This document shows positions 1 to 33,205 of a DNA stretch of 33,205 nucleotides, one piece after another. The notes below the pieces were generated by a model. It made no database searches. It was not told where the DNA came from and saw only the letters and a list, made by a program, of their open reading frames with translations. Location of the stretch: contig JAIOAW010000027.1 of assembly GCA_019873625.1 (NCBI GenBank), forward strand, positions 1 through 33,205. Reading direction: 5' to 3'. The first letter of the stretch is position 1. Every line of letters begins with the position of its first letter. Origin of the DNA: Chloroflexota bacterium (GTDB taxonomy: Bacteria > Chloroflexota > Anaerolineae > UBA1429). A program made the position numbers and the translations under genes.

Positions 1-198
1 ATCCTCCAAGCGCGCATCGAACGCTTGGCCCTGCCCGAGACGGACCTCATCGGCCCAGCGCCCTGCTTCTTCAGCCGCGAACGGGGCCGCTGGCGGTGGC
101 AACTCCTGGTGCGTGGCCCGAACCCGCAAGACCTCTTGCGCGATGTGCACCTGCCCTTGGGTTGGCGGGTGGATGTAGACCCCCAATCTCTCCTCTGA
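1..198 (+). CDS. priA: Primosomal protein N' (PriA), C-terminal end only
   Basis: The open frame enters from the left edge and ends at TGA 196-198, giving the last 65 residues. The tail carries GPAPCFFSRERGRWRWQLLV followed by a WRVDVDP motif, which matches the extreme C-terminus of the replication-restart helicase PriA (the family pattern is GPAPAP..R..GRYRYQ.L followed by DVDP near the end). PriA is a 3'-to-5' DNA helicase that reloads the replisome at stalled forks. The helicase core and zinc-binding region lie outside the window, so intactness cannot be judged. It converges on the membrane-protein gene with only 6 bp between the two stop codons, so there is no room for a separate terminator. 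Confidence 0.8.
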   Translation: MLQARIERLALPETDLIGPAPCFFSRERGRWRWQLLVRGPNPQDLLRDVHLPLGWRVDVDPQSLL

Positions 199-204
199 CG
201 GGCC

Positions 205-1875
205 TTACGGCGATGCCGCCGTAAAGCCGCCGCGCAGGTCTCCGGGCCGGCGCAAGCGCAAAGCGGCGTTGGGGTAAGGGGTGCAGGGGAGGGGACTATC
301 CCAACACTGGTTGCCCGTGGCCGGCACATAAAGGACGAGCCCCGAATCCGTCATAAAGTGCTCGGTGGCGACAGCGGGCGTTTGCGGCAAAACGTTTGGG
401 TTGTAATAAAAGGGCACATCGCGCAGGGTGGGCATCCACAGGAGAAGCGCAAGGAGTACAGCGGCGCGGTGGCGCACCTCGCGGGTGGCCCAACGGCCCT
501 CTTCGAAAAGCCAAGCCCCCACTGCCGCAAAGAGAAACCAGAAAAGCCCCCTGCAGAAGCGCGCCCCCGGTGCGGTAACGAACCAATAGAGGATATTCAC
601 ACCAGGGGCAATGAGGCTCGTCCAGAATGGCAGGCGCACGGCCTTTCCCCATCGCCCGTAAAAGAGGCCCACGCCGACCCCGCTCGCCGCCGCTAGCCCC
701 AAGGGCCACGTTACATCAAACCGATCGGCCAGGGTGCGCTTGAGCCAAGGGCCGAGCCAATCCCAATTACTGAGGACGACGCTCCAGTGCGCCTCGGCGG
801 AACGCGCCCAACTGCGCACCCAGTTCGCCTCCTCCACCACCAAGTCTCGCGGGATGCGCCAATCCACCGGCAGGCCCGTCCAGGCCACGGGGTAGACGAG
901 ATAGCCGCTGGCGATGACACTGCGCGCCATCCACACGCCAAGCAGCAGGGCGGGCGCTATGAGGAGCGCGAGAAGCCCCCTCGCCCCCCGCCGGAGTTTC
1001 CACGCCCTCCAGGTTAGCGCCACAAGGGCGATGGCCGCGCCCAGGCCCACAAAACTCAACTTCACCGTCACGCCAGCCGCGCACACCCCGAGGAGCAAGC
1101 CCAAATCGGCCTCCTCGCCCTGTTGGAGGTATTCGGCCAGCCCCCACAAGGCGCCCACGGAGAGGATAAAGACCCCCGCATCCGCCGAGACGTTATTGAG
1201 GTAGGTGGCCGCCAAACGCACCACATAGGGCGAGATGAATACGGCCAAGAGGTCGGGCACCCCGTTCCCCGCGCCTCGGCCCAAGCGCCCGAGGCTTTTG
1301 GTTGCCTCCAAGAGGAGCGCCAAGGTCAGGGGGCCATTCGCCAGGTGGCGCAAGGCCAGGCCTGGCAGTTCCCAGAGCGTAGCCGCGTAGCACAGATAGG
1401 CGCTGTTGAAGGCCAGCCGCCCGTGGAGGTTCCCCAACCCCGGCGGCAGGGGGTAACTCCTCAGCCAGCGGATCGTCTGCAAATGGTACAGCCCATCGTC
1501 ATAGGGGATGCCCTGATAGAGCACCCACTTTGAAAGGGGGAGGCAAAAGGCCGCAAGGAGAGCGAGGTCTCCGGCCAAGGTGCCCCAGGCCGGCCGCCGG
1601 CCGCGCGGCCAAAAGCCGTAATGTACGCCCAGGCCCCACAGGGCCAAGGGCGCGAGCGGCGCATAGAGATAGTACCGCAAGGGCAGCCAGAGGTTCACCG
1701 CCTGCGCGAGGAGGAGGAACAGGCTAAACCCCTCTACGCAGGCCAAAGAAGGCGCCCCTCCGGGCGAGGGGCGCTTGAGGAGCGCGCGCACCAAGGCGCC
1801 CAGCCCCGTGAAAAAGAGGGCGAGGATGATCCAGGAGGCGGCAATGAGAAGCGATGGCTGCAAATGGGCGAGCAT
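205..1875 (-). CDS. Large polytopic membrane protein, LIC_10190-like
   Basis: A 556-residue protein with about ten or more hydrophobic segments spread along its length and short basic loops, so it is an integral inner-membrane protein. Near residues 125-160 it has an extracytoplasmic-looking loop with YDDGLYHLQ, W, YP and NLHGRLAFNS. This recalls a bacterial membrane family annotated as LIC_10190-like, which resembles GT-C glycosyltransferases in layout (acidic pair in the first large loop followed by many helices). The biochemical function is unknown to me; lipid-linked sugar transfer is only a guess. It lies 64 bp downstream of ribulokinase on the same strand, separated by a palindromic repeat. 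The start is the ATG at 1873-1875, preceded by only a weak AAGG ribosome site. Confidence 0.7.
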   Translation of the reverse strand: MLAHLQPSLLIAASWIILALFFTGLGALVRALLKRPSPGGAPSLACVEGFSLFLLLAQAVNLWLPLRYYLYAPLAPLALWGLGVHYGFWPRGRRPAWGTLAGDLALLAAFCLPLSKWVLYQGIPYDDGLYHLQTIRWLRSYPLPPGLGNLHGRLAFNSAYLCYAATLWELPGLALRHLANGPLTLALLLEATKSLGRLGRGAGNGVPDLLAVFISPYVVRLAATYLNNVSADAGVFILSVGALWGLAEYLQQGEEADLGLLLGVCAAGVTVKLSFVGLGAAIALVALTWRAWKLRRGARGLLALLIAPALLLGVWMARSVIASGYLVYPVAWTGLPVDWRIPRDLVVEEANWVRSWARSAEAHWSVVLSNWDWLGPWLKRTLADRFDVTWPLGLAAASGVGVGLFYGRWGKAVRLPFWTSLIAPGVNILYWFVTAPGARFCRGLFWFLFAAVGAWLFEEGRWATREVRHRAAVLLALLLWMPTLRDVPFYYNPNVLPQTPAVATEHFMTDSGLVLYVPATGNQCWDSPLPCTPYPNAALRLRRPGDLRGGFTAASP

Positions 1876-1887
1876 AACCTTTTTCTC

Positions 1888-1920
1888 ACCCTCCCGCAGG
1901 GTTGGGCCTTGCGGGAGGGT
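1888..1920. repeat. Palindromic repeat, copy A (family 1)
   Basis: ACCCTCCCGCaGG (1888-1900) is complementary to the right arm at 1907-1920, giving a roughly 13-bp stem with a short loop. It lies between ribulokinase and the membrane-protein gene, just upstream of the latter's start. The same palindrome recurs at 27924, 28714 and (decayed) 29202. No T-tract follows on the minus strand, so it is not a clear intrinsic terminator for araB. Confidence 0.75.
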
Positions 1921-1939
1921 CGAACGTGAGGAGATAAAT

Positions 1940-3613
1940 CTACGCCCCGCGCATCTCGGCCTTGAGCGCCTTGAGGCGCTTCATCACGTCGTTGGCGCCC
2001 CGGCCAAAGTAATCGTGCAGGGTAACGTATTCGGCATAGAGCCGATCGTAAACGGCCTTGTGCGCGGCAATCGGCTTGTAGGATTCGTCTTTGAGGTGCG
2101 CCATATGCGCCGCCGCCTCTTGGATGGTATCATACCCGCCCGCCGCCGCGCCGGCGGCCACGGCGCCGTGCATCGCCGCGCCCAGGGCAGCGGCCTGAGA
2201 GGTGCCGGCAACCTTGAACTCGCGGCCCACCACGTCGGCATAGATCTGCATCAGGAGTTTGTTCCGTTCAGGCAGGCCCCCCGCCGCCACGATTTCGTTC
2301 ACGGCCACGCCATATTCCTCAAAGGCCTCCACGATGACGCGCGTGCCAAAGGCCGTGGCCTCGATGAGCGCGCGGTAGATATCCTCCGGCTTGGTGCCCA
2401 GCGTCGCGCCGATCAGGAGGCCCGTGAGGTCCACATCCACGAGCACCGAGCGGTTGCCGTTCCACCAGTCGAGCGCCAATAGGCCCGATTCGCCCGGCTT
2501 TTGTCGCGCGGCCTTTTCCTCCAGCAACTGGTGGAGGTTCAGGCCACGCGCTTCCGCCTCTTGGGCATAGGCGGCTGGGGTGCAGTTCTCCACGAACCAA
2601 GCAAAGTGGTCTCCCACGCAGGATTGCCCCGCTTCGAACCCCGCATAGCCGGGGAGGATGCCATCCTCCACCACGCCGCACATCCCCGGCACGATGACGG
2701 GTTTCTCTCCCACCACCATATGGCAGTTGGAGGTGCCCATAATGATGACCATACGCCCAGGGCCTGTTACCGTGGCCGCCGGCACCGAGACGTGCGCATC
2801 CACATTGGCCACGGCCACCGCCGTGCCGGCCTTGAGGCCTGTGGCCGCGGCCATACCCGGCGTCAAACCGCCGGCCCGCCCGCCAAGGGGGAGGATCTCC
2901 TCCTTCATCTTTTCTTTGACGATGTGGCGCATCCTCGGGTGCAAGGCCTCGAAAAAGTCGGGGCTAGGGAAGCCCTCCTGTTTGCTCCAGATGGCCTTGT
3001 AACCGGCGGTGCAGGCGTTGCGCGTCTCCACCCCCGTGAGTTGCCAGACGATCCAATCCGCCGCTTCGATGAGCCGGTCGGCCGCCTCATAGATTTCGGG
3101 CGCCTCGTTGAGGATTTGCAGGGCCTTGGGGAAGAACCACTCGGAGGAAATCTTGCCGCCGTAGCGCGCAAGCCAAGTTTCGCCGCGCGCCCGGGCTAAC
3201 TCGTTGATGCGGTTCGCCTCCGGCTGGGCGGCGTGGTGCTTCCACAGTTTGACCCAGGCATGGGGGTTGTTGCGATATTCGGGCAAAAAGCATAGGGGCG
3301 TGCCATCGGCCTTGGTGGGGAGCATCGTGCAGGCCGTGAAATCAATGCCGATGCCGATAACATCCTCCGGCGACACACCGCTCGTGCGCAGGAGCCGGGG
3401 GATGGTCTCTTTGACGGCCGAAAGGTAATCGGCCGGGTTCTGCAAGGCCCAATCCGGCTCCAGGCGGATTTCCGTGCCCGGCAGGCGCTCGTCAATGACG
3501 CCATCGGGATAGGGATAAACGGCCTCCGCCACCTGTTGGCCGTCGCGTAAATCCACCAAGACGGCCCGCGCCGATTCCGTGCCAAAATCTATGCCGATTG
3601 TATACTTGGGCAT
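1940..3613 (-). CDS. araB: Ribulokinase (AraB-type FGGY carbohydrate kinase)
   Basis: A 557-residue cytoplasmic sugar kinase, close to the usual 550-570 residues of bacterial ribulokinases. It should phosphorylate L-ribulose to L-ribulose 5-phosphate with ATP in arabinose use. The N-terminus carries the phosphate-binding loop [10 protein letters not shown] (7-16). Further motifs include [13 protein letters not shown] near residue 110, [10 protein letters not shown], and the C-terminal FGGY block with [16 protein letters not shown] and [10 protein letters not shown]. The start ATG at 3613 follows AAGGAGGG at good spacing and a strong promoter lies at 3672-3701. No araA or araD is adjacent, so arabinose is the family expectation rather than a context inference; a related pentulose is possible. 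Confidence 0.93.
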
Positions 3614-3671
3614 CGTGAGGTCCCTCCTTGCTGTGATCTTTCACGCCGCATAGGGTGCCGAACGTAAAGGG

Positions 3672-3701
3672 ATAGTATCACGCGAATGAGAGAGGCGTCA
3701 A
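3672..3701 (-). promoter_or_regulatory. Sigma70-type promoter for ribulokinase
   Basis: Read on the minus strand, the -35 is TTGACG (3696-3701), the spacer is 18 nt, and the -10 is TACTAT (3672-3677) with an upstream TG making it an extended -10. It lies in the 92-bp gap between the helicase stop and the araB start, so araB is separately transcribed from the upstream operon. Confidence 0.65.
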
Positions 3702-3705
3702 GGCA

Positions 3706-6408
3706 TCAGACGGGTTTGGAAAGGGCGCGATCCGCGGCCTCAATCTCGCGCACCAGGCCGCGATGGGCGAACCGCACCGTCAGGATATATCGCCCCTCGC
3801 GCCAAGCGGCATCCGCCACCACCCCTCGCCCGTAAAGGAGGTGCTCTACCACATCGCCCACGCGGTACGCCTCAGGGGCCGAGGCCGGTTCACCGGGCGT
3901 CGAATGGTCGGCGGCCAGCCCTTGGCGGCGGGTGAGGGCGTCGAGTTCTTCCACGGCGCGCGCCACCTCCTCCGGCAGGGCCGCCTCGCCGCGTTCGAGG
4001 GCCGGTGCCCAACGGTCAAGCGGCTCGCGCTCCTCGGGCCACGCCGGGGGCGGCGGTTCCCCGCCAAACACCTTTCGCAAAATCGCGAGCGCCCCGCTCT
4101 TGCTGAGGGCCTCATTGCGCATCCTGCAGGCTCCGGAATGGATGCACGAAGGGCACCCCTCCGCGCACGGGCAGGAAAAGGCCGTGGCATAGGCCAGGGC
4201 AAGCAGGCGTTCCGCGTGTTGGTAAGCCACCCCCGCCAGCCCTGCACCCCCCTCGTAGGCATCGTACAAAAAGAGGGCCGGCCCGCCCACCTCGGCGTGG
4301 AACTCGGCATGGAAACCATCCACATCGGCGCGGTCGCACATCACTAAGAGCGGCATCATCCCCGTGAGGAGGTGTTCGATGGCGTGCAGCCCCTCCACGA
4401 AGGTGGCCTTCTCTTCCCCTAAGGCCGCAGGGAGCGACGCGGGCAAGACGAGCGCCATCGCCTGGGTGCGCACCCTCAGGCTCAGGGGAAGGTCCAAATT
4501 CACATGGCGAACCAAGCGGTTCTCGCCGAAGGTCAATTCCTGGTAGCCCTCGATGGTCTCCTCGACCTGCACGCCGGCCAGCACGGCGCGCAAAGGAATG
4601 CCGCCGAACTCCACCGCACGAGAGGCCTCTACGCGCTGGACGTGCAGAGCCACCCGGCCCAGGCTGCGCGTATAATGGGGCGCCTTTTCTTCGCGGAGGT
4701 ACACACGGCGGCTGCCCCGGTCGAGCGCCAAAACGCGGTAGGCCTCCCCACGGTGCATATAGATGGCCCCCGGATGCGCCTCACGGAAGACGTGCGGTGG
4801 CTCGATGAGGCCCACCTCGCGGCCGCGCTCATCGAGCAAGCGATAACTCTCGTGGCCCGCGGAACGCAGCCACACCTGCGGGTGCACCTCGCGCCGATCT
4901 GCCCCAAAGGAGAGGCGCCCCTCGGCATCGGCCTGGAGGACCTGCCGCGCACACAGGGCTTGCACAGCCGCGCGCCAGGTGGCGCCGAGTTCGGCCACCT
5001 CGGCCGGCGCCAAAGGGAGTTCGCGCGCCGCACACAGGAGGTGCTTGAGGCGAATGTGGGGGTTATGAAGGTCCACCACGGCCCATTCATGGGGCTGGCT
5101 GAACAGGCGTTCGGGGTGCCGTACATAGAACTTATCCAGCGCGTTCGGCGAGGCCACCAAAAAGATGAGCGCCTCGCGCCCGCGCCGCCCCGCGCGGCCC
5201 GCCTGCTGCCAGGTGGACATCATCGTCCCCGGGTAGCCCGTGAGGATGGCCACATCCAGCCCGCCGATATCCACACCCATCTCCAGGGCGTTCGTGGTGA
5301 TGACGCCGCGCAGGCTCCCCTCTTTGAGGGCCGCCTCGATTGCCTCGCGCTCTTCGGCCAGATAGCCCGCGCGGTAGGAACTGATTTGGGCAAGTTCTTC
5401 TTCAGGCCCCTTGTTTAGGGATAGTCGGAGCATCCGCTCCGTCACCACGCGGGCGCGCGCAAAGACGATGGCCTGATAGTTGGCCTCCAAACAGCGGCGG
5501 AGGAGGTTCACCGCCTCTTGCTCGCAGGAGCGGCGCAGGTTTTGGGCCGGGTCGGCCCCCGAGGCCAAGGGCGGGTTCCAAAGGACGAAATAACGCCTGC
5601 CCCGGCCTGAGCCATCTCGGTCTACGACCGCAAAAGGCAGGCCCGTCAGGGTCTCGGCGAGGTCTTGGGGGTTGGCGATGGTGGCCGAACAGGCGATGAA
5701 CTGCGGGGCCGCGCCATAGTGTGCGGCCATCCGCCGCACGCGCCGGAAGAGATGGGCCATATTCGCCCCAAACACGCCGCGATAGGTATGAATCTCATCC
5801 ACCACCACATAGCGCAGGTGGCGCCAAAAGCGTTCCCAAAGCGGATGCCACCACAGGAGGCTCAAGTGGAGCATCTCGGGGTTCGTAAAGAGGATATTGG
5901 GCTGGCGCGCCCGCACGGCCTTGCGCAGCGCCTCGTTCACGGCGCCGGTGTAACGGGCCATCCCCACGGCCTCGCGCCCCAAGGCGAGGTTCAGGCGGCC
6001 CAAGGCCTTGAATTGATCGTTCACCAGGGCGTTGACGGGGTAAAGGTACAGGGCGCTCGCTTGCCGGTCGGCCAGGATGGCCTCGAGGATGGGTAGATTA
6101 TAGCAGAGCGTCTTGCCGCTCGAGGTAGAGGTTACGACGATGACGTTCTGGCCCTCGCGCGCCCTTTGCAGGGCCTCCACCTGGTGCGTGTAGAGGTGCT
6201 CGATGCCCACCGCCCGCAGGGCACGTTCCAGCGGCGGCGGCAAAGGGGGCGAAAGGGGGGCATATTCCGGTTCCCGCGCGGCGATCTTTTCAATATGGAC
6301 GATCTGATGATGTGTGCTCACCCCTTCGGCGCGCGCCACGGCCTGCAAAAAGGCCTCGATGGAGGGCGTGCCCTCCGGAGGCGGCTCGGTTTGCGCACCA
6401 TCCACCAT
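3706..6408 (-). CDS. DEAD/DEAH-box helicase with DUF1998 zinc domain (MrfA-like)
   Basis: A 900-residue superfamily 2 helicase. Visible motifs are TSSGKT (95-100, Walker A), DEIH (204-207, Walker B), SAT (241-243), a motif V containing NALEMGVDIGGLD and motif VI QQAGRAGRRG. A C-terminal cysteine set, CPC..GC.SC.....C (746-761), is the DUF1998 metal site of the MrfA/YprA family, whose Bacillus member repairs mitomycin-type DNA damage. It is about 150 residues longer than B. subtilis MrfA. The extra tail ends in a small beta-rich module from about residue 848 (YRVGDVVEH..YGRGVV) like the Tudor-type tail of UvrD/PcrA helicases, which in those proteins contacts RNA polymerase. The gene is last in an apparent ubiB-galE-helicase unit, 39 bp after galE, with GGGGGAG before the ATG. 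Confidence 0.88.
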   Translation of the reverse strand: MVDGAQTEPPPEGTPSIEAFLQAVARAEGVSTHHQIVHIEKIAAREPEYAPLSPPLPPPLERALRAVGIEHLYTHQVEALQRAREGQNVIVVTSTSSGKTLCYNLPILEAILADRQASALYLYPVNALVNDQFKALGRLNLALGREAVGMARYTGAVNEALRKAVRARQPNILFTNPEMLHLSLLWWHPLWERFWRHLRYVVVDEIHTYRGVFGANMAHLFRRVRRMAAHYGAAPQFIACSATIANPQDLAETLTGLPFAVVDRDGSGRGRRYFVLWNPPLASGADPAQNLRRSCEQEAVNLLRRCLEANYQAIVFARARVVTERMLRLSLNKGPEEELAQISSYRAGYLAEEREAIEAALKEGSLRGVITTNALEMGVDIGGLDVAILTGYPGTMMSTWQQAGRAGRRGREALIFLVASPNALDKFYVRHPERLFSQPHEWAVVDLHNPHIRLKHLLCAARELPLAPAEVAELGATWRAAVQALCARQVLQADAEGRLSFGADRREVHPQVWLRSAGHESYRLLDERGREVGLIEPPHVFREAHPGAIYMHRGEAYRVLALDRGSRRVYLREEKAPHYTRSLGRVALHVQRVEASRAVEFGGIPLRAVLAGVQVEETIEGYQELTFGENRLVRHVNLDLPLSLRVRTQAMALVLPASLPAALGEEKATFVEGLHAIEHLLTGMMPLLVMCDRADVDGFHAEFHAEVGGPALFLYDAYEGGAGLAGVAYQHAERLLALAYATAFSCPCAEGCPSCIHSGACRMRNEALSKSGALAILRKVFGGEPPPPAWPEEREPLDRWAPALERGEAALPEEVARAVEELDALTRRQGLAADHSTPGEPASAPEAYRVGDVVEHLLYGRGVVADAAWREGRYILTVRFAHRGLVREIEAADRALSKPV

Positions 6409-6447
6409 GCCGGCTCCCCCTTCTCGGAGCGGCCCTTTGCGCGAGCC

Positions 6448-7374
6448 TTACAGATCCAGCGTGCGGAAATACTCCACGGTGCGGCGCAGGCCCTCCTCCA
6501 GCGTAACTTTTGGCTCCCAGCCCAGCACCTTTTGTGCCTTTTGGCCGGTAATGTAGATGCGGAACACTTCACCCTTTTTGGCTGGGGCATATGCCGGGTC
6601 GCCCTGATAGCCGGTGATGGCCTTGAGTTTTTCAAACAGGGCGTTGATGGAGGTGCCGATGCCCGTGCCCAGGTTGAGCGTCTCTCCGCTGCCTTGCGTG
6701 AGCGCGAGGACGTTGGCGCGCGCCGTGTCTTCGACGTAGACGAAATCGCGCTCCTGTTCGCCCGAGCCGTTGATGACGGCCTGCTCACCCTTGAGCATCA
6801 GGTGCGTCCAGATCGCCACCACACCCGCCTCGCCCAAAGGGTCCTGCCGAGGGCCGTACACGTTGGCAAACCTCAAGATGGTGTAATCTATGCCAAAGTG
6901 GGTGCGGTAGATGCGCAAATAGTGCTCTACGTGATGCTTGCTCGCGCCGTAGGGGTCGAGCGGGTTGACGGGGTGCTCCTCGTCCACGGGGAGATATTCC
7001 GGCTCGCCGTATACCGCGCCGCCCGTCGAGGCATAGACGACCTTGCGCGTGCCGTAGGTGCGCGCCAACTCCAATAGGACGAGCGACCCCAAGATGTTCA
7101 CCTCGGCATAAAGGATGGGCGCCACCATAGATTCACGGACATTCGCCTTGGCGGCCAAATGGCAAATGGCCTCCGGGCGCTCGGCGCTAAAGATCTCGTC
7201 CATCGCCTCGCGGTCGCGAATATCGGCCACATAAAGGCGGGCGCGAGGGTTCACATTGGCCCGCTTGCCTGTGGAAAGGTCATCTACCGCGCAGACGTCA
7301 TGCCCCGCCTGTAGGCAGGCATCCACCACGTGTGAGCCGATAAAGCCCGCCCCACCGGTCACGAGTACTTTCAT
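6448..7374 (-). CDS. galE: NAD-dependent epimerase, UDP-glucose 4-epimerase type
   Basis: A 308-residue extended short-chain dehydrogenase. It has the NAD-binding GGAGFIG (7-13), the ADDLS-type acidic end of beta-2 (DDLSTGKR, 31-38), a YASTGGAVYGE block with the active Ser/Thr (about 114-124), and YxxxK at Y142/K146 in DPYGASK. These are typical of GalE-like enzymes interconverting UDP-glucose and UDP-galactose or their N-acetyl forms. The frame stays open 12 residues further upstream, but ATG at 7374 is preceded by AAGGAGG at ideal spacing and gives the normal MKVLVTGG start. It lies 49 bp after the UbiB-like gene and 39 bp before the helicase, so it is probably cotranscribed. The exact sugar nucleotide cannot be fixed from sequence. 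Confidence 0.88.
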   Translation of the reverse strand: MKVLVTGGAGFIGSHVVDACLQAGHDVCAVDDLSTGKRANVNPRARLYVADIRDREAMDEIFSAERPEAICHLAAKANVRESMVAPILYAEVNILGSLVLLELARTYGTRKVVYASTGGAVYGEPEYLPVDEEHPVNPLDPYGASKHHVEHYLRIYRTHFGIDYTILRFANVYGPRQDPLGEAGVVAIWTHLMLKGEQAVINGSGEQERDFVYVEDTARANVLALTQGSGETLNLGTGIGTSINALFEKLKAITGYQGDPAYAPAKKGEVFRIYITGQKAQKVLGWEPKVTLEEGLRRTVEYFRTLDL

Positions 7375-7423
7375 CCTTGGCCTCCTTCGATGTTCCCCCG
7401 AACCCTTCACATCGGCTCGGCGA

Positions 7424-9115
7424 TTATAACCCCCTTGAACGCAAAATGGAAAAGATCAACCAAGCCCCCAAGAGGCCGGCGATGAGAAACCCCACTTGGG
7501 GGATGGGCAGAGCGATCTCCGTAAAGGGGATGCGAAAGATCGCCGCGCCCCCTCCCCCTACCAGGAGGAGCGCCGACCCCACGATAAGGGCCGCCACCAC
7601 CACGCTGAAAGAGACGCGGTTGCCGATGGCCTCGATCTTGGCCAGGGCCTGGTTCAGGCGGCGCACCTCCACGCCCAGGGTCATTTCGCCGCGCTCCATC
7701 TGCTCCGAAATCGTATCCATACGCCTCGGCAAGACGTGCAAAAGGTCTTCTAGTTCCCTTAGGGTCGTGATAGAATCCACCAGCGTGCGCTTGAGCGAGA
7801 GGCGCCGGCGCACGAGTTGCATCACGAATGGCTCCAGATAGCGCGCCAAGACGAGCGAGGGGTCCAAGGTGCGCACAACGCCCTCCAGCACCACCACGGT
7901 GCGTGCCAAAAGCGCCAAATCGGAAGGGAGCCGCACGTGGTGCCGAAAGGCCAACGCCATTAGTTCCCCCAGGAACTGCGCCATCGGCAGGCTCTCCAGC
8001 GAGACGTTGTAATAGCGCACGAGGAGCCGCCGCACGTCTCGCTCCAGGGCGCTGCGATCGGTGGCCACGTTGGCCACGCCCATCCGCACGATGATGCGCA
8101 CCATCTCCTCGGCGTTCTGCTCGGCCAAAGCGAACAGGAGATCGCCCAGGTCCTCTTGGATGCGCCCCGTAAGGTAGCCGATGACGCCGAAATCCACCAA
8201 GCCAATCTGCGAACCGCACACCAGGATGTTCGCCGGGTGCGGATCGGCGTGAAAGATGCCGTGCACGAACACCAAACGCATATAGCACTGCACCACCTGA
8301 GCGGCCAGGGCGCTCAGATCGTACCCCGCCTCTTTGAGCACCTCGATCTCCGAGAGTTTGAGGCCCCGCAAATCAGAGAGGGTGATGACGCGGCGCGTCG
8401 TCAAATCCCAATACACCTTGGGCACCAAAATGCCCTCGCCTTCCGCCACTTGGCGCACGCGGTCGGCATTGCGGCCCTCCTGGGTGTAATCGAGTTCATC
8501 GCGGAGCGCTTGGGAGAATTCTTCCACGATATCGAGCAGGCCGTAACTCCTAAGCGTCTCGGAGCGCCGCTCCAAGAAAGCGGCCTGGGTATAAAGCAAG
8601 TTCAAATCGGCCTGGATGACGCTTTCGATGCCCGGCCTCTGCACCTTGACGACCACGGGCGTGCCATCCACCAGCGTGGCGCGGTGCACCTGCCCGATGG
8701 AGGCCGAGGCGATGGGTTGGGCATCGAACGAGGAAAAGAATTGGCCGATGGGTCCATGGAGTTCCTCTTCGATGGCGCGCACGATCTCTTCCCCCTGCAC
8801 GGGCGGTGCGGCATCGAGGAGTTTGCTCAACTCTAGGATGTATTCCGCAGGCAAGACGTCCGGCCTGGTGCTCAGGATTTGGCCAAGTTTGATGAACGTC
8901 GGCCCCAATTCCTCCAAGGTCTGCCGGAAGCGTTGAGGGATGGTGAGGCCGACGGCGCGCACATCGGCGCGCAAACGGCGCGCCCGCCACGGGGGCAAAA
9001 AACGCGTCAGGCCCATGGTCTCGGCCAAGAAACCAAGCCCATTGCGAACGAGCACCTCGGCGATTTGCCGGGCGCGCCGAATTTCGGTTACGGTGATGCG
9101 AAAGGGGAACTTCAC
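7424..9115 (-). CDS. ubiB: ABC1/UbiB (AarF) family atypical kinase
   Basis: A 563-residue membrane-anchored atypical kinase. Family hallmarks in order are: KxGQ in FIKLGQILSTRPD (76-79), the alanine-rich nucleotide loop ASASIGQVHRA (137-147), the catalytic lysine in VVVKVQRPG (about 157), ELDY (207-210), HADPHPAN (289-296) and the metal-binding DFG (308-310). The last 60 residues form two transmembrane helices. UbiB proteins are ATPases that assist isoprenoid-quinone synthesis or lipid handling; the quinone made here is unknown. Translation starts at GTG 9115 with AAGGAAGG upstream. It is first in a minus-strand unit followed by galE and the helicase, and is read from the promoter at 9142-9150. 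Confidence 0.9.
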   Translation of the reverse strand: MKFPFRITVTEIRRARQIAEVLVRNGLGFLAETMGLTRFLPPWRARRLRADVRAVGLTIPQRFRQTLEELGPTFIKLGQILSTRPDVLPAEYILELSKLLDAAPPVQGEEIVRAIEEELHGPIGQFFSSFDAQPIASASIGQVHRATLVDGTPVVVKVQRPGIESVIQADLNLLYTQAAFLERRSETLRSYGLLDIVEEFSQALRDELDYTQEGRNADRVRQVAEGEGILVPKVYWDLTTRRVITLSDLRGLKLSEIEVLKEAGYDLSALAAQVVQCYMRLVFVHGIFHADPHPANILVCGSQIGLVDFGVIGYLTGRIQEDLGDLLFALAEQNAEEMVRIIVRMGVANVATDRSALERDVRRLLVRYYNVSLESLPMAQFLGELMALAFRHHVRLPSDLALLARTVVVLEGVVRTLDPSLVLARYLEPFVMQLVRRRLSLKRTLVDSITTLRELEDLLHVLPRRMDTISEQMERGEMTLGVEVRRLNQALAKIEAIGNRVSFSVVVAALIVGSALLLVGGGGAAIFRIPFTEIALPIPQVGFLIAGLLGAWLIFSILRSRGL

Positions 9116-9141
9116 AGGCGGCAGGCCTTCCTTTCGGGCGC

Positions 9142-9150
9142 ATTATACCA
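9142..9150 (-). promoter_or_regulatory. Extended -10 promoter for the ubiB-galE-helicase unit
   Basis: On the minus strand the sequence reads TGG-TATAAT, a perfect -10 with the TG extension; no good -35 lies at the expected spacing. Transcription would begin about 20 nt before the GTG of the UbiB-like gene, leaving just enough leader for its ribosome site. It is divergent from the promoter at 9176-9204. Confidence 0.6.
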
Positions 9151-9175
9151 GGTTTGCCCTTTTTGCGCACAGCCC

Positions 9176-9204
9176 TTGGCCGCTCGGGGCGCGCGTGGTA
9201 GAAT
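9176..9204 (+). promoter_or_regulatory. Sigma70-type promoter for the lipoprotein gene
   Basis: TTGGCC (9176-9181), a 17-nt spacer and TAGAAT (9199-9204). The predicted transcript start is near 9211, so the mRNA leader before ATG 9223 would be only about 12 nt and lacks a Shine-Dalgarno site. Confidence 0.6.
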
Positions 9205-9222
9205 GCCCCCTTGGCGACCCCT

Positions 9223-10278
9223 ATGCAGAAAAGACTTGTGTTCGGCCAGCGGAACGTCTCGGCCTCACGGCGCGCCGTGGGGTTCTTGCGGGCATTCGGC
9301 GTCCTCCTCGCGGCGCTTGCCCTATCGGCCTGCTTGCCCACGGCCATCAAGACCTCTCAACCCTACCTCCTCGTGCGCCAAGAGGGCGAGACCTTGCGCG
9401 TCCTCAGCGAGGAGGAAGTGGATTATGTCGCCTTTCAGGCCCAGGTCCTTTCAAACCCCTCGGTGGAGCGCCTCATCGGCCTGTTCGATGGCGCGACCAA
9501 AGCGCTCATCGCGAGCGATATCTCCACGGGTCGCCCGCAGACGGTGGCCAACGCGCTGGTGATCGTGGTGAATAGCGATGAGACGGGGGTGCGAAGGCGA
9601 TCAACCCTCACCAAAGGCTCGGCCCGCGTGCCCATCGAACTGGCCCTGGCCCTGGGGCGCGAGGGCCGCATAGATGCCGACTGGGCGCGGCACCACCTGG
9701 CCTGGGCCGAAGGGCTGCTCCTCTATGAGTTGATGGGCCAGCGGCCGGCCGCGCCCTGGCCGCCTGCGCGCCCCTATGAGGTTACTTCCCCCGCGCGCGC
9801 CTTGGAGGAAGGCTGGGCCGGCGCGCTGGACCTCCTCCAGGGGGAGGCCGACCCTGCCTCCCTCGAGGCCTTGAGGGCCTCCCCTGCCCTGCCGCCCACC
9901 CTCGAGGATCGCCTCCTCCGCGCCAATTGGGCTCCAGAGAACGGCTTTCGTGTGCACTTTCGAGGGGGCCAACCCACGGGCGATCTGCGCTCCCCCGAAG
10001 AGGCTCTGGCCACTTCGGGCGTGGTTACGACCTTCTTCTACCGCCTGCTGAAAGGGGCCAATGCCCTTTACCCCCAGCGCTATATGCTCTGGTTCGCCAA
10101 CATCGCACCGGAGGATGTGCCCTATGGCAAGGTGCTCCTGGCCTTCTGCCGAATGCCCAAACGCAGCCCCAGCCTAGAGGCGTTCGTCAAGACCTACGCC
10201 GAGACCTTCCCCGCCGAACGGGAGTGGGTGGAGGGGCTGTATGGAGAGGTGGTAGGGGTAGGGGCGAGCATCCCCTAG
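9223..10278 (+). CDS. Putative lipoprotein of unknown function
   Basis: A 351-residue protein with a lipoprotein signal peptide: basic n-region (MQKRLVFGQR...RR), a hydrophobic stretch AFGVLLAALAL and the lipobox LSAC with Cys37 as the lipidated residue. It is therefore likely exported and anchored on the outer face of the membrane. The mature part is a mix of alpha and beta regions without motifs I recognise. Segments such as PYLLVRQEGETLRVLSEEE and ALVIVVNSDETG suggest a compact globular domain, and FRVHFRGGQPTGDLRSPEEA is loop-rich. I chose ATG 9223; a TTG at 9211 would add four residues. It is transcribed alone from the promoter at 9176 and ends just before a structured repeat. No function is proposed. 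Confidence 0.7.
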   Translation: MQKRLVFGQRNVSASRRAVGFLRAFGVLLAALALSACLPTAIKTSQPYLLVRQEGETLRVLSEEEVDYVAFQAQVLSNPSVERLIGLFDGATKALIASDISTGRPQTVANALVIVVNSDETGVRRRSTLTKGSARVPIELALALGREGRIDADWARHHLAWAEGLLLYELMGQRPAAPWPPARPYEVTSPARALEEGWAGALDLLQGEADPASLEALRASPALPPTLEDRLLRANWAPENGFRVHFRGGQPTGDLRSPEEALATSGVVTTFFYRLLKGANALYPQRYMLWFANIAPEDVPYGKVLLAFCRMPKRSPSLEAFVKTYAETFPAEREWVEGLYGEVVGVGASIP

Positions 10279-10281
10279 CAA

Positions 10282-10331
10282 GGAGCGCGAGGCTCCCGCC
10301 TCGCGGCGTGGGCCAGGAGGCCCGCACTCCA
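10282..10331. repeat. Three-arm palindromic repeat, copy 1 (family 2)
   Basis: Fifty bases with outer arms GGAGCGC and GCACTCC enclosing an inner hairpin GCGAGGC-tccc-GCCTCGC and a second GGGCC/GGCCC hairpin. A near-identical copy lies at 27869-27917 (a few substitutions and one indel). It directly follows the lipoprotein stop and may act as its transcript end, but there is no T-tract. Confidence 0.8.
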
Positions 10332-10352
10332 CATAAACCTTCTCAAAATGGC

Positions 10353-10381
10353 TTGCGCACACCGTTCGTTGAGGATAGAAT
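10353..10381 (+). promoter_or_regulatory. Sigma70-type promoter for aldolase-MFS operon
   Basis: TTGCGC (10353-10358), a 17-nt spacer and TAGAAT (10376-10381). The start would lie near 10388, giving a leader of about 46 nt with a GGAGAGGTG ribosome site before ATG 10434. Confidence 0.55.
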
Positions 10382-10433
10382 AGATATTGTGCCTTTTATC
10401 CGTGTGGAATGCTCTACCTAGGAGAGGTGAACT

Positions 10434-11267
10434 ATGCCATTACAATCTATGGTGCCGATGTTGAAGGCCGCCCAAAAGGGCGGCTACGCCGTGGGGCTGT
10501 TTGACGTGCACACCCTAGAGGGCGTGATGGGCGTGCTGGAGGCCGCCGCTGAACTCCACTCCCCCGTCATCGTGGCCCCGATGGGTATGCCCCGCAAGGC
10601 CGCCGTGGCGCTCATCCGCGAATTGGCCGACCGCATCCCCGTGCCCGTGGCCATCGAACTCGACCACGGCCGCGATTTCGCCAGCGTGATGGATGCCATC
10701 GCCGCCGGCTTTACGGACGTGATGCTGGACGTCTCCACGCGCCCCTATGAGGAAAACGTGGCCCAAACGAAAAAGGTGGTCGAGGCGGCCCACTATGCCG
10801 GCTTGGGTGTGGAAGGCGAGATTGGCCATGTGGGGCGAGGCGATGCCTACGATCGCTTTGAAGAAGTGCGCGCCGCCTTCACCCAGCCGGAGGAGGCCGT
10901 CCGCTTTGTATCCGAGACGGGGGTAGATGCCTTGGCCATCGCCATCGGGTCGGCGCATGGCGTCTACAAGGGCGAGCCGAAACTCGATTTCGAGCGCTTG
11001 CAAGAGATCCGCGCCCGCGTCGAGGTGCCGCTCGTCCTCCACGGGGGCACGGGCATCCCCGACCCCGATTTTCAGAAGGCCATCTCGCTTGGCATCTCTA
11101 AAATCAACATCTACACGGCGATGGCCCTCGCGGCGGTGGATACGCTCCGCGAAAAACTTCAAGACCCCAACGCGCGCTATATGGAGTTGGGGCGCGCCGT
11201 CCAAGCGGCCATCAAAGAGGTGGTGAAACACCATATGACCGTCTTTGGGTCGGCGGGGAAGGCATGA
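10434..11267 (+). CDS. Class II fructose/tagatose-bisphosphate aldolase family protein
   Basis: A 277-residue TIM-barrel aldolase of the FbaA/GatY/KbaY family. Zinc and catalytic positions are recognisable: IELDHG with D77 and H78, GEIGHVG (129-134), SAHGVY with H175, and LHGGTGIPD with H203. Such enzymes cleave ketose bisphosphates to dihydroxyacetone phosphate plus an aldehyde. Two usually conserved blocks differ: the N-terminal GAFNVNN region reads GLFDVHT, and the KINIDT block reads KINIYT, so the true substrate may not be fructose 1,6-bisphosphate. A good ribosome site precedes the ATG. Its stop overlaps the MFS gene start by 4 bp (ATGA), so a joint role in uptake and breakdown of a carbon source is likely but unproven. 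Confidence 0.85.
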   Translation: MPLQSMVPMLKAAQKGGYAVGLFDVHTLEGVMGVLEAAAELHSPVIVAPMGMPRKAAVALIRELADRIPVPVAIELDHGRDFASVMDAIAAGFTDVMLDVSTRPYEENVAQTKKVVEAAHYAGLGVEGEIGHVGRGDAYDRFEEVRAAFTQPEEAVRFVSETGVDALAIAIGSAHGVYKGEPKLDFERLQEIRARVEVPLVLHGGTGIPDPDFQKAISLGISKINIYTAMALAAVDTLREKLQDPNARYMELGRAVQAAIKEVVKHHMTVFGSAGKA

Positions 11268-12523
11268 GCGAAACCCTCCAACGTGTGGTGCACAGGCTGC
11301 GGGCCATAGACCGCAGCCTGTGGGTGCTCTTGGGCGTCGTGATCATCAGTTCGGTCGGATCGGGGATGCCCTGGTATACGATGGGCATCCTCTTTACGCC
11401 GCTCACGGCGGAGTTCGGCTGGGGGCGAGGCGCCTACTCGGTGGCCCAGAGCCTCTACATCCTGGCCACCAACCTGAGCGCCCTGCCCATCGGCAACCTG
11501 GTGGATCGTTGGGGATCTCGCCGAATGATGGGCATCACGGGGGTGGCGAGTTTCATCATCTGGGGCCTCCTCAGCCGCCTGGGCCACATCTCCCCTGAGA
11601 AGGCGCTCCTTGCCCTGTATGCCCTGTACATCCTGTTGGGCATTGCCTCTTCAGGGCTGGGGAACGTCTCCTGCAGCGCGCTCGTGGCGCGGTGGTTCCG
11701 CAAACGGCGCGGCCTGGCTATGGGAGTGGCCCTCATCGGCGGGAGCCTACCGGGGGTCATCCTCGTGCCCCTCTCGGCGCCTTTTATTGACGCCTACGGC
11801 TGGCGGGCCTTTACGATGCTCCTTGGCGTGCTCGCCCTGGTATGCAGCGTGCCCATCGTCCTGTGGGTCATCCGCGAGGCGCCCCCTGAACCCGAGCCAT
11901 CTACCGCGGGGGGCGTCGCCCAATCGGCGCCCTCCTACTCGGCGCGCGAGGCCTTGCGTACGCCCACTTTTTGGGTTATGAGCCTAGCCTTCGCCCTAGG
12001 GATGTTGGCCTCCGTAGCCATTCAGATGCACGCCATCCCCTTCTTGATGGATCGGGGCCTCTCGCGCGCGACGGCCTCCAGCATCTGGGGATTTTTAGCC
12101 CTCTGGGGCATCATCGGCAAGGTAACCTTGGGCTGGGCCGCCGACCGCTTTTCGGCGCGCGTAGTGTACAGCCTATCGCTCCTTTCGCAAGCGCTCTCGG
12201 TGCTCGTGGCCCTTTCTTCGCCTCGGCCCGAGGCGGCTTGGGCCTTTGCCCTCCTCTTTGGCCTGGGGATGGGCGGGCAACTCTGCACGCGCGCCACGAT
12301 CGTCGCCGAATACTATGGCGTGCGGGCCTATGGCACCATCTGGGGGTTGGTGACCTTCTTTACCCTACCGGGTATGGTGGGAGGGGGGCCGCTCGCGGGC
12401 TTCCTCTATGACGTAACAGGGAACTATCGCATGCCCTATTCGCTGTTTGTGGGAGCCTTTGTGCTGGGCGCGGCTGCGCTCTTTTTCCTGCGTAAACCGC
12501 AAACCGAACGAAGGCTCGCCTAA
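11264..12523 (+). CDS. MFS transporter, OFA/monocarboxylate-porter-like
   Basis: A 419-residue major facilitator with about 12 transmembrane helices and a central hydrophilic loop (PPEPEPSTAGGV, near 203-220). The signature between helices 2 and 3 reads GNLVDRWGSRRMMG, a good match to the MFS loop motif G..(A/V)D(R/K)(F/W)G.R. The segments ARWFRKRRGLAMGVALIGGSLPG and TEFGWGRGAYS-type N-terminus resemble the oxalate/formate and monocarboxylate porter branch. The substrate is unknown. It is translationally coupled to the aldolase (ATGA). Its last 159 bp, covering the final transmembrane helix and tail, are also coding on the opposite strand for the acyltransferase C-terminus. Confidence 0.88.
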   Translation: MSETLQRVVHRLRAIDRSLWVLLGVVIISSVGSGMPWYTMGILFTPLTAEFGWGRGAYSVAQSLYILATNLSALPIGNLVDRWGSRRMMGITGVASFIIWGLLSRLGHISPEKALLALYALYILLGIASSGLGNVSCSALVARWFRKRRGLAMGVALIGGSLPGVILVPLSAPFIDAYGWRAFTMLLGVLALVCSVPIVLWVIREAPPEPEPSTAGGVAQSAPSYSAREALRTPTFWVMSLAFALGMLASVAIQMHAIPFLMDRGLSRATASSIWGFLALWGIIGKVTLGWAADRFSARVVYSLSLLSQALSVLVALSSPRPEAAWAFALLFGLGMGGQLCTRATIVAEYYGVRAYGTIWGLVTFFTLPGMVGGGPLAGFLYDVTGNYRMPYSLFVGAFVLGAAALFFLRKPQTERRLA

Positions 12524-13225
12524 GCGCGGCTCGGGCGGCAGAATACCTTTCTCCAAGGCGCGGTAAAGGGTCGCGATATCGCCTTCGATTTCGCGGCACA
12601 AGCGGCGCACACTTTCGCGCCGATCCCCCTGGCGATCGAGCGTGCGGGGCGCCCCCAAGGCCAAGGCGCGGCGCCCCGCATGGACTGCAAAAGGATAGAC
12701 CGGCACAGGGTGACCATTGGCACGGTCATGCAGGTAGCATAGCCAGGCAAACCCCGTAAGGAAGGGATACAGCCCCGTTCGCGGGTTGAGCGGCCCTTGC
12801 GCATCCTCCGGGAAAATGAGCAAACTCCTCCCCGCCTGCAGGAGCTCCAGGCTGCGCCGCAGGCTCCCATCGAAAAGCCCGTACTCTTTGGCCACGGGGA
12901 CGCTGCCGATGGCATTGATGAGCCACACGGCCACGCGCGCCACGATGGTCGAGACGATCATCCCCAGCCGCCCTTTGAGGTGCCACGTGGGGCGGATGAA
13001 ATCGCCCAAAAGGTAAGCCGGGGCGAGCCGAAAGTCGGTCATATCGCGGATGACCCAGGGGTGAAGGCGCACGGGTAGCGTGAAGATGGCCTGGAGCGGC
13101 CCCGTGCTCCCCGAATGGTTGCCCACAAAGATGGCCGGCTGAACCTTGAGGTGGTATAGCCCGAACACGCGGAAGCGAAATGGCGCCCCACAGCGGCGGA
13201 TGAAGCGGTAGAGACGGTCGCCCAT
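12365..13225 (-). CDS. PlsC-like 1-acylglycerol-3-phosphate acyltransferase family protein
   Basis: A 286-residue protein with the fold-defining blocks of the glycerolipid acyltransferase family: AIFVGNHSGSTGP (block I, about 31-43), WHLKGRLGM and INAIGSVPVAKEYG (block II), LLIFPEDAQGPLNP (block III) and HPVPVYPFAVHAG (block IV). The family uses NHx4D and FPEG; here the aspartate is missing after NHSGSTG and the FPEG glycine is aspartate, so catalysis may be altered or the acceptor unusual. The last 50 residues beyond about 235 are basic and low in hydrophobics, and are encoded antisense to the MFS gene. GGAGAAGGG precedes the ATG. It is divergently oriented to the redox operon. Confidence 0.72.
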   Translation of the reverse strand: MGDRLYRFIRRCGAPFRFRVFGLYHLKVQPAIFVGNHSGSTGPLQAIFTLPVRLHPWVIRDMTDFRLAPAYLLGDFIRPTWHLKGRLGMIVSTIVARVAVWLINAIGSVPVAKEYGLFDGSLRRSLELLQAGRSLLIFPEDAQGPLNPRTGLYPFLTGFAWLCYLHDRANGHPVPVYPFAVHAGRRALALGAPRTLDRQGDRRESVRRLCREIEGDIATLYRALEKGILPPEPRLGEPSFGLRFTQEKERSRAQHKGSHKQRIGHAIVPCYVIEEARERPPSHHTR

Positions 13226-13260
13226 TCCCTTCTCCCCCTTGGCAGTTTGTAGGCAAGGTT

Positions 13261-13269
13261 ATCATAGCA
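13261..13269 (-). promoter_or_regulatory. Possible extended -10 promoter for the acyltransferase
   Basis: On the minus strand TGC-TATGAT forms an extended -10 about 36 nt before the ATG. A TTGACA lies only 7 nt further upstream and cannot serve as its -35. It is back-to-back with the promoter at 13306. Confidence 0.35.
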
Positions 13270-13305
13270 CATTTGTCAAGGGCGCGCCAGGGCCTAACGC
13301 GCCGA

Positions 13306-13333
13306 TTGACCCACCCTTCAAACGGCATATAAT
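13306..13333 (+). promoter_or_regulatory. Strong promoter of the eight-gene redox operon
   Basis: TTGACC (13306-13311), a 16-nt spacer and a perfect TATAAT (13328-13333). No other comparable promoter is visible up to 23080 and most gene junctions overlap, so this site probably drives all eight genes. I see no clear operator palindrome around it. Confidence 0.75.
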
Positions 13334-13375
13334 CATCCCTGCTAGGTGTACCTTGGCCTCCTGAAGGGAATGGGT

Positions 13376-14416
13376 ATGTCTGACCGGCCTCGCGCTGCGG
13401 TCATCGGCGGGGGCATTGCTGGGATCGCGGCTTCGCTCAACTTGGCTCAACGTGGCATCGGCGTCATTCTCATCGAGCGAGAGGCCCAATTGGGGGGGAA
13501 CGCCTCGACCGTCTGTTGCAAGGCGGTGGGAGGCGTGTGCCAGCACTGCGGGGGGTGCCTCTTCCGCGATCATCTCCGCGCCCTCGAACGCGCCGAGGGC
13601 GTCTCTGTTTTCCTCCAAACCCACGTTGAACGCGTTGAACGCCGCGAGGGGCGCTTGGCGCTCTTGTGCGAGCGGGCGCAGGGCGAGGCCCTTTCGTTTG
13701 AGGTGCCCGCCGTCATCCTAGCCACGGGGTTCGATCACATCTCCCCCTTGGCCAAAGGCCCTTACGGCTATGGCCTTTTGCCGCACGTCATCACCGGGCG
13801 AGACCTAGAGGCCCTCCTCCAAGGGCGGGGGCGCACGGCCTGCAATGAGTTGCCCCTCGGCAAGGTGGCCTTTATCCAGTGCGTTGGCTCACGAGACGAG
13901 CACAATGGCCGTGGATATTGCTCCCAGGTCTGCTGTCGCTATGCCTTGAGGCTGGCGCGCGTTTTACAAGAGAGCCGCCCCGAGGCTGAAATTGCCTTTT
14001 TCAAGATGGACCTCCAGACTTCCGGCCGAGATATGGCCGAGACCTGGGCCGCCGCGCGCGGCGCCTTCCGCATCGTGGCCGGGATGCCCGCCCTCCTCGA
14101 GCGTGGCGCCGAGGGCAAGGTCGCCTTTCGTTACGAGGAGGTGCTGACAGGGCGGCAGATTCGCGAATCGTTTGACCTTGTCGTACTGGCCACGGGCATC
14201 CAGCCCAGGGCCGATGCCGCCCTCCTGGCCGAGCAATTCGGCCTCAATCAAGACCCCTCCGGCTTCTTTGCCACCGCGCCCGACGGCGTGAGCACCCTTG
14301 TGCCCGGTGTGTTCGCAGCGGGGTGCTGCCAGGCGCCCCGTTCCATCGCCGAAAGCATCGCCCACGCCCACCAGGCCGCCCAGGCCTGCGTGCTTTATTT
14401 AGGCGGGAGGGCTTGA
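13376..14416 (+). CDS. HdrA/QmoA-like FAD iron-sulfur protein
   Basis: A 346-residue flavoprotein of the heterodisulfide reductase A family, about half the length of methanogen HdrA. It has an FAD-binding GGGIAG (11-16), a cysteine cluster CC......C..C..C (47, 48, 55, 58, 61) where HdrA carries its inserted [4Fe-4S] site, the HdrA signature FIQCVGSRD followed by GYCSQVCC (167-187), and a C-terminal FAD motif GVFAAGCC..P (311-321). It lacks the N-terminal HdrA domain and any ferredoxin motifs, as in QmoA of sulfate reducers. ATG 13376 follows GAAGGGA; an in-frame ATG at 13370 is an alternative. It probably passes electrons between a flavin and neighbouring iron-sulfur subunits. Its stop overlaps the next start (TGATG). 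Confidence 0.85.
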   Translation: MSDRPRAAVIGGGIAGIAASLNLAQRGIGVILIEREAQLGGNASTVCCKAVGGVCQHCGGCLFRDHLRALERAEGVSVFLQTHVERVERREGRLALLCERAQGEALSFEVPAVILATGFDHISPLAKGPYGYGLLPHVITGRDLEALLQGRGRTACNELPLGKVAFIQCVGSRDEHNGRGYCSQVCCRYALRLARVLQESRPEAEIAFFKMDLQTSGRDMAETWAAARGAFRIVAGMPALLERGAEGKVAFRYEEVLTGRQIRESFDLVVLATGIQPRADAALLAEQFGLNQDPSGFFATAPDGVSTLVPGVFAAGCCQAPRSIAESIAHAHQAAQACVLYLGGRA

Positions 14417-15591
14417 TGAACCCAATGCCCGGCCGCCCCCGAGGGGTTATCGTATTGGGTGCCGCGCCGGAGGCGCTTTGCGCCGTGCGGGAACTCGCCG
14501 CCTTGGGTTATGCCGTGGCGTGGCTCCCCCTTGAAGAGGCCCAGGCGCCCGCTGCTTTGCCCCCCAACGTCGCGATATACCCGGCCGCCGAGTTGGTGGG
14601 CCTCGGCGGATACGCCGGCGCCTTTTGCGCGCAGGTGCGCCGTGGCGAGGCCATCGAATGCCTTCCAGGGGCAGCCGTGCTCATCGCCCTCGGCAACGCG
14701 CGCTGCTACCCCCAAGAGCGTTACGGCTTGCCCCTTGGCCCCAGGGTCCTCACGCCCCCACAAGCGCGCCAGCGCCTCAAAGACCGCACTTTGGAGGCGC
14801 TCCTTTCCCACCGCAAGGCGCATTTCCTCGTGATGCTCGATTGGGGCGGAGAAACGAGCCGCGAGACGGCTGTGGAGGCGCTGCACACGGCGCGCGCTCT
14901 GCGCCAAAACCACGCCGAAGTGACCCTCTTTTACCGAGATTTGAAGGTGGATTCCGCCCCCTTGGAACGGCTGACGCGCCGGATGCGCGAGGAGGGCGTC
15001 GTCTTCTGCCGATATATTGAAGTGGAGGTTCGCTTCGAAGAGGGGGGCGTACATATCGCCGCGCCCGATGGCCTGGTGCGGGGAGATATGCTCATCCTGC
15101 CCGAGGCCGTGCAACCGCACCCCGCCACCCTCCCCCTGGCTGCGCTCCTCAAACTGCGCGTAGGGAAAGATGGCTATTTTCAAGAGGTCAACGTGCGCCA
15201 GGTGCGCCCCGGCTTAACGAACCGCAAAGGCATCTATGTGGCGGGGCGCTGCCATATGGATGCCGATCGAGAGGCGGCGCTGGAAGATGTTTCGCACGTG
15301 GTGGCGAGCCTCGATGCCTTTTTGCATAGCCTGGATGAGCCGCCGAGCGGCCCCACGGCGGAGGTGGAGCGGGATCGGTGCATCCGCTGTTTGACATGTG
15401 TGCGCACCTGCCCCCACGCCGCCGCCGAAGTGGTGGAGCGCGAGGGGATCACCGCGGCCTATGTCGAAAAGGCCGCCTGCTGGGGGTGCGGCATCTGTGC
15501 GGCGCACTGCCCGGTGCAGGCCATCGCGCTCAAGGGGCAAGCGGTGCCATCGTGGCTGGCCCCCACGGCCCAAGGAGTCTCTATCCGATGA
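14416..15591 (+). CDS. Degenerate HdrA-like protein with two [4Fe-4S] ferredoxin motifs (QmoB-like N-part)
   Basis: A 391-residue protein. The first 300 residues keep the outline of an HdrA flavin domain (VIVLGAAPEALCAV at the Rossmann start; GIYVAGRCHMDADREAALEDV at the end). However, the GxGxxG loop reads GAAPEA, and the QCVGSRD..CS..CC block is replaced by a cysteine-free LDWGGETSRETAVEAL. FAD binding is therefore doubtful. The C-terminus has two classic [4Fe-4S] motifs, at C322/325/328/332 and C355/358/361/365. HdrA-like plus ferredoxin followed by an MvhD domain is the order in QmoB; here the MvhD part is the next, separate gene (ATGA overlap). A role as an electron wire or scaffold is an inference. 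The frame runs upstream, but ATG 14416 fits the TGATG coupling. Confidence 0.75.
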   Translation: MNPMPGRPRGVIVLGAAPEALCAVRELAALGYAVAWLPLEEAQAPAALPPNVAIYPAAELVGLGGYAGAFCAQVRRGEAIECLPGAAVLIALGNARCYPQERYGLPLGPRVLTPPQARQRLKDRTLEALLSHRKAHFLVMLDWGGETSRETAVEALHTARALRQNHAEVTLFYRDLKVDSAPLERLTRRMREEGVVFCRYIEVEVRFEEGGVHIAAPDGLVRGDMLILPEAVQPHPATLPLAALLKLRVGKDGYFQEVNVRQVRPGLTNRKGIYVAGRCHMDADREAALEDVSHVVASLDAFLHSLDEPPSGPTAEVERDRCIRCLTCVRTCPHAAAEVVEREGITAAYVEKAACWGCGICAAHCPVQAIALKGQAVPSWLAPTAQGVSIR

Positions 15592-15953
15592 GCATGGCCC
15601 AGCGTTTGCTCGTCTTGGCGTGTAGCCGCTCGGCGGGGGAGGCCCTTGCCGCCCTGGAGGCGACGGGCCAAACGCTCCCCCCGGATGTAACTTGGGTGAA
15701 CCTCCCGTGCGGCGGCAGCGTGGATGTGTTGCACATCCTGCGCGCCCTCGAGGCCGGGGCCGAGAAGGTTTGGGTGCTCGCCTGCTACGAGGGGGCGTGC
15801 GAATCGCTCGAGGGCAACCGCTGGGCTGAAAAACGGGTCCAGTGGGTGCAAGCGTTGCTTCAAGAGATTGGCCTTGGCCCGGAGCGCGTCGTTTTCCGCG
15901 CCATTTCGCCCACGATGGCCGCCGATCTCAAGGCGTGGTTGGAGGAAGAATGA
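15588..15953 (+). CDS. MvhD/FlpD-like iron-sulfur protein, degenerate paralogue
   Basis: A 121-residue protein recognisable as MvhD (hydrogenase delta subunit family, binding a [2Fe-2S] cluster in characterised members) by alignment with the canonical copy at 22562. LACSRSAGEAL corresponds to CNWCSYAGADL, NLPCGGSVDVLHILRALEAGA to PCSSRVNPLFIIEALRLGV, and ACYEGACESLEGNRWA to GCHPGDCHYLSGNYYA. It keeps C12, C41, C66 and C71 but lacks the first cysteine of the CxxC pair. Start and stop both overlap neighbours by ATGA, and AAGGAG precedes the start. It probably forms one unit with the preceding HdrA-like ferredoxin protein, mimicking QmoB. Cluster content cannot be predicted. Confidence 0.75.
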   Translation: MSMAQRLLVLACSRSAGEALAALEATGQTLPPDVTWVNLPCGGSVDVLHILRALEAGAEKVWVLACYEGACESLEGNRWAEKRVQWVQALLQEIGLGPERVVFRAISPTMAADLKAWLEEE

Positions 15954-16621
15954 TCGTCGCCGAACGCAAACCTATGGTGGAAATTCTCGCCTCGATCCAA
16001 GGGGTGAGCCGCCTCCTCGTGGTGGGGTGCGAGACGTGCGTGGCCGTCTGCCTGGCGGGGGGCGCCAAGGAGGTGGCCGTGCTCAGCGCCGCCTTGCGTT
16101 TGGCCCTGCGCGAACGCACCTCTGCGGTCGAAATCCTCGAGCGCAGCGTCGAGCGCCAGTGCGAAGAGGAGTTCAACGCGCCCCTCGCCGAGGATATTGC
16201 CAAGGTAGAGGCCGTGCTTTCGATGGCCTGCGGCGTGGGCGTGCAGACGCTGGCCGAACAGTTCCCCGATGCGATCATCTATCCCGCGCTGAATACGCAA
16301 TTTATGGGCCGCCCCGAGGCGCCCGGCATCTGGGCTGAGCGCTGCTTGGGCTGTGGAGATTGCGTCTTGGGGCGCTTTGGGGGCATTTGCCCCATCACAC
16401 GGTGCAGCAAATCGCTCCTGAACGGGCCGTGCGGCGGCTCATCTAACGGCCGCTGTGAGGTGGACCCCGAACATTTGGAGTGCGCCTGGCAACTGATTTA
16501 TGACCGTTTGGCGCGCCTGGGCCAGTTGGAGCGCTTGTACGCCATCGAACCGCCCAAAGATTGGCGCTCCGCGCACGATGGCGGCCCCCGCCGCACCACG
16601 CGGGAGGATCTACGCCTATGA
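15950..16621 (+). CDS. metV: MetV, zinc/iron-sulfur partner of methylenetetrahydrofolate reductase
   Basis: A 223-residue cysteine-rich protein of the MTHFR C-terminal (MetV) family. The N-terminal half has CETC...C (27, 30, 34) and C94. The second half has the dense set C..C..C (132, 135, 138), C147, C152 and GPCGG (160-164), a family hallmark. In acetogens MetV binds MetF and carries iron-sulfur clusters that feed electrons to the MetF flavin. It overlaps the MvhD-like gene (ATGA) and metF (ATGA), so a MetVF heterodimer is strongly implied. All the usual cysteines appear present. The only oddity is its position downstream of HdrA-like genes rather than at the start of the operon. Confidence 0.88.
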   Translation: MIVAERKPMVEILASIQGVSRLLVVGCETCVAVCLAGGAKEVAVLSAALRLALRERTSAVEILERSVERQCEEEFNAPLAEDIAKVEAVLSMACGVGVQTLAEQFPDAIIYPALNTQFMGRPEAPGIWAERCLGCGDCVLGRFGGICPITRCSKSLLNGPCGGSSNGRCEVDPEHLECAWQLIYDRLARLGQLERLYAIEPPKDWRSAHDGGPRRTTREDLRL

Positions 16622-17559
16622 AGAGCGGGAGCCGCTTGGAGCGCCTGCTGTGGGCCGGGCATTTCGTCGTAACGGCCGAGTTAGGCCCCCCCAAAGGGCC
16701 TGATGTTGCCGCCGTGGAACGAAAGATGTCCCTCCTCGCTGGTGCCTGCGACGCCGTGAATGTAACCGATAACCAGACGGCCATCGTGCGCCTTTCCAGC
16801 GCCGCCACGTGCGCCCTTCTCCATCAACACGGTATCGAGCCGGTGATGCAGATGACTTGCCGAGACCGCAACCGCCTGGCGATGCAATCCGACATCTTTG
16901 GCGCGGTGGCCTTGGGCGTGCGCAACCTGCTCTGCCTGAGCGGAGACCATCAAAAGTTCGGCAATCACCCCTCCGCCAAGAACGTGTACGACCTCGACTC
17001 CATCCAGATGATCCAGATGGTCAAACGCCTGCGCGATGAGGGCCTCACCGCTGGGGGCGACCCCGTCGAGGGCGCGGTGCCCCTTTTCATCGGGGGTGCC
17101 GCCAACCCCTTTGGCGACCCGTTTGAAATGCGCGTCATCCGCCTGGCGAAAAAGGTGGCCGCCGGCGCAGATTTCATCCAGACGCAGTGCGTCTTCGACC
17201 TTCCTCGCTTCAAAGAATGGATGCGCCGCGTGGTAGATCTCGGCCTGCACGAAAAGGTAGCCATCCTTGCCGGGGTGATGCCCCTCAAATCGGCTGGCGC
17301 TGGGCGGTATATCAACGCGAACGTGCCGGGCATCACCGTGCCCGAGGCGATCATCGAGCGCCTGTCGCGCGCCGGGCGGGGTGCCAAAGCGCGCGAGGAA
17401 GGGATGCGCCTCTGCGCCGAGACGATTCAAGAACTGCGCACCATCGCAGGGGTGCGCGGTGTGCACATTATGGCTGTCGAGTGGGAGGAGGCCATCCGCC
17501 CCATCGCAGAGATGGCCGGCCTTTTGCCCCGGCCTGAACCGCCCGAGGTGGCCCCCTAA
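16618..17559 (+). CDS. metF: 5,10-Methylenetetrahydrofolate reductase (MetF)
   Basis: A 313-residue TIM-barrel flavoenzyme that interconverts 5,10-methylene-H4folate and 5-methyl-H4folate, the step feeding the methyl branch of the Wood-Ljungdahl pathway and methionine synthesis. Seen: TAELGPPKG (19-27) with the acidic residue E21 at the catalytic position, NVTDNQ, MQMTCRDRNR, LCLSGDH, GAANPFGDP, GADFIQTQCVFD (flavin/folate pocket) and AGVMPLKS. This is the acetogen-type short MetF that works with MetV rather than the stand-alone NADH-dependent form. It is coupled to metV by ATGA; a 31-bp gap with an AAAGGATG ribosome site leads to hdrC. Direction in vivo (methyl synthesis or oxidation) cannot be read from sequence. 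Confidence 0.92.
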   Translation: MKSGSRLERLLWAGHFVVTAELGPPKGPDVAAVERKMSLLAGACDAVNVTDNQTAIVRLSSAATCALLHQHGIEPVMQMTCRDRNRLAMQSDIFGAVALGVRNLLCLSGDHQKFGNHPSAKNVYDLDSIQMIQMVKRLRDEGLTAGGDPVEGAVPLFIGGAANPFGDPFEMRVIRLAKKVAAGADFIQTQCVFDLPRFKEWMRRVVDLGLHEKVAILAGVMPLKSAGAGRYINANVPGITVPEAIIERLSRAGRGAKAREEGMRLCAETIQELRTIAGVRGVHIMAVEWEEAIRPIAEMAGLLPRPEPPEVAP

Positions 17560-17590
17560 ATCCCTCGACACCCCCACAAAGGATGAGCCG

Positions 17591-18079
17591 ATGGACGACG
17601 CAACCTATGACCCGAACTTTAAATATGACGTAGCCTCTCAACCGGGCGCCGAGCAGGTCAAGGTCTGCTACGCGTGCGGCACCTGCACGGCGGGCTGCCC
17701 CGTGGCCGAGGTGGAGGCGCGCTTCAGCCCACGGCGGATCATCCGCCAAATCCTGCTGGGCCAGAGAAGGGCCGTCCTCTCGAGCGAACTCCTCTGGTAT
17801 TGCGAGACGTGCTACACCTGCTCGGCCTACTGCCCGCAGAACGTCCAATTCGGCGACGTGATGCGCGCCCTGCGCGAGATGGCCATCGCCGAGGGGTATT
17901 TTAGCCGCGAGGTGGCCGAGCGCCTCCGCCGGGTAGACCGCCTGGCGCACGCGATGCGCTTGGAACTCGTCCGCGCCGCCCTCGACGCGCCTGAGGCACC
18001 CCTCCCCAATGCGTTAGAGAAGGCCCTTGAGGCCATCGCGGCGCGCATCAAGGCCCTGGAGGGAGCGCCCGATGCCTGA
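17591..18079 (+). CDS. hdrC: HdrC-like two-cluster [4Fe-4S] electron-transfer subunit
   Basis: A 162-residue soluble protein with two full [4Fe-4S] motifs, C26xxC29xxC32xxxC36 (CYACGTCTAGCP) and C71xxC74xxC77xxxC81 (CETCYTCSAYCP). Between and after them lie the helical spacer and the NVQFGDVMRALREMA segment typical of heterodisulfide reductase subunit C. The last 60 residues are a charged helical tail. In Hdr complexes HdrC wires HdrA clusters to the catalytic HdrB; no HdrB gene follows here. It sits directly between metF and the giant hdrA, overlapping the latter by 8 bp, so it most likely bridges HdrA and MetVF. ATG 17591 was chosen for its ribosome site although the frame is open upstream. 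Confidence 0.9.
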   Translation: MDDATYDPNFKYDVASQPGAEQVKVCYACGTCTAGCPVAEVEARFSPRRIIRQILLGQRRAVLSSELLWYCETCYTCSAYCPQNVQFGDVMRALREMAIAEGYFSREVAERLRRVDRLAHAMRLELVRAALDAPEAPLPNALEKALEAIAARIKALEGAPDA

Positions 18080-21000
18080 GCGAGAGGCCCAAGGCCCCAT
18101 CGGTTCCGTGCTCGTGGTCGGCGGGGGCATCGCCGGCATTCAGGCCTCGCTCGACTTGGCCGAGGCCGGGTTCCAGGTGCATCTCCTCGAATCCTCGCCC
18201 GCCATCGGCGGCACGATGGCCCAACTCGACAAGACCTTCCCCACGAACGACTGCTCGATGTGCATCCTCTCGCCCAAGGTGGTGGAATGCGCCCGCCATC
18301 TGAATATCCACCTGATGACCTATAGCGAGTTGGATTCCGTCGAAGGCGAGGCCGGCCGTTTTCGCGTGCGCATCCGCCACAAGGCGCGCTATGTGGACCC
18401 CCTGCGCTGCACGGGCTGCACCGAATGCGCCTCCGTGTGCCCCGTCGAGGTGCCCAACCTGTTTGACGAGGGGCTAGGCCAGCGCAAGGCGATCTATCGC
18501 GCCTACCCGCAGGCCGTGCCGAACGTTTTCCTCATCGAAAAGCGCGGCGCCTCCCCTTGCCGGGCCGCTTGCCCCGCTGGGACGCACGCCCAAGGATATA
18601 TCGCCCTCATCGCCCAAGGGCGCTATGCCGAAGCGCTCGAACTTTCTCGCCAGGCCAACCCTTTCACCTCCGTCTGCGGGCGGGTGTGCTACCATCCCTG
18701 CGAAACGGCCTGCAGCCGCCAACTGGTGGGCGATGAACCCGTGGCCATCGCCGCCCTCAAGCGCTTTATGGCCGATTGGGCCGCCGAACACGGCGATAAG
18801 CCTGTGGAACGCGCCCCCATCACGCGCCGAGAGCGCATCGCCATCGTGGGCGCCGGGCCGTGCGGGCTGACCGCCGCGCGCGACCTCGCGCTCTTGGGCT
18901 ACGGTGTAACCGTGTTCGAGGCCGCGCCCAAGCCAGGGGGTATGCTACGTTACGGCATCCCCGATTACCGCCTGCCCCCGGAGGTGCTCGACCGGGATAT
19001 TCAGCGCATCCTGGACCTCGGCATCACCCTGCACTGCAACGCGCCCGTGCGCGATCTCGAGGCGCTGCGCGCCGAGTTCGACGCCATCCTACTGAGCATC
19101 GGCGCACACCGCTCGCTCCCCTTGCGCATCGAGGGCGAAGGGTTGGCGGGGGTCCTTTCGGCCGTGGACTTCTTGCGCGCCGTCAATAGCGGCGAGCGCC
19201 CTTCCCTGGGCCAGCGCGTCCTCGTCATCGGCGGGGGGAATACGGCAATGGACGCAGCCCGCTGTGCGCGGCGCTTGGGCGCTCAGGTAACCATCGCCTA
19301 CCGCCGTTCGCGCGAGGAGATGCCCGCTTACGCCTTCGAGGTGGCCGAGGCGGAGGCAGAAGGGGTTGAGATTCGCTTCCTGTGCAACCCTGTGCGCATC
19401 CTGGGCGAGGAGGGGCGCGTTACGGGCCTCGAGATGATCCAGATGGCCCTGGGCGAGCCGGATGAGAGCGGCCGTCGGCGCCCCTTGCCTATCGCCGGCT
19501 CGGAATTCATCCTCCCGGCGGATGCCATCATCCTGGCTGTGGGGCAGGCGCCCGATACGCGCTTCTTGCCGGAGGGGTTGCGGCTCACCCGATCTGGCAC
19601 GCTTGCCTATGACGAAGCAACCCTGGCCACTTCGCTCGAGGGCGTGTTCGCCGCCGGAGACGCCGCCACCGGCCCCCGCACGGCCATCGAGGCCGTGGGC
19701 ATGGGGCACCGCGCAGCAGAGGCCATCCATCGCTACCTATCGGGGGAGGGCGTTACCTTCCTGGAGCGCGTGGACCCCGCGCAAATTGCCCTCCTTGACC
19801 GCACCGAAGCGGTTCGGCAGGTGGCCCAAGGGGCAGCCAGCCGCGCAAGAAGGGCCATCCCCGCCGAAGTGGCGCCCGAAGAGCGGATCAGGGGGTTCGG
19901 CGAGGTTTCGCTTGGCCTGACGGAAGAGCAGGCCCACGCCGAAGCCCAACGGTGTTTGCAGTGCGGCATCTGTTCAGAATGCCAGCGTTGCGTGAGCACC
20001 TGCAAGCCCCAGGCCATCCACCATACCTTGGGCGAGACCTATTCGGAAATCGAGGTCGGGGCCATCCTCCTCGCCACGGGGTTTGACGAGTTCGATGCAC
20101 ACCGCAAGCACGAACTGGGCTATGGCCGCCTGGCCGACGTCCTCACCCATATCGAGTTCGAACGCCTCCTCTCCGCCTCCGGCCCCTATGGGGGGCATGC
20201 CGTGCGCCCCTCCGATGGCAAACCGTTCCGGCGCATCGCCTTTGTGCAGTGTGTCGGCTCGCGCGATGTGGCCTGCGGCAATGGCTATTGCTCCTCCATC
20301 TGCTGTATGGCGGCCATCAAAGAGGCCATCATCGCCAAAGAGCACGACCCGGACGTCGAGGCGACGATCTTTTTCATGGATTTGCGCGCCTTTGGCAAGG
20401 ATTTCGACCGCTATTATGAGCGTGCCCGCGCGGAATACGGCGTGCGCTTTGTGCGGTCGCGCGTGGCCAAGGTCGAGCGCCTGCCCGACGGCCGGCTAGA
20501 TGTTACCTACACCGACGAAGAGGATCGCCCCCAGCACGAGGCGTTTGACCTCGTGATCCTCTCGGTGGGGCTGGAGCCTTCCAAGGGGACCTACGCGTTG
20601 ACCGAAAAACTCGGCCTGCGGCGCACGCCGGAGGGGTTCATCGTCACCGAAGAACTTGCCCCGCTCTCTACCTCGCGCCGAGGCATCTTTGCCTGCGGCG
20701 TGGCCACCGGCCCGAAAGATATCCCCGAGACGGTAACCCAGGCCAGCGCCGCCGCCGCGGAGGTCGGCCGGCTCCTCGCGCCCAGCCGCCATACGCTCAC
20801 GCGCCAAAAGGTCTATCCGCCGGAGCGCGATGTGGCCGGCGAGGCGCCTCGCGTGGGGGTGTTCATCTGCCATTGCGGCATCAACATCGCCGGCACGGTG
20901 GATGTCGAGGCCGTTTGCCGTTATGCCGAGGGGCTGCCTTACGTCGTCTACGCGGGGCGGAACCTCTTTACCTGCTCGCAAGATACGCAGGAGGCCATCA

Positions 21001-22565
21001 AACAGATCATCCAGGAGCGCGGCATCAACCGCGTGGTGGTGGCCTCCTGTTCGCCGCGCACGCACGAGGCGCTCTTTCAAGAGACGATCCGCCAGGTGGG
21101 CCTGAACCCGCACCTGTTCGAACTGGCGAATATCCGCGACCAGTGCGCCTGGGTGCACCAGCGGGAGCCGGCGGAGGCCACCGAAAAGGCCAAGGACCTG
21201 GTGCGTATGGCCGTGAGTCGCGTGGTGTATCACCGCGCCCTGCGCGGCCAAATGGTGCCCGTTACGCCCAGCGCCTTGGTGCTCGGCGGGGGCCTGGCGG
21301 GGATGACCGCCGCGCTCGACTTGGCCGACCAGGGCTACGGCGTGCACCTCGTGGAGCGGGAGGAGGCCCTCGGCGGGAATGCGCGACGCCTTTATAGGAC
21401 GCTGCGCCAGGGCGATTTTCAGCGCGCCTTGGGCGACCTCATCGCCCGCGTCGAGGGGCACCCGCGCATCACTGTGCATACGCGCACGGAACTCGCGCGT
21501 CTAGAGGGGTTCGTGGGGAACTTTCAGAGCACCCTCAGGCGCCTCGAACCGGACGATATGGGGGAAGAGACGGTCGAGCACGGCGTGCTCATCCTCGCCA
21601 CGGGCGCCCAAGAGCGCCGCACGGCGGAATATTCCTACGGCCAAGACCCGCGCGTCCTCACCCAACGCGAGTTGGAAGAACGCCTCGCCTCGGGCGATTT
21701 TGCCCTTCAGGGGCGAGAGACGATCGCGATGATCCAATGCGTCGGCTCGCGCACCGCAGAGCACCCCTACTGCAGCCGCGTGTGCTGTTCCCAGGCCCTG
21801 AAAAACGCCATCGCCCTGAAAGAGCGCTACCCAGAGTGCACCCTCATCATCTTTTATCGGGATATCCGCACCTACGGCCTGAGCGAGGCCTACTATCGCC
21901 AAGCGCGCGAGATGGGGGTGGTGTTCATCCCCTATGACCCGCAGGGCGCCGAACCCGGCGGCCCGCCGCGCGTCGAACCGCGCCCAGAGGCCCTCTACAT
22001 CGCGGCGTATGACCCGATCCTCCGCGAGACGATCCCCATCAAGGCGGATTGGCTCATCCTGAGCGTGGGCATTGCCCCGCGCGAGGATGCCGAGGAGTTG
22101 GCCAGGCTCCTGAAGGTGCCCCGCAATGCGGATGGCTTTTTCCTCGAGGCCCATATGAAACTGCGCCCCGTGGAATTCGCCACCGAAGGCATCTATCTGG
22201 CCGGCCTGGCGCACGGCCCCAAATCGGTGGAGGAGGCCATCGCCCAGGCCAAGGCCGCCGCCGGGCGAGCGGCAACCGTCTTGGCGCAGAAAAGCCTTAT
22301 GGCGCCCGGCACCGTGGCCTTTGTGGACGCCCTCTCTTGCGTAGCCTGCGGAGATTGCGTGGCCATCTGCCCCTATGGGGCCATCCAAATCGTGACCAAA
22401 GAGGTGGCGCGGCGCCAGTTCAAAGAGTGCGCCGAGGTGAACCCCACCCTCTGCAAGGCCTGCGGGGCCTGCGCGGCGGCCTGCCGCTCGGGGTGCATCA
22501 CGCTAGAAGGGTTCGATGACCGCCAGATTTTCGCCCAAATCTTTGCGCTAGCGATGGGGAAATGA
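18072..22565 (+). CDS. hdrA: Giant tandem HdrA with inserted GltD/NfnB-like NAD(P)H flavin module
   Basis: A 1497-residue protein, more than twice normal HdrA. Order: (1) HdrA-1 flavin start GGGIAG (17-22), cluster cysteines C61, C64, C73 and ferredoxin motif C113-C123. (2) Insert from about 158: helical cysteine domain (C163, C167, C202, C206, C210, C214), FAD loop GAGPCG (260-265), NAD(P)H loop GGGNTAMDAAR (387-397), FAAGDA (526-531), a cysteine set 628-644. (3) HdrA-1 resumes at about 660, with QCVGSRD...CC (726-745), to about 906. (4) HdrA-2: N-terminal domain ICHCG (932-936), CSPRTHE, flavin loop GGGLAG (1072-1077), QCVGSR...CC, and ferredoxin motifs at 1423-1433 and 1461-1475. HdrA-2 lacks the CxxC seen at 61-64. 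Three flavins and many clusters are predicted. A flavin-based bifurcating hub is inferred. Confidence 0.9.
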   Translation: MPEREAQGPIGSVLVVGGGIAGIQASLDLAEAGFQVHLLESSPAIGGTMAQLDKTFPTNDCSMCILSPKVVECARHLNIHLMTYSELDSVEGEAGRFRVRIRHKARYVDPLRCTGCTECASVCPVEVPNLFDEGLGQRKAIYRAYPQAVPNVFLIEKRGASPCRAACPAGTHAQGYIALIAQGRYAEALELSRQANPFTSVCGRVCYHPCETACSRQLVGDEPVAIAALKRFMADWAAEHGDKPVERAPITRRERIAIVGAGPCGLTAARDLALLGYGVTVFEAAPKPGGMLRYGIPDYRLPPEVLDRDIQRILDLGITLHCNAPVRDLEALRAEFDAILLSIGAHRSLPLRIEGEGLAGVLSAVDFLRAVNSGERPSLGQRVLVIGGGNTAMDAARCARRLGAQVTIAYRRSREEMPAYAFEVAEAEAEGVEIRFLCNPVRILGEEGRVTGLEMIQMALGEPDESGRRRPLPIAGSEFILPADAIILAVGQAPDTRFLPEGLRLTRSGTLAYDEATLATSLEGVFAAGDAATGPRTAIEAVGMGHRAAEAIHRYLSGEGVTFLERVDPAQIALLDRTEAVRQVAQGAASRARRAIPAEVAPEERIRGFGEVSLGLTEEQAHAEAQRCLQCGICSECQRCVSTCKPQAIHHTLGETYSEIEVGAILLATGFDEFDAHRKHELGYGRLADVLTHIEFERLLSASGPYGGHAVRPSDGKPFRRIAFVQCVGSRDVACGNGYCSSICCMAAIKEAIIAKEHDPDVEATIFFMDLRAFGKDFDRYYERARAEYGVRFVRSRVAKVERLPDGRLDVTYTDEEDRPQHEAFDLVILSVGLEPSKGTYALTEKLGLRRTPEGFIVTEELAPLSTSRRGIFACGVATGPKDIPETVTQASAAAAEVGRLLAPSRHTLTRQKVYPPERDVAGEAPRVGVFICHCGINIAGTVDVEAVCRYAEGLPYVVYAGRNLFTCSQDTQEAIKQIIQERGINRVVVASCSPRTHEALFQETIRQVGLNPHLFELANIRDQCAWVHQREPAEATEKAKDLVRMAVSRVVYHRALRGQMVPVTPSALVLGGGLAGMTAALDLADQGYGVHLVEREEALGGNARRLYRTLRQGDFQRALGDLIARVEGHPRITVHTRTELARLEGFVGNFQSTLRRLEPDDMGEETVEHGVLILATGAQERRTAEYSYGQDPRVLTQRELEERLASGDFALQGRETIAMIQCVGSRTAEHPYCSRVCCSQALKNAIALKERYPECTLIIFYRDIRTYGLSEAYYRQAREMGVVFIPYDPQGAEPGGPPRVEPRPEALYIAAYDPILRETIPIKADWLILSVGIAPREDAEELARLLKVPRNADGFFLEAHMKLRPVEFATEGIYLAGLAHGPKSVEEAIAQAKAAAGRAATVLAQKSLMAPGTVAFVDALSCVACGDCVAICPYGAIQIVTKEVARRQFKECAEVNPTLCKACGACAAACRSGCITLEGFDDRQIFAQIFALAMGK

Positions 22566-23080
22566 GCCAAGAAACGCCCGCCAATGACGTCATACCCGAT
22601 TCCTGGCAGCCGAAAATCCTCGCCTTCCTGTGCAATTGGTGTTCCTACGCAGGCGCGGATCTCGCCGGGAGCGCGCGCATTCAATATCCGCCGAATATCC
22701 GCGTCATCCGTGTACCCTGTTCCAGCCGCGTGAACCCCCTCTTTATCATCGAGGCCTTGCGCCTGGGGGTGGATGGTGTGCTCGTTTCCGGCTGCCACCC
22801 CGGAGATTGCCACTACCTGAGCGGCAACTATTATGCGCGGCGGCGGTTTGCACTCCTCCAGCGCTACCTGGAGTACCTGGGCATCGAAAAAGGGCGCGTG
22901 CAGTTCTCGTGGGTTTCGGCCTCGGAGGGCGGGCGCTTTGCCGAAGTGGTGAAAAAGGTCACGGAAGACGTGCGCCGCCTGGGGCCGGCCAAGCGGCTCG
23001 TCATCCGCCAGGCGCTCTGCCAAGAGTGCGCCCCAGAGGGCGACGCCCCGCCCCCCAGCCGGGAATCGCGGGGCAGATAG
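22562..23080 (+). CDS. mvhD: MvhD/FlpD hydrogenase-delta-type [2Fe-2S] subunit (canonical)
   Basis: A 172-residue protein carrying the complete family pattern: CNWCSYAGAD (C24, C27), RVPCSSRVNP (C53), and GCHPGDCHYLSGN (C78, C83). In methanogen and acetogen complexes MvhD receives electrons from a donor enzyme and passes them to HdrA, docking on its N-terminal domain. It overlaps hdrA by ATGA and is last in the operon, as in Moorella's MetVF-HdrCBA-MvhD cluster. The C-terminal 25 residues beyond CQEC are hydrophilic and probably disordered. No MvhAG hydrogenase or formate dehydrogenase subunit is in the window, so its electron donor is either encoded elsewhere or is the NAD(P)H module of HdrA. 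Confidence 0.93.
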   Translation: MSQETPANDVIPDSWQPKILAFLCNWCSYAGADLAGSARIQYPPNIRVIRVPCSSRVNPLFIIEALRLGVDGVLVSGCHPGDCHYLSGNYYARRRFALLQRYLEYLGIEKGRVQFSWVSASEGGRFAEVVKKVTEDVRRLGPAKRLVIRQALCQECAPEGDAPPPSRESRGR

Positions 23081-23212
23081 CAAGAGGTTCGCGTTACCTA
23101 TGCAACGCCGACTCTAGGGCCGCCTTGCGCCATACCCGGCCTATTCGAGGTGAGTCTTTTCATACCCCTTCGGTGTGGGGCAGCGAGGGGTATATCTACC
23201 CCCCAGGCCCTC

Positions 23213-23234
23213 CCCCAATCCGCTGGATTTGGGG
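23213..23234. terminator. Possible hairpin terminator between convergent operons
   Basis: CCCCAATCC (23213-23221) pairs with the arm at 23225-23234 with one bulged T and a 3-nt loop. A second inverted repeat, ATACCCCT/AGGGGTAT, lies at 23162-23193. Both fall in the 210-bp gap between mvhD and the beta-mannosidase stop, where terminators are expected, but neither has a T-tract. The rest of the gap shows no gene. Confidence 0.35.
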
Positions 23235-23290
23235 AAGGCGACCCGTAACGCTCCTCACCTCATCATCGCACGAACCCCGTGGCCTGCCCC

Positions 23291-25801
23291 CTATCTATAC
23301 GTATCCACCAAAGAGTAGGCCCGCAATTGCCGCTGGAACTCTTCGAGCGAGAGCGCCCTTTCGGGCGTCACGCGCACGACCTCCTCTCGCCCCGGCCGCA
23401 GGTGGAAGAAGCGATTCGAGTAGTGCGCCTCCGTTTCGGCCAGGTCCAGCCAGCACCAAAGCGCGGCCTTCTCGGCGCGAAGGCTTACGTCATAGGCGCC
23501 GCCCGGCGCCTCCCGCACCCGCAGGGCGATGGCCGGGTCCTCCAGTTCCAGGTGCTTGGGCCGTGCAAAAGAGACCCAGTTCGTCGAGACGCGCTCGGCA
23601 AGGATGTTCTCTCCAAAAGAGCGCCGCAGGGTGTACAATTCCAGCCATACCATCAGGTTGCGCGGCCCGTGGCTCTGGAGGTAGGGCGCGGCGTCTATCG
23701 TCAGAACCTGCGCATCCCGCTGCGGGGCGATGCGCACCATCTCCCGGCCGTGGGCCAGTTCCGCGCCCGCCGCATCGGTGATCCACCACTGCACCTCGCC
23801 CTCCTGCGGTTTGAGGAGGTCGCTCGTGATGTGCACCTCCACCGTACCCCGCGCCGCATCTTCTACCGCCGAGATAAGGAGCGGCGCGAAAAAGGCCCTG
23901 GCCATATAATGGAGCGCCTTCCAGCGACCGAAGGAATCCACCGAGGACCAACTCGCCACCGGCCAGCAATCATCCAACTGCCAGTAGAGGGTGCCCATCC
24001 CGCGCGGCATTCCCCGCCGCCAGTGCTCCACGGCATATTTGATGGCCATCCCCTGCAAAATCTGGCTCAACCAGAGGGTCATCTCGAACGAGGTGGGCAG
24101 TCGGAACCAATCGCATAGATAGGTCATTATCGTGCCGTTGCCGATGGCGCTGCGCTGGTGGTGCTCCATCACCCAGGAGGTTACATTGCGGTCGGCCGGC
24201 TCGGTGTAGGCATAGACCGTGCGCGGCTCGGGGAAGGATTGGAAGCCGAATTCGCTATTAAAGCGGTGCGTGCAGGTGCGGTACCACTCGAAAGGCCGTC
24301 GGCCGTGCCACACCTCCCAAAGGTGTGCATCGCCGCAGGTGGGGTTGTTGAAATCGCGGCGGTCTCCGCAGGACGAGTGTGGGCTAGAGGGCCAGTAATC
24401 CCGTTCGGGGTCCAGGCGGTGCACGATTGTGGGGAGCATCTCATCGAACAGTTTGCTGTAATCCTCCCAAGCCATCGTATGCTCCGTCCACGCGTCCCCT
24501 ACCAGGCCCTGCTCGAGTTCGTTATTCCCGCACCAAAGCGCGAGGCAGGCGTGATGGCGCAAGCGGCGCACGTTCTCCTCGGCCTCGGCGCGCACGTTGG
24601 CCATCCACGCCTCATCGAAGGTGGGGTAAGTGGCGCAGGCGAAGATGAAATCTTGCCAGACGCACAACCCCAGTTCATCGCACAGGTCATAAAACGCATC
24701 CTGCTCATACAACCCCCCGCCCCACACGCGGAGCATATTCATATTCGCCTCCGCCGCATCGTGCAGGGCGCGGCGGTAATCCTCCGGCGTGAGTCGTGTT
24801 ACAAACACGTCCCGAGGAATCCAATTCGCCCCCTTGGCAAAAAAGGGCACGCCGTTCACGGCGAAATAGAAAGATTCGCCCCACGCATCCGGCTCACGCA
24901 CCAGGCGGAGCGTGCGCAGGCCAATGCGCCGCGTCGCCTCGTCCAACGCACGGCCGGCGCCGCCATAGAGCGCCACGCGCACCTCATAGAGGGGATGCTC
25001 CCCCAAGCCGTTGGGCCACCACAGGCGGGGGTTTCGGATGGTCAACCGCGCCGCGCCTCGGCCTCCATCCAAGGGCACAGCGGCCTCGGCCACCCCTTCG
25101 CCCCCAAACCGCACCGCGATATGGGCTTGTAGGTCGGCCCCACGCACCGTTTCGGCCTCTAGGCGCACCTCCAAGGTTACTTGGCCGGGCTGGGAATGGT
25201 CTTGCAGGATGTGCACATCCGCCAGGCGGGCCGTGTCATATCCCACGAGGGCGATATCCCGCCAAATGCCGCAGGTGGCGAGCATCGGCCCCCAATCCCA
25301 CCCAAAGTTGCACGGCTCCTTGCGGATCCATCCGCCGCCATCCAATTTGTGTTGGCCCACGCCCCAGGCGGGGAGGAACCTCTGCCCCTTGGCCTTCTCG
25401 CGCACGTATTTTAGGGGCGATGTGAAGCGCACGGCGATGACGTTCTCGCCCGGGCGCAGGAAGGGCTTGGCATCGTACTCCCAAGTGCGGAACATATTCT
25501 CCGCGCGGCCCACCTCCTGGCCGTTCAGGAAGATCGTCGCGATGGTATCCAGCCCCTCACACCGCAACAGCACCCGCTCGTGCCGGAGGAACTCCTCCGG
25601 CACGGTGAACGTACGGCGATAGGTCCAATCCGTCTCCCCCACCCACAGGACGTTTCGTTCGTTATCGCGGTAAAAGGGATCCTCGATGAGGCCGGCGGCG
25701 AGGAGGTCCGTATGGACGCAGCCCGGCACGGTGGCGGGCACGGCCTCGCCTTCATCGGCCTTATAGAGGTACCAGGCGCCGTTGAGAGAGAGGGTTTCCA
25801 T
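23291..25801 (-). CDS. Beta-mannosidase, glycoside hydrolase family 2
   Basis: An 836-residue GH2 enzyme, the normal length for bacterial beta-mannosidases. Layout: N-terminal sugar-binding jelly roll (about 1-190, with GLDTIATIFLNGQEVG and WDWGP), immunoglobulin-like domain, TIM barrel from about 310, and C-terminal beta domains. The acid/base is E428 in WCGNNE and the nucleophile E517 in NSEFGFQ, both matching family 2 mannosidases; NMLRVWGGG is the classic barrel motif. There is no signal peptide, so it acts in the cytoplasm on imported beta-mannosides, for example from N-glycans or mannan. ATG 25801 is preceded by GGAAGGAG; the frame extends 22 residues upstream into the era end. It lies 14 bp after era, so it is probably cotranscribed. 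Confidence 0.92.
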   Translation of the reverse strand: METLSLNGAWYLYKADEGEAVPATVPGCVHTDLLAAGLIEDPFYRDNERNVLWVGETDWTYRRTFTVPEEFLRHERVLLRCEGLDTIATIFLNGQEVGRAENMFRTWEYDAKPFLRPGENVIAVRFTSPLKYVREKAKGQRFLPAWGVGQHKLDGGGWIRKEPCNFGWDWGPMLATCGIWRDIALVGYDTARLADVHILQDHSQPGQVTLEVRLEAETVRGADLQAHIAVRFGGEGVAEAAVPLDGGRGAARLTIRNPRLWWPNGLGEHPLYEVRVALYGGAGRALDEATRRIGLRTLRLVREPDAWGESFYFAVNGVPFFAKGANWIPRDVFVTRLTPEDYRRALHDAAEANMNMLRVWGGGLYEQDAFYDLCDELGLCVWQDFIFACATYPTFDEAWMANVRAEAEENVRRLRHHACLALWCGNNELEQGLVGDAWTEHTMAWEDYSKLFDEMLPTIVHRLDPERDYWPSSPHSSCGDRRDFNNPTCGDAHLWEVWHGRRPFEWYRTCTHRFNSEFGFQSFPEPRTVYAYTEPADRNVTSWVMEHHQRSAIGNGTIMTYLCDWFRLPTSFEMTLWLSQILQGMAIKYAVEHWRRGMPRGMGTLYWQLDDCWPVASWSSVDSFGRWKALHYMARAFFAPLLISAVEDAARGTVEVHITSDLLKPQEGEVQWWITDAAGAELAHGREMVRIAPQRDAQVLTIDAAPYLQSHGPRNLMVWLELYTLRRSFGENILAERVSTNWVSFARPKHLELEDPAIALRVREAPGGAYDVSLRAEKAALWCWLDLAETEAHYSNRFFHLRPGREEVVRVTPERALSLEEFQRQLRAYSLVDTYR

Positions 25802-25815
25802 CTGCGCACTCCTTC

Positions 25816-26754
25816 CTACCGTTCGGTATAGCCCAATTGGCGGAGCATTTTCGGATCTCGCCGCCAATTCTTGCGCACCTTGACCCAGAGTTCCAAGTAG
25901 ACTTTGCAGCCGAAAAAGGCCTCCAGCGCCTCGCGGGCGCGGGTGCCTATCTTTTTGAGCATCGCCCCACCCCGGCCGATGACGATTCCCTTTTGGGACT
26001 CGCGTTCGGTGTATATATCCGCCGCGATGTAAAGGAGGCCGTCTTCGCGCTCCTGGAACTCTTGCACGAGGACGGCCAGAGAATGGGGCACCTCTTGCTC
26101 CAAAAAGTGCAGCGCCGCCTCGCGGATCATCTCGCCCGCGATGAAGCGTTCCGTCTGGTCGGTGAGTTGGTCAGGCGGATAGAAGCGCGGCCCCTCCGGC
26201 AACCTCTCGACGAGGTACTCCAAGAGCACCCTCACGTTGAGGCCGGTGAGCGCACTGATGGTGAACTCGGCATCGAATAGCCCCAAGGCACGGTAGGCCG
26301 CCTCGCGCTCGGCGCGCTCCGCCGCCGGGAGGAGGTCGGCTTTGTTCATCACCAAGACGGCCGGGATGTGGGGCGCGCCCTGAATAATCCGGGCCACCTC
26401 TTCATCGGCGCGGTCGGGCGGTGTGGAGAGGTCCACCATCATCAGGGCGATATCCGCGTCCGGCACGGCGCGCCGCGCCTCCGAGACCATATATTCCCCC
26501 AGGGGCGTGCGCGGCAGGTGGATGCCGGGCGTATCCACAAAGATGATCTGGGCGTCCTCTCGGGTGAGGATGCCCAGCAGGCGGTTGCGCGTGGTCTGCG
26601 GTTTGGGGGAAACGGGCGCCAGTTTCACGCCCAGCCAGGCGTTCACCAGCGTGGATTTGCCCACGTTCGGCTTGCCCACGATGGCCACAAAACCGCTCTT
26701 GTGGCCAGGGGGCACCTCAGTGGGGAGGAGCGGCGCGATGGGTTCGTCCGTCAT
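25816..26754 (-). CDS. era: GTPase Era
   Basis: A 312-residue ribosome-assembly GTPase that binds 16S rRNA near its 3' end. G-motifs: GKPNVGKS (27-34, G1), QTTRNR (G2), DTPGIH (74-79, G3), NKAD (about 137, G4) and SAL (G5). The C-terminal KH domain follows, with VIGRGGAMLKKIGTRAR and the ending KVRKNWRRD. Length and motifs are normal. It starts at ATG 26754, 18 bp after the VUT transporter gene, and is followed by the beta-mannosidase gene. The grouping of era with a ThiS-like carrier and a queuosine-precursor transporter hints at RNA maturation, although beta-mannosidase does not fit that theme. Confidence 0.96.
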   Translation of the reverse strand: MTDEPIAPLLPTEVPPGHKSGFVAIVGKPNVGKSTLVNAWLGVKLAPVSPKPQTTRNRLLGILTREDAQIIFVDTPGIHLPRTPLGEYMVSEARRAVPDADIALMMVDLSTPPDRADEEVARIIQGAPHIPAVLVMNKADLLPAAERAEREAAYRALGLFDAEFTISALTGLNVRVLLEYLVERLPEGPRFYPPDQLTDQTERFIAGEMIREAALHFLEQEVPHSLAVLVQEFQEREDGLLYIAADIYTERESQKGIVIGRGGAMLKKIGTRAREALEAFFGCKVYLELWVKVRKNWRRDPKMLRQLGYTER

Positions 26755-26772
26755 AGGGCATCTCCCGCGCGT

Positions 26773-27459
26773 TCAATCGCGCAAAAGAAAGGGGTTGAAA
26801 TCGGTGCCCAGGTCATAATAGTCCTCGCCTTCGGCGCGCTTCAGGCCGTTCACCACGCGGTAGGTCACCGGCGTCATCACCGCCTCCAGGGCACACTTGA
26901 AGATGTAATTCGAGAGGATCACCTTGCCCAGCAGGCCGAGCGGCAGGGCGCCGTAAAAGGCGATGAGGCAAAAAAGGAGCGTATCCACGCCCTCGCCCAG
27001 CAGGGTGCTCGCGATGGTGCGGCTCCACAGCCAGCGCCCTTTGGTAAGCACCTTCATACGGGCCATTACCCAGGCGTTAGAAAAACTCCCCGCCCAATAG
27101 GCGATCAGGCTCCCCGCCACGATGCGCGGCGTGATGCCCAAGATGGCCTGATAGGCCTCTTGGTGCTCCCAGCCTTCCGCCGGCGGGAGCGCCCCCACCA
27201 GCGCAAAGACGAGCGCCATCAGGAGCGCGGCCCCAAACCCCGCCCAAATGACCCGCCGCGCCCGCGCATAACCATAGACCTCGGTCAAGACGTCATTAAA
27301 GATGTAACTGACGGGGAAGAGGAGCGTCCCCCCATCGAAGGTGAACGGCCCGAACTTGAGGATTTTGGAGGAGGCCACGTTGCTGATCATCAGCACGGCC
27401 ACGAAACTGGCCATCACGAGGTCATAGTAGCGATGGGGGCGCGCATGGGTGCGTTCCAT
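26773..27459 (-). CDS. yhhQ: VUT family transporter (YhhQ-type queuosine precursor transporter)
   Basis: About 228 residues with around six transmembrane helices. The motifs NVASSKILKFGPFTFDGGTLLFPVSY-like region (split: SNVASSKI and GGTLLFPVSYIFNDVLTEVYGY), SFSNAWVMARMK and TLLGEGVDTLLFCLIAFYG are diagnostic of the PF02592 family, whose characterised member YhhQ imports 7-deazaguanine precursors of queuosine. It acts in the inner membrane. The start is uncertain: ATG 27459 has only a weak AGG site, while a GTG at 27531 would add 24 residues without improving homology. It lies between thiS and era on the minus strand with short gaps, so it is likely cotranscribed. Confidence 0.87.
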   Translation of the reverse strand: MERTHARPHRYYDLVMASFVAVLMISNVASSKILKFGPFTFDGGTLLFPVSYIFNDVLTEVYGYARARRVIWAGFGAALLMALVFALVGALPPAEGWEHQEAYQAILGITPRIVAGSLIAYWAGSFSNAWVMARMKVLTKGRWLWSRTIASTLLGEGVDTLLFCLIAFYGALPLGLLGKVILSNYIFKCALEAVMTPVTYRVVNGLKRAEGEDYYDLGTDFNPFLLRD

Positions 27460-27556
27460 ATCGGCCTGCCAGGGGATAGATTGCCGCACAAAAAGGCAGG
27501 GCCGCGCCGCGGCGCAAACGCGGCCCCTCACCCCACCCGCGCGGGCGCAAGAAGGC

Positions 27557-27757
27557 TCACCCGCCCGAGATGACGTTCACCAGCCGAATCTCATCGCCCG
27601 GCTGAATGACCGTTTGATCGGTAACGATCTTTTTCTCTTTGAGAGCGAGCACCTCGTAGGGATCCAGGCCGAGCGACACGACCACCTCGCGGATGGTGCG
27701 CCCCGGCTCGACCTCCCACTCCTTATCGTGAAAGATGACCTTGGCGCGGCTATCCAT
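27557..27757 (-). CDS. thiS: ThiS/MoaD-like ubiquitin-fold sulfur carrier
   Basis: A 66-residue beta-grasp protein ending in the Gly-Gly (NVISGG) that is adenylated and thiocarboxylated in this family. The sequence VEPGRTIREVVVSLGLDPYEVLALKEKKIV matches ThiS-type carriers, as does VIQPGDEIRLVNVISGG. The partner process may be thiazole synthesis (ThiS), tRNA 2-thiolation (TtuB-like) or molybdopterin (MoaD); sequence alone does not decide. No thiF, thiG or ttuA is present in the window. Neighbourhood with a queuosine-precursor transporter and era mildly favours tRNA modification, as an inference. It is first in the operon, with promoter 27791-27819 and a GAGGTG ribosome site 7 nt before ATG 27757. 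Confidence 0.85.
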   Translation of the reverse strand: MDSRAKVIFHDKEWEVEPGRTIREVVVSLGLDPYEVLALKEKKIVTDQTVIQPGDEIRLVNVISGG

Positions 27758-27765
27758 AAGGCATC

Positions 27766-27797
27766 ACCTCATTGAAAGGGGGTTGACGCTATTTTAG
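27766..27797. repeat. 32-bp direct repeat, copy 1 (overlaps thiS leader and -10)
   Basis: The segment containing CCTCATTGAAAGGGG and GACG.TATTTTAG recurs exactly 210 bp downstream, at 27976-28007, with 28 of 32 positions identical. This copy spans the thiS ribosome site, leader and -10 box. Confidence 0.8.
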
Positions 27798-27819
27798 CGG
27801 AAAGGGGAAGGGTGGTCAA
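27791..27819 (-). promoter_or_regulatory. Sigma70-type promoter for thiS-yhhQ-era-mannosidase operon
   Basis: On the minus strand: TTGACC (27814-27819), a 17-nt spacer, TAAAAT (27791-27796). Start near 27784, giving a leader of about 27 nt. No thiamine-type riboswitch fits in so short a leader. Confidence 0.7.
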
Positions 27820-27868
27820 TTGGGAGGAGGGGAGGGCGCTAGGGTTGCCCATCTTTTTCGCGCCGATT

Positions 27869-27917
27869 GGAGCGCGAGGCTCCTGCCTCGCGGCGTGGGC
27901 CAGAGGCCCGCGCTCCA
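27869..27917. repeat. Three-arm palindromic repeat, copy 2 (family 2)
   Basis: Outer arms GGAGCGC and GCGCTCC close perfectly (27869-27875 with 27910-27916) around GCGAGGC-tcct-GCCTCGC and GGGCC-aga-GGCCC. It is nearly identical to 10282-10331 and lies in the 255-bp gap upstream of thiS, seven bases before a family 1 palindrome. Confidence 0.85.
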
Positions 27918-27923
27918 CATTTC

Positions 27924-27959
27924 AACCCTTCTGCAGGTTTGGAACCTGCGGAAGGGTTT
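27924..27959. repeat. Palindromic repeat, copy B (family 1)
   Basis: AACCCTTCTGCAGGTT - TGG - AACCTGCGGAAGGGTT: a 16-bp stem with one wobble pair and a compensatory C-to-T/G-to-A change relative to copy C, which suggests the stem itself is maintained. Confidence 0.85.
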
Positions 27960-27975
27960 ATGCCCACAAGGTCTA

Positions 27976-28007
27976 ACCTCATTGAAAGGGGAGGGACGTT
28001 ATTTTAG
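27976..28007. repeat. 32-bp direct repeat, copy 2
   Basis: Second copy of the thiS leader segment. Here TTGACC abuts TAAAAT directly (minus strand), so the spacer is gone and this copy is not a working promoter. It lies immediately after the AlkD-like gene stop (28013). Confidence 0.75.
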
Positions 28008-28012
28008 GTCAA

Positions 28013-28699
28013 TTAGAGAAGGGGTTTCTTACGAGGGTTCTTTAGCCCCGTGGTGAGTTTGTTCCTCACTTCACGCTTAACCAGGGCGGGTAAGGCGTCC
28101 TCATACTCCCCCAGGAAGGCCTCGACGGCCTGCGGCGCGTGGATGACCAACTCCCTCAACGCCCAAGAGAGCGCCTTGGCCACCATTTCCTCGCGATCGT
28201 TCGCCAAAAGGCGGCAGACCATCAACGTGCGTTCCACATCCCCTTGGCCCCCATGCGAGCGCACATTCAGAGCGACAGTGCTCACCAGGGCCGCCCGCCG
28301 CCACCAAAGGTCGGTGGATTTGGCCCAGCGGAGGATCGTCTCATCCGCCACTTGCCCCTTTAACCAGGCCGGCCCGGAGAGCGTGCGGGCAAAGGAATCT
28401 ACCGCCCCCCAACTGTTGATGCCCTGCCCGAGTTCTTCGAGTTCCGCTTCTCCCACCCGTCGAAAGGCCGTTGGATGGTCGGCGAGTAACTCGTAGGCGA
28501 AGGAACGCTGGCCAAACCGCTGAACGAGGATGCGGCCTACCTCCAGGAGAAAATCCGCTCCGGCTTTTCGAAAAAGGCGCGAATACTTGCGGCGGAGCGC
28601 CCGTTCGTTCGGGGTATTCGGCACCTCCAGCGCCCGTACGTCGGCGTCAATCGCCGAGGCCGCCGCCAAGGGATCGTTCCACACGGCGAAGGGTTCCAT
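28013..28699 (-). CDS. DNA alkylation repair protein, AlkD-like HEAT-repeat glycosylase
   Basis: A 228-residue, mostly helical protein of the AlkC/AlkD family, which removes alkylated purines (3- and 7-methyl, bulky adducts) using a HEAT-repeat cradle. Recognisable blocks: RRKYSRLFRKA, INSWGAVDSFA (with the W..VD motif), AKSTDLWWRRAALVSTVAL, KALSWALRELVIH and ALVKREVRNKLTTGLKNP. Size matches the family. The start ATG 28699 lies 4 nt after the stop of the upstream membrane-protein gene, and its closest Shine-Dalgarno-like bases come from the palindromic repeat inside that gene, so translation is probably coupled. Cytoplasmic, DNA repair; the exact lesion is unknown. Confidence 0.87.
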   Translation of the reverse strand: MEPFAVWNDPLAAASAIDADVRALEVPNTPNERALRRKYSRLFRKAGADFLLEVGRILVQRFGQRSFAYELLADHPTAFRRVGEAELEELGQGINSWGAVDSFARTLSGPAWLKGQVADETILRWAKSTDLWWRRAALVSTVALNVRSHGGQGDVERTLMVCRLLANDREEMVAKALSWALRELVIHAPQAVEAFLGEYEDALPALVKREVRNKLTTGLKNPRKKPLL

Positions 28700-28703
28700 G
28701 AGA

Positions 28704-29201
28704 CTATGGGCCTAACCCTCCCGCAGGTTGGGAACCTGCGGGAGGGTTTTTATATCGTTCACCGGCCCCCCAGAGCACCGCGAGGTTCGCCCCCAACAGC
28801 GCCATAAGGAACTGCAAAAAGGGCGAGATGATGACCATCAAGACGAGCCACCCGATGAAACTCGCCTTTGGCTCATAGAGGATGAGCGGGATGCCAAAAT
28901 GGGCCAAATCGGCCGTGGGGTCAAATAGCATCGGAAGGCAACGCCCCCATACCACAGCCATCAGGAGAAAGGTGAACCCCCCAAGGGTCGCCGTGCCCAG
29001 GAGCATCTTCCCCAACAAGGCCTTCACCTCATAGGAGCGAGCCATAATCCTCCGCGCGATGTACCACCCCGCCGGGAGGCCCAACAGGATGCAAAAGATA
29101 GGGACGCCCATCCCTAGCCCCACGCCAAAGACGTCCAAAAAGGCCAAGAGGGCGAGCGCCCAGCCGATTTTCCACGAGAGGATTCGATGGAGCATATACA
29201 T
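28704..29201 (-). CDS. Small polytopic membrane protein of unknown function
   Basis: A 165-residue protein with about four transmembrane helices (around residues 10-32, 33-50, 63-85 and 113-143) and a short polar C-terminus. No known family is recognised. Two features stand out: its last 14 residues (NPPAGSQPAGGLGP) are encoded by palindromic repeat copy C, and its ribosome site GGGAAGGG is supplied by decayed palindrome copy D directly upstream. A second ATG two codons in (29195) is an equally good start. It lies between the GNAT gene and the AlkD-like gene on the same strand and is probably cotranscribed. Confidence 0.65.
   Translation of the reverse strand: MYMLHRILSWKIGWALALLAFLDVFGVGLGMGVPIFCILLGLPAGWYIARRIMARSYEVKALLGKMLLGTATLGGFTFLLMAVVWGRCLPMLFDPTADLAHFGIPLILYEPKASFIGWLVLMVIISPFLQFLMALLGANLAVLWGAGERYKNPPAGSQPAGGLGP
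28714..28748. repeat. Palindromic repeat, copy C (family 1), inside a CDS end
   Basis: AACCCTCCCGCAGGTT - GGG - AACCTGCGGGAGGGTT, a perfect 16-bp stem, followed on the plus strand by TTTTT. It forms the 3' coding end of the small membrane-protein gene. The T-tract is on the strand with no gene upstream, so terminator function would be for antisense transcripts only. Confidence 0.9.
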
Positions 29202-29240
29202 TGCCCTTCCCGCCGAGTTTTGGAACCTGCGAGAGGGTTT
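29202..29240. repeat. Palindromic repeat, copy D (family 1), left arm decayed
   Basis: The right arm TGGAACCTGCGAGAGGGTTT is intact apart from one base; the left arm (CCCTTCCCGCCGAG) has diverged so the stem is broken. It abuts the ATG of the small membrane protein. Confidence 0.65.
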
Positions 29241-29275
29241 ACCCCCGGAGGCCCCAACACCGGGAGAGGAAGATC

Positions 29276-29854
29276 TTAAGCGGGCTCGCCCAAGGGGGGT
29301 TGTTCAGGCCTTCGCATAAGATACTCCTCCCGCAGAATGGCGTACATCGCCATATCCTCGAACTTTTCCCAGCGGTAAACGGATTGCCTCAACGTGCCTT
29401 CGTAGGTCATCCCAATCTTTTGCATCACCCGGCCGGAAGCGGGATTCTTTGTCATATGGCGGGCCTGCACGCGGTTCACCCCCAGCACCTCGAAGGCATA
29501 GCGCAGGGCCTCTTGCGCGGCCTCGGTGCAGTAACCCCGGCCCCAATAGGGTTTGCCCACCCAATAGCCCAGTTCGGCGTAACGGTTCGCCTTGTTGAGG
29601 GAGAGGCTCATAGCCCCCAGGAGCGCGCCATCCTCCCGCCGGGTGATGGCCCAGGTAACCAGTTCGCCCCCTTCGAAGGCTCTTTGGTGTGTACCGATCC
29701 ACTCTTCCGCCATCCCCTCCTCGTAGGGGTGCGGGATGGTCGTCATCTCGGCGATCTCTCGCTCTCCGGCGAGGGCGCGCACGGTGGGAGCATCTTCCAA
29801 CGTGAAGGGGCGCAAGATCAAGCGAGCCGTGGCAAGGGTTGGGATGAATGTCAT
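29276..29854 (-). CDS. GNAT N-acetyltransferase, RimJ/RimL-like
   Basis: A 192-residue acetyl-CoA-dependent acyltransferase. The start TARLILRPFTLEDAPTVRAL is the common RimJ/RimL-type entry. AELGYWVGKPYWGRGYCTEAAQEAL is motif A with the pyrophosphate-binding loop (GRGY), followed by VNRVQARHMTKNPASGRVMQKIGM, the motif B helix with the conserved N and S. Such enzymes acetylate protein N-termini, or small amines and antibiotics; the substrate is unknown here. ATG 29854, preceded by GAGGA, was chosen over longer in-frame starts because the conserved domain begins at once. It stands 74 bp upstream of the small membrane protein gene. Confidence 0.88.
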   Translation of the reverse strand: MTFIPTLATARLILRPFTLEDAPTVRALAGEREIAEMTTIPHPYEEGMAEEWIGTHQRAFEGGELVTWAITRREDGALLGAMSLSLNKANRYAELGYWVGKPYWGRGYCTEAAQEALRYAFEVLGVNRVQARHMTKNPASGRVMQKIGMTYEGTLRQSVYRWEKFEDMAMYAILREEYLMRRPEQPPLGEPA

Positions 29855-29986
29855 AGACCATTCCTCATAGCAGATACGTTGACAATAGGTTGAATATCCC
29901 CCCAAGGGCGGGTTCCGGAGTCTTTTTCGCGGCGGCGCGCCAGCGAGCGGAAAACCGTTCCTTCCCATCCCTTGCTCCGACGTGGT

Positions 29987-30280
29987 CTAGGGTAGATGCT
30001 TCAAGATCGCCGCAAACTGCTCCACGGTGAAGGCCTTGAGCGTGAGGGTGCGCACGTAGCCTTCCCTACCCAAGGCCAAGAGTTGCCCCAGGGCCACCTC
30101 ATCGCTCGGCCCCTCGGCAATGGCCACGTAATCATACGGCCCCATCACCGTGTAAAAGGCGAGCAACTTGCCTCCGGCGGCCTCCAAGTCTTGGGCTGCT
30201 TTTTGAATCCGCGCAGGGGCCTCTTTGATATCCTTGATTCCCTGCTCGGTCAGGTTCATCAAAATCACATAGGTGGCCAT
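29987..30280 (-). CDS. GYD domain protein
   Basis: A 97-residue dimeric alpha/beta-barrel-like protein of the GYD family: the opening TYVILMNLTEQGIKDIKE, and VMGPYDYVAIAEGPSDE with the G-x-Y-D signature that names the family. Its molecular role is not known; the fold resembles small ligand-binding ferredoxin-like proteins. The start ATG 30280 has AAGGAAGG just upstream, whereas the open frame continues 38 residues further without homology. A promoter fits at 30326-30354. Cytoplasmic, complete, no oddities. Confidence 0.87.
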   Translation of the reverse strand: MATYVILMNLTEQGIKDIKEAPARIQKAAQDLEAAGGKLLAFYTVMGPYDYVAIAEGPSDEVALGQLLALGREGYVRTLTLKAFTVEQFAAILKHLP

Positions 30281-30325
30281 TTCCCACCTTCCTTTCTGAA
30301 CGAGCCAGCGCGCCGCTGCAAACCC

Positions 30326-30354
30326 AATGTACGCATAGATTATATTTCTGTCAA
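30326..30354 (-). promoter_or_regulatory. Probable promoter for the GYD-domain gene
   Basis: On the minus strand TTGACA (30349-30354), a 17-nt spacer and TACATT (30326-30331). A TATAAT also occurs inside the spacer but without a suitably spaced -35. Confidence 0.5.
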
Positions 30355-30387
30355 GTAAAACACCGCGCCCCAAGGCGGCAAATGGCC

Positions 30388-31074
30388 TCACCACACCCCT
30401 GGGATAAGCCGATACCGCACCTTATCCATATATTCGCCGTACCCCTCCAATTCCTGCAAGAGCAACCTCTCCTCATTGCGGATGCGCGCCACCAGGATGG
30501 CGGGATAGGCAAGCATCGGGATCAGCGCCCAATATGAGCCAAGCGCCAAGGGCGAAAAGAGATAGATGAGCAGCGTCGCCAGGTACATTGGGTGGCGAAC
30601 CACGCGATAAGGGCCTGTTTGAATGACTTTTTGCCCCGCCTCAACCTCCACCGTACGCGCCGCATAACGGTTCTCTTTGAGAACGAGCACAAAAAGCCCA
30701 TACCCTATTAGGACGATGAGATCGGCGGCGAGAACCACTGCCGGGTGCACGTGAGACCATCCAAACCGCCGGTCAAACCCGGGCAGGAGAAACGCGGCCA
30801 AAAACACGAACAGCGAAACTTCGATGATGCGTTTTTGCCGCGCCTTCCGCTCCTGCATCTGTAGGCGCCGTTCCAAAAGTTCGGGGTTATGCTTGAGCAG
30901 ATAACGCATCAAGAAGGCCATAGGCGTAAAAAGGATGGCCATATAGACCCACGCCTGCCAATACCGCAAAGTCCCTGCCGGAAGGAAAAACATCACCCCC
31001 AAGGCGAGCATCCCCATCGCATAGCGGCTTACAGCCTTGATGATGAGGTCTCGAGAAGCCGTCCCTCTCTCCAT
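30388..31074 (-). CDS. Isoprenylcysteine carboxyl methyltransferase-like membrane protein
   Basis: A 228-residue membrane protein with about five hydrophobic helices and a C-terminal block VIQTGPYRVVRHPMYLATLLIY plus RNEERLLLQELEGYGEYMDKVRYRLIPGVW. RHPMY and the later E.L....G..Y....R..IP pattern are the SAM-binding core of the ICMT/phospholipid methyltransferase superfamily. Bacterial members probably methylate lipids or isoprenoid groups; the substrate here is unknown. ATG 31074 follows AGGAGGTG at ideal spacing. The upstream extension of the frame is antisense to the tRNA and is not coding. A promoter lies at 31102-31131, divergent from the tRNA promoter. Confidence 0.85.
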   Translation of the reverse strand: MERGTASRDLIIKAVSRYAMGMLALGVMFFLPAGTLRYWQAWVYMAILFTPMAFLMRYLLKHNPELLERRLQMQERKARQKRIIEVSLFVFLAAFLLPGFDRRFGWSHVHPAVVLAADLIVLIGYGLFVLVLKENRYAARTVEVEAGQKVIQTGPYRVVRHPMYLATLLIYLFSPLALGSYWALIPMLAYPAILVARIRNEERLLLQELEGYGEYMDKVRYRLIPGVW

Positions 31075-31101
31075 CGTGCACCTCCTAGCGCCACTGCCTT
31101 G

Positions 31102-31131
31102 AGCATACTGGGTAGGCTGTTCCATTGTCAA
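31102..31131 (-). promoter_or_regulatory. Promoter for the ICMT-like gene
   Basis: On the minus strand TTGACA (31126-31131), an 18-nt spacer and TATGCT (31102-31107), followed by a short leader with AGGAGGTG. Confidence 0.6.
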
Positions 31132-31150
31132 ACAGAATCCTCTTTTCGGT

Positions 31151-31179
31151 TTGACAAGCCGCCCCGTAGGTGATATAGT
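31151..31179 (+). promoter_or_regulatory. Near-consensus promoter of tRNA-Leu
   Basis: TTGACA (31151-31156), exactly 17 nt, TATAGT (31174-31179). The start would fall around 31186, five bases before the mature tRNA. Confidence 0.8.
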
Positions 31180-31190
31180 ATACCGTGCAG

Positions 31191-31275
31191 GCCGAGATGG
31201 CGGAACCGGCAGACGCGCTACGTTCAGGGCGTAGTGGATAATAGATCCGTGAGGGTTCAAATCCCTCTCTCGGCA
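31191..31275 (+). tRNA. tRNA-Leu (anticodon CAG)
   Basis: An 85-nt class II tRNA. Acceptor arms GCCGAGA and TCTCGGC pair perfectly, with discriminator A at 31275. The D arm is GCG/CGC. The anticodon stem CTACG/CGTAG encloses TTCAGGG, giving anticodon CAG (reads CUG). The long variable arm is GGAT-AATAG-ATCC, and the T arm GAGGG-TTCAAAT-CCCTC. The 3' CCA is not encoded. It has its own promoter and a terminator directly after it. Confidence 0.96.
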
Positions 31276-31279
31276 CAAG

Positions 31280-31307
31280 ACCCCAGCGCGCTCAGGCTGG
31301 GGTTTTT
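31280..31307 (+). terminator. Intrinsic terminator after tRNA-Leu
   Basis: ACCCCAGC (31280-31287) and GCTGGGGT (31296-31303) form an 8-bp GC-rich stem with an 8-nt loop, followed by TTTTT ending at 31307. This is a textbook rho-independent terminator. Confidence 0.9.
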
Positions 31308-31340
31308 CTCTATCTCGGCGCCTTGGCAAGGAGCACCCTT

Positions 31341-31889
31341 ATGGCCCAACGGGACGAGGAGAGGCTGGAGATCGTCGTCATCCGCAGCGCGCGGCGCAAG
31401 AAAACGGCCTCTGCGGAACTGAAAGGGCGCACGCTTGAGGTGCGCGTGCCGGCCGACCTCCCCGAACCTCAGGTGCGCGAATTCGTGGAGCGCTTTCGCC
31501 GCGGCGCCTTGAGGCGCCTCGCTCACCAGCGCCACCAGGCCTCCGATCGCGCCCTTCAGGCCCGCGCCGAATCTCTCAACCGCACTTATTTCGGCGGGAA
31601 ACTGCGCTGGCAGAGCATCCGCTTTGTGGAGAATCAGCGGAAACGCTTTGGGAGTTGCTCGCCAGCGCGGGGGACCATCCGCATCTCTAGCCGACTGGTG
31701 GGCGCGCCCGATTTTGTGCTGGATTACGTCCTCGTGCATGAGTTGGCCCACCTCGTGCACCCCGATCATTCCAAGGCCTTTTGGCAGTTGGTGTATCGTT
31801 ACCCGCTCGCCGAACGGGCGCGCGGCTATCTGATCGCTCTCCAAATGGAAGAGGATGACAACGCGCCAGATGATGAGGAGGAAGGATGA
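31341..31889 (+). CDS. YgjP-type (SprT/WSS1-like) metal-dependent protein
   Basis: A 182-residue protein of the YgjP/DUF45 family. The zinc motif HELAH (133-137) followed by HPDHSKAFW (140-148), plus [25 protein letters not shown] (a WGSC-like block: here FGSC), are the family hallmarks. Members have a zincin metalloprotease-like fold; the physiological substrate is uncertain. The acidic C-terminal tail ([12 protein letters not shown]) is unusual but probably flexible. ATG 31341 follows AAGGAG; an in-frame TTG at 31323 is less likely. It overlaps the aspartase gene by ATGA, suggesting a two-gene transcript. Confidence 0.87.
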
Positions 31890-33205
31890 GGATTGAGACG
31901 GATTCCCTCGGCCCCGTGCAGGTGCCCGATGAGGCCCTGTGGGGCGCGCAAACCCAGCGCGCCGTGGAGAACTTTGCCATCAGCGGCCTGAAACAACCGC
32001 GCGAGTACATCGTGGCCAGCGCCCTCGTCAAGCGAGCGGCGGCCCAGGTGAACAGGGATTTGGGGATGCTCGACGCGCGCCGCGCCGGGGCCATCATCCA
32101 GGCTGCCACCGAGATTATGGAGGGCAAATGGCACGACCATTTCGTGGTGGACCCCTTCCAGGCCGGGGCGGGCACCTCGCACAATATGAATACGAACGAG
32201 GTCATCGCCAACCTGGCCAACGAGGCGCTAGGCGGTAAGCGAGGAGTCTATGATCCCGTGCACCCCAACGACCACGTGAATATGGCCCAAAGCACGAACG
32301 ATGTGATCCCCACCGTCATCCGCGTAGCCGCTGTGCCGATGGTGGAGGACCTTTTGAGCGCCCTCGAGGACTTGGCCGCTGCCCTCGAAGAGAAGGCGCG
32401 CGCGTTCGATGACGTTCTCAAAGCGGGGCGCACCCACTTGCAAGATGCGGTGCCCGTCCGCCTCGGGCAGGAATTTGGCGCGTACGCCCAGGCCGTGCGG
32501 CTGGATCGGGATCGCCTCGCGCGCGCCGCGGACGGCCTACACCGCCTAGGCATCGGCGGCACGGCCACGGGCACGGGGTTGAACGCCCATCCCGATTACC
32601 ACGCCAGGATGGTGGCCGAGATTTCGCGCCTGACGGGCCACACCTTCCGCAGCGCGGGGAACCTGTTTGAGGCGATGCAGAGTATGGCGGATTTTGTGGA
32701 TGTCTCCTCCGCCCTGCGCACCTTGGCGGTAACCCTCACGCGCATCGCCAACGATTTGCGCTTGATGAGTTCCGGCCCGATGACCGGCCTCGCCGAAATC
32801 GTCCTACCGGCCGTCCAGCCGGGGTCCTCCATTATGCCGGGCAAGGTGAACCCCGTTATGGCCGAGATGCTCAATATGGTCTGCTACCATATTATGGGCA
32901 ATGATCTGGCCATCGCCCTTTGCGGCCAGGCCGGGCAACTGGAACTGAACGTGATGATGCCCATCCTAGCCTACAACCTGCTCCAATCGCTCCAGGTGAT
33001 GACGAACGGCATCCGCGCCTTTACCGAGCGGTGCGTGCGGGGCATCCAGGCCAACCGCGAGCGCTGCCGCGACCTGGCCGAAAAGAGCATCGGGTTGGCC
33101 ACGGCGCTCAACCCCTACATCGGCTATGCGGCGGCGGCCAAGGTCGCCCAAGAGGCCCTGCGCCGGGGCATCTCCCTGCGGCAGGCGGCGCTGGACTTGG
33201 GCTAC
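31886..33205 (+). CDS. aspA: Aspartate ammonia-lyase (aspartase/fumarase superfamily), 3' truncated by window
   Basis: 440 codons are visible before the right edge, so only about 25-40 residues are missing. The fumarase/aspartase signature [12 protein letters not shown] is at 313-324 with the catalytic serine. [15 protein letters not shown] (about 93-108) and [14 protein letters not shown] follow the aspartase pattern (GTSxNMNTNEV) rather than the fumarase GTQSNMN, and [16 protein letters not shown] also favours aspartase. The MPGKVNP form is found in both Bacillus-type aspartases and FumC, so class II fumarase remains possible. The enzyme would convert L-aspartate to fumarate and ammonia in the cytoplasm. 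It is translationally coupled to the YgjP-like gene, with GGAGGAAGG before the ATG. Confidence 0.85.

Follow-up and report, generated by a model that had tools for sequence, protein, structure and literature searches.

Genes and palindromes at the locus

We analysed a stretch of 33,205 nt (the window) from a Chloroflexota bacterium of the Anaerolineae (contig JAIOAW010000027.1), whose genome (G000) is a draft assembly of 47 contigs. Towards the end of the window lies a cluster of three genes, for a GNAT acetyltransferase, a small membrane protein and a DNA alkylation repair protein, all on the minus strand, and three copies of a palindrome are placed around it: copy D before the membrane-protein gene, copy C at the end of that gene and copy B after the alkylation repair gene. 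The features are as follows.

29276..29854, minus strand: GNAT acetyltransferase gene (PF13302), upstream of copy D
29205..29240: copy D, a decayed palindrome shortly upstream of the membrane-protein start codon
28704..29201, minus strand: small membrane protein gene (165 aa as given by the ORF; 163 aa with the second ATG)
28714..28749: copy C, an intact palindrome (AACCCTCCCGCAGGTT-GGG-AACCTGCGGGAGGGTTT) within the 3' end of the membrane-protein gene
28707..28748, minus strand: the 14 codons of the tail, made mostly by copy C (product NPPAGSQPAGGLGP)
28013..28699, minus strand: DNA alkylation repair (AlkD-type) gene (PF08713, 93.5 bits)
27924..27959: copy B, a palindrome of the copy C family, past the 3' end of the AlkD gene
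1887..1922: copy A, a palindrome of the copy C family between two co-directional genes, its core starting 14 nt from the ATG end of a 556-aa ORF on the minus strand

Copy C is in frame with the membrane-protein gene and codes for most of its 14-residue tail. An earlier note on this DNA, made from the sequence alone, had assigned all of the last 14 residues to the palindrome; by the ORF translation, the codons of NPPAGSQPAGGLGP consist of copy C minus one base plus 7 nt of flank, so that NPPAGSQPAGG is the palindrome-linked portion and the final residues LGP come mostly from flanking DNA. The tail would be translated with the rest of the protein. The AlkD gene starts 4 nt past the membrane-protein stop codon, and the membrane protein itself reaches the cut-off of no Pfam or NCBIfam family.

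In a computed fold copy C forms a near-perfect hairpin (MFE −31.1 kcal/mol); with this and with 41 other copies, intact or decayed, in the genome, the palindrome is not there by chance. Copy D has one arm a single base off the consensus and the other eroded, shares 64% identity with copy B and folds with an MFE of −12.3.

Orthologous loci and the structure of the tail

Scanning named genomes, we found 24 related loci (59% identity for the first one), which according to their record titles span several phyla (Chloroflexi/Anaerolineales, Bacteroidetes, Atribacteria and others). The first Met of the orthologues is aligned with, or adjoins, the second ATG of the window's gene (29193-29195), so the true start is probably this second ATG and the protein 163 aa long. 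No member of the palindrome family, even with 3 changes allowed in each arm, is present at any of the 24 loci between 650 nt ahead of the gene end and 200 nt past it. The conserved stretch closes at about FGAHLALLW, some 20 residues before the window's stop codon, and the tails beyond it differ locus by locus. In a 21-row alignment the 20 orthologues have 2–29 residues past the VLW column, of unrelated sequence, compared with 21 in the window. The longest of these tails (29 residues, L019) exceeds the window's and has no palindrome, so a long tail is not in itself unusual. Two loci are exceptions, one (L034) running off its contig and the other (L031) departing from the homologous frame. The earlier note had named an orthologue with the same C-terminus and no palindrome as evidence that would count against it; no such orthologue is among these loci, whose tails, where seen, differ from the window's. 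The gene is found in 3 of 100 genomes, including G000, and the nearest proteins share about 60% identity or less, which leaves no close empty-site comparison at the window.

An AlphaFold2 model built on the same alignment (mean pLDDT 84.3) has helices up to residue 149 and coil over residues 150–163, i.e. the palindrome-coded part. The pLDDT of the tail is reduced rather than very low (74 for residues 151–160 and 57 for 161–163, compared with 88–96 in the preceding helix blocks). From the model and the variable orthologue tails, the window's tail looks tolerated rather than useful.

Distribution of the palindrome family

The family is REP/TIR-like, about 35 nt long, with the consensus CCTCCCGCAGGTTN(1-6)AACCTGCGGGAGG. 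About 42 copies, intact and decayed, are found in G000. This count comes from a first search with 61 matches on both strands, followed by a fuzzy scan of 35 stretches and a filter that removed C1:169070, whose arms differ, and any fuzzy match exceeding 5 changes. A pattern with exact arms matches 24 of the 396 genomes of the class (G000 included), from 19 families, and a reversed control pattern has no match in the same 396 genomes. A search of a plasmid collection with the palindrome gave no match.

Altogether 145 copies were examined: 42 from G000, 34 from G020 and 69 distinct ones spread over 22 further genomes. The G020 figure leaves out 12 of 46 short-core matches with different outer arms; several of these carry a GTAG close to the foot and look like members of a different repeat. 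Where a genome has more than 5 copies, the first places only were taken, save in G000, G020 and part of G284. With genes called by a codon-usage script rather than a standard gene caller, 15 of the 145 copies overlap called genes (2/42 in G000, 3/34 in G020 and 10/69 in the others). From the coding fractions (0.885, 0.864 and 0.829), about 37, 29 and 57 overlaps would be expected, respectively. Of the ten overlaps in the other genomes, four are no more than 100 nt from a called start and could be miscalls. Among the 130 copies that do not overlap a called gene, 18 are at contig or stretch edges.

Position 7, beyond the outer arm, covaries: it is paired in 96 of 129 copies (a set that includes another repeat of G020) against a shuffled mean of 43.3. 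This base, just outside the six-base outer arm, is variable yet paired across the hairpin, and the next one is A on the left (114 of 129) and T on the right (109 of 129).

Two other repeats were seen along with the family. A second GC-rich palindromic repeat (GGAGCGCGAGGCTCC...GGCCCGCGCTCC) is at 10282-10316 and 27869-27903 of the window; it is often near members of the copy C family and has 54 short-core matches in about 200 kb of overlapping G000 stretches. Four G020 loci (L135, L141, L152 and L161) carry a separate repeat with a GCAGGTT...AACCTGC core and GTAG near its foot, apparently a GTAG-type REP.

In-frame copies in other genes

The element has no stop codon in any of the three frames, which read xPPAGxxPAGG, TLPQVxNLREG and PSRRFxTCGRV. 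We found 11 apparent in-frame insertions (the window's, one in a methyltransferase-like gene and nine others), and all three frames are used: the first arm encodes PPAG in six of the 11, LPQV in four and PSRR in one. Three of them are internal and can be compared with solved structures. In an aconitase (G366), PPAGSKPAGG directly precedes PDTLVGTDSH, and 11 residues at this place are absent from human IRP1 (2b3x); in a NuoF/HydB-type subunit (G020), nine residues absent from 7t2r_B match EPPAGSKPAGGL; and in an amidohydrolase (G020), the alignments with 3igh and 3icj have gaps at HPPAGFEPAGGS. RsmI (L218) has a C-terminal tail made from the palindrome, and the solved-structure alignment stops before this tail. 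The remaining five cases are read from sequence only: a C-terminal palindrome tail in a membrane protein of G256 (L232), in-frame palindromes in a PMT-type glycosyltransferase (L121), in a spermidine-synthase-like membrane protein (L203) and near the end of a GT4 glycosyltransferase (L206), and the second copy in L230, in frame within a putative ORF.

In G000 two copies are at gene ends, the window's and C1:150771. The latter supplies the last residues (IPSRRFQT) and the stop codon of a protein that we take to be DNA methyltransferase-like, in a frame different from the window's. No Pfam family was matched in the stretch of this protein that was searched, and the tails of its six orthologues are likewise variable. 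Four overlaps (L192, L215, L221 and the first copy in L230) were not accepted as insertions, since they lie solely near the called 5' end, where the start codon is possibly misplaced; L221 also runs off its contig.

A transposase clade flanked by the palindrome

Elsewhere in the class, the arms of the palindrome flank one clade of REP-type tyrosine transposases (L297–L300 and L305; support 97/90 in a tree of 37, i.e. the 30 best loci and 7 others). In all five members at least one exact arm (CCTCCCGCAGG or its complement) is within 150 nt on each side. L297, L299 and L305 have two exact arms upstream; in L298 and L300 one of the upstream pair is one base off, and L305 has a single arm downstream. 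L300 and L305 have their arms some 50–70 nt from each other, which resembles a pair of inverted repeats more than a tight hairpin; if the three tight-hairpin members alone are considered, two changes are needed on the tree. An exact arm was found near none of the other 32 transposases, some of whose flanks are short (L288, L265, L324, L311, L325 and L326), with contig ends cutting into some of them; three of the 32 have one-base variants of the arm (L302, CGTCCCGCAGG; L304, CCTCCCGGAGG; L317, CCTCCGGGAGG). The member in G256 is an intact protein of 192 aa encoded between two tight palindromes; it matches PF01797 with 43.5 bits (cut-off 23) and NF047646, the NCBIfam model for REP-associated tyrosine transposases, with 77.5 bits, just under the cut-off of 80. 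The G020 gene is also between two copies of the palindrome and has two internal stops.

Relatives of the G256 transposase (E 1e-10 or better) are found in 114 of the 396 genomes, none of them in G000, and a search of G000 for PF01797 / Y1 transposases likewise gave no match. The members of the clade are hosted by G256, G020, G212, G036 and G043, of which G256 and G020 are the only exact-arm carriers (the arms in G212, at L299, have a slightly different centre). No clade member was found in the other 22 of the 24 carriers; with this, and with no transposase detected in G000, most copies look orphaned. A Y1 transposase of any kind (PF01797 match) is present in 17 of 23 carriers vs 14 of 23 non-carriers: the position of the transposase, not its mere presence, tracks the palindrome. 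The earlier note had called the palindrome mobile. A dispersed family of mobile origin is well supported by these flanking sequences, for genomes elsewhere than in G000 itself.

Long palindromes that differ in sequence flank several other RAYT-like genes of the class (L258, L267, L268, L270, L289 and L314). That these genes have palindromes of their own suggests co-diversification of transposase and palindrome.

Potential ribosome sites

The stretch GGGAAGGG (29204-29211, minus strand), supplied by copy D, is 2 nt from the first ATG of the membrane-protein gene, which is the ATG that the earlier note had in mind when it reported this ribosome site, and 8 nt from the second, the probable start, which is a normal spacing. 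Its duplex with the anti-Shine-Dalgarno sequence has a computed energy of −8.6 kcal/mol (using a generic 16S tail), and the GGAAGGGC stretch is half unpaired in the computed fold. It is thus plausible that copy D serves as the ribosome site of this gene. The earlier note placed copy C immediately before the AlkD start. The G-rich arm of this copy stands 16 nt away from the AlkD ATG and has a predicted pairing of about 98%, which would make a poor ribosome site, and copy C was ruled out as the AlkD Shine-Dalgarno sequence on these two grounds.

Over the three copy sets, the distance from a copy to the downstream start is 5–14 nt in 2 of 92 cases and at most 20 nt in 9 of 92 (copy D, at 4 nt from the first ATG, is outside the 5–14 nt class). 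Supplying ribosome sites is therefore not a general role of the palindrome.

Interpretation

We consider it likely (probability about 0.75) that copy C is an orphan REP/TIR-like palindrome and that the tail of the membrane protein is a tolerated read-through of this transposed element. The enzyme likely to have mobilised it is a tyrosine transposase of the REP-associated type (RAYT/TIRYT, Y1 HUH family), which a few other genomes of the class carry. In the past the palindrome would have been inserted, or copied, beside the stop codon that the membrane-protein gene originally had. As the element is GC-rich and free of stops in every frame, the reading frame may have continued across it to a stop shortly afterwards, so that the protein gained an unstructured tail and its stop codon came to lie 4 nt ahead of the AlkD start. 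The insertion may have survived because the C-terminus of this protein family tolerates varied tails, in which case the tail would be a neutral by-product of transposition rather than a selected peptide. Copy D would have landed upstream and decayed, and its G-rich arm may pair with 16S rRNA by an accident of sequence.

The earlier note had seen here a clear case of domestication, as coding and translation-control sequence; on such a reading the tail would have a selected function and copy D would be kept as a ribosome site. The tail is open and in frame, GGGAAGGG is 8 nt from the likely start and forms the computed duplex given above, and peptides resembling PPAG-x-x-PAGG recur in unrelated proteins. 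The same peptide in unrelated enzymes is, however, what follows from a shared DNA sequence; other copies are read in the two other frames, the tail is predicted to be coil, the tails of the orthologues vary freely and are unrelated, and copies rarely lie at a suitable distance from a start. We therefore regard domestication as improbable, and the claim for the window should be reduced to a tolerated insertion. A broader form of the idea, in which a lineage-specific RAYT and an untagged palindrome open in three frames recurrently supply core enzymes of Anaerolineae with linkers and tails rich in Pro/Ala/Gly, with some of the peptides (the window's tail included) under selection, seems to us quite unlikely, if slightly less so.

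The copies could instead be selected as hairpins in the transcript (3'-end terminators, RNA stabilisers or attenuators), with the coding overlap incidental; this is compatible with a tolerated read-through and has a better, still small, chance of being right. In its favour, no copy is between divergent genes in G020 (0/29) or in the 22 further genomes (0/45), where intergenic length predicts 3.3 and 4.8 (chance 0.029 and 0.006); copies are a median of 8.5 nt from a gene 3' end in G020, 35 nt in G000 and 51.5 nt in the others; and the outer-arm bases covary, as described above for position 7. In G000, on the other hand, 9 of 38 copies are between divergent genes (14 expected, chance 0.06), and among exact-arm copies TTTTT is within 12 nt of the hairpin foot in 7 of 103 and TTTT in 26 of 103, so few of them would be intrinsic terminators. 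Insertion within enzymes is left unexplained, and a like placement is described for ordinary REPs (PMC3733652). Finally, a sequencing or assembly error might hide an earlier stop, so that the 3' end of the 165-aa ORF is misread and copy C is intergenic. The 47-contig draft and the conserved core ending about 20 residues before the stop would fit such an error, which we nevertheless hold to be very improbable, as RsmI, the methyltransferase-like gene and L232 have the same arrangement, and aconitase and further enzymes of other genomes have the palindrome internally.

Relation to known repeat systems

REPs are mostly between co-directional or convergent ORFs near 3' ends and also occur within ORFs and at ORF ends; GTAG repeats have been reported in Chloroflexi, and some RAYT-like genes have flanking non-GTAG repeats that are sometimes self-complementary (PMC3733652, Di Nocera et al. 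2013). REP insertions that preserve the frame, and REPs specific to a subclass, are also described (PMC6006769, Quentin et al. 2018). In-frame REPs are thus already described, and the window's palindrome is a further case.

The likeness to REP/RAYT systems (REPtrons; PMC3733652, PMC6006769) lies in dispersed palindromes of 20–40 bp, mostly intergenic near 3' ends and some in ORFs, paired by lineage with a Y1 transposase. The window's family has the length, the dispersal and the mostly intergenic placement of REPs, and it flanks a cognate RAYT in 5/5 members of the clade, none of which was found in G000; it differs in being a near-perfect palindrome and in the NCBIfam REP score of its transposase, which falls slightly short of the cut-off. 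At 8 nt or less from the hairpin foot, GTAG and GTGG are each found in 0 of 103 copies and CGTC in 1 of 103, compared with 1 to 7 of 103 at control distances. With this tag absent, the family is not a GTAG or CGTC REP, and a TIRYT-type arrangement fits: a RAYT-like gene, inverted repeats that are possibly self-complementary, and no GTAG tag. TIRtrons/TIRYTs are described as RAYT-like genes between inverted repeats that have no relation to GTAG REPs; some of these repeats are self-complementary and some form moderately abundant families (PMC3733652). In the passages with which our family was compared, by description only, neither a TIR family of Chloroflexi nor a TIR inserted in frame is mentioned. 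The Rickettsia palindromic elements (RPE), also compared by description only, are palindromes in frame within unrelated protein genes (PMC10969869; PMC3733652), as is the window's family; they are about 150 bp long and found in Rickettsia according to PMC10969869, a review of MITEs, whereas our element is about 35 nt long and has a likely transposase.

Literature searches on Chloroflexi REP/RAYT, Chloroflexota transposases and Anaerolineae palindromic repeats gave no title on the window's palindrome family among the matches listed (for one set, the best 10 of 43). Our results indicate that ordinary enzymes gain peptides from transposase-linked palindromes in what appear to be Chloroflexota, beyond the groups for which the papers cited here describe it, and with a likely transposase named, the mechanism of insertion is open to testing. 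For annotation, tails or linkers reading PPAGxxPAGG, TLPQVxNLREG or PSRRFxTCGRV in carrier genomes are probably read-through repeats.

We note that the window has repeats of another kind at 13400-21355, where segments are repeated among several oxidoreductase-like genes (direct repeats D1, D2 and D4), presumably of FAD/NAD-binding, heterodisulfide-reductase-like proteins.
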